Assembly (NCBI GenBank): GCA_009691845.1
Contig: SIAJ01000015.1
Location: 23,425-87,424 of the forward strand
Direction: 5' to 3'
From: Gemmataceae bacterium
Lineage (GTDB): Bacteria > Planctomycetota > Planctomycetia > Gemmatales > Gemmataceae
DNA: 64,000 bases
Shown here: positions 1 through 64,000 of the stretch, piece by piece
Numbering within the stretch: the first letter of the stretch is position 1
Layout of the letters: every line of letters begins with the position of its first letter
The notes under the pieces: generated by a model
What the model was told of the DNA's origin: nothing
What the model saw: the letters and a program-made list of their open reading frames with translations, nothing else
Databases searched by the model: none
Made by a program: the position numbers and the translations under genes

Positions 1-1988
1 TAGCGGTTCTCGACGCGGACCGCGAAGCCGACGGCATCCTGCACTCCGTACCGGCACCAAGTTGTGCCGACGCAACTCTTCACCGTCCGCAGGGCCTTGC
101 CGTAAGCGTGGCCGCTCTCGAAACCGGCAGCCACCAGTTCTTCCCATATATCGGGAAGCAGATGCACCGGCGCGCCGAAGAGATCGACGCGCTGGCCACC
201 GGTGATCTTCGTGTACAGGCCGTATTTCTTGGCGACTTCACCGAGGACGATCAACTTCTGCGGCGTGATTTCGCCGCCCGGCACGCGCGGCACCACCGAG
301 TACGTTCCACCCCGTTGGATATTGGCGAGGAAGCGATCGTTCGTGTCCTGGATGGTCGTATGGTCGACGATGTTCTCGTTCCACAAACTTGCGATGATGG
401 ACGCAACCGCCGGCTTGCAGATCTCGCAACCGTGGCCTTTGCCGTGACTCTTGATAAGATCGCCGAACGACTTGAGCCCCTTGATTTTGACGATCTCGAA
501 CAGTTCCTGACGCGTGTGCGCGAAATGCTCGCAGAGCGCGGAGTTCACCTTCTGGCCGGACTTCTTCATCTCGGCCTTGAACAGGTCGGTGACCAAGGGC
601 AGGCATCCACCGCAGCCCGTGCCGGCTTTCGTGCATTTCTTCACTTCTTCGACCGTGCATAGCTTTTGCTCGCTGATCGCCGAGCAGATGGCTCCCATAC
701 TGACGTTATTGCAGGAACAGATTTGCGAATCGTTCGACATCAGGCCGAGACTATCTGCCGCCGTGCCGGAAGAAGATGGGACGAGGAGTTCGCCGGGCGT
801 CATCGGCAGTGGTTTGTCGCTCTTGGCGAGCATGGAGAACTTGCTGTACTCCGCGGCATCGCCCACGAGAATGCCGCCGAGCAACTTGTCGCCTTCGAGC
901 GAGAAGAGCAGCTTCTTGTACGTGCCCTTGAATGGGTCTTCGTAAGTAATCGCCTTCGAAGTTTTCTCGTCGGGGAAGCAGTTGCCGAAGCTGGCGACAT
1001 CGACGCCCATGAGCTTCAATTTGGTGCTCATGTCTGCGCCGGTGAACGTGCGTGATTCGCCCACAAAATTGGCCGCGGCGATTTCGGCCATCTCATTGCC
1101 GGGCGCGATTAGACCGTAGATCATGCCTCCGTACAGTGCCACCTCGCCGATGGCGACAATGTCCGGATCCGAAGTTCGCAGACGATCGTCAACAACGACA
1201 CCGCCACGCTGACCCACCAGCAAGCCGCACGATCGCGCGAGTTCATCGCGTGGCTTGATCCCCGCCGAGACGATCACCATTTTGACATCGAGTTCGGCCC
1301 CGTCGGCGAACGACATGCCTTCCACTTTGCCGTTCCCGAGAATCTGTTTCGTATTCTTGTTGAGGTGGACCTGTACGCCGAGCGCGTTGATCTTGCCAAC
1401 CAGAACGCGCGAACCCGACTCGTCGATCTGCCGGGGCATCAGTCGTGAAGCGAATTCGACGACGTGCGTTTCCAGGCCGAGATCGTAGGCCGCCTTGGCC
1501 GCCTCCAGACCGAGCAACCCTCCGCCGATGACGGCCGCTTTCTTGACGCCCTGACCGTAGGCTATGATCTTCTCGAGATCGCAAATCGTGCGATAGACGA
1601 AGACGCCCTTTTTATCCACGCCCGGCACCGACGGAACGAACGGGGCCGAGCCGGTCGCCAGCACGACGGCATCGTAGGCGATCTCGCGGCCGCTTGCGGA
1701 ACGAACGATCTTTTTCTCGCGATCGATAACCGTTACGCAGTCGCCCGTGTGGAGCGTGACCCCATTCTTTTCGTACCAGCCCGGTTCCGAAAGGGATAGT
1801 TTTTCGGCCGTGCGGTGCTCGAAGTACTTGGTGAGGTTGACGCGATCGTAGGCAGGACGAGGCTCGTCACCGAACGTGACAATTTGCCACTCGCGCTTGA
1901 TATCGAAATCGATCAAGCGCTCGCAGAAGCGATGTCCAACCATGCCGTTACCGATAACGACAACCGTCTTTCGTGGCTTGCGATTCAC
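1..1988 (-). CDS. nirB: Nitrite reductase [NAD(P)H] large subunit, partial (3' end beyond window)
   Basis: Manual reverse-strand translation from GTG at 1988: MNRKPRKTVVVIGNGMVGHRFCERLIDFD...DEPRPAYDRVNLTKYF...AAVIGGGLLGLEAAKAAYDLGLETHVVEFASRLMPRQ...SQICSCNNVSMGAICSAI...CTKAGTGCGGCLPLV (BFD-like 2Fe-2S)...RTVKSCVGTTWCRYGVQDAVGFAV. Open to the window edge. Not in ORF track because of GTG start and missing stop. Confidence 0.92.
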   Translation of the reverse strand, partial: MNRKPRKTVVVIGNGMVGHRFCERLIDFDIKREWQIVTFGDEPRPAYDRVNLTKYFEHRTAEKLSLSEPGWYEKNGVTLHTGDCVTVIDREKKIVRSASGREIAYDAVVLATGSAPFVPSVPGVDKKGVFVYRTICDLEKIIAYGQGVKKAAVIGGGLLGLEAAKAAYDLGLETHVVEFASRLMPRQIDESGSRVLVGKINALGVQVHLNKNTKQILGNGKVEGMSFADGAELDVKMVIVSAGIKPRDELARSCGLLVGQRGGVVVDDRLRTSDPDIVAIGEVALYGGMIYGLIAPGNEMAEIAAANFVGESRTFTGADMSTKLKLMGVDVASFGNCFPDEKTSKAITYEDPFKGTYKKLLFSLEGDKLLGGILVGDAAEYSKFSMLAKSDKPLPMTPGELLVPSSSGTAADSLGLMSNDSQICSCNNVSMGAICSAISEQKLCTVEEVKKCTKAGTGCGGCLPLVTDLFKAEMKKSGQKVNSALCEHFAHTRQELFEIVKIKGLKSFGDLIKSHGKGHGCEICKPAVASIIASLWNENIVDHTTIQDTNDRFLANIQRGGTYSVVPRVPGGEITPQKLIVLGEVAKKYGLYTKITGGQRVDLFGAPVHLLPDIWEELVAAGFESGHAYGKALRTVKSCVGTTWCRYGVQDAVGFAVRVENR

Positions 1989-2227
1989 ACCAGACCTCGG
2001 AAAGAGCGGGCATAGGCGCATTCGGATTCGGTCGATCAGGTAGAACGCAAGTCGAGTGCCGCCCGATGAATCGTGATGCCGGATTAGCACGTAAGTGCAG
2101 ATGCAGTAATTGATTAGAGGTTGTGAAAATTAGCCGATTCGTTCGGAACTTTGCTTCCGTGGTGAGTGTTCTGGGCAAAAGGTGCTTGGAATTGTGGCAA
2201 CCATACGCCGCGATCGTCGGTCGTAGT

Positions 2228-2428
2228 TCACTTAATATGCTGCACGAGGCTCTTCATCTGGAAACCTTTCGAGGGAGACATGTCGGAGAGAGCGCCAATC
2301 TCGATTAGCTGATCCATGACGATCGGACCGACGGCGGCGACTTTCACCTTCGTCCATCCGGGTGTCAGGGATGGTTCAGTTTGTGCACTCACGCGACTTC
2401 GCAGAGTCGATCGACTGTGGAGAACTGC
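2228..2428 (-). pseudogene. Possible 3' remnant of uroporphyrinogen-III synthase (HemD-like C-terminus)
   Basis: Reverse-strand open frame ...SLTPGWTKVKVAAVGPIVMDQLIEIGALSDMSPSKGFQMKSLVQHIK*, resembling the HemD C-terminal pattern (VxxASVGPxxxxxLxxxGxxxDxxPxHPKMxxLV). No start; upstream frame closed by a stop. Confidence 0.35.
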
Positions 2429-2685
2429 TCAAGACGATGCAATCGACGATCCATTTGCCATCTTGGTAATGGGATTCACTTTCGATTCCGAGTCGGCAGG
2501 AGGTGCAGATATGAAGACAAATCAAAGGTGTGCCCGCGTCCGGATCGTCGGGAGTCGCCTTCCGATCATGTTGGAATCAACGCTGGGTTCCGCCTCTTCA
2601 CCTGTTCCTATAATCCTCCCGAGTGGGAGGCGGTGAACTGGCCCGCCACCCTACCATCAAACACTCCATCGTTTTCAAATTTTGC

Positions 2686-3087
2686 ATGACAAATACACCG
2701 AGCACTGGCGAGTCTCTCTTGCTCCGAAGAGTTCGAGGCATGGGCCGGGGAATGTTCGCCGGCCGAAGGTTCATTAAAGGCGAGATCATCGAGATCTGTC
2801 CGGTCGTGCCGGTGAGTAGGCGTTTCACGAAAAAATGCGATGGTGAAGTGTTGGAGCACTATCTTTTCCAATGGGGTCGTCACGGAAGCGCGGTCATTCT
2901 GGGTTATGGCTCGATCTATAACCATTCCAGCAGTCCGAACGCATCGTTTCGCCCAAGGACGGCCAAGCTGGAATTGGTGTTCCGAGCCCTACGGGACATT
3001 GAGATCGGCGAACAGATACTGGTTGATTACGAATGGCCGGATTTTCATAAGGAGCTTAAAAAAGCACGCCCAATGGAACGTCAGTGA
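2686..3087 (+). CDS. SET domain-containing protein (putative lysine methyltransferase)
   Basis: ORF 2623..3087; likely ATG at 2686 (MTNTPSTGESLLLRRVRGMGRGMFAGRRFIKGEIIEICPVV...GYGSIYNHSSSPNASF...ALRDIEIGEQILVDYEW): typical SET-domain SxxNHSxxPN and GEQxxxxY motifs. Confidence 0.85.
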   Translation: MTNTPSTGESLLLRRVRGMGRGMFAGRRFIKGEIIEICPVVPVSRRFTKKCDGEVLEHYLFQWGRHGSAVILGYGSIYNHSSSPNASFRPRTAKLELVFRALRDIEIGEQILVDYEWPDFHKELKKARPMERQ

Positions 3088-3563
3088 GAAAGCATGAACG
3101 TCAGGGTGGGAAATGCAGAGAGAAGGCGGTCCGGTCTACGCCGAGCAGGGTGTCTTCAACCTTTATCCGATTTTCGTCACCACAGACTGGAAGCGGCTGG
3201 CCCGCACTCGCAACGACATCGTTCACAAGACACCCCCGGCATGTGCTTGGCCCGATTTTCCAGCACATGCCTTGGCCATCGGGGATAATCGTGCCTGATG
3301 ACCACCTTCTTTGCTTGCCTGACCGGCACACCTCGATTCGCGGATGCTGATTCTTGGTGGGATGATGAAACCGGCGAACTGGAGTTGGCGGCGGACGGTC
3401 TTGCAACCACTTGATAACTAGACGGCCATTTCACATGTCACGGGGCAGTTCTTGGGATGGTAAGGCCACTGCCAATCCGGAGAACCGCTCACCCTCATGG
3501 CTCGGCAGGATCTCGCCGCCCCAAGCACCGGCCTTGGTGCATGCTCATTGATAAAAATTCCCG

Positions 3564-4826
3564 CTATACTTCGCTAATTACGCCGGTGCTTGAGCCGAAC
3601 GACTTGGCCTCGATGTCCATTTGCTGAATCATCCGGACGAACAGATTGGAGAACGGTTTGTTTTTTTGGCGATCGAAGGCGACGTGCCCCTGATGACGCA
3701 AACCACCGCCGGCGAGAAGGATTGGCAAGTTGTTGGGCGAATGCCCCGAGCCATTGCCCAGATTGCTGGAATAGCAGACCATCGTTCGGTCCAGGAGCGT
3801 CTCGTCACCTTCGGTCGAGTTCTTGAGCTTGGTCAGGAAGTCGTTGAACACGCGTAATTCCGCTTCTTCAATCAACGCCAATTGCTCGATCTTGGTCGGG
3901 TCCTGGCCATGATGCGAGGCGTCGTGATGGCCGATGCTGACTTTGTCGATTATCGGCTGTTCTTGCGAATCGAGGGAGAGCGAGATCACGCGCGTTGAAT
4001 CCGTTTGCAGGGCGAGGTGCATGAGGTCGTACCACTGCCTGGAACGCGCGATCAACTGGCCGGGCAGGAAAGCCTCGTTTGTCGGTATCGGTGCGGTGAC
4101 CTTCGGCTTGGGCCGATTGACCCACGCTTCATCTTGTTGCAAGCGTTGCTCGGCTTCGCGAATCGAAGTCTGAAGTAGGTCCAGGCGTTGACGATCGGCG
4201 GCGCCGAGGCTGGCGGACAACGTTCGCGCCTGAGCACGCAATTCGTCGAGGATGCTGCGGCCGTCGCGCAGCCGGCGGACTTCGCGGGCGACTTCTTCAG
4301 GAGTGCCCTGGATGAAAAGCTGGCGAAAGACGCCGCTGGCCCAGTGTTGGGCAGGCACGCGCAAGCCGCGACGATTCCAGGAATAAACGGTGCCGCCCAG
4401 AACGAGCGAGGCAAAGCGTGTCTCGCCGCCGATGTGCGAGGCAACCTCTTGGTCGAGGGAAATGGTGTTGTGGATGTCGTTGAGGCGAATCCCTTCCGGC
4501 GGAGCACCCGTGAACAGAGCGATGTCGTTGTGGTGCCCATCGGTATAGCCGCGATGCGACATGCCGGAGAAGACGGTGAGTTGCTTGCGGTGCGCGTCGA
4601 GGATGCGCGTGTAGCGCGTGTGTTCGTAATCGGCTCCGGCTTTCTCCGGAAACAGAAGCGGCGTATGCAAGCCGAACGGCCGGCCTATCAGCACCATTCG
4701 GCGTGGCAGCACGGCCCGCTTCTCTTTCGAGAAGACAGACGGCTGCATGGCATCGAGCAACGGCAGCCCGACGCAGACGCCGGCGGTGCGGAGAAAGGTT
4801 CGACGGTCGAGTCGCTTGAAGGCCAT
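3564..4826 (-). CDS. DUF1552 domain-containing protein (Tat-type leader)
   Basis: RRTFLRTAGVCVGLPLLDAM leader; ...FSGMSHRGYTDGHHNDIALFTGAPP...DEQVASHIGGETRFASLVLG-type layout typical of DUF1552; follows a DUF1592/1588/1585 gene. Confidence 0.85.
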   Translation of the reverse strand: MAFKRLDRRTFLRTAGVCVGLPLLDAMQPSVFSKEKRAVLPRRMVLIGRPFGLHTPLLFPEKAGADYEHTRYTRILDAHRKQLTVFSGMSHRGYTDGHHNDIALFTGAPPEGIRLNDIHNTISLDQEVASHIGGETRFASLVLGGTVYSWNRRGLRVPAQHWASGVFRQLFIQGTPEEVAREVRRLRDGRSILDELRAQARTLSASLGAADRQRLDLLQTSIREAEQRLQQDEAWVNRPKPKVTAPIPTNEAFLPGQLIARSRQWYDLMHLALQTDSTRVISLSLDSQEQPIIDKVSIGHHDASHHGQDPTKIEQLALIEEAELRVFNDFLTKLKNSTEGDETLLDRTMVCYSSNLGNGSGHSPNNLPILLAGGGLRHQGHVAFDRQKNKPFSNLFVRMIQQMDIEAKSFGSSTGVISEV

Positions 4827-4838
4827 GCTCTTCTCCGT

Positions 4839-7367
4839 TTACTTGCTCAAGAACAGCCGACTTTGCACCACTTCATGGACTAGCGTACGGAATCCATAAT
4901 TCTTCACACGCAAGGCCGCCACGATCTGTTCGACAACTTCGCGGTCGGCGAACTGGATGTCGGCGCCGGTCGAGTAGATCAACAATTTCTCGGTCAGGTT
5001 GCGGGCCAACTGGTCCTTATCCTCGAGCAGGATCTTTTTGTAGTCGTCGATGTTCTTGAATGCCTTGCCGTTGGGGGTCACGCCGCCGAGTTCGACATCG
5101 GGGCCATGGTAATAGCGCTGGCCTTTCACGACCCCCTTCTTGGTTGGCGCGGTCGCGCGATAAAAATCGCGCCAGCCGCCGAGGGCGTCGAAATTTTCCA
5201 GCGCGAATCCCGGCGGATCGATGTGAACGTGGCACGTCGCGCAAGCAGGGGTGTTTCGATGCTTGTCGAGTTGTTCGCGGATGGTGGTCGCGCCGCGTAT
5301 GTCCGGTTCGAAACTCGGAGTGCCGGGAGGTGGCGGTGCAGGAGGCTTACCGAGGATGCGATCGAGCACCCATTTGCCGCGCAGCACCGGCGATGTGCGC
5401 GTGCCGTCCGCAGTGACCTTGAGAACGCTGGCATGGGTCATGACGCCGCCGCGATGGCTCCCCTCGGCAAATTTCACCGTGCGCAATTCCTGACCGACCA
5501 CGCCCGCAATCCCGTAATGCCGGGCCAGGCGTTCATTGAGGAACGACCAGTCCGAATCGACAAATTCCAGCAGACTCCGGTCGTGGCGCAAGATTTCCTT
5601 GAAGTACGCCTCGGTTTCGCGTGGCATCGACCAGAACAAATACTGATCGAATTCGCCATACAGTCGTGGGTCGGGCGAGGTGTCATTGATTTTGCGCAGA
5701 TCGAGCCATTGACCGGTGAAGTTTTCCGTGAATCGCTGGGCTTTCGGGTCCTTCAGCATTCGTTCGACCTGAGCGCGCAGTACGTCTGGTTTCGTCAACT
5801 CCTGTTTCTGCGCCACGTCCAACAGTTCCCGATCGGGCATCGACGACCACAGGAAATAGGCGAGTCGATTCGCGAGGGCGTAATCGTCCAGACGCGTGGA
5901 TTGAAGGTCCTTTTGCGGCGTTAATTGAGGCGAGCCCGGCTCCAGCAAGTACAGGAAGTGCGTTGACAAAAGGACGGACTTGTACCCATGCACCATCGCA
6001 TCCACAAACGTGTAGTTGTCGTCGAGCCGATCATGCACCAGCTTGACGTAGTGCTTTTGCAACTCCTCGCTCGCCGGGCGGCGTAGGGCGCGCGGCAGAA
6101 AATCGCGGATCAATCGCTCGGCGTCCTCCTTGGGCTTGGTGGACACTGGCACGAGCGGGTCATGAACTTCCCAGAAAGTTGCGGGGCGATTGCCAATATT
6201 CGGAATCGGGCGTTTCTCGGCCGCTGCCCGGGCGACCGAACGCGCCTGGAGCGGCACGTCCTTGAAGACGCGCTGATAACTTTCCGGCGGCCAGGGTCCA
6301 AGTGGGCCTTCAATCTTGATCCACTCGACGACTAGCCCTGGCCCCGCGTACTCTTCGAGAGGACTCTTCACTTTTTTCAAGAAGAACTCGTAGCGATCAG
6401 GCAGGCCCCAGGCGTGGATCCAAACATGGCACTCGCGATTGATGTCGAACTCGGCTTCGAAGACAGTCGGCTTGTTCTCCGGAACATCGCGGCAGGTGCG
6501 CAACTCTTGTGCGCCGCGCTCGCGGATTGGCCGGCAACAGAACGCGATGGTCAGCGGCTTGCCCTGAGTGCCAACTGCGTAAAGTGACGCCGTGACCCGG
6601 TAGCGGCCTGCCTGCGGTGTAAGCGGCGTGGAAACGTTGATGTAGTGGTCCGGCAAGCGCGCCAGTTGCACGAGCGCATCGTCCTTCATGTAGCAGTTCT
6701 TGCCCAATGTTTCCTTGAATACATAGGGGGCGGTCTTTTCCACAAGGTCCTTGCCAGTGCGCTTTTCAGTGAACGGCATGAGCGGGGCAGCGGGAATGGC
6801 CGCCAGAATCGCTCTCTCCGCCGCTTGCTGGTAGAGGAGCAGATGGGACGACGAAGTCTCCAACGCGGCACTGACGTTGTCGAAACCAGCCGCCGTATTG
6901 TCCTCGGGTAGCTGCATCTTGAGCTGGGCGTTCGCATTGATCGACAGTAGATCACGGAGCGTGTTTTCATACTCGACGCCGTTAAGCCGGCGCAAGACGA
7001 CACGCCCTTCCTTCTTCTGTTTCTCCAGCGAAGCAGCATGCAATTCCTTGTGCAACCCTTGCGTCATCCGCTCCAGGTCGCGTTGCGGTGGCCGATCCCG
7101 ATTCTTCGGCGGCATCGCGCCAGCAACGAGCATGTCGTGGGTCTTTATCCAGAGTTTGGCTGTCTTGGGATCGGCAAAATCGGGTTGCAACTCATCGAGA
7201 CGCAGGTTCGCCTTTTTGACCTCCGGGCCGTGGCACTCCACACAATGGGCGTCGAGGAATGGCTTGATCGTGGATTTGAAAGATACCGTCAAGTCTTGTG
7301 CGTAAGCACTTTGCGCGAACAAAAGCACCGCAACCGCAAGCAGCGGTGAAGGAACAACTCGGCTCAT
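4839..7367 (-). CDS. PSCyt1 / DUF1587-DUF1595-DUF1592-DUF1588-DUF1585 secreted cytochrome c-like protein
   Basis: ORF 4839..7766; likely start MSRVVPSPLLAVAVLLFAQSAYA at 7367 (signal peptide). FLDAHCVECHGPEVKKANLRLDEL, RLNGVEYENTLRDLL, HASVLKVTADGTRTSPVLRGKWVLDRILG, CATCHVHIDPPGFALENFD. Confidence 0.88.
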   Translation of the reverse strand: MSRVVPSPLLAVAVLLFAQSAYAQDLTVSFKSTIKPFLDAHCVECHGPEVKKANLRLDELQPDFADPKTAKLWIKTHDMLVAGAMPPKNRDRPPQRDLERMTQGLHKELHAASLEKQKKEGRVVLRRLNGVEYENTLRDLLSINANAQLKMQLPEDNTAAGFDNVSAALETSSSHLLLYQQAAERAILAAIPAAPLMPFTEKRTGKDLVEKTAPYVFKETLGKNCYMKDDALVQLARLPDHYINVSTPLTPQAGRYRVTASLYAVGTQGKPLTIAFCCRPIRERGAQELRTCRDVPENKPTVFEAEFDINRECHVWIHAWGLPDRYEFFLKKVKSPLEEYAGPGLVVEWIKIEGPLGPWPPESYQRVFKDVPLQARSVARAAAEKRPIPNIGNRPATFWEVHDPLVPVSTKPKEDAERLIRDFLPRALRRPASEELQKHYVKLVHDRLDDNYTFVDAMVHGYKSVLLSTHFLYLLEPGSPQLTPQKDLQSTRLDDYALANRLAYFLWSSMPDRELLDVAQKQELTKPDVLRAQVERMLKDPKAQRFTENFTGQWLDLRKINDTSPDPRLYGEFDQYLFWSMPRETEAYFKEILRHDRSLLEFVDSDWSFLNERLARHYGIAGVVGQELRTVKFAEGSHRGGVMTHASVLKVTADGTRTSPVLRGKWVLDRILGKPPAPPPPGTPSFEPDIRGATTIREQLDKHRNTPACATCHVHIDPPGFALENFDALGGWRDFYRATAPTKKGVVKGQRYYHGPDVELGGVTPNGKAFKNIDDYKKILLEDKDQLARNLTEKLLIYSTGADIQFADREVVEQIVAALRVKNYGFRTLVHEVVQSRLFLSK

Positions 7368-7924
7368 GGCAGCACGTGGCCCCGCATAAAACGGGTGGAG
7401 GTAGGAGATTATGGACTTTACTGGAAAGAAGCGGTCAACGCAACTATTGCCTTGCTCCATTCGAAATCGGGTCGCGACCGACGAAGCAAGCGGGAAAACT
7501 GCATAAGCCGCGTTGTTGAACGGCGTATGGAGCCTGACGTGGAAATCCCTCAAAACCTCGTGGAGAGCATTGAGCAAAACAATTTGCCAGGGGCGCAGAG
7601 GCCATACGGAATCCGGCGTAAGAGGATCGTGAGACGTGTCTCTCGGCCCTCCGCGTGTGTAACTTTGTGTATCTCTTCCCCTTCCAATAAGTAAGTCGGC
7701 CGATTCTTTCTGCATGGTTGGAATGTGAGGTCGCCGGCCGAGACCTTGGGTGCCTCGGGCCCACACACCGACGCGTGCTTGTCTACGAGAGCGATGGCGA
7801 AGGAAGATTCTTCGGAGCCATCCGGCAGGAACGAAACTGATGACGGTATTAGGCCGTTTGCTAGCCTCAGAGTTCTTCCGTGCCTAGCTTGCGGCACGCA
7901 GTTGTGCCATAATCTACGAAAGCC

Positions 7925-9349
7925 ATGACCCGTTTCCAAACCCGCCTCGAACCCGTCGGCCGTCTGCCCTCTCGCCGGGACTGGCTCCGCTTCAGCATGC
8001 CCGCCATGCTGGGAAGCTCTGGTCTCGTCCGCACCGCGCCGCCGTCGGCCTCCACGCTCACCGGATTCGGGCAGGCGAAGTCGGTGTTGGTCGTGTTCAC
8101 CAGCGGTGGTCAGAGCCAGCTCGACACCTGGGACCCGAAGCCCAACGCCCCGGCGGAAGTTCGTGGCGCATTCGGCACCATCCCGACGAGTGTGCCGGGC
8201 TTCCGCGTTTGCGAGCACATGCCGCGGCTGGCGACGTTGCAGCACCGCGTCACGGTATTGCGGTCCATGACGCACGACGATCTCGACCACGGATCGGCGT
8301 GCTATCTCGCCCTGACGGGCCAGTCCCACCCACGCAAGTCGTCGAACCCCCAACCGAAGGGCACCGATGCCCCGGCGTTAGGCGCCATTCTCCACCGCGT
8401 GCGCCCCGATCGGAGGTTTCCCCACTCGGCGTTCCACGTGAACGGCCCAATGTTAACGCCGAGCGAACCGGGCCCCGGTCAATTCGGCGGCGTGCTCGGT
8501 CGCGGGTACGATCCACTCGATCTCGGCGAAGTGACCGACGGCACCGCCCTGCTGACTGGCATGAACCTGCGTCCGGACTTGCCCGCCATGCGGCTCGGCG
8601 ATCGATCAGAACTGGTGAATCGACTCCAAGCCGCGACGCACGCTGGCTCGCGACTTCCGGCCACCGATGGCCAGCGGGCCCTGGTGAGGCAGGCCTACGA
8701 GTTGTTGCACACGCCGCGGGTGCGCGACGCTTTCGATATCGCGCAGGAGCCCGCGAAGGTCCGCGACCGGTACGGCCGGTTCCGGGCAGGGCAAGCGTGC
8801 CTGATGGGGCGACGCCTGATCGAGGCCGGGGTGCCGTGGGTCACGGTGTTTTTCAACCACAGCATACGTGGACAAGACTTCTATGTAGGCGAAAGCGACC
8901 AGTACGGCTGGGATACACACAACGACATCTTCGAGGACATGAAGGGCCACCTGCTGCCGCGGTTCGACCAGGGCTTCTCGGCGCTGCTCGAAGATTTGCA
9001 CGAGCGCGGCCTGCTGAAGGACACACTCGTTGTGTGCATGGGCGAGTTTGGGCGGGCACCGCTGGTAGCGAACGAGAAGAATTTCGCTGGTCGCGGGTCG
9101 CCTGGGCGGAAGCACTGGGCTGCATGCTACTCGGTGGTGTTGGCCGGGGCGGGTATCACGACCGGTGCGAGTTATGGACGGTCCGACAAGCAGGCGGCGT
9201 ACCCACTCGCCGACCCGGTCACGCCCGGCGATCTGTCGGCGACGCTGTTCCACGCCCTCGGCATTCCCTCCGACACCCACTACGAGGACTTCACCGGTCG
9301 CCCGTCGAGGATCGTGACGGGCACTCCGGTGACGAAGTTGTTTTCGTAG
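7925..9349 (+). CDS. DUF1501 domain-containing protein (copy 1)
   Basis: SRRDWLRFSMPAMLG leader; VLVVFTSGGQSQLDTWDPKPNAPAEVRG; CMGEFGRAPL...GRKHW. Confidence 0.9.
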   Translation: MTRFQTRLEPVGRLPSRRDWLRFSMPAMLGSSGLVRTAPPSASTLTGFGQAKSVLVVFTSGGQSQLDTWDPKPNAPAEVRGAFGTIPTSVPGFRVCEHMPRLATLQHRVTVLRSMTHDDLDHGSACYLALTGQSHPRKSSNPQPKGTDAPALGAILHRVRPDRRFPHSAFHVNGPMLTPSEPGPGQFGGVLGRGYDPLDLGEVTDGTALLTGMNLRPDLPAMRLGDRSELVNRLQAATHAGSRLPATDGQRALVRQAYELLHTPRVRDAFDIAQEPAKVRDRYGRFRAGQACLMGRRLIEAGVPWVTVFFNHSIRGQDFYVGESDQYGWDTHNDIFEDMKGHLLPRFDQGFSALLEDLHERGLLKDTLVVCMGEFGRAPLVANEKNFAGRGSPGRKHWAACYSVVLAGAGITTGASYGRSDKQAAYPLADPVTPGDLSATLFHALGIPSDTHYEDFTGRPSRIVTGTPVTKLFS

Positions 9350-9756
9350 AGCGTCCGGAGTACAGCGGACCAAGTTTCGAGCCTCTGGAGGCTGTCTTTT
9401 CCGCGGCCCCCGCAACTGGGAGGTAGATCATTCCTGGGAGGGAGTCGACTCCATGAAATCGAGGTAGGGGAGGGCTCAAGGTCATGTACCGGATGTCCGC
9501 ACCGTTGATACAGCGGCGTGTTATTCGGCCGCCCCGGCACAAAGTTCAAGAGCTGGGGAACGCCTCAAGAATTGGACGGACATATGAGCCTGTGCATCGG
9601 CGTTCTTTGCACCCTCGTAAGTGGAAGCTTGTGACTGTTGCATCGAGCCATTGCAAATGGTAAAATCTGATTGTTGAAAAAGTACTTTCACATGGCCTTG
9701 TGCGGCTCCTGCCTGGCCCGAGTCTATTTGTAGTATCTGCACGTTGAGGAGATCCG

Positions 9757-12210
9757 ATGACTTCCATCGCAAGGGGGGTCGGCTTTCGATTGCACTTCAT
9801 TTTTTGCATCTTCGTTTCGTGCGCGTGTTCAGTGGCCCGGTCCGAATCGCCCAGTCCAGCCCTCCATTCCGTATTTCCAGCCGGCGGTCAAGCAGGGACG
9901 TCCGTTTCAGTTGCAGTGACCGGAGTGGCACTGGATGGCCTTCGCGATATTCGATCTACCGTTCCGAATTTAATCGTCAAAAAAACGGAGGGGAACCAAT
10001 TCCTCCTCACCATCCCGGTGGAGACTCCGCCGGGAGTGTACGACTTACGGGTGGTGGGCACACATGGGATGAGTTCGCCACGTACATTCTTTGTCTGCAA
10101 TCGTGCGGAGCACTTGGAAGCCGGACCGAACGACACTTTGGATGCGCCCCAACGGCTTCCGTTAGACGTGGTCGTGAACGGGCGAGTGGAAAAACCGGGC
10201 GATGTGGACTGCTATCAGTTCGATGCGAAGGTCGGTCAGCGCGTCGTGCTTGAGTGCTGGGCGCGGCGGATCGATTCGCAGTTACGCGCGGTACTTGAGG
10301 TGTACGATGCCACGGGCAAACGGCTGGCTGTGAATCGAGGCCATGCAGGCATCGACCCGCTCATTGACTTCATGGTACCTGCCGATGGCAAGTACACGGT
10401 TAAGATTTTCGACCTCAGTTATCTGGGCACAGCTAATCACTTTTATCGACTCGACATTGATACCAAGCCCCGAGTGGAGTTTGCGTTCCCTTGTGTGGTG
10501 GAACGTGGCAAGTCCACCAAGGTGAAGTTTTTTGGCCGCAATCTCGTGCCATCGGGAATCAACAAACGGAAGCCAGAAAACGCACTGGAATTGGACAGTA
10601 TCGAGGTCGAGGTCACTCCGCCACGCTCCGATCAAGAACAGCGTCTTCCGCTGCCGTTGCAGCCGGCGCAGATGGTGCTGGACGCATTTGCGTACCACTA
10701 CCCTGGTAGCCATGCACCGGTGTTGATGGGCCTGACTAATGTCCCAGTGGCTGTCGGCATGGGTCAGCATCAGCCGGATCGGGCTCAGGAAATCAGCGTT
10801 CCTTGCGAAGTGAATGGTCAACTGGCCGAAGGCGATGAGCGGCACTGGTTTGCCGTTCAGGTTCGCCGAGGTGATGTGTTCTGGCTGGAGGCGTTTGGCG
10901 AACGAATCGGATCGCCCGTCGAACTCGGCGTGGCAGTACTCGATGCGTCAGGCGATCGGGAATTGTTGAAGCTGTCCGAATGTTTGGAAAATCTTGGGGG
11001 GACGCGCTTTCCCACGGCCCATTCCGATCCGAGCGGTCGCTGGGTGGCCCCCGCGGATGGCCGTTATCTAATTGTGGTGCGCAATCGGATTGGCGGAATG
11101 AACCGGGACCCTCGCCGCATCTACCGAATGAGCGTTCGACGCGAGGAACCGGATTTTCACTTGGTGGTGACTCCCAGGCGAGCCGACCAGGCAACGGGCC
11201 TGAATGTCGGGATCGGCGGCCGAGAGATGGCGGAGGTGATCGCGATTCGCCGACGAGGCCTGAACGGCCCGATCCGTGTCACAGCCCTGGACCTGCCAAC
11301 CGGAATTCAGTGCCCCGATGTTTGGATTGGTCCTGGGCAAGACCGCGTGCCTCTCATCGTGAGCGCCAATCGTGACTGCCCTTCGTTCGCTGGCACTCTG
11401 AATCTCGTTGGCCATGCCGATCTCGGTGGTGTCGAACTCACCCGACCCGCCCGTGGTGGAACGCTGATTTGGCCCGGACAATCGACTCCGTTCGCCCGGC
11501 TCACACAGGACGTGCCGTTGGCGACCGCTTCGGAAGCAGGCGTCGTCTTGACGGCCTCGGCTCACGACAAAGCGATCTTTCAAGAGAGTATTTTGGATCT
11601 CGACTTCGAACTCGAACAGCGAATCGAAGGAACGATGGGCTCAGTTCACGTGAGTGCGGTTGGGCTTCCACGCGGGGTGGGGAACGCCTTCGTCACCATT
11701 CCCGCTGGGAAAACGAAGGGGAGCATCAGCATCTTCCTCCCCGAGTTGATGGCTCCCGGTTTTTACACATTTGCCCTCCAGGCCGAAGTAGAGAGTCAGG
11801 CCCCGAAGAATGCGAAAGGAGCAGTCGTAGGTAAAACTGCTCTTAAACTGGTGAGTAATCCGATCACCGTGAACCTCAAGCCGGCACGAATCAAATTGGA
11901 AAGCGATCCGCGGATGCCGCGGACGATTGGTCGAGGGAAGATCATCCAGCTTCCGTTCACTGCTCTTCGAAAAAACGGCTTTATTGGCAAGGTGCATGTG
12001 GAACTGGTCGCCCCGGAAGGCGTGTCCGGCTTGCGGGCCCGCGGGGTCACGCTTGTCGGTCAGACGGATTCGGGATCGCTTCAGGTGATTGCCACGGATA
12101 ATGCTCCATTGGGACGACAAATTTTTCTCCGGTTGGAAGCCGTCGGCACGGTGGAGGATCGACCGGTTTATCGTGCCAGTCGGTTTGTCGAGTTGGAGAT
12201 CACCGAATGA
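9757..12210 (+). CDS. Secreted pre-peptidase C-terminal (PPC)/Ig-like domain protein
   Basis: Signal peptide; VFPAGGQAGTSVSVAVTG; GDVDCYQFDAKVGQRVVLECWARRIDSQLRAVLEVYDATGKRLA (PPC pattern). Stop overlaps next ATG (ATGA). Confidence 0.7.
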   Translation: MTSIARGVGFRLHFIFCIFVSCACSVARSESPSPALHSVFPAGGQAGTSVSVAVTGVALDGLRDIRSTVPNLIVKKTEGNQFLLTIPVETPPGVYDLRVVGTHGMSSPRTFFVCNRAEHLEAGPNDTLDAPQRLPLDVVVNGRVEKPGDVDCYQFDAKVGQRVVLECWARRIDSQLRAVLEVYDATGKRLAVNRGHAGIDPLIDFMVPADGKYTVKIFDLSYLGTANHFYRLDIDTKPRVEFAFPCVVERGKSTKVKFFGRNLVPSGINKRKPENALELDSIEVEVTPPRSDQEQRLPLPLQPAQMVLDAFAYHYPGSHAPVLMGLTNVPVAVGMGQHQPDRAQEISVPCEVNGQLAEGDERHWFAVQVRRGDVFWLEAFGERIGSPVELGVAVLDASGDRELLKLSECLENLGGTRFPTAHSDPSGRWVAPADGRYLIVVRNRIGGMNRDPRRIYRMSVRREEPDFHLVVTPRRADQATGLNVGIGGREMAEVIAIRRRGLNGPIRVTALDLPTGIQCPDVWIGPGQDRVPLIVSANRDCPSFAGTLNLVGHADLGGVELTRPARGGTLIWPGQSTPFARLTQDVPLATASEAGVVLTASAHDKAIFQESILDLDFELEQRIEGTMGSVHVSAVGLPRGVGNAFVTIPAGKTKGSISIFLPELMAPGFYTFALQAEVESQAPKNAKGAVVGKTALKLVSNPITVNLKPARIKLESDPRMPRTIGRGKIIQLPFTALRKNGFIGKVHVELVAPEGVSGLRARGVTLVGQTDSGSLQVIATDNAPLGRQIFLRLEAVGTVEDRPVYRASRFVELEITE

Positions 12211-14438
12211 ACATCAAAAACGCTGTCGCCGCCTTCGTGGTCATCTTGGTGATGGGTTCGTGCGCTTTGGCCCAACCAAATCAGTCGCAACAGGTTTTCT
12301 TCAACACCGATGTCGTACCGATTCTGACCAAGCTAGGCTGCAACGGCGGCGGTTGTCACGGCAAGGCGACGGGACAGAACGGGTTCCGGTTGTCGCTCTT
12401 TGGTTACGAACCGGATCTGGACTATGAGGCGATTGTCCAAGAGGCGCGAGGCCGCCGAATCTTCGCCGCCGCGCCGTCGCGAAGTATGCTCTTGCTCAAA
12501 GCGAGTGGGATCCTGGCGCATGGCGGCGGCAAGCGAGTGGAGCCAGGTTCCGAGGATTGGCTTACCCTCTCGCGTTGGATCGAGGACGGCGCTCGGCCCG
12601 CATTGTCAATGGACCCGGTTTTGACTCGAGTCAGCGTCTCGCCCGATAGACGCACTTTCGATGTGGAGGCACGTCGGCAGCCCCTGCAAATCACGGCGCA
12701 TTTTTCGAATGGTGCCACCCGTGATGTGACCCGACAGGCTGTGTATCAATCGAACGATCCCGAACTGGCGGAGATCAGCGACGCGGGCATTGTGCAGGTC
12801 AAGAACCGCAGCGGACTATTCACCGTCATGGTTCGCTACGCGGATCAAATTTCGGTCTTCCAGGGCACGGCGCCTCACACGAAGGTCACCAACGCACATG
12901 CGGCGTCTCTGGTCGCGTGGGAGAAGGCCAACGGGCGATCCTTCGTCGATCGCCATGTGGCTGGCCGATGGAAGCAGCTTGGCATTCTGCCGTCGCTGCC
13001 GGCCGATGATGGTGCGATGATCCGCCGGCTCAGTCTCGACATCTGCGGCACGCTTCCCACGGCAACCGAAGTGAACGAGTACCTTGCCGATGCGCAGACG
13101 GATAAGCGTGCTCGACTGATCGACCGTTTGCTGGATCGGCCGGAGTATGCTAGTTACTTCTCGCTCAAATGGGCCGACATTTTGCGCAATCGCGGTCGAG
13201 GCTACAGCACGAGCCAACAGCGTCCGGGTACCGCCCTGTTCGCGGGTTGGATTCGCGACAGCATTGCCGCCAACGTACCGTACGATCGGTTCGTCACAGA
13301 AATCCTCACGGCGGTCGGCAGCCAGGAAACGAACCCGCCGGCCGTGTGGTATCGGACGGTACGCACAACATCGGATTACGTGGAATCGATCGCACAGGCG
13401 TTCCTCGGCATCCGCATTCAATGCGCTCAATGCCACCATCATCCGGCCGAACGCTGGAGCCAGGCGGACTACTACCAACTCGCAGCGGTCTTTGCCCGAG
13501 TCGGCCGCCGGGGCGGTTTTTCCGATGCGGAGGTTCCGACATCCGAAACGATCTATTTGGCCGAAGAAGGCGTGGTGGTTCACCCCCGCACGGGGCAAAC
13601 GATGCAGCCTCGTGCGCCAGGCGGACCGGAGTTCAAACTTGGCAGATACGATGATCCTCGACGCAGCCTGGCACGCTGGATGACATCACCCGAAAACCCC
13701 TACGTCGCCCGTACCATGGCCAACCGCATGTGGGGTCACTTCCTCGGCCGAGGCGTCATTCACCCTATCGACGATGCCCGTAGCACGAACCCGCCGAGCA
13801 ATCCCGAGTTGCTCGATGCGTTGGCTCGAGATTTTGTGGACCATAAATTTGACGTCAAGCACCTGATTCGGACCATTTGCAATTCATCCACCTACGCGCT
13901 GAGTTCAAGGTCCAACGAGAGCAATCAGGACGATCTTCAGAGTTTCGCTCGGTATTATCCTCGCCGGTTATCCGCTGAAGTCCTGCTCGACGCCATGAGT
14001 CAGGTGCTGCAAACACCGACAAAATTCCGAAGCGTCTCGGGCGACTTTCCACCAGGTACCAGGGCCATCGAACTACCGGACGAAGCCGTGCCCAGCAACT
14101 TCTTGGACGTGTTCGGCCGCCCTTTGCGCAACTCGGCGTGTGAATGCGAACGAGTCGACTCGCCCGCTCTGGGGCAAACACTGGCCTTGGTCAGTTCCCC
14201 GGAGATTCAGGAAAAATTGGTTGCGGACAAAGGCTTGGCGGCGAGGCTGGCGACTAACATGAAATCAGACGCCGAAAACGTGCGAGAGATCTTTATGGCG
14301 GTTCTTGCACGGTCTCCTCGGCCTCGTGAACAGATCGTCGCCCTGAGTTTTCTCGAATCGCAGAAGGACCGGAAAGATGCTTATGCTTCATTGCTCTGGT
14401 CGCTGGTGGCGACCAATGAGTTCTTGTTGAACCACTAA
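12207..14438 (+). CDS. DUF1549/DUF1553 (PSCyt2/PSD1) protein with N-terminal CX4CH motif
   Basis: GCNGGGCHGKATGQNGFRLSLFGYEPD; IQCAQCHHHPAERWSQADYY; HPIDDARSTNPPSNPELLDAL; NSACECERVD. Confidence 0.9.
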   Translation: MNIKNAVAAFVVILVMGSCALAQPNQSQQVFFNTDVVPILTKLGCNGGGCHGKATGQNGFRLSLFGYEPDLDYEAIVQEARGRRIFAAAPSRSMLLLKASGILAHGGGKRVEPGSEDWLTLSRWIEDGARPALSMDPVLTRVSVSPDRRTFDVEARRQPLQITAHFSNGATRDVTRQAVYQSNDPELAEISDAGIVQVKNRSGLFTVMVRYADQISVFQGTAPHTKVTNAHAASLVAWEKANGRSFVDRHVAGRWKQLGILPSLPADDGAMIRRLSLDICGTLPTATEVNEYLADAQTDKRARLIDRLLDRPEYASYFSLKWADILRNRGRGYSTSQQRPGTALFAGWIRDSIAANVPYDRFVTEILTAVGSQETNPPAVWYRTVRTTSDYVESIAQAFLGIRIQCAQCHHHPAERWSQADYYQLAAVFARVGRRGGFSDAEVPTSETIYLAEEGVVVHPRTGQTMQPRAPGGPEFKLGRYDDPRRSLARWMTSPENPYVARTMANRMWGHFLGRGVIHPIDDARSTNPPSNPELLDALARDFVDHKFDVKHLIRTICNSSTYALSSRSNESNQDDLQSFARYYPRRLSAEVLLDAMSQVLQTPTKFRSVSGDFPPGTRAIELPDEAVPSNFLDVFGRPLRNSACECERVDSPALGQTLALVSSPEIQEKLVADKGLAARLATNMKSDAENVREIFMAVLARSPRPREQIVALSFLESQKDRKDAYASLLWSLVATNEFLLNH

Positions 14439-14473
14439 CGGCCGATGGCAGTGATCGGATCCGGAGATCGTAT

Positions 14474-15784
14474 ATGGGCGGCATCAAAGCAACACGCGTG
14501 AGCCGAAGAAACGTCCTGGAGTTGGGGGCATCCGCCCTGGGCCTGGGCCTCGTGGATCTGTTGCGGCTTCGTGCGCTTGGTTCGGGCTCCTCGCGCGCTC
14601 GTGCGAACAAGTCGCTCATTGTCTTCTGGACAAATGGCGGACTCAGCCAGCAAGACACCTACGACATGAAGCCCGACGCGCCGCCCGAGTTCCGCGGTTC
14701 CTATCGGCCGATCGCAACGACTGTGCCCGGCATACAGATCACCGAACGGTTCCCTCGGCAAGCCCGAGTGATGAAGCAACTGTCGATTGTCCGTTCCGTC
14801 CACCACGAGAACGGGATTCACGCGCCGTCGGCCCACTGGATGCAGACGGGATATTTTGGACCAACCCTGGCTCGAAACGCCCCGCAGAAGCCTTCCTTCG
14901 GTTCCGTGATCGGCCGAGTTCGTGGGGCCAGTGAGGGACTGATTCCGCCCTATGTCGCCATCCCGCAGGCGGAGGCGTTCGGATATCAGGGTGCGGTCTA
15001 CCTCGGGGCGGCGTACAACCCGTTTGAGTTGGGGGCCAACCCCAACGCGATGGATTTTCGAGTGCCGAATTTGGCGTTGCCACGAGAATTGCGGTTGTCG
15101 AGTGTTCGCTCACGCACGCAGTTGCTTCGCGAGTTCGATGCCCTGCAGCGAGAAGCGGATCATGCGAGCGTTAACGACGACTTGAACAGTTTCAAGTCTC
15201 AGGCACTCGAGATGGTGACGGGCGAAAAAGTGCGGAACGCCTTCGATATCAGCAAGGAAGATCCACGACTTCGCGATCGGTACGGCCGGCACCAGTACGG
15301 ACAAAGTGCCATCCTGGCCCGGCGGCTGATCGAGTCGGGCAGCACCTGCGTTACGATCAATACCGGTTATTGGGATCACCACGACGACATTGACAAAGGG
15401 TTGGAAACGCAGCTCTCGCCGCTCGACGCGGCCATCGGAGCCCTGGTTGAGGATCTCGAAGACCGCGGCATGCTCGATGATGTGGTGATCTATTGTGCCG
15501 GGGAATTTGGCCGCACCCCGCTGATTAACGGCAATGCCGGACGCGACCATTGGGCCAATTGTTTCTCGGTACTTCTTGGTGGAGGAGGCCTCAAAGGCGG
15601 CATGGTCGTCGGGGCCAGCGAATACCGCGGTGGCAAAGTCCGAGAGCGACCGGTTTCCCCCGGCGACTTGTTGGCGACTATCTATCAGGCGCTCGGCATC
15701 CCATTGGATACACATTTCGAAGACGCCACGGGACGACCGGTTAGCATCGTCGCCGGTGGCAAGACGATACACGAATTAGTGTAA
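14474..15784 (+). CDS. DUF1501 domain-containing protein (copy 2)
   Basis: SRRNVLELGASALGLGLVDLL; FWTNGGLSQQDTYDMKPDAPPEFRG; GEFGRTPLINGNAGRDHWANCFSVLLGGGG. Confidence 0.92.
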   Translation: MGGIKATRVSRRNVLELGASALGLGLVDLLRLRALGSGSSRARANKSLIVFWTNGGLSQQDTYDMKPDAPPEFRGSYRPIATTVPGIQITERFPRQARVMKQLSIVRSVHHENGIHAPSAHWMQTGYFGPTLARNAPQKPSFGSVIGRVRGASEGLIPPYVAIPQAEAFGYQGAVYLGAAYNPFELGANPNAMDFRVPNLALPRELRLSSVRSRTQLLREFDALQREADHASVNDDLNSFKSQALEMVTGEKVRNAFDISKEDPRLRDRYGRHQYGQSAILARRLIESGSTCVTINTGYWDHHDDIDKGLETQLSPLDAAIGALVEDLEDRGMLDDVVIYCAGEFGRTPLINGNAGRDHWANCFSVLLGGGGLKGGMVVGASEYRGGKVRERPVSPGDLLATIYQALGIPLDTHFEDATGRPVSIVAGGKTIHELV

Positions 15785-15833
15785 AGGGCGATCGTTGCCG
15801 ACCAAGAAAGTGCCTGCGAACCGGAGTCTCCCC

Positions 15834-16589
15834 ATGTCGCTCGTGTACCATCCCGAGGGAAACTATCGGTTTCTGCCGGGGATCGCGCCTTACTCTTGCG
15901 GTGCCGTTTCCTTCCCTGGCTTCGAGATCGTGCACGCGGTGTTTCAACAGCCCCTCCCGTATCGAGAAGGGTTCGCGCGGATTGCCGGGCACTTGGCTGC
16001 CGTGGCCCGACCGAAAGCGACGCTGTGCGGCGTCGAATTGCGTTCTCCCGCTCCGTTCAGCTTTCCTGGCTTCGCCGTGTTCAATGGCGAATATGCCGCG
16101 ATCCTCAGGGAGTGGGGATTGTTCGTCAACGGCATCAACCCCGTTGCCCGCACGAACGTGGCTCCCGTGGTTCGTCCGCCCGCCGAGCCAGTCCTGTACG
16201 GCTTTTCCTACACCCGCCCCTGCGACCATACGCAGCCACTGACTTTCGTCGTCGCCGGCGCGGGAGAACTTCCTGAAGGGATCCTCGCCGCCGATAGCAT
16301 CGTGGCGCGGGGCGATACGTCGCCGAATGGGATCGCCACGAAGGCTGTCTTCGTCATGAACTTGATGGAACGCCGTCTGCTTGGACTGGGGGCCGACTGG
16401 TCGCTGGTGAACGCCATCGATGTCTACACGATCCATTCTCTCGATAGCATTCTTCCGGAACTCGTGCTGAATCGCGTCGGTCCGGCAATCGCCCATGGAG
16501 TCCGCTGGCACTACACACGGCCACCCATCACCGACATCGAATTTGAGATGGACTTGAGAGGTACACGAACCGAAGAGTATTTGAATTAA
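15834..16589 (+). CDS. Conserved hypothetical protein, possibly RidA-like / CnbZ-like
   Basis: ORF 15795..16589; likely ATG at 15834 (MSLVYHPEGNYRFLPGIAPYSCGAVSFPGFEIVHAVF). Second half KAVFVMNLMERRLLGLGADWSLVNAIDVYTIH resembles the RidA-type 'xNxxxxLxxxGxxxxxVxxxxVY' pattern. Family call tentative. Confidence 0.55.
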   Translation: MSLVYHPEGNYRFLPGIAPYSCGAVSFPGFEIVHAVFQQPLPYREGFARIAGHLAAVARPKATLCGVELRSPAPFSFPGFAVFNGEYAAILREWGLFVNGINPVARTNVAPVVRPPAEPVLYGFSYTRPCDHTQPLTFVVAGAGELPEGILAADSIVARGDTSPNGIATKAVFVMNLMERRLLGLGADWSLVNAIDVYTIHSLDSILPELVLNRVGPAIAHGVRWHYTRPPITDIEFEMDLRGTRTEEYLN

Positions 16590-17017
16590 CAGAGGGCCGA
16601 CCCAGACCTGGCACCTTTGAAAAAGAACCAAGGGATCGTAGCTTTTTTCAGCCGTCTTCCCTCCTCGGCCGGCCGTGTGCCCGCATCGTTCGTAATCGCC
16701 AGTAATCCTTGCCATACGTTTGGCCTCGATTGAATGACAGGCGCAACGGATCGAACTCAGCCTTCGTTTCTGCCCGATTCGTTCGCTCGACCCGGCTAAC
16801 AAACCGTGGCGATGCTCGTCGCTCGCGACCGGGAATGACTTGAAACGACCCTGGTTGATGTGGCCAGTCCCGACAGTCTTGTCATGCGGGTGCGTGAGCC
16901 AATGCCAAAAGTCGGATCGATCTGCCAGCAAAGCAATTGTTGACCTCCCCTTCTCCAGGGTGTAAGCTGCATGTGAAGTTGAGCGATCGACTTCACCCTC
17001 ACTCAGAACCCGTGCCC

Positions 17018-18580
17018 ATGCGACGCATCTCACGATCTGGACTCTCCTCGCTGTTCGTCGCGTTCGCCGCACTCTCCCCAATCGTTTCTGCCGCCGAACC
17101 GAGCCCTGACACTGCGACGATCGCGCGGTTGATCGACGAGGCGATTCAGAAGCGGCTCGACTCGGAGAAGGTTTCGGCTTCACCATCAGCGTCCGATGCC
17201 GAGTTTCTGCGTCGCGTCTACTTGGACGTTGCCGGGGTGATCCCGTCTGCCGATCGAGTCGCGGCGTTCCTCGATAGCAAAGAGTCGAACAAGCGAAACG
17301 AACTGATCGAGGCACTGCTTGCCTCGCCAGAGTACGCTCGGCGAATGACCGACATCTGGAAAGCCCTTCTGATCCCGAACACGGCAGCCAGTGCCCGACA
17401 GAAGCACGAACCCATGGTTCAATGGCTTGAGGCCAGCTTCACGGCGAACAAACGACTGGACATTCTTGCTCGCGAGGTGCTCAGCGCCAATGGCTTGCAG
17501 GATGAGAATGGAGCCGTTACCTTCTTCATCACCCACGAGACAGTGGACGAAATCACGGACCGAGTCGCCCGTGTATTCCTCGGGGTGCAGATTCAGTGTG
17601 CCCAGTGCCATAAGCATCCGTTCGGAGACTGGACCCAGGCCGAGTACTGGGGCATGGCCGCATTCTTCACGAAAGTGAAATCGGTCTATGTCAAAACAGG
17701 GGACACGCAACGCTACGGGGCCAAGGAAGACGCCACATCCAAGTCGAAGCCCCTACTCATGCTGCCTGCGTCGGTGAAGGCGACCACGCCAACTTTCTTG
17801 CGTGGGGATCGCCCTAAGGTGTCGGCAGATGGGCCAAACCTCCCGGTTTTGGCGGACTGGATCACTTCACCGAAGAATCCATATTTCGCTCGGGCGGCAG
17901 TCAACCGAGTTTGGCACCAGCTCTTTGGCCGAGCGTTGGTCAGTCCTGTCGATGACATGACTGAAGCCAACGAGGCTTCGCACCCTGAACTGCTGGCCGC
18001 GCTCGCGCGGGAGTTTTCCGCGAGCGGCTTTGATCTCAAGCAACTGATTCGGGGCATCTGCCACAGCAAAGCGTATCAGCGCACGAGCAAGCCGGGCGGG
18101 AGCAATGCTGCCGACAAAACCCTGTTGAGCCATATGGCAGTCAAGGTGATGACGCCTTTTCAGCTGAACGATTCGCTCGAAGCGGTATTTGCACTCGCCA
18201 TCAACGAGAAGACACCTCCGCCGACGGCTGTAACCCGCAAGACCAAGGCAGGCGAGCGAGGTCGGTTTGCCACATTCTTCATGGGCGAGGACGATCCCGA
18301 CCCCACCGAGTTCCAGGCCGGCATACCCCAGGCACTCTACCTCATGAACTCCGGGCACCATTACGCAATCGCCCGAGCGGCGAACGAAACCGTGAGCCGA
18401 AAGAAGACCCCGGAGAAGGTTGTGGAGACGATGTTCCTTGCCACGCTGACACGCCCACCGACCGACAAGGAGTCGACGACGATGCTCACGCACATCGCCA
18501 AGGCGACCGACAAGCGGGCGGCCTATCACGACATTCTTTGGGCTTTGGTCAACAGCACCGAGTTTCTGAGCAATCACTAA
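17018..18580 (+). CDS. DUF1549/DUF1553 (PSCyt2/PSD1) protein, short form lacking CX4CH N-terminal domain
   Basis: ORF 16937..18580; likely ATG at 17018 with signal peptide. EFLRRVYLDVAGVIPSADRVAAFLD; IQCAQCHKHPFGDWTQAEYW; SPVDDMTEANEASHPELLAAL. Confidence 0.9.
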   Translation: MRRISRSGLSSLFVAFAALSPIVSAAEPSPDTATIARLIDEAIQKRLDSEKVSASPSASDAEFLRRVYLDVAGVIPSADRVAAFLDSKESNKRNELIEALLASPEYARRMTDIWKALLIPNTAASARQKHEPMVQWLEASFTANKRLDILAREVLSANGLQDENGAVTFFITHETVDEITDRVARVFLGVQIQCAQCHKHPFGDWTQAEYWGMAAFFTKVKSVYVKTGDTQRYGAKEDATSKSKPLLMLPASVKATTPTFLRGDRPKVSADGPNLPVLADWITSPKNPYFARAAVNRVWHQLFGRALVSPVDDMTEANEASHPELLAALAREFSASGFDLKQLIRGICHSKAYQRTSKPGGSNAADKTLLSHMAVKVMTPFQLNDSLEAVFALAINEKTPPPTAVTRKTKAGERGRFATFFMGEDDPDPTEFQAGIPQALYLMNSGHHYAIARAANETVSRKKTPEKVVETMFLATLTRPPTDKESTTMLTHIAKATDKRAAYHDILWALVNSTEFLSNH

Positions 18581-18594
18581 TTGGGACCCTGAAC

Positions 18595-19878
18595 ATGTTT
18601 GGAAGTTCTTTCGATACTAGACTGTCTCGCCGAGACGCATTGCGGCTCACGGCGGCAGGTGTAACCGCTTCCTCGCTGACCGGTTGGCTTCCGATCCTGG
18701 CTGCCAGCGAGGCTGAGTCCGCGTCGAAGGCGCGGGCCAAAGCGTGCATCGTGCTGTGGATGGACGGTGGACCGCCACATACCGACACCTTCGATATGAA
18801 ACCGGATTTGCCCGAATGCGGGATCTACAAACCGATCTCGACCACCGTGCCCGGCATTCAGATCAGCGAGTTGTTGCCGAAATTCGCGGGCCAGATGAAG
18901 CATGCTGCAATCGTTCGCGGCATGAGCACGATTGAGAACGAGCACCTGCGTGCTCGCGTTCATCTGCGGACTGGGTACCAGTCAGGACAGGGCGGGTTGA
19001 CGTACCCAAGCATGGGTTCGATCGCCTCGGAGGCCATCAGCGTTCCCGACTTCCCCATTCCAAGTTATGTCGCCATATCCGACGTGAGGGACCGTAGCCA
19101 CGGCCCAGGGTTCCTCGGACCGCGACACCAACCCTTGTTCGTCCACGATCCCTTGAAGGGCGTTCAGAACTTGAAGGCCATGGTTACTGCTCCCACCGTG
19201 GAGGGCCGACTTGGCTTGTTGGACGAACTGGAAAAAGGCTTCGCCGGCGAGTACCAGGTTCCACTGAGCCAGGCACACGGCAGCGTGTACGCCCGGGCGG
19301 TCCAGTTGATGCGGACGGAGAAAGCCAAGGCCTTCAACCTCTCTCTCGAGCCGGTCAAGACCCGTGCGGCTTACGGGGATAGCACGTTTGGACAGGGATG
19401 TTTGCTTGCCCGCCGATTGGTCGAAACCGGCGTGAAGTACGTCGAGGTCGGGCTAGGAGGGTGGGATACACACTTCGAAAACAACGAGGCCGTCAAGAAG
19501 TTGTGTGGCACGCTCGATCAGTCGATGACCACCCTGATCTCAGACCTTCAGGTACGTGGTCTGCTTGACAGCACGCTCGTGATCTGGATGGGCGAGTTCG
19601 GGCGTACGCCGATGTTCAAGAACAAAGGTCGAGACCACTACGCCAAGGCGTGGTCAACTGTATTCATGGGTGGGGGTGTGAAGGGTGGGCAAGTCATCGG
19701 CCGGACGGACAAGTCCGGGGCGACGGTCGCGGAACGCCCTGTCTCCACAGCCGCTTTTTTCGCCACTGTCTGCGAGACTCTTGGCATCGATTACAAGGTA
19801 GAACGAGACACACCCGGCGGTCGGCCGTTGCCACGCGTTGAGAAGAGCGGAAAGCCGGTTTCAGAACTGTTTGCATGA
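18595..19878 (+). CDS. DUF1501 domain-containing protein (copy 3)
   Basis: MFGSSFDTRLSRRDALRLTAAGVTASSL; IVLWMDGGPPHTDTFDMKPDLPE; GEFGRTPMFKNKGRDHYAKAWSTVFMGGG. Confidence 0.92.
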   Translation: MFGSSFDTRLSRRDALRLTAAGVTASSLTGWLPILAASEAESASKARAKACIVLWMDGGPPHTDTFDMKPDLPECGIYKPISTTVPGIQISELLPKFAGQMKHAAIVRGMSTIENEHLRARVHLRTGYQSGQGGLTYPSMGSIASEAISVPDFPIPSYVAISDVRDRSHGPGFLGPRHQPLFVHDPLKGVQNLKAMVTAPTVEGRLGLLDELEKGFAGEYQVPLSQAHGSVYARAVQLMRTEKAKAFNLSLEPVKTRAAYGDSTFGQGCLLARRLVETGVKYVEVGLGGWDTHFENNEAVKKLCGTLDQSMTTLISDLQVRGLLDSTLVIWMGEFGRTPMFKNKGRDHYAKAWSTVFMGGGVKGGQVIGRTDKSGATVAERPVSTAAFFATVCETLGIDYKVERDTPGGRPLPRVEKSGKPVSELFA

Positions 19879-19950
19879 GGATTCCCATGTTCGTGAGCGA
19901 CACCGAACTGGACAGCCGCCACGAGTGACCGAAGAATCAGAGCGAACTGC

Positions 19951-22869
19951 ATGACTCGACTCTGCTCGACACTCATTTTTTCGATTTGTGCCGCGACCGC
20001 TTGGGGCCAGGGCTATGCCCCAAATGTCGCCGCGTCGAAGATGTCCGTGCCCAACGGCTTTCGCGTTCAACTTGTCGCCAGCGAGCCCGACGTCCGTCAG
20101 CCGGTGGCCATCGACTTCGACGAACGAGGCCGCCTGTGGGTCATGCAGTATTTGCAATACCCGAATCCTGCCGGCCTGAAGCGAGTAAAAGTCGATCGCT
20201 TTTCGCGGACCGCCTACGATCATGTCCCGGAACCACCACCGCGTGGACCCAAGGGGGCAGATCGGCTCACAATCCTTGATCCAGATCCAGAGCGGCCGGG
20301 AAAATTCCGTAGCAAGGATTTCATCAGCGGGCTCAATCTCGCCAGCGGCTTCGCCTTCGGACACGGAGGTGTTTTTGTTCTTCAGGTTCCGTACCTGCTC
20401 TTCTATCCAGATCGCAATCGCGACGACGTTCCCGACGGTGACCCGGATGTACTGCTGACCGGTTTCGGCATGGAGGACGCCCACTCGGTCGCCAACTCGC
20501 TGACCTGGGGGCCTGACGGCTGGCTCTATGGCTGCCAGGGAAGCACCGTCACCGCGAACATTCGTGGCGTTGAGTTCCAGCAAGGCGTTTGGCGTTATCA
20601 TCCCCTTACACGCAAGTTCGAACTGTTTTGCGAAGGAGGAGGAAACTCCTGGGGCCTGGACTTCGACAGGCACGGCAACTTGCTCTACAGCACCAATCAC
20701 GGCGGCTACGCGATGCTGCACGGCGTGCAAGGTGCCTACTACTGGAAGGCATTCGGCAAGCACGGAGCCTTGCACAATCCCCATGCCTACGGCTACTTCG
20801 ACCATGTGCCGCACGAGAACTTTCGCGGCGGGCACGTGACTGTCGGCGGCCACATCTATCGTGGCGACAACTTTCCGCTCCCATTTCGCGATCGTTACAT
20901 CGGCGGCGATCTGCTGGGTCATTCGGTTTATTGGCATGAGCTAACTCAGCGCGGCTCAAGCTTTCGCGCTCGAACCGCCGGAGAGCTGCTGCAGGCGAAC
21001 GACACATGGTTCGCTCCATGCGATGTGTGTCTTGGACCCGATGGTTGTGTATATGTAGCCGACTGGCACGACGCACGTACCGCTCATCCCGATCCGGATG
21101 CGGAATGGGATCGTCGCAATGGCCGCGTTTATCGCATCTCACACGGCGAGCCACCAGTCGCGAAGGAACTCGACCTTGGCAAGCTTTCTTCAAGCGAACT
21201 GGTCAAGCTGCTGAGTCATGCGAATGAATGGCATGCCCGCACCGCTCAGCGCATTCTTGCGGATCGTCGTGATCCGGAGTTAATCCTCCGTTTACGAAAT
21301 CGGGTTCGGGAAACGAACACGGACGATGTTCTTCAATATCTTTGGGCATTACACGCATCCGGCGGTTGCTCCGAGTCATTCGCTGTCGAATGCCTGTCGC
21401 ATGCCAACGAACATGTTCGACGTTGGGTATTACGCTTTCTCGGCGATGAAGTTCGTCTGGGCCGAGCAACAATCGTGACGATCGAGAAGTTGGCAACGGT
21501 GGAATCGAGTGTCATCGTCCGCAGTCAACTTGCGTGTACCGCTCGCCGACTGTCGGGCCAGGACGCAATCCCGATTCTGCACATACTGGCCTCTCGACGC
21601 GAGGATGAAGCCGATCCGCATATTCCGATGCTCATCTGGTGGGGAATCGAACAACATGCGGTTGCACAGCGAGATCTGGTTTTCAAATGCTTCTCGGCCG
21701 AAGCGTCTCCGATCGTGATTGCGACGATCTTGCCCCGATTGATCCGACGCTATGCGGCTGAGGGGACCGATGCGTGCGACGCCATTTGTGCGAGATTCTT
21801 GATCGGCCGCGAACGGCTTTGGGGGCCATTAGAGCAAGGCTTGAGCCAGAGAAGCCATCAGGCAACGGTTGCGGAAGTCTTGAAGCGCGTAGTTGCCGAG
21901 CAAGCTGTCAAGTTCCCCAACGATGCGGCTCTCAATCGCCTCATGGCTCGATTCGGGGACAACGCAGCGAAGAAACGGCTTCTCGAAAAGGGGCTGGATG
22001 CGAAGCGAACGATTCAGGAGCGAGTTGTGGCAATCGCGGCATTTGCCGAATTCTCCGAATTAGGCGTAGGAAGTCCGCTAGTTGAAATTGCGAAGGGCGA
22101 TCATCCCACGGAAATCCGGCGTGCAGCAATTTCGGCTTGGTCTGGCATCGGCACGGTTGCGGAGGCTGTCGCGTTGATTGACGCATACGAGAAATTTCCT
22201 GCCGGCCTGCGTTCACAACTGCGTTCGACGCTGCTGGGCCGCAAGGCCTGGGCCTCGCTACTTTTGACAGCCGTCGTGGGGCGTCGTATTGCCGCGACAG
22301 ATTTCACAACCGATGAGCTTCTGCCAATCGCAACGTTTGCAGATCGCGAAATCGATGCCATCGTTCGCAAGCAATGGGGCAATGTTCGCGGCGCCACGCC
22401 CGAGGCCAAGCTGGCGGAGGTCCGCCGGTTCAACAACGATCTGCGTGCAGGTGGTGGAGATATCAGGGCGGGCCAAATCCTGTTCACCAAGCATTGTGCC
22501 GCCTGCCACAAGCTGAACGGCCAGGGCGGTCCACTGGGCCCGGATCTGACTCATGCCAACCGTAGTGACCGTGATTACCTGCTCGTGAGCATCATCGACC
22601 CCAACGCCGTGATTCGCAAGGAATTCTTGAGCTTCACGGCCGAGACCAAGGACTTGCGTCTTGTTACGGGTCTGATCACGGCACAAACCGGAACGAGTGT
22701 CACGCTCACGAATGCCAAGGGAGAAGCGACGATGTTGAAACAGGAAGACATCTCGTCCCTGCGAGAATCGGCCGTGTCGCTCATGCCGGAAGGATTGCTA
22801 ACCCCGCTGAAGCCTCAAGAGCTACGTGATTTGTTTGCCTACCTGCAAGCACCTGCTGCGAAGAAATAA
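19951..22869 (+). CDS. PVC-type heme-binding CxxCH protein (beta-propeller, HEAT-like, C-terminal cytochrome c)
   Basis: MSVPNGFRVQLVASEPDVRQPVAIDFDERGRLWVMQYLQYPNP...GVFVLQVPYLLFYPDRNRDDVPDGDPDVLLTGFG; C-terminal AGQILFTKHCAACHKLNGQGGPLGPDLT...SIIDPNAVIRKEF. Confidence 0.9.
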   Translation: MTRLCSTLIFSICAATAWGQGYAPNVAASKMSVPNGFRVQLVASEPDVRQPVAIDFDERGRLWVMQYLQYPNPAGLKRVKVDRFSRTAYDHVPEPPPRGPKGADRLTILDPDPERPGKFRSKDFISGLNLASGFAFGHGGVFVLQVPYLLFYPDRNRDDVPDGDPDVLLTGFGMEDAHSVANSLTWGPDGWLYGCQGSTVTANIRGVEFQQGVWRYHPLTRKFELFCEGGGNSWGLDFDRHGNLLYSTNHGGYAMLHGVQGAYYWKAFGKHGALHNPHAYGYFDHVPHENFRGGHVTVGGHIYRGDNFPLPFRDRYIGGDLLGHSVYWHELTQRGSSFRARTAGELLQANDTWFAPCDVCLGPDGCVYVADWHDARTAHPDPDAEWDRRNGRVYRISHGEPPVAKELDLGKLSSSELVKLLSHANEWHARTAQRILADRRDPELILRLRNRVRETNTDDVLQYLWALHASGGCSESFAVECLSHANEHVRRWVLRFLGDEVRLGRATIVTIEKLATVESSVIVRSQLACTARRLSGQDAIPILHILASRREDEADPHIPMLIWWGIEQHAVAQRDLVFKCFSAEASPIVIATILPRLIRRYAAEGTDACDAICARFLIGRERLWGPLEQGLSQRSHQATVAEVLKRVVAEQAVKFPNDAALNRLMARFGDNAAKKRLLEKGLDAKRTIQERVVAIAAFAEFSELGVGSPLVEIAKGDHPTEIRRAAISAWSGIGTVAEAVALIDAYEKFPAGLRSQLRSTLLGRKAWASLLLTAVVGRRIAATDFTTDELLPIATFADREIDAIVRKQWGNVRGATPEAKLAEVRRFNNDLRAGGGDIRAGQILFTKHCAACHKLNGQGGPLGPDLTHANRSDRDYLLVSIIDPNAVIRKEFLSFTAETKDLRLVTGLITAQTGTSVTLTNAKGEATMLKQEDISSLRESAVSLMPEGLLTPLKPQELRDLFAYLQAPAAKK

Positions 22870-22884
22870 TCATCGGAGACTGCC

Positions 22885-23946
22885 ATGCGCATCCACCTTC
22901 TGCTGATCGTCCTCTGTCTGGTTCATGTCTCAGTCTCGCTTGCTCAAGGTCCATCGCGAGTCTACGAGAACAAGCTAACACGCCTGAAAGACCCAAAGCC
23001 ACTGCTCGCGGATCATCCGGAGTTTGTGGCTCCAGTGAAGGAACTGACTCGGTTCGAAGCCCGCATCCTGGTGGACGACGAAGAAGCCGACCTGAGCGTG
23101 CGGGCGTGGCGATTCTCTTACAACGCGCGCGGGATCGTCGAGATGCCGAACCGCCTGAAAGCAGCAGAGACGGCCATCATCATGGTGCATCCCTGGGGCA
23201 TCGACGATGGCCAGGGCTGGGAAACTCCCGAGCCCGCGGGAGTGTGCGATTTCTGCACGCCGGAGAAAAACGCCCTGGCTGCGCGTCACACACGCGAGGT
23301 AATTAATCCATTCTTGAAATCGCTTCGAGGCAAGGTCGGATCGGTCATGTACAGCCTGACCGGCGATGAAGATCCGATTCGCAAAAAGCTTTATCGATCG
23401 ATCGGTGGTACGCCGACGGACGTAGAACGCAAGGCTGGAGCCACCGAACTGGCAGACAGGCTGAAGTCGTTCAAGTACCGCGGCGAACCCTTGTCGGGAA
23501 AATTGACGTTGTCAAGAGATCGACCCGTCATCGATTACTTCAAGCAGTTCCCTGGACTCGATGCCGGGCCGAAATTCAACGGGGCAGGGTTCTGGGACCT
23601 GCCGGTTCCTGTGTGCAAGGATGTCGACTATTTTCCCAACGACGTCGTGATTTACGACAAGCAGGGCTACCAGGTCCTGAGGGACTTTCTTCGCAAGAGC
23701 AAGATTCGGCACATTATTCTCGTTGGTTACGCAACCGATATGTGCTTCTGTCGTACCACGGCCGGGTACGAGAACCTTTCGAAAGACTTCAACGTGTTTC
23801 TGGTGGGCGATGCGACACTGGCCACGTTTCCCGCGAACGATTCGCCAAAACATGCCACCAACGCGGCCATCTCTTTTGCGTCTCTCTCGCACCTGATCAC
23901 GCAAGTGTCCTGGGTGAAGCTGGAGCGCGTGGAGAACAAAAAATGA
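22885..23946 (+). CDS. Isochorismatase-like cysteine hydrolase (secreted)
   Basis: ETAIIMVHPWGIDDGQGW...RHIILVGYATDMCFCRTTAGYENLSKDFNVFLVGDATLATF; conserved Cys in ATDMC; N-terminal signal peptide. Confidence 0.75.
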   Translation: MRIHLLLIVLCLVHVSVSLAQGPSRVYENKLTRLKDPKPLLADHPEFVAPVKELTRFEARILVDDEEADLSVRAWRFSYNARGIVEMPNRLKAAETAIIMVHPWGIDDGQGWETPEPAGVCDFCTPEKNALAARHTREVINPFLKSLRGKVGSVMYSLTGDEDPIRKKLYRSIGGTPTDVERKAGATELADRLKSFKYRGEPLSGKLTLSRDRPVIDYFKQFPGLDAGPKFNGAGFWDLPVPVCKDVDYFPNDVVIYDKQGYQVLRDFLRKSKIRHIILVGYATDMCFCRTTAGYENLSKDFNVFLVGDATLATFPANDSPKHATNAAISFASLSHLITQVSWVKLERVENKK

Positions 23947-24935
23947 ACAGTATCACACGTCGCCGATTCCTGACGGCCGGTGCATCCGGTGCGATCGGGC
24001 TCGCTGCGTATCACTCGGGTCGTGCCGAGCCGAATCTCGACGGCAAGGCCCTGGTCGCGATCACGCTCGACCTGGAAATGAGCCGAAATTTCCCGAAATG
24101 GGAAGACACGCACTGGGACTACGAGAAGGGCAATCTAGACGACGCGGCCAAGAAGTATGCGGTCGAGGTTTGTCGCCGAGTGAAGAAGACCGGTGGAGTT
24201 GCCCACCTGTTCGTCGTTGGCCGGATGTTTGAGCAGGCGGATGTCACCTGGCTGAAAGACTTGGCCCGCGATGGCCATCGCATCGGCAATCACACATACG
24301 ACCACGTCAACGTGCTCGCTAGGAAGCCGGAGGACATTCAATTTCGGTTTCAGCGATCTCCCTGGCTCGTGGAAGGCCGCACGCCCGAACAGGTGATCGT
24401 CGAAAACATTCGCTTGACCACGGCGGCTCTGAAAACACGGGTCGGAGTTGAACCTGCCGGCTTTCGCACGCCTGGCGGATTCGCCAATGGTCTGGCCGAC
24501 CGGCCTGACGTTCGCAAATGGCTCCTCGATCAAGGATTCACCTGGGCCAGTTGCAAATACCCCGCACATCCCAACAGCGCGGCCATGCTAGAACCGAAAG
24601 AGGAGGTCATCAAGGGAATCGTTGCCGCCCAGGAAAAAGCTCAGCCGTTCAAGTATGCGGATGGACTGATCGAGGTGCCGATGAGTCCGATCAGCGACAT
24701 TGGCGCTTTTCGTACGGGCCGCTGGAAGCTCGATTGGTACTTGGCGGCGATTCGCAAAGGGGTCGAGTGGGCCATAGAAAAACGAACCACGTTCGATTTT
24801 CTCGCACATCCGTCGTGCCTCGGGATCGTCGATCCCGAGTGCAAGACGGTGGAGATGATTCTCGATCTGGTGAAACGCTCGGAGGGCCGGGCGGTAGTCG
24901 TTGGCCTGGACGAATTCGCGAAGCGTGCGAAATGA
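23943..24935 (+). CDS. Polysaccharide deacetylase (NodB-like), Tat-type leader
   Basis: MNSITRRRFLTAGASGAIGLAAY; VAITLDLEMSR; HRIGNHTYDHVN; GFRTPGG; ATGA overlap with upstream stop. Confidence 0.82.
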   Translation: MNSITRRRFLTAGASGAIGLAAYHSGRAEPNLDGKALVAITLDLEMSRNFPKWEDTHWDYEKGNLDDAAKKYAVEVCRRVKKTGGVAHLFVVGRMFEQADVTWLKDLARDGHRIGNHTYDHVNVLARKPEDIQFRFQRSPWLVEGRTPEQVIVENIRLTTAALKTRVGVEPAGFRTPGGFANGLADRPDVRKWLLDQGFTWASCKYPAHPNSAAMLEPKEEVIKGIVAAQEKAQPFKYADGLIEVPMSPISDIGAFRTGRWKLDWYLAAIRKGVEWAIEKRTTFDFLAHPSCLGIVDPECKTVEMILDLVKRSEGRAVVVGLDEFAKRAK

Positions 24936-24943
24936 AGTCGGCT

Positions 24944-26491
24944 TCATGCGACTTGTCCGCGATCGAGCTGCAATCGCAGGGTTACCGTTCGAGGCAATTC
25001 CCTCTCATCGTGCGTAATGAACAGCACCGTTTGCTCTGGAGAAATCCGCTCGTCGATCCATTTGCGGGCCAGTTCCTTTGTTCGTGCATCGAGAACCTGG
25101 AACGGCTCATCCAGCACGAAAAGTGGCGGATTCTTTACGAGGGCCCGAATGAGCAAAACAATGCGTTGCTGGCCAGTGGATAGTCGAAAGAAGTGATGCT
25201 CACGCAAATGGCCGATTTCAAAGTAGTCGAACAACTCACGCACGGTCACATCCTGTTCGGTCGTGGTCCGACGCGGGACAAGCACGTCCGAGAAGCCGGT
25301 CGCGGCTGTCCGGTCGGCCGTGAGCGGTTCCGAAAAATACAAATGCAGTTCGGGCGAGAAGAAGCCGATGCGCCGCTTGATTTCCCACATGCTCTCACCG
25401 TCGCCGCGCTGCCGGCCAAACAGTCGCACATGGTTGCTGTACGCCTGCGGATGATCGCCACAAATCAGACTCAGAAGTGTCGTCTTGCCGGAACCGTTCG
25501 GCCCGAGAATCGCCCAGCGTTCGCCGGCTAGCACAGTCCAGGAAATGTCGCGAAGGATCGGCTTCCCCGAGTACAAGACCGAAACGTTCTTTAATTCAAT
25601 GATGGGCGTCTCATTTGTAGTCGGCACACTCCGTGTGTTGTTCGGCGACGGCACATGAAGTGTGCCGACTACGTAGTCTTCGCGACGGCCCGAGTAACTG
25701 ACTCGACGATCGGTCAGTTCGAGCACATGCGTCACGCAATCGGGAATGGCGTCTGCCGGCAAGATCAAGATCAGACGTGACCCCTCTGCCACCAATTGCT
25801 GCAAGATGGCTGTAACCTCACGGCGTCCTTGGGTATCCAGTCCTACCAGAGGCTCGTCGAGTACGAGGATCTCAGGACGAGAAAGCAATACCTTCGCGAT
25901 GCGAGCCCGCCGAGTTTGGCCGTTCGAGAGTTTGATGAACGAGAGCGGACGCAGTTGTTCGATACCCAATCGAGTAGTGATTCTGATGAGTTCTTCGTCG
26001 GTTCCCGTCGTTCCGGCGCGCAGATATTGATCGAGCGTCAGGTCGTCGTCCGGTTCGATGAAGTTGAATCGTTGTTGATAATAATGCCTGGAATACGAGA
26101 AGAGTCGGGATTCCTCCTTGAACGCGACACGGCCAATGATCTCCGCAGGCCAGTTGATCGTGTGCCCGGTCGCACGCAGACGATCGATGAGCGGCCATTG
26201 AATTGGCTCATCGTAGTCCGCACACTCCGTGTGCAGACTGTTAGAATTCGAGGACTGCCGCCCTTCATCGAGTGGACTGTCGGCACACGGGGTAAGCCGA
26301 CTACTATGGCGCCCCAGCAACACCTCCGTTAGCGAACTCTTTCCCGAGCCGACGCCGCCGACGATGGCCCAGGTCTCACCTTCGCGGATTGTCCAGGAAA
26401 GTCCCTCGAAAATCGTCTCGCCGGCAGGGCGAAGAATGGTCGCATTCTCAATTCGGAAGAGAATCGAACTCGTCAACGATGGCGGCGTCAT
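24944..26491 (-). CDS. Double ATP-binding cassette protein (ModF-like)
   Basis: ORF 24944..26701; likely ATG at 26491 (MTPPSLTSSILFRIENATILRPAG). Two Walker A (VGGVGSGKSS; LGPNGSGKTT), LSNGQTRRARIAKVLLSRPEILVLDEP and LSTGQQRIVLLIRALVKNPPLFVLDEP. No permease encoded adjacently. Confidence 0.85.
   Translation of the reverse strand: MTPPSLTSSILFRIENATILRPAGETIFEGLSWTIREGETWAIVGGVGSGKSSLTEVLLGRHSSRLTPCADSPLDEGRQSSNSNSLHTECADYDEPIQWPLIDRLRATGHTINWPAEIIGRVAFKEESRLFSYSRHYYQQRFNFIEPDDDLTLDQYLRAGTTGTDEELIRITTRLGIEQLRPLSFIKLSNGQTRRARIAKVLLSRPEILVLDEPLVGLDTQGRREVTAILQQLVAEGSRLILILPADAIPDCVTHVLELTDRRVSYSGRREDYVVGTLHVPSPNNTRSVPTTNETPIIELKNVSVLYSGKPILRDISWTVLAGERWAILGPNGSGKTTLLSLICGDHPQAYSNHVRLFGRQRGDGESMWEIKRRIGFFSPELHLYFSEPLTADRTAATGFSDVLVPRRTTTEQDVTVRELFDYFEIGHLREHHFFRLSTGQQRIVLLIRALVKNPPLFVLDEPFQVLDARTKELARKWIDERISPEQTVLFITHDERELPRTVTLRLQLDRGQVA
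25617..25672. repeat. Inverted repeat family R1 (GTAGTCGGCACACT...AGTGTGCCGACTAC), copy A, inside ABC ATPase CDS
   Basis: 14-bp perfect terminal arms at 25617-25630 and 25659-25672. Confidence 0.85.
26213..26304. repeat. Inverted repeat family R1, degenerate copy B, inside ABC ATPase CDS
   Basis: GTAGTCCGCACACTCCGTGTGC ... GCACACGGGGTAAGCCGACTAC. Confidence 0.7.
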
Positions 26492-26533
26492 GTATTCTCT
26501 GCGGAAGATACCACTGCTCCCCGGAGGAACTCC

Positions 26534-27505
26534 ATGCTCTCCCGAGTCCTGTTCGCGTTCGCGATTCTCGTTCCAACTTTGCAGGCGGACGACGTATTTG
26601 ATCCGAAATCCAAGCTGAAAGTCGAGGCCGAAAAGGGCGTGGCCGGCGAAGGCCCTGCCTGGCACCCGGAACTCGGCATCCTGACCAGCGGAAACGGACA
26701 CATCAATCGCCTTAGCAACGACGGCAAATCCACGGTTTATCGCAAGGATGCCGGTACGAACGGCCTGCTTTTCGACGCGAATGGCAATCTGCTGGCTTGT
26801 GAATCGGACTTACGGCGGGTCACGCGAACTTCGCCCGATGGCAAGCTGACCGTGCTGGCCGGGACCTACGGCGGCAAGAAATTCAATCAGCCGAATGACA
26901 TCACCGTTGATTCGACGGGCCGCATCTACTTTTCCGACCCGTGCTATGGCGATCGGAGCAAGCTGGAAATCAGGGACGAATCCGGGAAGACGGTTGAGGG
27001 GGTCTATCGCATTGACCCCGACGGCAAGGTGACGCGAGTGATTGGTCGCGAAGTCGAGCGAGCCAACGGCGTGCTCGTGTCCGCGGACGACAAGTTCCTG
27101 TTCGTGGCCGACAACAACAACGACGCGAAGGGGAGTGCCCGCAAGCTCTATCGCTTCGACCTGAAGCAAGACGGCAGCGTCGATCTCAAAAGCCAGAAGC
27201 TGCTTTACGATTGGGGCGACGGCCGTGGTCCCGACGGCTTGAAGCAGGACGTGAAAGGCAGGCTCTACGTGGCAGGTGGATTGAACAAGCCGAATCCGCC
27301 TTTCGAGCCAGCCGAGGACAAGAAGGGGGGTATCTACGTGTTCGAACCAGATGGCAAGTTTCTGACGTTCCTGGGAGTTCCGACCGATGAAGTGACCAAC
27401 TGTGCCTTCGGTGGCGTAGATCGCAAAACGCTATACATCACCGGCGGCGGGGTGCTGTATAGCATTCGCACGACGACGGCTGGACGGCTGGTTGATCCAA
27501 AATAA
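26534..27505 (+). CDS. SMP-30/gluconolactonase family protein
   Basis: Signal peptide; EGPAWHPELGILTSGNGHINRL; GKKFNQPNDITVDSTGRIYFSDPCYG; ERANGVLVSADDKFLFVADN. Confidence 0.88.
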   Translation: MLSRVLFAFAILVPTLQADDVFDPKSKLKVEAEKGVAGEGPAWHPELGILTSGNGHINRLSNDGKSTVYRKDAGTNGLLFDANGNLLACESDLRRVTRTSPDGKLTVLAGTYGGKKFNQPNDITVDSTGRIYFSDPCYGDRSKLEIRDESGKTVEGVYRIDPDGKVTRVIGREVERANGVLVSADDKFLFVADNNNDAKGSARKLYRFDLKQDGSVDLKSQKLLYDWGDGRGPDGLKQDVKGRLYVAGGLNKPNPPFEPAEDKKGGIYVFEPDGKFLTFLGVPTDEVTNCAFGGVDRKTLYITGGGVLYSIRTTTAGRLVDPK

Positions 27506-27506
27506 T

Positions 27507-27579
27507 ACGGAGCCTCGAACGTTAGCGAGCGCCCAGCACCGAGGGGTCGATGGACCGCTCCCTTACGGTCGCGGGTCTG
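27507..27579. repeat. Putative interspersed repeat between convergent genes, overlapping the 3' end of the MFS CDS
   Basis: ACGGAGCCTCGAACGTTAGCGAGCGCCCAGCACCGAGGGGTCGATGGACCGCTCCCTTACGGTCGCGGGTCTG; resembles an element I recall from planctomycete genomes (not verified). Confidence 0.5.
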
Positions 27580-28840
27580 ATTTGCTTCCAAACATGGTCC
27601 AAGCCCCCATCGCAATCAGGGCCGCGATGGGGGCCAGGCCCGTGACCACCAGCGGAAAGTCGTACGATTTGCTTTCCTTGATGTAGTTCCCCATCTCTCC
27701 CTGCATGTAGCCCACCGCAAACCAGGATGTTGCAGCAAGCAAGCCGGACAATACCCCCATGTGTCGAGCCGGCAAGTCTTGTACCAGTGCGTAATACTGC
27801 GGGTGAGCGCCGAGTGCCCCGGCACCCACTGCGACGAGGCAGACCAACAGGATTGGACCGCGATCCAGCAACGGCACGAGTGCCGAGAGAGCGATCAACA
27901 CCGTGCAAAGCGTGAAACTGACGAGCCTGGCCCAGCGAACATGGACGTTCCGCCAGGTCAACACGCTAACTACCCCTCCGAAGAACAGGCAGCCGAGATC
28001 GGCAACGATGTAGTAACCCGACGTAAAGTAGTTCGCCGTAGACTCCGAGTAATGGTGGTACTCTTTCAGATATTTCGGCAACCACGCTCGCTGAAACTGC
28101 CAGGCGAGACTGATGGTGACGACAATCGTCACGAGCACCACAAGCTGGAAGAGCATTCGTCCGAGATGAATCGGCGGCGCATCCTTGGCTTTCTCGACGC
28201 GGACGTAGGGCAAATCGTTTCGGCGAACCAGTGCGAACCACATCGGCACCCAAAGCATGCCGATCACGCCGATGATCAGAAACGGAGCTTGCCAGGGAGC
28301 ACCCGTCGCTCGAATCGCCTGAATTACCAGCGGGGTCAGGAGAGCGCCCAGGGACGCTCCACTCTGGAGAATGCTATTGCCCAGCGGGCGTTGCTCGGCA
28401 CTCAGCACGTTCCTTGCTGTCAACAGCGCGCAGGGCCAGTGTCCTGCTTCGAAGAAACCCAGCGTCGTTCGACATACAAACAGCCAGCGGAACTCGCCCG
28501 ATCCCGGATCGTCCGGGCTGGCAAACATTTCGAGCACTTGCGGATTGATCGCCAGCGGCGAGGCCAGTCCGGCTATCGACCAGCCGACTAGCACGAAAGG
28601 ATAGAGTCGCCTGGGACCGACGCGGTCGGCAATGAAGCCGAAGAAGATACCGCCGGTTGCGAAGGCGTAACTAAACCAGCGTTCGAGATGCCCATACCGT
28701 CCGTCGTCGAGATGAATCTCAGTCTTCAGTTGCGTGGCCGTCAGCGAAAGTGTTTGGCGATCCATGTAGTTGAGCATGGTCGCCAGCAGAAGTGCGGCGC
28801 AAACCCACCATTTCCATGAGGCCCCTCGCGGTGGGCTCAT
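27563..28840 (-). CDS. MFS transporter (hexuronate/ExuT-like)
   Basis: WWVCAALLLATMLNYMDRQTLSLTATQLKTEIHLDDGRYGHLE; ~12 hydrophobic segments; start at MSPPRGASWKW with ATGA overlap with upstream creatininase stop. Confidence 0.85.
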   Translation of the reverse strand: MSPPRGASWKWWVCAALLLATMLNYMDRQTLSLTATQLKTEIHLDDGRYGHLERWFSYAFATGGIFFGFIADRVGPRRLYPFVLVGWSIAGLASPLAINPQVLEMFASPDDPGSGEFRWLFVCRTTLGFFEAGHWPCALLTARNVLSAEQRPLGNSILQSGASLGALLTPLVIQAIRATGAPWQAPFLIIGVIGMLWVPMWFALVRRNDLPYVRVEKAKDAPPIHLGRMLFQLVVLVTIVVTISLAWQFQRAWLPKYLKEYHHYSESTANYFTSGYYIVADLGCLFFGGVVSVLTWRNVHVRWARLVSFTLCTVLIALSALVPLLDRGPILLVCLVAVGAGALGAHPQYYALVQDLPARHMGVLSGLLAATSWFAVGYMQGEMGNYIKESKSYDFPLVVTGLAPIAALIAMGAWTMFGSKSDPRP

Positions 28841-29598
28841 ACGTCCCACTCCCGGCCATCCCAGGCGACGACGCGGTTGAGCATGGTCGCCACCGCCTTC
28901 GCGAAGCAGTTGAATAGTCCTTCGCCCTTTTCCGGCGTCGCATGTCGCGAGAAGCCGATGTGGCCGGGCGTGCTGCGGTCTTGCATCACCCAGGCCCGAT
29001 GGGCCGGTTCAAAGGCGCGACCGAACTGCACGTCGGGAACCTTTGTAACGTCGCCGACAACCAGGTGCGGAGCGAGCCGCATGATCATCGAGGTTTCCCA
29101 TTCGCAAGCGTGGCCCATGCGATCTTGCTTCAGGCCCGCCACGTCCTTCAAGGGTTCCGCACCAAGGGTCCAGTAGGTGGCCGAGAGAAGCAGCAAATCC
29201 GATTTGGCCCGATACTTTTGGCGTAACTCGAACAACGCCTGTTGTGCAGGCACTATGTTCCCACCGTGGCCATTCACAAACACGATCCGCCGAAAGCCGT
29301 GATGCAGAAAGTTCTCAGCCATGTCGCGGAGTGAATCGAGATAGACGCGCGGTGACGCCGTCATTGTGCCAGGGAAATCGAGATGATGTTCCGAATTGCC
29401 GAGCCAGTAGAGCGGAGCGAACAACACGCGATCCGCGACTTCCGGCTTCGCGCGGCGTAGGACCTCGCCCAGTAGCAGGCTATCAGTAAATACAGGCAGG
29501 TGATGCCCGTGTTGCTCCAGGGCGGCAATCGGGATGACCACCGGAGTATCGCGGTTCAGTGCCTTGACGGCCGGCCACGCGAGTTCGAAAAGTTCCAT
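28837..29598 (-). CDS. Creatininase family protein
   Basis: ORF 28837..29706; likely ATG at 29598 (MELFELAWPAVKALNRDTPVVIPIAALEQHGHHLPVFTDSLL). Motifs EQHGHHLP, NGHGGN, CEWETSMIM. The upstream 36 codons are translated repeat. Confidence 0.88.
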   Translation of the reverse strand: MELFELAWPAVKALNRDTPVVIPIAALEQHGHHLPVFTDSLLLGEVLRRAKPEVADRVLFAPLYWLGNSEHHLDFPGTMTASPRVYLDSLRDMAENFLHHGFRRIVFVNGHGGNIVPAQQALFELRQKYRAKSDLLLLSATYWTLGAEPLKDVAGLKQDRMGHACEWETSMIMRLAPHLVVGDVTKVPDVQFGRAFEPAHRAWVMQDRSTPGHIGFSRHATPEKGEGLFNCFAKAVATMLNRVVAWDGREWDV

Positions 29599-29617
29599 AG
29601 GTCTTTCTCCGACTTTC

Positions 29618-29700
29618 CGCTTCGGGGAGGCGGCAGGGGCGAGGGGTGGCTTGTCACCAAAAAACCCACCTCCTAACCCCCTCCCCGAAACGGAGAGGGG
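29618..29700. repeat. Putative interspersed inverted repeat upstream of creatininase
   Basis: CCGCTTCGGGGAGGCGG (29618-29634) / CCCCCTCCCCGAAACGG (29677-29693); 15/17 arm identity. Confidence 0.6.
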
Positions 29701-29712
29701 GAACAATACAGG

Positions 29713-32700
29713 TCAATGCTTATGCTTGCCGCCGTGGTTGTGCCCGGAGAACAGTGGGTGCTTTTCGTTCCCCTTGGCCACGATATACGCAATCAAGTCC
29801 AGAATCTCTTCCTTGGTCAGCTTGTCGAGCAGGGCCTTTGGCATGATCGACGTTTTCGACTTGGTCTTCTGATCGATCTCGCTTTCCTTGATGATGATTG
29901 GATCCGCCTTCAACAGCGGGTTCTCAATTACCTTGTACACTCCGTCTTTCAGTTCCAGAATCATGCCGGTGATCTTCTTCTCGTTCTTCAGATCAAAAAT
30001 CCACGACTGATATTTGTCATCGATTTTCAGCGATGGCTCCAGAATGTGCCGCAGGATTTCCAGCGGCTTATCGACCTTCGGATCGAGCTTAGTGAGGTCC
30101 TGGCCGACTTCGAAGCCGATGCCCCCCATCTTGTGACAGGAAATGCAGCTTGCCACGGTGAAAATTTGCTTCGCGGTTGCGAAGGATCGGTCGTTCTTCA
30201 TCTTCTCGACTTCGCCGGCCAACTCTTCAATCTTCCACTCCTTGCGGGGCCGGTTGAACTTGAGTAAATCGTCTTTCATCGGAAGGTTCGCCTTGGCAAG
30301 ATACGCTTCCGGCTCAGCAAGATACTCTTCCAGATCGGCAACCACATATAAGGCACCGTACATACGTCGCCAGTGGCCCGGGTAGGTGCAGACATACGGG
30401 TAGATGCCCGGCACGGTCGGGGCGTTGTAGGCCAACCGTTCCGAATTTCGTGGCTGCAGGAGTTTGCTCTTTAGCAGGACCTTGTTGGAAACCGGAACAT
30501 ACGCCCGCTCCATGGCACCAGCCTGGGTAGCCTGCGATTCAGCGAGCAAGCCGATTTCCTCAAGCGAGCCAGGCTGCACGATCACGAAGTTGTGCGGCAT
30601 GATGTCCGTGTTCTCGAACAGGAACTCGATCGGCTTACCGGCCTGCACAACCATGCGATCCTTGTCGAAGAGCATCTGATCGGTCAGTGTGCCCACACGC
30701 AAAACCCGAACACCGATCTCACCGAGTTCCTTGCGGGTCGCACGACCTTGATCGGCAGGTAGCAATCGTGTGAGAGATTCGGCAAACTGCAACGCGTCAA
30801 CGGCTTCGTCCGATGTTCGCTCCGTGACGGGCAGCTTCTTGATGTAGCCGACAATACTATCGAGCAACGGCCTGGCCTGATCGGCAGGCCAATCGGACGA
30901 CGGAATGCGATTGAGTGTCGTGACGGCCGCGTGTCGCTCGGCATCGTCTTTCACGAACTTGGCGATCGCGAGGAACGTGGCAGATTCCTTGCCGCGAACG
31001 CTGGTCAGGCCGACCATGGCCGCCCGCCGAATAATGCGTTCCGGCGATTCGCTTCCGAGGGCGAATCGGGCCAGAACCTGGGGCGTCGGGTTCTTGGTTC
31101 TCTCGAAGATAGTGGCACGCTTGGCGTCCAGAATCTTGAGTGTGAAGTTGTTCAGCCGCGAGCCGAGGTTGCCGTCGGTGCGGTTATAAATCTCAACCAA
31201 CTCGATGGGGTACTCTGCTCCGAGGTCAATTTCCCACCAGGGGCCATCCTCGCCTTCCTTGGAGTGCGTCGCGCCGTTATCGTTGAAAGCGCCACTCTTG
31301 TTGCCGTCGATCGCTCGACTTGCAACCCCGCCGGCGCCGACGCTCGATTGGGTTGCCTTGCCCTTGCGGGCGACGTTGCGTCCATCGCTGAAAATCTCGA
31401 CTTCGGCGAGCGTCAGCGTCCGTTGCTTGCCTGGCAATTCGATCCGCACAAATCGACCCATCGATCCCGAGGCCTTCGGAATCGCTGAGGCCAACTCCGG
31501 GGGCAAGCCATCCAGCAGTGGCACGATTCGCGGGTAGAGAGCCAATTTCTGTCCGATGTCGCGTACCAGCGGCATGGCATTGACCAGGTCCTTGAGCGAA
31601 TGCGCTGTCTTGATCGCGAGCGCCCACGCCTTGTCAGGCGTGCCATCAGCGGCAATGAGCGAGGCATAGCCAAGTTGCCGCGTGATCGGCGTGCGCGCTG
31701 TCAACGCAAGGGATTCCAGATCGGCACGGACATCCGGTAACTGACTGGTACGTTCCGTAAGAAGCCGAACCAAATCAAATGCGACGGCTTCGTCGGTATT
31801 TTGCTGGATGTCGTGTTCGCGAATCGCATCGAGAAGAACTTTGAGTTCACTCTTCTTGCTGGAGGCCGCGAGTCCGGTCAGGGCCTCACGACGAAACTCA
31901 TCGCGAACGCCCGTGCGGAAGAGTAGTTCCATGTACACGCCGGATGTGCGTTTCATCTTCAGAAGGTCGTCCGTGCCGACGTTGCGAAGGAAGAAGCGTG
32001 CGCCGGCAGCGGTGGTGAAGTTGATCGACTTCCCCGCTGCGATTGCTTTCTTCACGTGCGGGTCCAAAGCTCGCATGGTCTCACTGCGAACGAACGTGAT
32101 GTACTCGTCCATCGGCAAGCTCTCGGCAATCAGCGGGATTTCCACGGCCTCGGCCTCCGTGAAGAAACTCGCCGCCCGGACGGCTTCGAGGCGTACTCGT
32201 GGTGCGCCATCGGCAGCAAGTGTCTTGAAGATGTCGAGCGATCCGGGCACCCGATCACGCCAGTAGCACAAGACGCGAGCGCCCGCAGCACGAGCACGAA
32301 AATCATCGGCCTTCAGCACTCGCTGCAGCAGATCGACATCAACGACGTTGTGCTGCTGATGCACCCACAAGGCTTCGGTGAGCAGATGCTCGTAACCCTT
32401 GGTGAGAATCTCCATCGCCGCAATCCACTTGTTCGTCGCCGCAATGACCTCTTCGCTCCTGCGTCCGCTGAGTTCGATCCGGGTTAAATAACGGACGCGA
32501 TCCTCGGGAGATTTCAAGAGCTCAAGCAACTTCTCGATCGGTTCACCCGCGATCTTGGCAGGCTTCAGAAGCGAGCGCTGCTCGGCCGTCACGCGGTAAA
32601 TGCGGCCATGCTCGTGATCGCGATTCGGATCGCGGAGGTTATGTTGCATGTGGCCGATGATCGGGTTGTGCCAGTCGGTGAAGTACAGGGCACCATCGGG

Positions 32701-34656
32701 ACCGACTTTCAAATCGGAAGGTCGGAAGTTCGGGTCGCTCGAGAAAAGCAGCGGTTCCATCTCCGTGCCCGTAAAACTCGCACCCTTATCGGAGATCTTG
32801 TAGCTCAGCAGGCCTTGAAAACCGATCACGTTAGCGAGAATCAGATTCCCGTTTATGGAGTCAGAGAAATGGCTACTCGACAAGTATTCGATGGCCGCAC
32901 ACGGCCGCGTTCGCTGCTGATACACCTGTGGCGGGCGGCTGTGCTTGTTCGGGTAATCCAGATGTCCGGAAAACAGGGCCGCGTGATACGGGTTGGCCCC
33001 GGTGCCATCGACAACGATGTCCTGACCCCACTTGTCGAAGATGTGGCCATGGGGATTGGCGAAGCCGTAGGAGACGTACACATCAAATTTCTGCGTGCGA
33101 GGCTCGTAACGGAAAACTCCCGCATTCGATAGCCGAACTGGCGGACCGTACGGCGTTTCCACCTGCGACTGATGAAACGTCCCTTCCTGGAAGTACAAAG
33201 CCCCGCCCGGATCGAGTGTGAAACTGTTCGCGGCATGGTGCGTGTCAGCCGAGTCGATGCCGCTGATGAGGGTTGTCCGCACGTCGGCCTTGTCGTCGCC
33301 GTTCGTGTCCTTCAGGAAGATGACGTTGGGTGAATTGGCGACGATCACGCCGCCGTTGTAAAACTCGAATCCGGTCGGATTGTGCAAGTTATCGGCAAAC
33401 ACCGTCATCTTGTCAGCCCGGCCGTCGCCATCCGTGTCTTCGAGGATGAGCAGCTTGTCGTTCATCGGTTTCTTGGGCGTCCAGTGTGGGTACGTTGGCC
33501 AAGTTGCAACCCACAGCCGGCCCTTGGTGTCCCAGGCCATCTGCACGGGGGCAACCAGTTCCGGAAACTCCTTCTCGGTGGCGAAAACATTGACCTTGAG
33601 ACCCTTGGCCACCGTCATTTTGGTCAGAGATTCCTCGCCTGTAAGAAACAGGTGTTTTCCATTCGGCCCGGCCCCTGGCTTGTTGGAGGTGACGGGAATG
33701 AAATCGGGCGTGTTGCTGTCATCGATTTTTTGTTCCTGACCCACTGCTGTCGCCCAAACCTTCTTGTCGCGGTTGGCTGTCATGGCATCAAGAATTTCCA
33801 GTTCGCGTTGAGCGACGATGCGATTGGATTGCCCTCCGACGAATTTTAGATCGGCCCGGCCACCGAAAACCGAGTAGCCGTCCGTGGTGCGGTAACGGTT
33901 GAACCAATGAAAATTTTTATCTTGAACGGCCTTGCGAACCGCTTCAAGGGTCACGGTCGGGCGATCGATTTCGGAACCGAACAGGGCTCGGTCGATTTCC
34001 TGAGCGACCAATTCGTTACCTTTGCCAGTCAGATGGATGCCATTGATCGACAGCGGCTCGACTGCCTTGGCGTAAAGTTCCTGGGTTGGCTTGAACAGAT
34101 CGACGAAGGGGACATCGTTCGCCTTCGCGACCTCAGCCATTGCGGCCGTGAACAGGGCCAGTCGCTTATTGTTTTCGACGCCGTCGGGAAGATTGGCGGT
34201 CTTGAGGTTTTCGTTCGCGATGGGGGAGAACAGTACCAGACGTGTCAGTTTCTGGACGTCGTACTTCTGCGCTCGCGTGTGCTTGATGAACGCCTCGAGA
34301 TCTTTCTTGAACTTCTCGACACCGGCTTCGCCGGCGAACGACTCGTTGTAACCGAAGAATGCGAACACCACGTTGGCCTGAACGCGGGTGAGCCATTCAT
34401 CCGGGCTGCCGAAGTTGGCCGAGCGAAGTCGTTGGGTCAACTCGTCTCCGGAGAAGCCGAGATTGCGGATGACGAGATCGTGCTTCGGATAGCGCGTGTG
34501 CAGAAAAGCTTCGAGCCAGCCATCGTGCTGCATACGATCGGCCAGCGTGTTGCCGATGATGCCGATGTGATCGCCCTTCTTGAGTTCAAGGGGATCGGCC
34601 GCCTGCAAGGGGAGGGCGGTCAAGCAAACAAACAATGCTAAGCGGGAGAACTTCAT
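29713..34656 (-). CDS. 1647-aa multidomain protein: SGNH hydrolase, PVC-type beta-propeller, HEAT repeats, F5/8C discoidin, cupredoxin, cytochrome c, His-rich C-terminus
   Basis: GDHIGIIGNTLADRMQ...GFSGDELTQRLR (SGNH); VAPVQMAWDTKGRLWVATWPTYPHW; KGKATQSSVGAGGVASRAIDGN...WWEIDLG (F5/8C); NTDIMPHNFVIVQPG...VCTYPGHWRRMYGALYVV (cupredoxin); VASCISCHKMGGIGFEVGQDL (cyt c); GHNHGGKHKH tail. Confidence 0.9.
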   Translation of the reverse strand: MKFSRLALFVCLTALPLQAADPLELKKGDHIGIIGNTLADRMQHDGWLEAFLHTRYPKHDLVIRNLGFSGDELTQRLRSANFGSPDEWLTRVQANVVFAFFGYNESFAGEAGVEKFKKDLEAFIKHTRAQKYDVQKLTRLVLFSPIANENLKTANLPDGVENNKRLALFTAAMAEVAKANDVPFVDLFKPTQELYAKAVEPLSINGIHLTGKGNELVAQEIDRALFGSEIDRPTVTLEAVRKAVQDKNFHWFNRYRTTDGYSVFGGRADLKFVGGQSNRIVAQRELEILDAMTANRDKKVWATAVGQEQKIDDSNTPDFIPVTSNKPGAGPNGKHLFLTGEESLTKMTVAKGLKVNVFATEKEFPELVAPVQMAWDTKGRLWVATWPTYPHWTPKKPMNDKLLILEDTDGDGRADKMTVFADNLHNPTGFEFYNGGVIVANSPNVIFLKDTNGDDKADVRTTLISGIDSADTHHAANSFTLDPGGALYFQEGTFHQSQVETPYGPPVRLSNAGVFRYEPRTQKFDVYVSYGFANPHGHIFDKWGQDIVVDGTGANPYHAALFSGHLDYPNKHSRPPQVYQQRTRPCAAIEYLSSSHFSDSINGNLILANVIGFQGLLSYKISDKGASFTGTEMEPLLFSSDPNFRPSDLKVGPDGALYFTDWHNPIIGHMQHNLRDPNRDHEHGRIYRVTAEQRSLLKPAKIAGEPIEKLLELLKSPEDRVRYLTRIELSGRRSEEVIAATNKWIAAMEILTKGYEHLLTEALWVHQQHNVVDVDLLQRVLKADDFRARAAGARVLCYWRDRVPGSLDIFKTLAADGAPRVRLEAVRAASFFTEAEAVEIPLIAESLPMDEYITFVRSETMRALDPHVKKAIAAGKSINFTTAAGARFFLRNVGTDDLLKMKRTSGVYMELLFRTGVRDEFRREALTGLAASSKKSELKVLLDAIREHDIQQNTDEAVAFDLVRLLTERTSQLPDVRADLESLALTARTPITRQLGYASLIAADGTPDKAWALAIKTAHSLKDLVNAMPLVRDIGQKLALYPRIVPLLDGLPPELASAIPKASGSMGRFVRIELPGKQRTLTLAEVEIFSDGRNVARKGKATQSSVGAGGVASRAIDGNKSGAFNDNGATHSKEGEDGPWWEIDLGAEYPIELVEIYNRTDGNLGSRLNNFTLKILDAKRATIFERTKNPTPQVLARFALGSESPERIIRRAAMVGLTSVRGKESATFLAIAKFVKDDAERHAAVTTLNRIPSSDWPADQARPLLDSIVGYIKKLPVTERTSDEAVDALQFAESLTRLLPADQGRATRKELGEIGVRVLRVGTLTDQMLFDKDRMVVQAGKPIEFLFENTDIMPHNFVIVQPGSLEEIGLLAESQATQAGAMERAYVPVSNKVLLKSKLLQPRNSERLAYNAPTVPGIYPYVCTYPGHWRRMYGALYVVADLEEYLAEPEAYLAKANLPMKDDLLKFNRPRKEWKIEELAGEVEKMKNDRSFATAKQIFTVASCISCHKMGGIGFEVGQDLTKLDPKVDKPLEILRHILEPSLKIDDKYQSWIFDLKNEKKITGMILELKDGVYKVIENPLLKADPIIIKESEIDQKTKSKTSIMPKALLDKLTKEEILDLIAYIVAKGNEKHPLFSGHNHGGKHKH

Positions 34657-34719
34657 GGCGATGAACCCAGTGGATGAAGGGCTTGGTAGGCTGGCACAGA
34701 GAGTCTAGGAATTCAAGTT

Positions 34720-34755
34720 CCGAAAGCCCACGGACGGCCGTCCGCGGGCTTTCGG
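34720..34755. terminator. 36-bp near-perfect palindrome downstream of 34760..36103
   Basis: CCGAAAGCCCACGGACGG|CCGTCCGCGGGCTTTCGG, one mismatch, 4 nt past the stop of the minus-strand gene. Confidence 0.6.
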
Positions 34756-34759
34756 CTTC

Positions 34760-36103
34760 TTAATTGTCTTTCTTTGGCTTCTCGAGCAATTGGAACGAGT
34801 CGAAGAACCTCTTCTGATCCACCTTAAGTGATTTTTCGTGGGCCAGCATCACCTGGATGATTCGATCGTTCACGACATAGGCTCGTTGAATGATCGTGAT
34901 CGACGTTTCGCCCTGCTTCTTGTCTTGGATGAACTCGGTACCCGAGAAGCCGTTCAAACTAATTTCGGTCTTCTTCTGCACGGTTTCTGCCGCGGCAAAT
35001 GTGGCCATTACCGCCGCCGTCATTCCCTTTGTCTCCGTCACCATCACGAAATAAGCAGCCCGATCGCGGTTCGTCGGCAGCAGAAATTGAAGCTTCGGAG
35101 GGTCGCCGCCAGCCTTGTCCTGTTTGGGGACACCCGGAAACTGAACACGAAACCCGTTTTCTTTCGAGGCGAATTCGATCCAGACTTCCGGCCCTGTAAC
35201 CCATTCGACCTTTGGAACCACGATCGCTAATGGATCGGCAACTTCGGCTGTGGTACTGGATGTCGAGACGCTTTTGACATCAAGTTCCAAGGTCCCTTTC
35301 TTCTCGGCCGTTTCAAACGCCCCTTTGCCGCGAATGACCTCCGTGTGCTTCACAATTCGTTCGGTGGAACTGCCATCAATGGCAACCTCCAGCGTACCAG
35401 AATGTTCGACAATAGCCGGGGTAGCGAATGTCACCACTTCGTAAGCACCGATCGCCGCGATCTTCGCTTCCACTTCAATGATGCCGAACTGCGATTTTTC
35501 TTTTTGCAGGACCTTTGTGAGTTTGGCGGTGATGGTCGATTTGGCCGGATCAAGTTTGTAGTCCGTGACATCCGCAAGTACGGTTTTGGGGTCCAGCTTC
35601 CATTCTTCGCCGACTTTGACCGGCCTGCCCGGAGCAAGCCATGCGACGATCGCATCCCAGTCGCTCTTCTGGTTGACCACGTCTGCCAGGTTCGAGATGT
35701 CGTCGGCTGCCAAGTCCGCCTTTCCGACCACGCCGATCCGGTATTGGCCGTCCTTTTTCTCAAACAGCAAGGTTCGGCCCCCGTAGCTTCGCGTCAAGTT
35801 CTTTCCGTCTTTCGAATACGACGCTTTCTTGTAAGACCGCAAGAACTTTGTCGCCCGGCCTTCTGGACCGACAGCCAACACCGTCGTGCATAATTCGATT
35901 ACCGCAACTTCGGGTTTCACCTCATCGATGAGATTGCCTTGCGGATCAAGGAATTTGGCCGATCCCGAATCGGTGTCCGAATACTTATTAGTTGTCGTTT
36001 GCCCGACACCGGCGGTCATTTTGAGCTTGATGTCGTAGGTGATCTGAGCGTTCGCAGACGCGACCGCGAGCGGAAATATCAGGGCTGAGAGGATGAAACG
36101 CAT
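34760..36103 (-). CDS. Secreted hypothetical protein
   Basis: Signal peptide MRFILSALIFPLAVASANAQ; 447-aa ORF with consistent codon use; C-terminal PsbP-like/lipoprotein-like segment (VWIEFASKENGFRVQFPGVPKQ). Confidence 0.7.
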   Translation of the reverse strand: MRFILSALIFPLAVASANAQITYDIKLKMTAGVGQTTTNKYSDTDSGSAKFLDPQGNLIDEVKPEVAVIELCTTVLAVGPEGRATKFLRSYKKASYSKDGKNLTRSYGGRTLLFEKKDGQYRIGVVGKADLAADDISNLADVVNQKSDWDAIVAWLAPGRPVKVGEEWKLDPKTVLADVTDYKLDPAKSTITAKLTKVLQKEKSQFGIIEVEAKIAAIGAYEVVTFATPAIVEHSGTLEVAIDGSSTERIVKHTEVIRGKGAFETAEKKGTLELDVKSVSTSSTTAEVADPLAIVVPKVEWVTGPEVWIEFASKENGFRVQFPGVPKQDKAGGDPPKLQFLLPTNRDRAAYFVMVTETKGMTAAVMATFAAAETVQKKTEISLNGFSGTEFIQDKKQGETSITIIQRAYVVNDRIIQVMLAHEKSLKVDQKRFFDSFQLLEKPKKDN

Positions 36104-36216
36104 GGCAATTTCTCCATCGGGTGGCTTGTGCTCTCCACTAACCCATAGAGATAGCGCGAGCTCTCAAAAAAGTAACCAAACTTTGAAGAATCTGGACGGA
36201 TTTCACCAAAAAAAGT

Positions 36217-37515
36217 TCAAGGCGAAACTGGCTGCGTCCACGCACATTCCACATCCCCCTTCTGATACGGGTTTGGATGTGCCTTCGAGGAAGTCACCTT
36301 GGCCCGGACATACAATTCCTTACCAGAAAACTTGTATTTCGGATTGACTCCATCCACTTCCGCGACAACTTTGCCGACCTCGTCGCTGTACAGGCGTGTG
36401 ACTTCCAGTTCCTTGCCGTCCTTGTCGAGATGTGGCTTCGACTCGAGAGACACATCACGCATAGTGGCGACAAATTGCGTCTTGTAGGTGATACCGGCTT
36501 TGCTGCGAATTGTGAGCGACAGCTCGTTGTCCTTGCGGCCAAAATCATCGAGTTTGACACCCGAGGACGAGTAAAAGTCACCAGCCTCCAGGCCGCGAAC
36601 GATCGACTCCGCGGAGAGATGTTGCGTACGCACCATCACCCAGCCGCGGCCCGGATTTACTTTGCCCACGCCGAATTCGTGGTAGCCATGCGCATCGTCC
36701 GTGGCGACGCCGTAGATGATCGGCAGTTTGTGTTTCGCCAACCGGAGCGTGAGTACGATGTCCCAGATACGTTCGCAACTCGCATGAGTGGGGTCGCCGT
36801 AATTGCGGACGCCGGGATGGCCGTTGAAAATCTCGAAAAACTTCAATTCCTCGGACATCAGCATGTCTTCCGCCCGGACGCCCCAGCCAAAATTGGGGTG
36901 ATTCAGAATCGCCAGCATCTTCCAGCCGCTTTTCTTTCGCTGGGCGGAAATTCCTCGAACATTCACATCGATCGTCTCGGCGACATTATTTCCCTTGGCT
37001 GCGGGAATTACATCGCGAAGATTGATGCCGTTCATGTGTACCGGCAGGTTCGCGTAAGACGATGAAAGTTCCTCCCCCGGGATCATGAGAAACTTGCCCG
37101 GCTCCTCTAGAAAGCTGCGGAACTCACGAAGTGGCTTGAGCCGAACCTGTTTCTTTTCCTTTTCCTCTCGGAATTCCACCCACTCACTCCCGAAGCGATC
37201 GACATATTTCTTCAGCCCCTTTTCGATCCTGGGATTCACGTCCACCCAACGTTCTGCATCGGAAAGAACATTGTGATCGGTCAGCGACAAGAAGTCGTAG
37301 CCGTGTGCCTTGTACCAGTCGGCCACCATTTCCGGATAGTCGTCGCCGTCGCTCCAGAGGGTATGCGTGTGGAGATTCCCTTTCCAGAACTTCGGGCCGG
37401 ATGCGAGTTCCTTCGCTCCAGGCTCGACCTTCGGGGCATCGGCTTTTCGTTGCCCGAGAGCAACCGCTCCCAGGACGATGGCCATGCATAAACCGATTGT
37501 GATGGATCGCAACAT
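36217..37515 (-). CDS. PHP-like metallohydrolase (CehA/McbA family)
   Basis: ORF 36217..37671; likely ATG at 37515 (MLRSITIGLCMAIVLGAVALG). KGNLHTHTLWSDGDDYPEMVADWYKAHGYDFLSLTDHNVL; ATDDAHGYHEF. Confidence 0.82.
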   Translation of the reverse strand: MLRSITIGLCMAIVLGAVALGQRKADAPKVEPGAKELASGPKFWKGNLHTHTLWSDGDDYPEMVADWYKAHGYDFLSLTDHNVLSDAERWVDVNPRIEKGLKKYVDRFGSEWVEFREEKEKKQVRLKPLREFRSFLEEPGKFLMIPGEELSSSYANLPVHMNGINLRDVIPAAKGNNVAETIDVNVRGISAQRKKSGWKMLAILNHPNFGWGVRAEDMLMSEELKFFEIFNGHPGVRNYGDPTHASCERIWDIVLTLRLAKHKLPIIYGVATDDAHGYHEFGVGKVNPGRGWVMVRTQHLSAESIVRGLEAGDFYSSSGVKLDDFGRKDNELSLTIRSKAGITYKTQFVATMRDVSLESKPHLDKDGKELEVTRLYSDEVGKVVAEVDGVNPKYKFSGKELYVRAKVTSSKAHPNPYQKGDVECAWTQPVSP

Positions 37516-37532
37516 GTAAGTCTCCGTGTGAA

Positions 37533-38948
37533 TCAAGAGGGCCATTCGGGGTTCTTCTCGATGGTGACGATTTCGCCGTGCTTTGCTGGTCGCGTGGTCC
37601 AATCGAGTTCGGCCTCGATGGCTCGTGTCAGTCCTGCCGCTGCAGCCGGTTCGCCATGCACAACATAGCATGCGGCTGGGGGCCGTTGAAAGCCAGAAAG
37701 CCAGCGCAGTATCTCGCCTTGGTCGCCGTGAGCGGAAAGTCCTTGTAGACGGTGAACGCTCGCATTTACGGGGATATCCCGGCCGTGGATCTTCAGGGAT
37801 TTTGCCCCGTCTTCCAGTTGGCGGCCACGTGTGCCTTCCGCTTGATAGCCGGTCAACAGGATCGTCGTTCGCTCGTCGGCCAATCGTCGGCCCAAATGGT
37901 GCAGCACTCGTCCCCCGGTTGCCATGCCGCTGCCCGCGATCACAATCATCGGCCCCTCAATGCCGTTCAACATTTTCGATTCATCGACTGTGTGGATCAT
38001 CAATTGGCGACGGGTCTGGAGGGAACAGCCGGTCTCGGCTTGAAGTTGTGTTAGCGGCACATTGTGCTCGCGTGTGTGCCGAGAGTAGATTTCGGTCACT
38101 TCCAGAGCCATCGGGCTGTCGATAAACACTGGCAGAATCGGAATCCGGCCATCATCTTCAAGCTTGCGCACATACCACAGCAACTCTTGTGTGCGGCCAA
38201 CAGCAAAGGCTGGAACGATGATCGCCCCGCCACGAGCGACGCCGGCATTGATGACGATTGCGAGTTCACTGATGGGGTCTGGAGGATGCAGTCGATCGCC
38301 ATAGGTCGATTCAACTAGCAAGACGTCCGCCTCGGGCACGGGTTCCGGATCGCGCAGAATCGGGCTGGAATAGCGACCCAGATCGCCCGAGAATACCAGT
38401 CGAACCGGATCGCGCTTGCCAATCTCGAGATCGATCGACGCGGCCCCCAAAATGTGGCCGACGTGCCGGTAGGTGGCCCGCATGTCCCCGACGACTTGAA
38501 ACGGCTTGGCAAACGGATGCGTGTCGATCAACCTCAAAGCGTCTTTCACATGCCCCAGGTCGAACAGCGGTTTAGCCGGCTGATGCTTCGTATAGCCATC
38601 GCGATTGGCACGCTCGGCATCCTCTTCCTGAAGACGGGCCGAGTCGGGCAGCAGAATCTCGAGCAAATCCTCGGTTGCGGCCGTGCAGTGGATTTTGCCG
38701 CGAAAGCCTTGTCTCACCAGTAAGGGCAGATAGCCGGTGTGATCGATATGGGCATGACTGAGTACTACGGAGGCGATTTCACGCGGATTGAATTCCGGCT
38801 TCAGCCAGTTCCGCAGTCGCAGTTCTTTCAAGCCCTGGAAGATGCCGCAATCGAGCAAAATCTGCTGGCCGCGATGCCGAACCAGATACTTCGACCCGGT
38901 GACAGTTCCCGCAGCCCCCAGGAATTGCAGCGTCGCTGGTTCAGCCAT
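37533..38948 (-). CDS. MBL-fold beta-CASP metallohydrolase (RNA exonuclease-like)
   Basis: MAEPATLQFLGAAGTVTGSKYLV; VVLSHAHIDHTGYLPLL; LLVESTYGDRLH; SGMATGGRVLHHLG; LSAHGDQGEILRW. Confidence 0.92.
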   Translation of the reverse strand: MAEPATLQFLGAAGTVTGSKYLVRHRGQQILLDCGIFQGLKELRLRNWLKPEFNPREIASVVLSHAHIDHTGYLPLLVRQGFRGKIHCTAATEDLLEILLPDSARLQEEDAERANRDGYTKHQPAKPLFDLGHVKDALRLIDTHPFAKPFQVVGDMRATYRHVGHILGAASIDLEIGKRDPVRLVFSGDLGRYSSPILRDPEPVPEADVLLVESTYGDRLHPPDPISELAIVINAGVARGGAIIVPAFAVGRTQELLWYVRKLEDDGRIPILPVFIDSPMALEVTEIYSRHTREHNVPLTQLQAETGCSLQTRRQLMIHTVDESKMLNGIEGPMIVIAGSGMATGGRVLHHLGRRLADERTTILLTGYQAEGTRGRQLEDGAKSLKIHGRDIPVNASVHRLQGLSAHGDQGEILRWLSGFQRPPAACYVVHGEPAAAAGLTRAIEAELDWTTRPAKHGEIVTIEKNPEWPS

Positions 38949-39010
38949 GGTGCGGTCCTCGCCATGTGTGCGAAGAGTGTATTTTCGACCATCTTCGTGC
39001 GAGAGTCAAT

Positions 39011-40447
39011 TCAGGACGGCACATCGCAGACGAAAATTTGGTTCTCCTGCGAGATACGTCGTACGTAAGCGAGGTGACGACCATCCGGCGAAAACACGCA
39101 GGCTTCCGGGCGAGGGCCTTCTCCAGCGGAACACGGCCCTGTAAGCGGAGTGATCCGCCCATTGCTGACTTCTACGGTGCAGACACACGTTCCGATCACA
39201 CACGCAAGAAAAGAGCCGTCCGGACTCCAGGTGAACGCAGAAGAAACATTCTCAGGGCTACATGTAAGTTGCATGAAGAGCCCTCCATTCGGCGCTACCG
39301 TCCACAGTTGAACGATGCCGGCATCATCGCGCATCAAGAAAGCGATGGCACTCCCGTCCGGTGATGAACGAAGCCAATGTCGCGGTCCCTGAATACCTGG
39401 GTGCTTTCTTCCTTCCGTGTGCGTGAGCCGACGTTGCAGGCAACCAAGTGGCGGACGTTGCCGCGTTGTGAGGGTTCCTTCCAGAGGGCCGTCGGATGGC
39501 CTGGTGAGATCCTTCGGAAGATCGACTATGAAGACTTCGGCCACCGTCGTGTTTTGAGCGGCCGCGACGAGTCCTTGAAATGCGATGGCCCAGCGCTGCC
39601 GGCTGCCGTCGGCTCGCAAGTAACCGCTCGTTCCCACCCAGGCGTCCTCGAAAGCCTTCGAGATTTCATCCGACCCAGAGCGAGGTCGATCCGTCGTTCG
39701 GGTCACGAGGACGCTAAATCCCGAACCCTCGTGATTTCGAGAATGTCGGGGCACGACAACAGGAGAATCGAGAACGCTCGCGCCGACGTTCCGCTGATTG
39801 AGTTCGCCCTTGCCCGTGGGGAGGATGTGGTCCTCATAGGTGAAGCCAACTCGTGAACCATCGCCCGAGAACACGTGTACGTGAGAACCACCGCGAAGTG
39901 CCCCTGGAGTAAACGGCGGCAGCAGATCACGAGCATCGAGACCGATGGCCACCCCCGGCGCGGATTCGTCCACTATCACGCCACGACGACGGGCTGGACC
40001 ATACGTGAAGTGCGGTGTTGGATCTTCAGGGCCCAGGATGAACACGACACGATTTAGAACCGGATGAAACGTCGCCACTCCGCAGTGGGCACCGCGAGTT
40101 GATTCGTACACAACGCAAGTCTTGCTTGTATCGACATCGACCGTTTCGATTTGCATGCCGTCGAATTTATCGCCGGCCGGATCGGAACGTACGTCGTACA
40201 CGATTCGTCGCCCGTCCGGCGACCAGACGTTCGCATTGGTCAAGATGTGGCCGTGCGGTGCGTGCGTGATTTGTCGTTCCACAGTCCCACCTTGAGCGTC
40301 GAATGAAACCACCATGGTCAAATAAGGCACGAAAACGCGCAGGAAAGTATGCTCTGAAAACTCAGTAATGCCGTAATGATCGAGGTCGATCCGACTGCGT
40401 CTGGTGTGAATTTTCGTGTCTTGTTGTGGCCAATCTAATCCGATCAA
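39011..40447 (-). CDS. TolB/PD40-like beta-propeller protein (DUF3748/YidR-like)
   Basis: NANVWSPDGRRIVYDVRSDPAG; FTWSPDGSFLACVIG; CVFSPDGRHLAYVRR WD40-like repeats; true start possibly MVVSFDAQGG. Exact family is inference. Confidence 0.65.
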   Translation of the reverse strand: MIGLDWPQQDTKIHTRRSRIDLDHYGITEFSEHTFLRVFVPYLTMVVSFDAQGGTVERQITHAPHGHILTNANVWSPDGRRIVYDVRSDPAGDKFDGMQIETVDVDTSKTCVVYESTRGAHCGVATFHPVLNRVVFILGPEDPTPHFTYGPARRRGVIVDESAPGVAIGLDARDLLPPFTPGALRGGSHVHVFSGDGSRVGFTYEDHILPTGKGELNQRNVGASVLDSPVVVPRHSRNHEGSGFSVLVTRTTDRPRSGSDEISKAFEDAWVGTSGYLRADGSRQRWAIAFQGLVAAAQNTTVAEVFIVDLPKDLTRPSDGPLEGTLTTRQRPPLGCLQRRLTHTEGRKHPGIQGPRHWLRSSPDGSAIAFLMRDDAGIVQLWTVAPNGGLFMQLTCSPENVSSAFTWSPDGSFLACVIGTCVCTVEVSNGRITPLTGPCSAGEGPRPEACVFSPDGRHLAYVRRISQENQIFVCDVPS

Positions 40448-41997
40448 ACTTGCAAGACGCCGGTCTTAAACACTCGTCCATCGTCGTGGCGAGTTGCCAC
40501 TGCAAGGGCTTCGAGCAATGCGGCCCGTGAATCTTCGGGTTGTACAATCCGATCGACCCACATGCGGGCGGCCGCGTAGCGAATGTCCGCCTTCTCTTCG
40601 TATGAGGATTTTACTTTCTGACTCAACTCCGCCATCTCCGCCGCATCGATTTCTTTGCCGGCACGTTTCAATGCGGTCACCTGCACATCGAGCAATGTAT
40701 TCGCGGCCTGATCGCCGCCCATGACCGCATATTTTGCCGTCGGCCAGGCAAAGATCAAGCGCGGATCGAAAGCCTTGCCGCAGAGTGCATAGTTCCCGGC
40801 CCCGAACGAACCTCCCGTGATGAGTGTAATCTTCGGCACCACGCTATTCGAGATCACGTTCACCAACTTGGCCCCAGAACGAATGATCCCCGCTTGCTCC
40901 GAATCCTTGCCGACCATGAAGCCATTCACGTTCTGAAGGAAAATCAGCGGGATGCGGGTCTGATTGCAATCCATCACGAAACGGGCAGCTTTGTCGGCGG
41001 AATCGACGTAGATCACGCCGCCGTAGTGCATCGGCCCCTGGGCCGGCTTCGAACGGATGCGTTGATTGGCAACGATGCCGACTGATCTTCCTCCGAGCTT
41101 GCCAGTACCGCATACAAGGCTTTGCCCGAACTCCGATTTGAATTCGTCAAAGGGGGTCTCATCGAGAATCGCCTGGATGAGTTCGCGGACGTCGTATTCG
41201 CCTGGAGCGGAGAATTTGCTCCAGGAGGACAGCATCGGGCGGCTTACGCCACTCCGCTCGGCTGGGTCTTCTTGTAAATCGCCGACGAGCCTGCGAAGCC
41301 TCTCGATGCACAACGGTTCGTCCTTCTCGCGAAAGTCAATCGTACCGCTAATGGCCGCGTGCATGTGGGCACCGCCAAGGTCCTCGTGGCTAACCGTTTG
41401 GCCGATCGCCGCTTTCACGAGGGCGGGCCCAGCGAGATACAGGCCGCTCCCTTCGGTCATTAACAGCTTGTCGCAGAGCACAGGCAAGTAGCCGCCGCCA
41501 GCGACGCAGTTGCCCATGATGGCCGCGAATTGTGGAAGGGCCGAAGCCGAGATCACGGCATTGTTGCGGAATATGCGGCCAAAATCGTCCTCGTCTGGGA
41601 AAACTTCGTCTTGCAATGGCAGAAAAACACCGGCCGAATCGACGAGGTAGACAAGCGGCAGGCGATTCTCCATGGCGATGCGTTGGGCTCGCAGCACTTT
41701 CTTGCAGGTCATCGGGAAGAACGCCCCGGCCTTCACTGTCGCATCGTTGGCGATCAACATCGTCCGCCGATTGCTAATCTTTGCTACGCCGGTGATGACG
41801 CCCGCACTCGGCGCTCCACCCCACTCCGAGTACATGTTCCAGCCGGCCCACAATGCGAGTTCAAAAAAGCTGCCGAGATCAACCAACTTCTCGATCCGTT
41901 CGCGCGCGGTGAGCCGATTCTTTTCGTGCTGGCGTTCGATGGCTTTGGGGCCGCCGCCGAGACGGATTTGGCATTCTTGATCGTCGAATTCGTTCAT
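40444..41997 (-). CDS. Acyl-CoA carboxylase carboxyltransferase (beta) subunit
   Basis: ORF 40444..42030; likely ATG at 41997. KNRLTARERIEKLVDLGSFFEL; GAFFPMTCKKVLRAQRIAMENRLPLVYLVDSAGVFLP; GKDSEQAGIIRSGAKLVNVISNSVVPKITLITGGSFGAGNYALCGKAF. Confidence 0.9.
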   Translation of the reverse strand: MNEFDDQECQIRLGGGPKAIERQHEKNRLTARERIEKLVDLGSFFELALWAGWNMYSEWGGAPSAGVITGVAKISNRRTMLIANDATVKAGAFFPMTCKKVLRAQRIAMENRLPLVYLVDSAGVFLPLQDEVFPDEDDFGRIFRNNAVISASALPQFAAIMGNCVAGGGYLPVLCDKLLMTEGSGLYLAGPALVKAAIGQTVSHEDLGGAHMHAAISGTIDFREKDEPLCIERLRRLVGDLQEDPAERSGVSRPMLSSWSKFSAPGEYDVRELIQAILDETPFDEFKSEFGQSLVCGTGKLGGRSVGIVANQRIRSKPAQGPMHYGGVIYVDSADKAARFVMDCNQTRIPLIFLQNVNGFMVGKDSEQAGIIRSGAKLVNVISNSVVPKITLITGGSFGAGNYALCGKAFDPRLIFAWPTAKYAVMGGDQAANTLLDVQVTALKRAGKEIDAAEMAELSQKVKSSYEEKADIRYAAARMWVDRIVQPEDSRAALLEALAVATRHDDGRVFKTGVLQV

Positions 41998-42033
41998 GGA
42001 AGGATTTCCGCAGATGTATCTAAATGACAACGC

Positions 42034-43452
42034 CTAGCGTTTCGGTGCCAACGTCGACGCGTTCGACCCTTCCGGGTGCATCTTGATTCGCTCCGCATAT
42101 TCCGTCGAAATACGATCCTGCACCAGTCCGCGCTTGATCAATTCCGTCTCCGGCACTTCACCAAGATCGTTGCTTTCCTTGACCCATTTGTCGAGGGCCG
42201 CACGAAGTTCAGTCAGCTTCACCGCTTGGGTGGGATCATCGGCGAGGTTCTTGATCTCATGAGGGTCGGCTTCGCAATCATACAGTTCTTCCTTCGGCTT
42301 GGTCGGGGCGAAGAAGAGCTTTTGGGGGCCGGTTAGTTTGCCCCCGGCGTTCAACTTTCGCGAGACTTGCATCGTGGGCATCTCGTCCATGTACAAAATC
42401 GTTTGTGCATAGGGCAACTCGGGGTAGTAGTTGCGAATGTACTTGAATCGTTTGTCACGCACGGCCCGGATGCGGTCGAAAGTTTCGTCCATGCGATCCC
42501 TGGCGGCAAAGATGTAGTCGCGCTCCTTTACACCTTCTCCCAGGAAATTGCGGCCTTGCATGCGGTCGGGCACCTTGGCACCTGCTGCCGTCAAGAACGT
42601 CGGTGCCAGATCGAGAAAGGCCACGAGGTCTTCGCGAACACTGCCTGGCTTGATCTTGCCGGGCCAGCGCACGAGAAGCGGTGCACGCAGGCCGCTGTCG
42701 TACAGCCAGCGTTTTCCCCGCGACATGCCCCAGCCGTGATCGCCGAAGAAGACGACCAGCGTGTTGTCCGCAAGTTTTTTGTCGTCGAGCCATTTGAGCA
42801 CATCGCCAACCAGATAATCAAGGGCGCTGATATTGTCGTAGTAGGTTGCGATGTTTTGCCGCACTTCCGGCGCATCCGGGTAGTAAGGTGGCAGAGAGGC
42901 CTTTGCCGGATCGTGCCGATCGCTGTCCTTCAGCCGGACCGTGTTCTTCTGATAAGCCGCCTTGGTCGCCCGGATTTGGCTCTCGTGGGTCACGGTAAAG
43001 TTGATGTAGGCGAAGAACGGCTCTTTCAGTTCACCCTTATTGATCCAGTTCACTGTCGAGTCGAACGCTCCTTTCGGCACAGCGAAATTGAAGTCCGTCT
43101 TGCCGGGCCAGGCGACGAAGTAGCCCGCGTTCCGCAATTCCTCCGTGAACGTAACGGGCGGCTTCAAAAGGGTCGAACGCATGTGATGCGAGCCGATGGT
43201 CGTCGGGTACATGCCGGTGATCAGTCCCGAGCGACTTGGCGCACACACCGGTGCGTGCGTGAAACATCGAGCAAAACGCGCTCCTTGTGAAGCAAAGCGA
43301 TCCAGGTTGGGCGTGATCGCGTACTTGTCGCCATAACAACCGAGATTCGGGCTGATGTCCTCGGCACCGATGAGAACAATGTTGGGCCGTATGTCGGCTG
43401 CGAGAACCGTTCCGAGGAAGAGCAAGGCGGAAAGAAGTGAGAGGAACCGCAT
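42034..43452 (-). CDS. Sulfatase
   Basis: ORF 42034..43680; likely ATG at 43452 with signal peptide (MRFLSLLSALLFLGTVLA). RPNIVLIGAEDISPNLGCYGD; CAPSRSGLITGM (C-x-P-S-R); FFGDHGWGMSRGKRWLYDSGLRAPLLVRWPG. Confidence 0.93.
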   Translation of the reverse strand: MRFLSLLSALLFLGTVLAADIRPNIVLIGAEDISPNLGCYGDKYAITPNLDRFASQGARFARCFTHAPVCAPSRSGLITGMYPTTIGSHHMRSTLLKPPVTFTEELRNAGYFVAWPGKTDFNFAVPKGAFDSTVNWINKGELKEPFFAYINFTVTHESQIRATKAAYQKNTVRLKDSDRHDPAKASLPPYYPDAPEVRQNIATYYDNISALDYLVGDVLKWLDDKKLADNTLVVFFGDHGWGMSRGKRWLYDSGLRAPLLVRWPGKIKPGSVREDLVAFLDLAPTFLTAAGAKVPDRMQGRNFLGEGVKERDYIFAARDRMDETFDRIRAVRDKRFKYIRNYYPELPYAQTILYMDEMPTMQVSRKLNAGGKLTGPQKLFFAPTKPKEELYDCEADPHEIKNLADDPTQAVKLTELRAALDKWVKESNDLGEVPETELIKRGLVQDRISTEYAERIKMHPEGSNASTLAPKR

Positions 43453-43567
43453 GGGAAGCCCCGGGTGTAAGCTGAGGTCTGAGACTTCGACCCTGTACAT
43501 ATCCAATAGCGCGGAGCCATGCGGAAGTGAAGGGCATTTTCTAAAAATGCGCCAAAAAGCAGAACGG

Positions 43568-44824
43568 CTATCGGACAGCCACCCGAGCACGCCACGCCAG
43601 GATGCGACCGGGCATGGTCCAAGTGTTGGTTCGCATCGTCTCCGCCAGGAGTCTTTGTTGCACCACATATCTCGCCACAATCAGGAATCCACCGAACCAT
43701 AGCCAATTGTGGCGGAATAGGTTGTGCCCAAAGTTGCCCATGAACAGCAGCAGAAACACGCTCATGGCCACGGCCGATGCGAGCAAGTATTCGAACGATT
43801 GCGGGCCAGCCGGATCGCGTTTCACTGCTCGCCGCATCCACTGCAAGTTGGCTGCGAAACAGGCGAGGATCGCCCCGAAAGTCATTACACCAAGCAGGCC
43901 CATCTCGCCACAAAGTTGCCCGTAAAGATTGTGCGATTCGAGTTTGCTTCCTGTGGCCGGCCGCCACGAGCCTGGGCCTACGCCGCTGATTGGATGCACG
44001 GCAATCAACTTCATTCCTTTGACGAACCCTTCGAGCCGCCCCAGGCCCGAGATGCGGGCATTTTCCGGTCCGACATCAGGATTGACGATAGTTTCGAATC
44101 GCGTTTGCAAGGAATCGGGCAGGGCCAGAAACAAAATCGGAGCCCCGATGGCCGCGGCTGTGAGCCCAAGCCAGCGATGCTGGCTTCGGAGAATGATCCA
44201 CGATCCCCAGACGATTAGGCCGAGCAGCGAGGAACGCGAACCTGTAAGCAAAATGCAGCCAATCGAGAGGCCGACGAATCCAAGAATGGCCAGCTTGGCC
44301 CACTTCTGCTGGCACGACAACCAAAATGCCCGCGCGAAGGGGAGGGCGAAGACGATACTCGCTCCAAAGCTGTTCGGATCGCCCATCGAGGAATCAACGC
44401 CGATCATGCGTGAGATGCCCATACGAAACGTATAACGGCCGCCGACGTATTCACGCAGCGAGTGCAACATGTAGACGCCCATCACGAACAGGAAACCAGC
44501 TGCCAGGCGGCGCAATCCCTTCGGATCGCTGGCACAGGTGACGAGCAACAAATAGAAAACGAGAATCTTGAACCAATTTTCGACGACAACCTGCCCCTGA
44601 TCCGCCCACGGCGAAATGGCCCAGCAGCAGAAGATGGCGGTCGCGAACGCGAAATACGCAAGGTGCTGAAGATTCGGAAGCCAGCGTTTCCCGGGCCACA
44701 TGGCCCAGGCTACGAGTACGCACAGGATGTAGACACGCTCGACGTGCAGATCACCCAGGGCCGGCCAAACCTCAAAGGGCCGGTGGATGAACAGGAACAT
44801 GTAGCCGATCAAGAGCCAGTGCAT
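43568..44824 (-). CDS. O-antigen ligase family protein (polytopic membrane)
   Basis: ORF 43568..44992; likely ATG at 44824 (MHWLLIGYMFLFIHRPFEVW). Many TM segments; GSRSSLLGLIVWGSWIIL; HPISGVGPGSWRPATGSKLESHNLYGQLCGEMGLLGVMTF. Confidence 0.85.
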   Translation of the reverse strand: MHWLLIGYMFLFIHRPFEVWPALGDLHVERVYILCVLVAWAMWPGKRWLPNLQHLAYFAFATAIFCCWAISPWADQGQVVVENWFKILVFYLLLVTCASDPKGLRRLAAGFLFVMGVYMLHSLREYVGGRYTFRMGISRMIGVDSSMGDPNSFGASIVFALPFARAFWLSCQQKWAKLAILGFVGLSIGCILLTGSRSSLLGLIVWGSWIILRSQHRWLGLTAAAIGAPILFLALPDSLQTRFETIVNPDVGPENARISGLGRLEGFVKGMKLIAVHPISGVGPGSWRPATGSKLESHNLYGQLCGEMGLLGVMTFGAILACFAANLQWMRRAVKRDPAGPQSFEYLLASAVAMSVFLLLFMGNFGHNLFRHNWLWFGGFLIVARYVVQQRLLAETMRTNTWTMPGRILAWRARVAVR

Positions 44825-44845
44825 CGCGATCGTCCCTGATGCATA

Positions 44846-44905
44846 GTAGTCGGCCCACTCCGTGCGCCGAACACCCGCACAGCCGCACACGGAGTGTGCG
44901 GGGTA
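44846..44905. repeat. Inverted repeat family R1, copy C (intergenic)
   Basis: GTAGTCGGCCCACTCCGTGCGC ... GCACACGGAGTGTGCGGGGTAC between the divergent 43568..44824(-) and 44964..46001(+) genes. Confidence 0.75.
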
Positions 44906-44963
44906 CTTTGAATGTAATAGCCTACCTTTTCGCTCCACAGAATTGAAGCCCAATCGGATCGGA

Positions 44964-46001
44964 ATGGACTCGCAAGCCCCCAAACCCAACAATTGGCGAA
45001 ACTGGCTGCCGATCCTTGCGACCTACGCCTACGTGGCCGTGGTCGTGTTGGCGGCACTTGCGTTTTTCCGCTGGCGCGAAACACAGTTGCCCTGGTGGAC
45101 CGATCTTCCCGTGGGGCTAATCGCGGTCGCCCTGATTGGACCGGCCCAGCATCGCTTGTTGATTTTGGGGCAGGAAGCTGCACTCGGCGTGCTCTTTCGC
45201 AATCGCTGGCTGAACGAACTGGTCGGCGACTGGTTCATTCACTTCCCGTTCGCCTCGGCCACGCACCATGTGCGGCAACAGATTTTGTCGCACTACGATC
45301 ACCCGAACGACCCCGAACGCGATGCCGAACTGGTCATCGCCACGCGGGCCGGGTTTTGGCCGTTGCGATTCGGTCGACTGTTGCGGCTCTCCGCGATCAT
45401 CAACTGGAACTCGCAACGAGCGAACTACAACTTTCAGACGAATCCGAACAATCCGTATTTCGAGCCGTCGCGGCCGCCTTCGAGGGCCGCTCTGCACATC
45501 GGCACGGCTTACATTCTGGTCACCTTCGCGGTGCTGCTCTGTCTCTACTTCTTCCGAGAGACGCTCGGTGACGATTTGATCGAAGCCACCCTCACATTCG
45601 TCTTGCCGCTGATGTGGCTCACGACCATGCTGATCTTCTGGATGCTGCCCGCTAACAAGTTCCATCGCGGCAAACTAGCGGGGGTCTATTCACCGAAGAC
45701 GATGACGTTGATGCGCATCACCTTCGTCTCGCTCGTGAACGCCGGCCTGGGCTGGACGACGTTCATGACCGAACGCTCGGCCGTGCTGAATTACATCGCC
45801 CTGTGGATCGGCCCGATGTTTTCGATCACGCCGGCCCTTTACTTGATTCGCCAGTGGCGACAGCACGGCAATCTCGAACCGAGCCAAGTCGCGTGGTATC
45901 GCAAGCCGGGATTGTTAGGGAAATGGCTGTTGTTTCCATTCAAACAGGATCGGCATCAAGAGAAGCACGCGGAGCCGCGGCGGGCGTGGTATCGTTTGTA
46001 G
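44964..46001 (+). CDS. Desaturase-like membrane protein with degenerate histidine boxes
   Basis: ORF 44862..46001; likely ATG at 44964. LGQEAALGVLFRNRWLNELVGDWFIHFPF...ILSHYDHPNDPERDAEL aligned by eye to fatty acid desaturase 'HEAxHGxLFRNRWLN...HLxHHRxxxDPExD'. Confidence 0.55.
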   Translation: MDSQAPKPNNWRNWLPILATYAYVAVVVLAALAFFRWRETQLPWWTDLPVGLIAVALIGPAQHRLLILGQEAALGVLFRNRWLNELVGDWFIHFPFASATHHVRQQILSHYDHPNDPERDAELVIATRAGFWPLRFGRLLRLSAIINWNSQRANYNFQTNPNNPYFEPSRPPSRAALHIGTAYILVTFAVLLCLYFFRETLGDDLIEATLTFVLPLMWLTTMLIFWMLPANKFHRGKLAGVYSPKTMTLMRITFVSLVNAGLGWTTFMTERSAVLNYIALWIGPMFSITPALYLIRQWRQHGNLEPSQVAWYRKPGLLGKWLLFPFKQDRHQEKHAEPRRAWYRL

Positions 46002-46049
46002 ACATCTTCCCTTTTCGTACCATTCGCTATACCGGCACGGCCGATTCCC

Positions 46050-46607
46050 ATGAGCGAACCCACACGACGCGCCCGTAACTCGCTGCCGCCCCCTTTGCCT
46101 GTGAGGCAGCGCGGCTGGCGTCGATTTCCCCCGAATCTTCGCACGTTTCGCAGTCGCCTTGCGAACGATCTACTCGGCTGGGAAGTGCTGCGTGCTGGCC
46201 GTCGAACTGGTACCCTCGCGGTTGCACGTACCGCGATTAGCGGATTGCTCCTCGCCGCCATGTGGGCATTGTGGGCCGCACAGTTTCCCGGCGATGCCTC
46301 ACTCGGGGGAACCGGCACCGAGATTGGTAAGAACCTCACCAGCTTTGCCGAGTCGTTCGCCGTCACGTTTTTCATTGTGCAAGCTACCGCGGTCCTCTTG
46401 TTGACGCCCGTTTTTGTGGCCGGTGCGATTTTCGAGGAACGCGATACGCGTTCGGGCGAAATCTTGTTGACCACGGAGCTGACTCGCCGCGAAGTGTACG
46501 TCGGCAAGGTCGGCGCACGGATGGTGCAGGTACTACTCGTTATCCTCGCCAGCATGCCGATCCTGTTTCTGACGCAACTCTGGGGGGGGGCGTGTCGTTG
46601 GAGATGA
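46050..46607 (+). CDS. ABC-2 type permease, N-terminal fragment (frameshifted at G9 tract)
   Basis: NDLLGWEVLRAGRRTGTLAVART...FEERDTRSGEILLTTELTRREVYVGKVGARMVQVLLVILASMPILFLTQLWGGACRWR*; collinear with the N-terminus of the 47911..49593 paralog until the G tract. Confidence 0.8.
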   Translation: MSEPTRRARNSLPPPLPVRQRGWRRFPPNLRTFRSRLANDLLGWEVLRAGRRTGTLAVARTAISGLLLAAMWALWAAQFPGDASLGGTGTEIGKNLTSFAESFAVTFFIVQATAVLLLTPVFVAGAIFEERDTRSGEILLTTELTRREVYVGKVGARMVQVLLVILASMPILFLTQLWGGACRWR

Positions 46608-47914
46608 TCCTCGTCAACTACTCGGCCACCTGCATCGCGGTGATCGGGGCCGGCGTGGTTACGGCCGCACTCAGTGCCTATGCGGAGATCGTGCGTGCCG
46701 CAATTCTTCGTTCGTATGGCTTGTTGCTTCTGTTGGACGTGGCATTTTTTCCGGCATCGCCATTCCTGATCATCTGGACATCCAGCTTTCATTGGGGCCT
46801 CGCCCTGGGCTTCATGGCCCTCTATCTGCCGTTGCAACTTACCATCGTGCTCATTGGCTACTTTATTGGCCAGCGCTGGCTGCGCATGGCCATGCTGCGT
46901 CAAAAAACGCGTGTGACGAAAAAAAAAGCGGGAAGTCCGCCACCGCTTCCCAGCGAGATTGCTCGTCGCCTGCCGCCTTTGCACGATGACGCGGATCCGC
47001 TGTTGTGGAAGGAACTCAACGTAGGCACCCGGGTGACTCCGCGCGAAGCCCTGAAAGCCTGGACGAAGTTTCCCGGCAAGAGCACGATTGATGACCGCAT
47101 GGATAAGATGGGCGGCGTGCGTTGGCTGATGCTTTGTCGTGAGACCAGTGCATTTGTCTACCGTCTGATGATCGCCCTCATAGGGGTAGCTCTTTTCCTC
47201 CTGGCCGTGACGAACATGATTCCGAACGATTGGATTGCTCGTGTGTTGGGCGTGATGGCGGTCGCCTGGCTTTTATGTGCCGTGGGCATCTCGGCCGCGT
47301 CCGGAATTTCTCGCGAACGTCAGAAGCAATCGTTGATTTTCATGCTCATGCTGCCCGGGCCTCGCCGCGATCTCTTGAAAGCGAAGGCGTTGGGCGCGCT
47401 GTCACGTGGTATTTGGCCGGCCATCTGCAGTGCACTGCTGTTGATGACCGCCGTCATCGGCCTTCGACTTTCACTCATCGCGGTCGTCTGCCTGGCATTC
47501 ACGGCCGCCGGCCTCACGGTTTTCTCGGTGGCCATCGGCATTTGGCTTTCGGCCCGCTGTTGCACGGCCCTGAACGCGACCGCCATCTGGATCGGCACCC
47601 TGTCGGCCTTGATCATCGGCACGTTTCTGCTGGCCGAAGCCAACGTGGACTTCGTTCGCAATGAAGGCGCGCGTCAACGCGAAGACTACCCAGCCTGGAG
47701 CCGTGTCCTCAATCCGTTGCTCGCATGGGGGCGGCTCTGTTTTCGCTATGACTATCGCCAAGGCCGCTACACGGTTGACCCGAGTCCCGATTCCTGGGCG
47801 ATCACCATTCACGATGTGATTCCGTCTCTACTCTGCTCGGTTCTGTTTGCGACAATCGGGTACCTGCTGTGGCTCCTGGCCGTCCGACGTTTCGAGAAGG
47901 AAGGGCGTGCTTGA
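46592..47914 (+). CDS. ABC-2 type permease, C-terminal fragment (frameshifted)
   Basis: MSLEMILVNYSATCIAVIGAGVV...RERQKQSLIFMLMLPGPRRDLLKAKALGAL...LLWLLAVRRFEKEGRA; collinear with the remainder of the 47911..49593 paralog. Confidence 0.8.
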   Translation: MSLEMILVNYSATCIAVIGAGVVTAALSAYAEIVRAAILRSYGLLLLLDVAFFPASPFLIIWTSSFHWGLALGFMALYLPLQLTIVLIGYFIGQRWLRMAMLRQKTRVTKKKAGSPPPLPSEIARRLPPLHDDADPLLWKELNVGTRVTPREALKAWTKFPGKSTIDDRMDKMGGVRWLMLCRETSAFVYRLMIALIGVALFLLAVTNMIPNDWIARVLGVMAVAWLLCAVGISAASGISRERQKQSLIFMLMLPGPRRDLLKAKALGALSRGIWPAICSALLLMTAVIGLRLSLIAVVCLAFTAAGLTVFSVAIGIWLSARCCTALNATAIWIGTLSALIIGTFLLAEANVDFVRNEGARQREDYPAWSRVLNPLLAWGRLCFRYDYRQGRYTVDPSPDSWAITIHDVIPSLLCSVLFATIGYLLWLLAVRRFEKEGRA

Positions 47915-49593
47915 ACAGACCTCCGCCATTGCCGCGAAAAAAGAGCTGGCGTCGATCTCGCTTCGGCAATGCGCTACTGGGCTGGGAATTGCTCCGCGTC
48001 AGCCGCCGAACCGGGGCCCTCGCCATCGGCCGCTTCGCGTTCGGGGCAACTCTCCTGGCCGTGATGTGGCTGCTCTGGTCCTCCCGTTATTCTCAAGACG
48101 ACATCGTTTCCGGGGACGTGAACACCATCGGCAAGACGCTGAACCGGTTTGCCGAAGAGTTCTCGCTCACGTTCTTTCTCATCCAAGTCACACTTGTGCT
48201 TCTGCTCACGCCGATCTTCGTGTGCGGGTCCGTGTTCGAGGAACGCGACACACGGTCCGGCGAGGTACTCCTCACCACGGACCTCACGCGGCGCGAGATC
48301 TTCTATGGCAAGTTGCTCGCCCGTCTCGTGCAAGTCGGCATGGTGGTGGCCGCGGGTATGCCGATACTATCGCTCACGCTGCTCTGGGGCGGCGTGGCCA
48401 TCCATTTCATTGCCGTCGGCTATCTGGTCACGTTCTTCTGCATTCTCTCTTCGGGAGCGATCGCGGCCTCGGTTTCCGGTAGTTCTGAAACATTTCGCCA
48501 GGCGGTCCTGAAGTCCTACGCCTGGATTCTGGTATTCGATGCGGTGATCTTCCCCGCCTCGCCGTATTTTCTGATCGTCGCAGCTCGAGAGGAAATCGGT
48601 TCGATCGTCTGTTGCGGAGCGTTATTCATTCCAATTCAACTCGTAGTCATCTTCGTGTCGCTCGCCCACGGCCTGCGTTGGTTGCGCCTCGCCATGCTGC
48701 GGCAACGCAAGCGTGTGACAGCCGAGTTGGCGTCGCAAATGGCCAAGCGAAAGCCACCCGTTCCGGAAGAAGATTCTCTCTTCTGGAAGGAGCGCTACGT
48801 TGTCGGCGGCGTCGAAATAACGCACCTGTTGATCGTGTCGCTCAGCACGACGACTGTGGTCGGCGTTGGCGTGCTTGCGATTTTTGGCATGCTCGTATTT
48901 CCGGCCGGCTGGGTGTCGGCCTACGTGGTCCCCATCATACTTACTGCGGCAGTAGGCGTGGTCGGTCTCGCGACGGCCGGCGGCGTGGCCCGGGAACGCC
49001 ACAAGAACACGTTGATCGATCTGTTCATGATCCCCGGCGGACGACGGGAAATCTTGCGGGCAAAATTGTACGGCGCGTTGTGGGCCGCACGCTGGCTGAT
49101 TCTCACCGTCCCGGCTTTGCTGATTCTCGGCATCGTGAGTGGCACGCCTGTGGTTGCGTTGCCGTTGTTGCTGGTGTCCGCAGTCGCCTTTCTTGCGTTC
49201 GGTGCCATGCTTGGACTCTGGCTCTCGGTACGTTGCCGATCGGCACTGACTGCGAATTCCGTGTGGATGAGCATTGTTTTCGGCCTGCTGGCTGGCACCT
49301 ATCTCCTCGCTGATGCCTCGTCCCATCCCGCCGCCAACTCGATCGGCGGCACCAGGATCGTCTATCCAGAATGGAGCAGAGTTGCAAACCCGATCATGGG
49401 CTGGCAATCGCTGGCGATGACTCCGGAGGAAAATTCGAAGTCGATAAGCAACCAGGAATATCGCTTCCGCTTCATTCCCGATGTCTGGCCGCGTTTGTTG
49501 AACCCGCTCGCTGGTGTCGCGTTGTATGGTGCCTTGGCCTGGCTAGGTTGGGTGCTGGCACTGAGGACGTTCGAGCGGGAAGGGCGGGAGTAA
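47911..49593 (+). CDS. ABC-2 type permease (tandem paralog, intact)
   Basis: ORF 47869..49593; likely TTG start at 47911 overlapping upstream TGA (MNRPPPLPRKKSWRRSRFGNALLGWELLRVSRRTGALAIGR), matching the PPPLP-rich N-terminus of the upstream paralog; FEERDTRSGEVLLTTDLTRREIFYGKLLARLVQVG. Confidence 0.82.
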   Translation: MNRPPPLPRKKSWRRSRFGNALLGWELLRVSRRTGALAIGRFAFGATLLAVMWLLWSSRYSQDDIVSGDVNTIGKTLNRFAEEFSLTFFLIQVTLVLLLTPIFVCGSVFEERDTRSGEVLLTTDLTRREIFYGKLLARLVQVGMVVAAGMPILSLTLLWGGVAIHFIAVGYLVTFFCILSSGAIAASVSGSSETFRQAVLKSYAWILVFDAVIFPASPYFLIVAAREEIGSIVCCGALFIPIQLVVIFVSLAHGLRWLRLAMLRQRKRVTAELASQMAKRKPPVPEEDSLFWKERYVVGGVEITHLLIVSLSTTTVVGVGVLAIFGMLVFPAGWVSAYVVPIILTAAVGVVGLATAGGVARERHKNTLIDLFMIPGGRREILRAKLYGALWAARWLILTVPALLILGIVSGTPVVALPLLLVSAVAFLAFGAMLGLWLSVRCRSALTANSVWMSIVFGLLAGTYLLADASSHPAANSIGGTRIVYPEWSRVANPIMGWQSLAMTPEENSKSISNQEYRFRFIPDVWPRLLNPLAGVALYGALAWLGWVLALRTFEREGRE

Positions 49594-49598
49594 TATTT

Positions 49599-49672
49599 CG
49601 TAGCCGCACTCGTAAAAGTGCGGACAATCTTCCCAACCCGTCCTGCTTTTCCGCGTTCTCACGAATGCGGCT
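49599..49672. repeat. Inverted repeat family R2 (CGTAGCCGC...GCGGCT)
   Basis: CGTAGCCGCACTCGTAAAAGTGCGG ... CCGCGTTCTCACGAATGCGGCT. Confidence 0.65.
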
Positions 49673-49710
49673 GATGCTAGAATGCTCGAAGACAAGGACG
49701 AGGCGAATAC

Positions 49711-51168
49711 ATGCTCCAGTTTCTCGGCACTTCTCGACGCTTGTGCGACGGCATTTCTCGCCGTGATTTCCTGACTATTGGCGGCTTGAGTACATTGCGC
49801 GTCCCCCTCGCCGATGCGGCACCTCAACCCACTGCGAAGGCCAAGGCCTGCATTCTGCTCTTCCTGTATGGCTCGCCTTCACAGCACGAAACATTTGACC
49901 CCAAGCCCGATGCGCCGCGGGAAATCCAGGGGGAGATGGGCTCGATTCCGACCAGGCTTCCTGGCATTCGTTTTTGCGAAGGCTTGCCTCGCGTCGCGGC
50001 CATCGCCAACGAATTGACCGTTGTGCGTTCGATGACACACCCGTATCCGGTTCATGGCGTGGCCTACGCGGTCAGTGGCATTCCGACATATGATCCCTCG
50101 CTGGAAAATCGGCCTCGCGATTCACGCCACTGGCCCTACATCGGTTCCGTCGTCGATCATCTCACGGGCAAAACTTCCACTTCTGCGGTGCCGCGAAACA
50201 TCGCCTTGCCGTGGATGCTGAATTCAAAATCCGACAACCTGGTTAACGCCGGTCCGTTCGCGGCTTTCCTGGGACAGTCTCACGATCCGGTCTGGACAGA
50301 TTACACAGGCAAGGGAACTCGCATCGTTCCCCATTTGTCCGACGGCCAGACGAAGGATTTCCACGACCCGTTCGGCGGCTGCACGGCCAATGGTCGATTC
50401 CAGCTTTCGGATGCAGCGGTCCCACCCGATGACGTGCATCCAGCCCGTCTCGGCGATCGACTTTCTCTGCTCGACCAGTTCGACCGAGCCAGGAGCGAAG
50501 CGGACCGAGAGGCCAAGCAAACGTCCTTCGATCGTCAGCGCGAGCAGGCCTACTCGTTGATCACATCTTCGAAAGTGCGAAATGCCCTGGATATTACGCG
50601 CGAACCGATCGGCGTGCGCGAGAGTTACGGCATGACTCTGTTCGGCCAGGGTTGCCTGGCGGCTCGTCGGTTGGTCGAGGCGGGATCGAAATTCATCACA
50701 GTCTTCTGGGATGGTTATGGCCTGTTCGGCGGTTGTGCCTGGGACACGCACAGCAACCACTATCCCCGTCTCAAACAATTTTTGCTGCCCGGATTCGACA
50801 TGGCCTACTCGGGCCTGATCCGCGATTTGAAAGCACGCGGCCTGCTCGATGACACGCTCGTGATGTGCATCAGCGAGCATGGCCGCACGCCGCAGATCGA
50901 CTCGAAGCCTAAAGGGGCAGGGCGGCATCACTGGTCGCGCGTCTACTCGGCCGTCTTCGCCGGCGGCGGCATTGCAAAAGGCAAGGTAATCGGGGCTTCG
51001 GACAAAATTGGCGGCGACGTCAAGGACTGCCCGGTGTCGCCGAAGGACGTGCTGGCCACTTCGCTTACACTTCTCGGATTCGACCCGCACGCGACGGTTC
51101 CCGATCCGCAAGGGCGGCCGATGCCGGTGGTGGGTGATGGACAATCGCGGAGTGAAATGATTAGTTGA
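49711..51168 (+). CDS. DUF1501 domain-containing protein (copy 4)
   Basis: ISRRDFLTIGGLSTLRVPLADA; ILLFLYGSPSQHETFDPKPDAPREIQG; SEHGRTPQIDSKPKGAGRHHWSRVYSAVFAGGG. Confidence 0.92.
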   Translation: MLQFLGTSRRLCDGISRRDFLTIGGLSTLRVPLADAAPQPTAKAKACILLFLYGSPSQHETFDPKPDAPREIQGEMGSIPTRLPGIRFCEGLPRVAAIANELTVVRSMTHPYPVHGVAYAVSGIPTYDPSLENRPRDSRHWPYIGSVVDHLTGKTSTSAVPRNIALPWMLNSKSDNLVNAGPFAAFLGQSHDPVWTDYTGKGTRIVPHLSDGQTKDFHDPFGGCTANGRFQLSDAAVPPDDVHPARLGDRLSLLDQFDRARSEADREAKQTSFDRQREQAYSLITSSKVRNALDITREPIGVRESYGMTLFGQGCLAARRLVEAGSKFITVFWDGYGLFGGCAWDTHSNHYPRLKQFLLPGFDMAYSGLIRDLKARGLLDDTLVMCISEHGRTPQIDSKPKGAGRHHWSRVYSAVFAGGGIAKGKVIGASDKIGGDVKDCPVSPKDVLATSLTLLGFDPHATVPDPQGRPMPVVGDGQSRSEMIS

Positions 51169-51174
51169 TTTCTA

Positions 51175-51247
51175 GTAGCGAAAGCGTCCTCGCTTGCCGT
51201 GAGAAACGGCAGGCGAGGACGCTTGGACTTACACGAACCACCGCTAC
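51175..51247. repeat. Nested hairpin between convergent genes (possible bidirectional terminator / interspersed repeat)
   Basis: AAGCGTCCTCGCTTGCCGT-GAGAA-ACGGCAGGCGAGGACGCTT (one mismatch) flanked by GTAGCG ... CGCTAC. Confidence 0.75.
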
Positions 51248-53668
51248 CTAATGCACAAGCAAGAAATCCTTGCTATTGAGCAACGCCCACATCAAATCTT
51301 GCACAGCAGCAGTGCGGTCGGCTGCTCCTTCTTTCAGATAATCCAGACCCAGCTTTAGTTCCTTCGCATTCGGCGATCGCGCGATGGTCCACAGGTAGAG
51401 ATCGATCACCATGCGTTCGTCGGTCGTCTTGGCTCGGGTTAACAGGGCCGGTCGTGCGGCCGCGTTTTTCACGCGGCTCAGGATGCTTTTGCCATTCAAG
51501 AAGTTCAGGGCTTGCAGCATGTTCGAACCGTTATCGCGTTCGCATTCGCAGGCGTCCATGCGTTGTGGCTTGCCGAACAAACGTAGAAAATCGTTTTCGC
51601 TCGTGCCATCGGGCAATTGGGCTGCACGAAAGCCGGCCGGGGCACCACTGATGTTTTCTGGAACGCCTGTCGCCTGAATGAGTGAATCGAGCAGGGCCTC
51701 GGCAGGCACACGGCGCGGGATCGAGTGCGAGAAATTCTGTTCGTCCAATCTGTTCGAATCGTTTGGAACACAGGTTCGCTGATAGGTCGCTGACGTGACG
51801 ATCCGCTTCATGAGATGTCGGACGTCGAATTTGTGCTCCACGAAGTCCTTGGTGAGTGCGTCGAGCAGGGCCGGATTGATCGGCGGGTTCGTGCTGCGAA
51901 TGTCATCCACTGGGTCGATGATGCCGCGATGCGAGAAGTAACTCCAGATGCGATTGACGAGACCACGAGCGAAGAGCGCATTCTTCGACGAAGTTAGCCA
52001 GGCAGCATAGGCCTCGCGACGATCTTGATTCGGAGCAAGGGTTGGTTCTTCCGCTCCAAGAAATCGCGGAGGCTGCGGTTTGCCCGAACGCGGATTCGTG
52101 GCAGAGCCGGCAGCCAGATTGAGCGAAACGATTTTGGCATTGCCGACACTCGGATAGCGGCCATCTTGCTTTGAACTCACCTGACTGAAGAAACTCGCGA
52201 TGCCGAAATAGTCCGCCTGCGTCCAGTTTTCGAGGGGATGCGGATGGCAGCGGGCACAGAGCATGCGCACGCCACAGAAGACTTGCGTGACTCGTTCGAC
52301 GGTGTCGTTCGTGTCCTTGCTGACCGCGAAGAAGACCGAGGCCGGGTCGTCCGTCATTCCACCTTTGGCCGTGAGCAATTTGCGGGCGAATTCGTCGATT
52401 GGCGTATTGGCGGCCACGGCACCACGGATGTGCTCGCGGAACAGGTACATCGACGGAGCACTCACTAGGTTCCGCGAATTCTGCAGCAGATCGCCCCATT
52501 TCAGCGACCAGTGATCCACATACTCGGGTCTTTCGAACAGCGAATCGATCAGTTTCTCTCGTTTGTTCGCGGCCTTGTCGGCCACAAACGCATTGATCTC
52601 GTCGGGCTTCGGCTGCACGCCGATCAGATCGAGATGGACGCGTCGCAGAAACTCCTCGTCGCCGGTGACGGGCGAAGGGGTAATGCGGATGCGGTTCAAT
52701 TTCTCGACCACGTGCTTGTCGATGAAGTGATCGGTGGGCACAGGTGAAGGCTTGAATCCAGGCACAGGCTTCAGAACGGTCACGCTGGTGGCTGCGAAGG
52801 TGCGTTCAAAACGGGCCACGATCGCGGTCTCGCCGGAATCGCCTGCTTTTACGAATCCTTCGTCGTCCACGTTGGCAAACTGCGTGTTATTCGCCGCGAA
52901 GATGGCCAGGCGGGTCACATCGCGGGCGGTGCCATCGGTGTAGTCCGCGATCAGTTGCAGCCGATGCTTCTGATCGGGCTGAAGCGTCAGCGTTTCCGGA
53001 ACGACTCGCACCCGCACTACCTGGGCAGGATCTTTCAAATCTTCCGGCGTTCCTTGAGCGACCCAACTCGTGAGAATACGATCCGCGAGACTATCCTTCG
53101 AGAAACGGATGCCCCCTTCATGCGGTGCGTCGCCACGGCCCTTGGCGATGAGCAGACTCGAATTCGGGAAGAGGCGATTCACGCGGCGGCTGGCAGCATC
53201 GCGAGCGATGGCAAGATAATCCGGATCGGGATCCTGGCCACGCAGCGAAAGCTTGAAGCCATTCTTGCCAAGCGAATAGCCATGACAGGCTCCAGCGTTG
53301 CAGCCCGCCTTGGTGAGCACGGGCATCACTTCGTGCCGAAAGCTCGTCTTCGATTCTTCCACGGGCATCGCCACTTTTACGGGCACGCTCTTGGTTTGCC
53401 CCTGAGCCGTGATGGTAATTTGCGTGGACCCGTTGGCGATTGGCGTGACCCAGCCAGACGCATCGACCGTGGCGATCTTTGGATCGGCGGTAGCGAACGT
53501 CGTGGAGGAACGCAGTTCGAACGAGTAACCATCGGCAGACGTACCGAAAATTTGAAGCGAGTGCGGATGGCGCTGATGGCGAATCTCCATGCTACTCGGT
53601 GAAACATTCCACGGATCGGCCGCGAGGAGAGGCGAGGCAATCACGGCAAGAAGTAGCATCGTTCGCAT
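51248..53668 (-). CDS. DUF1549/DUF1553 (PSCyt2/PSD1) protein with CX4CH motif and BIG2-like N-terminus
   Basis: MPVLTKAGCNAGACHGYSLGKNGFKLSLRGQDPD; MLCARCHPHPLENWTQADYF; DPVDDIRSTNPPINPALLDAL; MDACECERDNG. Confidence 0.92.
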   Translation of the reverse strand: MRTMLLLAVIASPLLAADPWNVSPSSMEIRHQRHPHSLQIFGTSADGYSFELRSSTTFATADPKIATVDASGWVTPIANGSTQITITAQGQTKSVPVKVAMPVEESKTSFRHEVMPVLTKAGCNAGACHGYSLGKNGFKLSLRGQDPDPDYLAIARDAASRRVNRLFPNSSLLIAKGRGDAPHEGGIRFSKDSLADRILTSWVAQGTPEDLKDPAQVVRVRVVPETLTLQPDQKHRLQLIADYTDGTARDVTRLAIFAANNTQFANVDDEGFVKAGDSGETAIVARFERTFAATSVTVLKPVPGFKPSPVPTDHFIDKHVVEKLNRIRITPSPVTGDEEFLRRVHLDLIGVQPKPDEINAFVADKAANKREKLIDSLFERPEYVDHWSLKWGDLLQNSRNLVSAPSMYLFREHIRGAVAANTPIDEFARKLLTAKGGMTDDPASVFFAVSKDTNDTVERVTQVFCGVRMLCARCHPHPLENWTQADYFGIASFFSQVSSKQDGRYPSVGNAKIVSLNLAAGSATNPRSGKPQPPRFLGAEEPTLAPNQDRREAYAAWLTSSKNALFARGLVNRIWSYFSHRGIIDPVDDIRSTNPPINPALLDALTKDFVEHKFDVRHLMKRIVTSATYQRTCVPNDSNRLDEQNFSHSIPRRVPAEALLDSLIQATGVPENISGAPAGFRAAQLPDGTSENDFLRLFGKPQRMDACECERDNGSNMLQALNFLNGKSILSRVKNAAARPALLTRAKTTDERMVIDLYLWTIARSPNAKELKLGLDYLKEGAADRTAAVQDLMWALLNSKDFLLVH

Positions 53669-53670
53669 GG

Positions 53671-56016
53671 TTATTTCTTCCCCGCAAGCACATTCAATGT
53701 CAATTCCACATCCCGACTTCGCACCCGCACGGCGGGCAGTTTCGCATCGGGGGCCGCACTGGCATTCAATTTCAGCCCCTTGATCTCACCTGCGGCTGCG
53801 TTCGGCGGCAGAACAATTTTCATCACGAACTTCGATTGGAATGTCTTCACTGTTACCGCGTCTGCCCGAACTCCGGCAGGCAATCCTGTCAGAGTCAGTG
53901 CGACATCGCCGAAGAAACCGTACTGACGTTCGACGCGACCGACGACCTCAATCGTGGCTCCGGCTTTGGGATCGAGTGTGGCCTCCAGGCGTGGCGGGCT
54001 TTCCACCTTGATCAACACGGGTAGTTTGACCGCGAACGATCGCACCGGCGTGTACACGGTTGCCAGCACGGTTCGCTTGTCGGCAGTGAGGATCTCGGCC
54101 TGGACCGCAAGTTGATACGAATCGGCAGGCAGATCGGCTGGAACGAGGAGCGGCATGTCGCCATCGCCGACCTTGGCTCCGAGTTCGATCGCACGTTCCA
54201 CGCGAATGGCCGCGTTTGGGTTGGGCTGGTTGTTGAGGATCGGCGCAGCCTGGCTGGAGAGCAAGGTCAGTCGCACCGGCGTCGCGGGGTCGGGCCGTTT
54301 CACGCTCACGGGCAGAGAGAGCTTGCCGGCGGGCGGCAGTCCCGCGTCGGCAGCGAAATTGCGCCAGTCGATCGAGAACGACTCTAGCTTCTCGTTCGTT
54401 GCGGCGATGGCCAACTCACTGGCTAACCACGGCTGTAACTTCTCGAGCGCGTGGCCGCGTTGGACAACCGGACGTTCAATTCCAGTGTCCCCACGGCCTT
54501 TCCAATTGCTGATTGTCGCGTTCCCGCCGGTCGAGAGGGAGACATTGATGAGTGTGCCGTCCGATCCGGGTGGAATAATCGTGTTTTCCAGCTTCGACCC
54601 CGGCGGCAAGCCTTCGGCAGATAGAACGATTGGGCCCTTGCTGCCACGCCGTTCCACGAAGACGGGCACGAGACACCTTCCACCGACCGGCAGCGAAATT
54701 CGTTGGCTCGGCGTGAACAGGCGGAAGTCGCCGGGACTGTCGAGCTGAATGATCTCCGCAGTTAGCCGATAAATTCCGCGTGGACTGCCTCGACCTTGAG
54801 AATCGACGATGGCCACCTGGATTGCTGTTACCTTGTCGGGAACTGTGTACTCGATAACCGGATCGAGCGTGCCTGGCGAATCTTCCGCTCTCACCAGGTC
54901 TGCCCCCAGCTCGTTGCGAATGACGAAAGCAACGTCGATTGGCGAACCGAGGCGTTCAGCGAAGACTTCGAACTTGACACGGCTATTCGGCGTCACGGGG
55001 AGTCGATAGCGATCCTCCTCGTTCGGTGCCGCAAGTCGACCGCTGACGCCGAGCGGAAGTGCCGGCAATTCCTGGGGTTTTGCGCTCGCGGGGAGTTCAA
55101 GAACCTCAGTTCGATTGCTGGATTGCACGAATGGACGCGGGCCGCTCCAGGAGCTTTCTTTCGGCCACGGCAGCATCGCATAGGATCCACTCACGGGCGG
55201 AACATCGACCCGCACTTGCGGGCCTGGACCAATCAGTTCGACTGTCTTCGTGTCTTTGCCGATCACCGGCGGAAAAAATTGATCGGCCGAGTTCCACTGG
55301 CCTAACTTCAGCCGAAAGTGGCCCGGCGCAGGCCCGGCATATTCATGGTCGTGGACGGCTACTGTGTAAGTGCCATCGGACGGCAAAGTGGCCTCGATGC
55401 GCGTATCGCCAAGCAGTCCCGACGCTGGCCAAGACCAGGCGACTTGCCGGCGCTGCGGGCCATACAGGTGAAGCACGGGCCGCAACTTGCCGCCGAGCCG
55501 CTGAGACTCAACTTCGATGATAATTTTTTGGCCGGCTTTCCCAGCGAAACTGGTTTCCGCGATGCTGCTGCCGGCAACGGATCCTGTTACTGCGATCTGC
55601 GACGATTCGAGTGATGGGGTGAGAGGCCGTTGAGAAAGCTTGTCGACGCCGATGAGCACAGGCAGGCTAACGCCCCCTTCAGTCACGAGGCGTAGGTTGT
55701 AGTAGCCAGGGGAAACCGCATCATCGAGTGTGACATCAATCGTGGCCTTCTTGTCCGTGCCACCCGGTTTGACTGTTTGCTTGGCGGCAAATGGGAGCAG
55801 CAGTTTGGGAGTCGTTCCGAAGCGGTCACCGTCGATGGTGAGGGTGGTGGTGCCGCCTACCTGCAGGCCACGGACGTTGATCGTTTGCAGATCGGGCTCT
55901 GCAGCGAAACAGGCCGACGTTGTGAACAACAGGAAAAGCCCGAAGCGTAGGCGAGGGGGAGAGATTTTTCCCTCGCTTACGCTTCGGGCTCTGAGTTGGA
56001 GAGTCATGGCGTTCAC
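53671..56016 (-). CDS. Secreted pre-peptidase C-terminal (PPC)/Ig-like domain protein
   Basis: QTINVRGLQVGGTTTLTIDGDRFG; FAGKAGQKIIIEVESQRLGGKLRPVLHLYGPQRRQVAWS; N-terminus carries a repeat-encoded segment RARSVSEGKISPPRLRFG. GTG at 56016 or ATG at 56007. Confidence 0.7.
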   Translation of the reverse strand: MNAMTLQLRARSVSEGKISPPRLRFGLFLLFTTSACFAAEPDLQTINVRGLQVGGTTTLTIDGDRFGTTPKLLLPFAAKQTVKPGGTDKKATIDVTLDDAVSPGYYNLRLVTEGGVSLPVLIGVDKLSQRPLTPSLESSQIAVTGSVAGSSIAETSFAGKAGQKIIIEVESQRLGGKLRPVLHLYGPQRRQVAWSWPASGLLGDTRIEATLPSDGTYTVAVHDHEYAGPAPGHFRLKLGQWNSADQFFPPVIGKDTKTVELIGPGPQVRVDVPPVSGSYAMLPWPKESSWSGPRPFVQSSNRTEVLELPASAKPQELPALPLGVSGRLAAPNEEDRYRLPVTPNSRVKFEVFAERLGSPIDVAFVIRNELGADLVRAEDSPGTLDPVIEYTVPDKVTAIQVAIVDSQGRGSPRGIYRLTAEIIQLDSPGDFRLFTPSQRISLPVGGRCLVPVFVERRGSKGPIVLSAEGLPPGSKLENTIIPPGSDGTLINVSLSTGGNATISNWKGRGDTGIERPVVQRGHALEKLQPWLASELAIAATNEKLESFSIDWRNFAADAGLPPAGKLSLPVSVKRPDPATPVRLTLLSSQAAPILNNQPNPNAAIRVERAIELGAKVGDGDMPLLVPADLPADSYQLAVQAEILTADKRTVLATVYTPVRSFAVKLPVLIKVESPPRLEATLDPKAGATIEVVGRVERQYGFFGDVALTLTGLPAGVRADAVTVKTFQSKFVMKIVLPPNAAAGEIKGLKLNASAAPDAKLPAVRVRSRDVELTLNVLAGKK
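55937..55990. repeat. Inverted repeat encoding 'ARSVSEG...PRLRFGL' inside the N-terminal coding region of 53671..56016
   Basis: AGCCCGAAGCGTAGGCGAGGG (55937-55957) / CCCTCGCTTACGCTTCGGGCT (55970-55990): 20/21 arm identity, 12-nt loop. Confidence 0.85.
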
Positions 56017-57392
56017 GCGAATAACTGCCGAATGGGCTCGGCATCTACGAGGCGGACCGGGCGATCGCCTGGGCCGGGCATCGTGGTGGCATCGAGGTCG
56101 ATGCCCATTCCCTGGTAGATCGACGCGATAATCTGTGGCGGTTCAACCGGCGAATCGTTGGGTCGAGCCCCCGTCTTGTCGGTCGAGCCAACGACCTGGC
56201 CGCCGCGAATGTTGCCGCCGCACAGGAAGTTCGTCCAGGCGGCCGGGTAATGGTCTCGGCCGCCTCGCCCGTTCACCTGTGGAGTGCGTCCGAATTCACT
56301 CAACACGGCAACAACCGTTTCCTTGAGCAAGCCGCGTTGTTCCAAATCGGTGATCAGTGCAGTGAAGGCCCAATCGAACTGCGGGCACAGATGGCGTTCG
56401 TAATCGAGGTAGGTGTTGTTGAGCCCGCCGCCGTCCGCGTGCATGTCCCAGCACGATTGGCCGAAGACCGTGTCGAAGTGGTTTACGGTCACATACCGCA
56501 CGCCATTCTCGACCAGCCGGCGAGCCATCAGGCAGCTCTGGCCAAACGTGTTGCGGCCATAGCGATCGCGAAGAGTGTCCTTTTCTTCCGACAGATTGAA
56601 CGCCCGCTTCGCAGACGAAGAAGTCAGCAGCCGAAATGCTCGCTCGTACGAAGCATCGTGCATTTGCGTGCTTTTGGTCTCCGTGCGGCGTTGCAGTTCA
56701 TCAACTTGGTTCAACAGCCGCGTGCGGGCATCGAGCCGTGTGGCCGATTCGCCCGCAGGAACTTCAAGATCAGCTACCTTGAACTCGGGACGAGCCGGAT
56801 CGGAGTTCAGGAAGAAAGGTTCATGACCGCTTCCCAGGTAGCCTGCAGTTTGACCGTGCAGTGGACCAGCGCCCGTGTTGCCAATCGGTCCGGGCAGAAT
56901 CACGTTCGCAGGCAGGTCGCCACGCGAGCCGAACACGCGGGAAACAATGCTGCCGACGTGCGGCTTGATGCTATCGGCATTGAAGTCGTGGCCGGTCATC
57001 ATCCAGCGTTGGCCGTTTTCGTGCGTGGCACCGGTCTTGTGGTGCAGCGAACGGATCAACGCCACCTTATCCATCATCTTGGCCATGAGCGGAAAGTGCT
57101 CGCAGATGCGGACGCCGTTCACGTTGGTCTGGATCGGCTTGAACTTGCCGCGAATCTCGGCCGGCGCGTCCGGCTTCATGTCCCACGTATCGTGTTGTCC
57201 AGGCGAACCGACCAAGAAGATGGTGATGCAGTTCTTGATCTGCGCCGGCTTCTCCTTGATCGAGCCGTTGGCTTCGAGCTGGAACAGCGTGGGCAGCGAC
57301 ATTGCCGCCATCCCGGCCGTTCCCAATTGCAAGAAACTGCGGCGTGATACGCCATCGCACAGGGGAACTTTTTCGTTGCCGATGTTCAGCAT
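56013..57392 (-). CDS. DUF1501 domain-containing protein (copy 5)
   Basis: ORF 56013..57569; likely ATG at 57392 (MLNIGNEKVPLCDGVSRRSFLQLGTAGMAAM). IFLVGSPGQHDTWDMKPDAPAEIRG; SEFGRTPQVNGRGGRDHYPAAWTNFLCGG. Confidence 0.92.
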   Translation of the reverse strand: MLNIGNEKVPLCDGVSRRSFLQLGTAGMAAMSLPTLFQLEANGSIKEKPAQIKNCITIFLVGSPGQHDTWDMKPDAPAEIRGKFKPIQTNVNGVRICEHFPLMAKMMDKVALIRSLHHKTGATHENGQRWMMTGHDFNADSIKPHVGSIVSRVFGSRGDLPANVILPGPIGNTGAGPLHGQTAGYLGSGHEPFFLNSDPARPEFKVADLEVPAGESATRLDARTRLLNQVDELQRRTETKSTQMHDASYERAFRLLTSSSAKRAFNLSEEKDTLRDRYGRNTFGQSCLMARRLVENGVRYVTVNHFDTVFGQSCWDMHADGGGLNNTYLDYERHLCPQFDWAFTALITDLEQRGLLKETVVAVLSEFGRTPQVNGRGGRDHYPAAWTNFLCGGNIRGGQVVGSTDKTGARPNDSPVEPPQIIASIYQGMGIDLDATTMPGPGDRPVRLVDAEPIRQLFA

Positions 57393-57414
57393 AATCGAAT
57401 CCTGAGAAAGTCGC

Positions 57415-57464
57415 CGTAGCGGGGGTCGGTCGAAGTCTCCCGCGTTCTGGCGAACGCGGCTACG
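57415..57464. repeat. Inverted repeat family R2, second copy
   Basis: CGTAGCGGGGGTCGGTCGAAGTCTCCCGCGTTCTGGCGAACGCGGCTACG; reverse complement shares the CGTAGCCGC.TTCG..A.AA.GCGG arm with the 49599 copy. Confidence 0.65.
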
Positions 57465-57475
57465 CATCTCGCCGG

Positions 57476-57781
57476 TCAGACCTTCAAACTCACCTTGTTC
57501 GAAACCTCTACGAACTTGCTCTTCGTGAATTCGCCCGCAGGGTTCTTGGCATAGTCGAAATACTGCCACATTTGCAGCACGATTTCGTACTCACCGGGCG
57601 TCTTGTCCGAGAGTTCGTAGCTCGTATCGGCACGGGCGTTGACCGTGGCCACAACTTTGCCGTCGCGTCGCACGACCCATTGCAAACCCAGGCCCCAATC
57701 GTTAGTCACGTCGGAACGTGTGACCTTGCGGCCAGCGAGTTTGATCTCGGCTTTCGGTGTGCCTTCGTATTTCTGTTCCAT
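57476..57781 (-). CDS. Small conserved-looking hypothetical protein (101 aa) between two DUF1501 genes
   Basis: MEQKYEGTPKAEIKLAGRKVTRSDVTNDWGLGLQWVVRRDGKVVATVNARADTSYELSDKTPGEYEIVLQMWQYFDYAKNPAGEFTKSKFVEVSNKVSLKV; beta-rich, protein-like composition. Confidence 0.7.
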   Translation of the reverse strand: MEQKYEGTPKAEIKLAGRKVTRSDVTNDWGLGLQWVVRRDGKVVATVNARADTSYELSDKTPGEYEIVLQMWQYFDYAKNPAGEFTKSKFVEVSNKVSLKV

Positions 57782-57795
57782 GTCAGTCTCCGAAT

Positions 57796-57858
57796 GTAGT
57801 AGGCACACTCCGTGTGCCGTTCGAGTTCAAGTGACGGCATATGGAGTGTGCCTACTAC
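57796..57858. repeat. Inverted repeat family R1, copy D (intergenic)
   Basis: GTAGTAGGCACACTCCGTGTGCCGT (57796-57820) versus ACGGCATATGGAGTGTGCCTACTAC (57834-57858): 23/25 arm identity. Confidence 0.88.
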
Positions 57859-59255
57859 TAAAGTCCTACCAATGGTGCGATCGGTGCCCCCTTCGACAAA
57901 GCAATCGGCCGATCCATCTGATCGTGCGTCTCGCCCGAAGGATCGATTCCCAGGCAGTGGTAAATCGTGGCTGTGAAGTCAGCAGGCGTAACCGGATTGA
58001 TAGCGGGATAGGCGGCATTCTTGTCCGATTGGCCGTAAACCTGGCCACCCTTTATGCCGCCGCCGGAAAACAGGACCGAGTAACATTCCGGCCAGTGTTC
58101 GCGGCCCGCATTGCTGCGGGTGATCTTCGGCGAACGGCCGAACTCTGCCGCGACGACGACGAGCGTTTCATCCAGTTGGCCGCTCTTGTCGAGATCGGTC
58201 ATCAGGGCGTGAAAAGCCTTATCGAACGGCGGAACCAATTCTTCCTTGTGGGCCGAGAAATTGTTCCAGTGCGTGTCCCAGGCAAAACCATTCGAACCTT
58301 GTGCGCGTTGCCAATTGCACTGCACCAGGCGGGCTCCTGAATCGAGCAGCCGTTTGCCGAGCATTACCGACTGGCCGAACAGGTTGCGGCCATAGCGTTC
58401 GCGTTCTTCTTTCGAGATGGCCGAGAGATCGACTGCCTTCTTCACGGCGGGCGAGGACAGCACATCGAGCGCACGAGCCTGGTTGTCCTTGATGGCCTGG
58501 CTCATCGCCAACTCGTTCAACTGGCTAGTCTGAGCATTGAGTTGATCAACCAGCGATAGCCGACGCTTCATCACGCTGGATTCAAGAGAAGCCGCCAGCG
58601 GGATGTGGTCGAGCTTGAAATCGTTGTCGTTCGGGTTGCCGCCAGTGAGTAGCGGATCGTACTTGCCGCCGAGTGCTCCCGCGAACTGCCCGGCCCGGCG
58701 ACCGCCGGCCACGTCCATGCGATGTGGCACGATGGCGAACGGAAACATCGGGCCTTTACCCGGCGCGAGCTTCGCCAGAACCGAGCCCATGTGCGGCATG
58801 TCGGCCCTGCTCATCGAATTCACATCCGGAACGGACCCCGGATACTGGTAGCCGGTAAACATCGAGTACGAGCCACGGCCATGATCGTTGTGATCGTGGA
58901 ACATCGTGCGAACTAGGGCGGACTTGTGCATCCACTTGGCAGCGTTCGGCAACAACTCCGAGAAACGTACCCCGCTTAACGAAGTCTGGATCGTCTTGAA
59001 CTCGCCACGAATATCTTCAGGTGCGTCCGGCTTGGGATCAAAGGTATCGAGCTGGGCAGGCCCGCCAGAGAGATAGAGGATAATGCAGTTCTTGGCTTTC
59101 CCGAACGATGCAGGTTTGCCAAGTGATTTCTTGGATTCAGACGAGAGTGCGGTGAGAGACGGCAGTCCGAGCCCCAAAAGCCCGAGGCCGCCCACGCGGA
59201 TCACCTCGCGGCGGTCCCAGCCAGCACAGGTAGAATCGTTAGGAATAAATGGCAT
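57858..59255 (-). CDS. DUF1501 domain-containing protein (copy 6)
   Basis: WDRREVIRVGGLGLLGLGLPSL; IILYLSGGPAQLDTFDPKPDAPEDIRG; AEFGRSPKITRSNAGREHWPECYSVLFSGGG. Confidence 0.92.
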   Translation of the reverse strand: MPFIPNDSTCAGWDRREVIRVGGLGLLGLGLPSLTALSSESKKSLGKPASFGKAKNCIILYLSGGPAQLDTFDPKPDAPEDIRGEFKTIQTSLSGVRFSELLPNAAKWMHKSALVRTMFHDHNDHGRGSYSMFTGYQYPGSVPDVNSMSRADMPHMGSVLAKLAPGKGPMFPFAIVPHRMDVAGGRRAGQFAGALGGKYDPLLTGGNPNDNDFKLDHIPLAASLESSVMKRRLSLVDQLNAQTSQLNELAMSQAIKDNQARALDVLSSPAVKKAVDLSAISKEERERYGRNLFGQSVMLGKRLLDSGARLVQCNWQRAQGSNGFAWDTHWNNFSAHKEELVPPFDKAFHALMTDLDKSGQLDETLVVVAAEFGRSPKITRSNAGREHWPECYSVLFSGGGIKGGQVYGQSDKNAAYPAINPVTPADFTATIYHCLGIDPSGETHDQMDRPIALSKGAPIAPLVGL

Positions 59256-59385
59256 GTGGAGGTCTCAGCAGGCAGGCGGGAAGAACCAACGCCAGGAAGA
59301 AAGAATCGGCGATCCAGGCAGGAATCCTTGAGTTCCAACTTTTGACAGTGTAACATACCTCACGCCTGCTGCAATAGCCTGCCTC

Positions 59386-61797
59386 GTGCTTTTCCTCAAG
59401 CGACCTACCGTGACCCAACGCTACCTTTTCTCGTTCTTCGTGCTTCTGGTTGGCACGAGTGCGTACAGCCAAGGTTTTGTCGAGCGTATCGAGCCGCCAG
59501 TGGTCGAGCGAGGAAAGACAACTCGCGTGACTTTCGTCGGTCGGGATCTCCCCGGCGCGTCGAATGTATGGCATTCGCTGGATTCGACTGCGATTCAGGC
59601 CAAGGCCGTCGAGAGCGGACCATCGCGGGCTGTGTTCGATTTGATCGTTGCCAAGGATGCACCGGTCGGAATCTGCGGCGTCCGCGTGGCGACAAGAGAC
59701 GGGTTCAGCAACGCCCATCTCTTGCTCGTCGACGATCTGCCTGTTCGTGCGGCTTCGAGGAAGTTAGAGTTGCCGAGTGCGATCTGGAACACGTTCCAAG
59801 AGGCCACGGTTGATCGCTACGAAATTCAGCTGCCCAAGGGCCGCATGAGCTTCGAGATTGTCGGCAGTCGACTTGGCAAGGACGCGGACCCGCTGCTCAC
59901 GATCCGCGATGCGAAGGGGCGCCTTATTCTGGAACGCGATAACGACCCTGGCCTGTATTTCGACAGTCGCTTCGAACACGATTTCACGGAGGCAGGAACG
60001 TACACGGTTGAAGTTCGCGAGGCCCGCTATCGAGGTTCCGAACATCAACAGTACGTCTTGCGAATTGGCCGCTTCCCGGCCGGGCGAGTTGCGATTCCCT
60101 CGGCACTCCGCGTTGGGAAAAATGAACTTCGGTTGCCGGAAATCGCTGGCCCTGCCATTGCCGTGGAAGCGACCACGCGACAACCGGGCGCCTATATTGC
60201 GAACCTGCGTCGGCCCGGCGACGATGGCTCATCCTGGTTTCCAATCACCTCAACCGATGACGATGTGACGATTGGCAACAATTACAACGAGACGCGAGCG
60301 AAAGGTCTACGCTGGGCTTCGTCGCCCGCAACAACGCTGGCGTTTAACCTCTCGCCTCTGCGAGCGAATCCGTTTCTGGCACTCGACGCCCTGTTGCTCA
60401 CAGGTAAAGCCCAGGCGACTCCGGCCAAGGTGCCCGGTGTGTTGTGCGGCGTCCTGCGTACGCCCGGCGAACGTCAGGCTTTTCAGTTCGAACTGGCGAA
60501 GGGGCAGAAGATTGCCGTGCGTGCCGAGGCGAAGTCCCTGAACTCACCTGTCGATTTGGATGTGGTACTGGTCGACAAGGTTGGCCGTGAACAGCGGCGA
60601 GCGAACGAGGTCAAGGACGAGATCACCTTCGACTTCACGGCCCAGAACGCGGGAACCTATGGCATCATGGTTCGCGACCAACTCCGCGATGGCGGACCGG
60701 CCTTTGCCTATCGAATCACGGTTGTCGATGGATTGTTGCCGCCAGGTCTTTCCGCCGAGGTCGAAGGGCTGACCATTCCGCAAGGAACGTATCAGCCGAT
60801 TCCGATCACCGTCGCCCGCAACGGCCACGTTGGTCCGATTGCGTTGAAGCTGATCGGTGCGCCCCCGGGCGTCGTGCTCGTACCCGATTCGATTGCCGAA
60901 AACGAAAATGCGGTTGTCTGCCGAATCGAGGCGGTCGCCAGCACGCCTCTGGGTATCTATGCCCCGCAGATTATTGCCGAGGCGGGAAGCGTAAAAACGC
61001 TGGTGCGAACGCAGCCTCTCATCGACAAACGGCTCATTAATGTCGACTTGATTCTACATGCTCTGCGTGAGGATCAGACAAGGCTGCCGCCATCCCTGAC
61101 CGATCGGTTCGCCTTGCAGATCATGCCGCCGAGCCCGTTCACGATGGAGTTGCCGGAGAAGTCGATCACCTTGGCCCGGTACCAAAAATCAGGCGTGCCC
61201 GTCGTAACCACGCGTGAGAAGGGATTTGCAGAGCCCATCACGCTCACGGCCAAGGGCGGGCAAATTGCGGACAAGAACGAAGGGCGGACGCGAGTCTATG
61301 CCGAGTTCGCGGACGCAACCCCATCGACGTTAAGCGTGAATGGCGTTGTCGTCTCAAAAATCCTCTCGAACATCGGCAAAACGCGAATCGAGGTTTCCGC
61401 TACGGCAATTCACCAGGGGCGGCGCGTGACGTTGACCCGCACGTTTGAGCTGGACTTGACCACGGCATTCACAGTATCGGGTGAGCCGAAGAAGCTAGCG
61501 CTGCTGCCAGGCGAATCGGCCAAGATGCGCATCGTTGCTACGCGGGTGAAATCATTCGATGGAGATGTCCGTGTGGAATTGCCGCGTATCAACGGCCTGT
61601 CGATACCCGAGACCGTTGTCATTCCGAAAGGACAATCGGGGGTCAATGTGGAGATCCGCGTGCTGCCCGATGCGATGCCGAACCGGCACAACCTTCAGGG
61701 ACGAGCAACCAGCACTGTCGATGGATTTGAGGAAGAACAACGCGGCCAGTTTGTCGAGGTTGAAGTTCGTAAGGTGGAAGTACCGACGAAGAAATAG
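59386..61797 (+). CDS. Secreted pre-peptidase C-terminal (PPC)/Ig-like domain protein
   Basis: Signal peptide near LFSFFVLLVGTSAYS; VERIEPPVVERGKTTRVTFVGRDLPG; PKGRMSFEIVGSRLGKDADPLLTIRDAKGRLILERDNDPG. Confidence 0.7.
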   Translation: MLFLKRPTVTQRYLFSFFVLLVGTSAYSQGFVERIEPPVVERGKTTRVTFVGRDLPGASNVWHSLDSTAIQAKAVESGPSRAVFDLIVAKDAPVGICGVRVATRDGFSNAHLLLVDDLPVRAASRKLELPSAIWNTFQEATVDRYEIQLPKGRMSFEIVGSRLGKDADPLLTIRDAKGRLILERDNDPGLYFDSRFEHDFTEAGTYTVEVREARYRGSEHQQYVLRIGRFPAGRVAIPSALRVGKNELRLPEIAGPAIAVEATTRQPGAYIANLRRPGDDGSSWFPITSTDDDVTIGNNYNETRAKGLRWASSPATTLAFNLSPLRANPFLALDALLLTGKAQATPAKVPGVLCGVLRTPGERQAFQFELAKGQKIAVRAEAKSLNSPVDLDVVLVDKVGREQRRANEVKDEITFDFTAQNAGTYGIMVRDQLRDGGPAFAYRITVVDGLLPPGLSAEVEGLTIPQGTYQPIPITVARNGHVGPIALKLIGAPPGVVLVPDSIAENENAVVCRIEAVASTPLGIYAPQIIAEAGSVKTLVRTQPLIDKRLINVDLILHALREDQTRLPPSLTDRFALQIMPPSPFTMELPEKSITLARYQKSGVPVVTTREKGFAEPITLTAKGGQIADKNEGRTRVYAEFADATPSTLSVNGVVVSKILSNIGKTRIEVSATAIHQGRRVTLTRTFELDLTTAFTVSGEPKKLALLPGESAKMRIVATRVKSFDGDVRVELPRINGLSIPETVVIPKGQSGVNVEIRVLPDAMPNRHNLQGRATSTVDGFEEEQRGQFVEVEVRKVEVPTKK

Positions 61798-61851
61798 CTT
61801 TTCGCATATGGCGGCAGGCCTCCAGTGCCTGTCGGGGTTTTCGGGAGATTA

Positions 61852-61875
61852 GGAACAGACCTCGAGGTCCGTTCC
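61852..61875. promoter_or_regulatory. 24-bp near-perfect palindrome upstream of the DUF1549 gene at 61896
   Basis: GGAACAGACCTCGAGGTCCGTTCC; function unknown (RNA hairpin, operator or repeat remnant). Confidence 0.45.
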
Positions 61876-61895
61876 CACGAGAAAAGGACTCCGAG

Positions 61896-64000
61896 ATGAA
61901 TCGTGTAGTAGCCTGCATCGTCGCATTGGTCATCACAGGCACACTCGGAGCCGCTGAGCCCGTCCAGTTCCGCACCGACGTGATCGCTGCCTTATCTCGC
62001 GCTGGCTGCAATCAAGGGGCCTGTCACGGCTCCCCACAAGGGAAAAATAATTTTCGCCTCAGCCTCCGCGGCTACGATGCCGACCTCGACTACTCGACCA
62101 TCGTTCGCGAAATGGCTGGCAGGCGTGTGGATCGAGTCTCACCGGAACGCAGTCTGATCTTGTTGAAAGGCTCGGGCAAACTCGCTCACGGTGGCGGTCG
62201 CGTATTCGGAGCCGGCGAAGCGGCGTTTGAAACGATCAAGCAGTGGATCGCCGAGGGTTGCCTGGATAGTAAGCCCTCCACTTTGCAGAAGCTCGAAGCC
62301 AGCGTGAAAGAAACAGCCGGCCCAACTCGTCAACTTGTGGCCAAGGCTCTATTGAAGGATGGCACGAGCCGCGATGTGTCCGAGTTAGCCGTATTCACCT
62401 CCAGCGATATTAACTCCGCACCCGTCACTCCCCTGGGTCTCGTCCACTTCAAGCAGACGGCTGATACGTCGATATTAGTTCGCTATCTGGATCAGATCAC
62501 CAGCGTGAGATTGACGCACGTCCAACACGATTTGTCATTCAAGTTTAGCTCGCCACGCGTGGCCAATTTCATCGACGAGCACGTCTTCGCGAAGCAGAAG
62601 GAACTGCAACTGCTGCCTGCGCCGATCGCGTCGGACGAGGTTTTTTTGCGTCGCGTCTATCTCGACACGATTGGCATGTTACCCGCGCCGGAAGAGGCCA
62701 TCGCGTTTCTCGATTCAAAGGAGACCGATAAACGGGCGAAACTGATCGACAAGTTGCTAGGACGCGAGGAATACGCATCGTTCTGGGCTCTCAAATGGGC
62801 CGACGTTTTGCGAGGCAGCCCGACGACAATCAGCGAACGAGGCGTGCATAGCTTCCACCGATATCTCGTGAAGATCGTGGCCGACGATCGGCCGATGAAC
62901 GAGTTCGCCCGCGAATTGCTCACCGGCCTCGGCAACACCTTGAACAAGCCGCAAGCGAACTTCTATCGGGTCGCCCGCACGCCGGAAGAGGCGGCCGAGA
63001 ATGCGGCCCAGCTATTCATGGGGTCGCGGGTGGGTTGTGCGAAGTGTCACAATCATCCCTTCGAAGCGATCACGCAGGACGATTACTACGGCCTGGCGGC
63101 GTTCTTTGCCCGGGTGCAATTCAAGGGAACACAGTTCGGCCTCGACGACGAAATCGTTTATCTGGCCTCGAACCGCGAGATTCAGCATCCCAAGACTCGA
63201 AAGAACCAGCCGCCGGTTGCGTTCGGCACACCGGCGATCTTGCTCAATCCGGAAGATGATCGCCGCGAGAAATTCGTCGACTGGCTGACTGCCCCTGACA
63301 ACAAATACTTCGTCCCTTCGCTGGTGAACCGCTTTTGGTTTCATCTGCTCGGCAAGGGAATCGTCGATCCCGTGGACGACTTCCGCGACACGAATCCGCC
63401 CAGCAATCCGCAATTGTTGAAAACTCTCACCGACGAGTTCATCCGCAACGGTCAACGCGTGAAGCCGATGATTCGTTTGATTCTTAATTCGAGTACCTAC
63501 CAACTGGCCAGCACCGGCACTCCGGGGCAATCGAAATTCGCGGCCAAGCCTGACCGCTATTTCACCCGCTCGGCCATCCGCATGCTGTCGGCGGAGCAGA
63601 TCCTTGATGCCACATCGTCCGCGACCGGAGTCCCCGAGACGTTCAAGGGTTTCCCGAAAGGAACGCGAGCCCTCGAACTTCCTGAAGGGGGCATCAATCA
63701 TCCGTTTCTGCAGGCGTTCTCAAAACCAGTGCGCGATGTGACGTGTGAGTGCGCCCGGGAAGAGGACCCCTCGCTGCCGCAAGTGATTCACCTCTTAAAC
63801 AACGCGGGCTTGCTGGCGAAGGTGAGGTCTCCCGATGGCCGCATCGGGACTTGGCTGAAGGAGAAGAAAGAACTGGAGTGGATTGTCGAGCATGTGTATC
63901 TCGCTTCATTGAGCCGACGGCCGACGGAACGCGAGCGAGAAGTGGTGCTGGCTCACTTGAAGACGATCAGCAGTACGGCCGAGGGGTTGCACGATTTGCA
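61896..64000 (+). CDS. DUF1549/DUF1553 (PSCyt2/PSD1) protein, partial at 3' end
   Basis: Manual translation from ATG 61896: MNRVVACIVALVITGTLGAAEPVQFRTDVIAALSRAGCNQGACHGSPQGKNNFRLSLRGYDADLDY...VGCAKCHNHPFEAITQDDYYG...VDPVDDFRDTNPPSNPQLL...DVTCECAREEDP. Absent from ORF track because it runs off the window. Confidence 0.92.
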   Translation, partial: MNRVVACIVALVITGTLGAAEPVQFRTDVIAALSRAGCNQGACHGSPQGKNNFRLSLRGYDADLDYSTIVREMAGRRVDRVSPERSLILLKGSGKLAHGGGRVFGAGEAAFETIKQWIAEGCLDSKPSTLQKLEASVKETAGPTRQLVAKALLKDGTSRDVSELAVFTSSDINSAPVTPLGLVHFKQTADTSILVRYLDQITSVRLTHVQHDLSFKFSSPRVANFIDEHVFAKQKELQLLPAPIASDEVFLRRVYLDTIGMLPAPEEAIAFLDSKETDKRAKLIDKLLGREEYASFWALKWADVLRGSPTTISERGVHSFHRYLVKIVADDRPMNEFARELLTGLGNTLNKPQANFYRVARTPEEAAENAAQLFMGSRVGCAKCHNHPFEAITQDDYYGLAAFFARVQFKGTQFGLDDEIVYLASNREIQHPKTRKNQPPVAFGTPAILLNPEDDRREKFVDWLTAPDNKYFVPSLVNRFWFHLLGKGIVDPVDDFRDTNPPSNPQLLKTLTDEFIRNGQRVKPMIRLILNSSTYQLASTGTPGQSKFAAKPDRYFTRSAIRMLSAEQILDATSSATGVPETFKGFPKGTRALELPEGGINHPFLQAFSKPVRDVTCECAREEDPSLPQVIHLLNNAGLLAKVRSPDGRIGTWLKEKKELEWIVEHVYLASLSRRPTEREREVVLAHLKTISSTAEGLHDL

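Follow-up and report, generated by a model that had tools for sequence, protein, structure and literature searches.

The closest described counterparts of the repeat analysed here are the GTAG-tagged REPs, for which 24 families have been published (Di Nocera et al. 2013, PMC3733652): these units consist of a short stem-loop with GTAG left unpaired at one of its ends, occur singly and as dimers with the GTAG facing outward (the HH type of those authors), and are mainly extragenic, where the GTAG supplies the TAG stop codon of neighbouring genes, while a minority lies inside open reading frames (ORFs). Among the intragenic cases, a uvrA gene of Opitutus terrae holds double insertions, and recB carries different REPs at nearly the same position in two Xanthomonas (PMC3733652). 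REPINs (Bertels and Rainey 2011, PMC3116915) are inverted REP doublets, also mainly extragenic, that can form one long hairpin. As for the Rickettsia palindromic elements (RPE), they occur in frame within conserved genes, at solvent-exposed places of the proteins, and in that study every Rickettsia ortholog carries an insert there at one shared position, the pattern expected from a single ancestral event (PMC3767692). In-frame palindromes in proteins are already known, from the RPE (PMC3767692) and from intragenic GTAG-REPs (PMC3733652); what is new, as far as the literature searched shows, is that many unrelated palindromes repeatedly fill the same loops in one bacterial family.

The window, the whole 64,000-nt stretch that was analysed, corresponds to positions 23425-87424 of one contig of a Gemmataceae draft assembly (5.71 Mb, 169 contigs, 94% complete). 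Its repeat unit is 26 nt long with the consensus GTAGT[C/A]GGCACACTCCGTGTGCCG[A/T]C, derived from 90 unit ends; the four bases GTAG, conserved at 97-100% per base across these ends, are followed by a stem-loop with the stem GGCACAC-TCC-GTGTGCC. The pattern had five matches in the window, against 0.00 expected from 100 shuffles, and with up to three mismatches it occurred at 99 + 99 = 198 places of the genome, with none for the reversed-pattern control; the small palindromic element proposed by the earlier note is a dispersed one. The repeat was also found in 17 of 95 genomes of the same taxonomic family, one of them with 240 places at no more than one mismatch; this is one planctomycete family, probably the Gemmataceae. 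The features of the window are the following:

24944-26491, minus strand: ModF-like ABC ATPase gene, an intact ORF of 515 aa with two ABC domains (PF00005 twice)
25617-25642, plus strand: REP unit of site 1, one dimer arm, in the inter-domain linker
25647-25672, minus strand: REP unit of site 1, the other dimer arm, after a 4-nt spacer
26213-26238, plus strand: REP unit of site 2, one dimer arm, in the loop after Walker A of domain 1
26239-26278, minus strand: dimer spacer of site 2, 40 nt, encoding about SPLDEGRQSSNSNS
26279-26304, minus strand: REP unit of site 2, the other dimer arm
44846-44906, plus strand: intergenic REP dimer of 61 nt, second arm degraded (6 mismatches)
57796-57858, plus strand: intergenic REP dimer of 63 nt, hairpin of -49.9 kcal/mol

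Regarding its distribution, the repeat was followed in an 844-kb sample made of the window and of stretches selected mostly for holding repeat copies. Sixty-five clusters were counted, 49 of them intergenic, nine touching a gene end and seven within predicted genes; with 58 of 65 extragenic or at an edge, and predicted genes covering 83% of the sample, the repeat is strongly underrepresented within genes. The two remaining copies of the window, described as intergenic in the earlier note, are indeed both outside genes, but the pair at 57796 directly abuts a gene end, that of the minus-strand gene 57858-59255. Units stand alone or, mostly, form inverted pairs whose GTAG ends face outward; the sample holds 31 such dimers. 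The spacers of the own-genome dimers are either 0-11 or 35-47 nt long and have unrelated sequences, which speaks against a simple copying of whole doublets. In the own-genome copies (window and L034-L073), the sequence that precedes GTAG shows a bias towards CCA[T/A]A, with A at position -3 in 82% of the ends. Dimer lengths were considered as possible multiples of three, and this was rejected: lengths modulo 3 (0, 1, 2) were found in 10, 8 and 13 of the 31 dimers, and in the window the pairs of 56, 92 and 61 nt are not multiples of three, while that of 63 nt is.

On these grounds (an unpaired GTAG with a stem-loop, many mainly extragenic copies, dimers in opposite orientation, GTAG serving as TAG stop of neighbouring genes, and a minority in ORFs), the repeat is a further GTAG-REP family, possibly one already described, the likeness to the 24 published families being one of anatomy. 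Two points differ from what was reported for those families (PMC3733652): the recurrence of palindromes, set out below, extends over three genes and 25 sequence groups, and the search for a RAYT with the repeat at its flanks yielded none. The dimers share the inverted arrangement, the potential long hairpin and the extragenic preference of REPINs (PMC3116915), whereas they have no linked RAYT among the loci searched and their spacers are unrelated between copies and of two length classes.

Concerning mobility, Y1_Tnp (PF01797) genes were sought in 16 genomes, and none of the 41 loci, from 15 genomes, was clearly flanked by the repeat; in the examined flanks (up to 1.5 kb), which cover only part of the matches, the repeat was absent from 40 of the 41 loci, and the one exception (G100, L128) has it about 1.2 kb away. 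In the own genome, the nearest IS200/IS605-type transposase gene lies some 1.7 kb away from a REP dimer and contains an internal TGA (L031, G000:C98:27732-28067). Because the cognate transposase was not found in the Y1_Tnp loci examined, it is the dispersion of the copies that suggests mobility. No clear target-site duplication, which the earlier note had proposed to look for, was seen.

The gene with two inserts encodes a protein with Walker A, signature and Walker B motifs in both ABC domains; its best NCBIfam model is ModF, with 311.7 bits against a cut-off of 459, so it is named only ModF-like. The two copies that the earlier note had placed in one intact ORF, at 25617-25672 (56 nt) and 26213-26304 (92 nt), were confirmed, as were the peptides it quoted, and the copies add about 19 (site 1) and 28 (site 2) residues to the protein. 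The window repeat is absent from every ortholog locus examined, and the alignment of orthologs shows both segments to be missing. At site 2, the distance from the P-loop helix to the next conserved motif is 9-10 residues in all 42 covering orthologs and 38 residues here; at site 1, the linker is highly variable among orthologs in length and sequence. A scan of 84,980 genomes for closer orthologs yielded a single real one, 56% identical. In an AlphaFold2 model built from 34 sequences (mean pLDDT 88), both inserts are the weakest internal loops, at about 50, and lie outside the Walker A, signature and Walker B motifs, as the earlier note had claimed. The palindromes of this gene are in frame, absent from orthologs and placed in flexible loops; neither of the outcomes that would have spoken against insertion was seen, namely orthologs with unrelated sequence of the same length at both sites, or a motif occurring nowhere else in the genome.

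The net gain at site 2, 28 residues or 84 nt, falls short of the 92 nt of the element; the LDEG of its spacer peptide resembles the ortholog residues at that position; in this one case, therefore, host codons may sit between the two arms. That the whole spacer is host sequence was rejected, since its 40 nt exceed the ancestral loop and only LDEG fits.

Of the seven in-gene clusters, five lie in genes whose products have recognised domains: two in the ABC gene and one each in mnmE, a PUFA-synthase-like gene and a GT87 gene. The last three hold the following in-frame repeats:

L034, 14648-14699: repeat in mnmE, within the G domain
L040, 9814-9839: repeat in the PUFA-synthase-like gene
L064, 9219-9244: repeat in the GT87 gene

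The other two (L039 and L071) were discarded, since they lie upstream of what is probably the real start codon or in an ORF with no known domain. The PUFA-synthase-like gene also contains a second, unrelated palindrome, at L040 8344-8392.

Beyond what the earlier note had described, the ABC inter-domain linker carries many unrelated palindromes in other species: a palindrome with a score of at least 15 is present in 15 of 46 sequences, and the sequences differ between species without relation to each other. Two further genes were selected because one genome carried an insert in each, and they behave alike: RsgA has such palindromes in 10 of 26 sequences, nearly all at the linker between the OB and GTPase domains, and MnmE in 11 of 27, spread over several loops, one of which, in the G domain, holds palindromes of different families in two genera (L278 of G114, and the own-genome copy in mnmE listed above). 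The 37 elements of the three genes fall into 25 sequence groups, and such unrelated sequences show that the events were repeated; this sets them apart from the RPE (PMC3767692), which belong to another clade, since here the same loop holds unrelated families in different species. Several linker palindromes are members of dispersed families in the genomes that carry them: a C-rich palindrome family in G066 and the GGGCGAACCGCGACCG family in G068, at dozens of places each, and GGAAYGCGG palindromes in G116, G112 and G073. Some ABC linkers have decayed or one-armed elements (L153, L161, L166), which fits neutral decay. In one ABC ortholog (L086 of G035), the palindrome seems to take the place of the linker together with the initial strands of domain 2, and the protein may be impaired.

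Among neighbouring genes of the same loci, six of 291 had a palindrome; three of the six were the target genes themselves, leaving 3/288, about 1%. The tests used an earlier, higher and more cautious baseline, 13/414, from which the known target genes were excluded, as was G068, because most of its in-gene palindromes (12 for 44 genes) are in spurious high-GC reading frames. With the index genome left out, Fisher tests against this baseline gave p values of 8e-9 (ABC), 4e-7 (RsgA) and 6e-8 (MnmE). These values overstate independence, as some species have an insertion family in common at the same place and may owe it to one ancestral event. Palindromic elements thus seem to land recurrently in a few protein loops.

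The explanation that accounts best for these data, and that very probably holds, is that of a GTAG-tagged REP family whose surviving genic copies are in frame in flexible loops, with a few tolerated loops hit by different families. REP elements would spread through the genome by a putative transposase, and selection would clear most of the copies that fall in genes, so that the repeat is kept mainly between genes, often beside gene ends. The genic minority would survive when in frame, free of stop codons and located where a conserved protein has a flexible loop or an inter-domain linker, the inserts there being presumably close to neutral; as such loops are few, different families in different species would end repeatedly in the same ones, namely the ABC linker, the OB-GTPase linker of RsgA and the loops of MnmE. 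The earlier note had attributed to the element itself the capacity to insert without breaking the frame. This is not supported, because dimer lengths are mixed modulo 3 and the repeat is depleted from genes, and the in-frame copies are better seen as survivors of selection.

A wider reading is conceivable, if rather doubtful: a small set of loops in housekeeping NTPases of this bacterial family (ABC linker, RsgA linker, MnmE loops) could be a shared entry point that repeatedly turns unrelated palindromes into protein and so provides and renews linkers, and the hairpin might in addition have an effect on translation that is under selection. The main finding itself shows a route from selfish palindromes to protein linkers, and its interest is that it comes as natural replicates, with one loop, different elements and many species, so that whether intragenic palindromes are neutral or selected is directly testable by comparison and by linker swaps.

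A selected role of the hairpins would assume that an mRNA hairpin at a domain boundary slows the ribosomes and helps co-translational folding, palindromes being favoured there. Both hairpins of the ABC gene are strong (-35 kcal/mol, z -7.0, at site 1; -47.1 kcal/mol, z -4.1, for the fold at site 2), and the recurrence at the domain boundaries of ABC and RsgA is what such a role would give; however, about two thirds of the orthologs have no linker palindrome, there are linkers with a lost or decayed arm, and the MnmE inserts are in several loops, one of them within the G domain. The role is possible but less likely than tolerance, given that most orthologs do without the palindrome and some linkers are decayed, and we consider it unlikely. 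Site-specific targeting, in which transposases favour a sequence or structure of these loops, is quite unlikely: the conserved shoulder CCA[T/A]A ahead of GTAG would suit it, as would the flank GACTAC at site 1, which repeats the element's own end, but 25 sequence groups occupy the same loops of three genes, and the shoulder is also found at intergenic copies and is therefore no feature of these loops.

It is very improbable that the palindromes formed in place, whether through an inverted duplication or through template switching, instead of being mobile elements. Some linker palindromes, for example those of L167 and L175, indeed had no matches in the sampled DNA; for the window copies this origin is largely refuted, since their family is dispersed over 198 places, and genome-wide dispersion also holds for the families of G066, G068, G116, G112 and G073. 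An assembly or gene-calling artefact, which a draft of 169 contigs with repeated units might suggest, is hardly credible, since every copy of 56-92 nt has a unique spacer and unique flanks, and the same type of insert is present in independent genomes assembled into one to three contigs (G063, G064, G065 and G079).

Finally, two other places of the window deserve mention. A strong palindrome with arms of 21 nt, at 55937-55990, is located at the 5' end of the predicted minus-strand gene 53671-56007, whose start codon may be misplaced. In the ORF 28837-29706, the N-terminal PLSVSGRGLGGG..PPLAPAASPKRKVGERP resembles the peptides encoded by the C-rich palindromes of relatives, and the true start is probably downstream.
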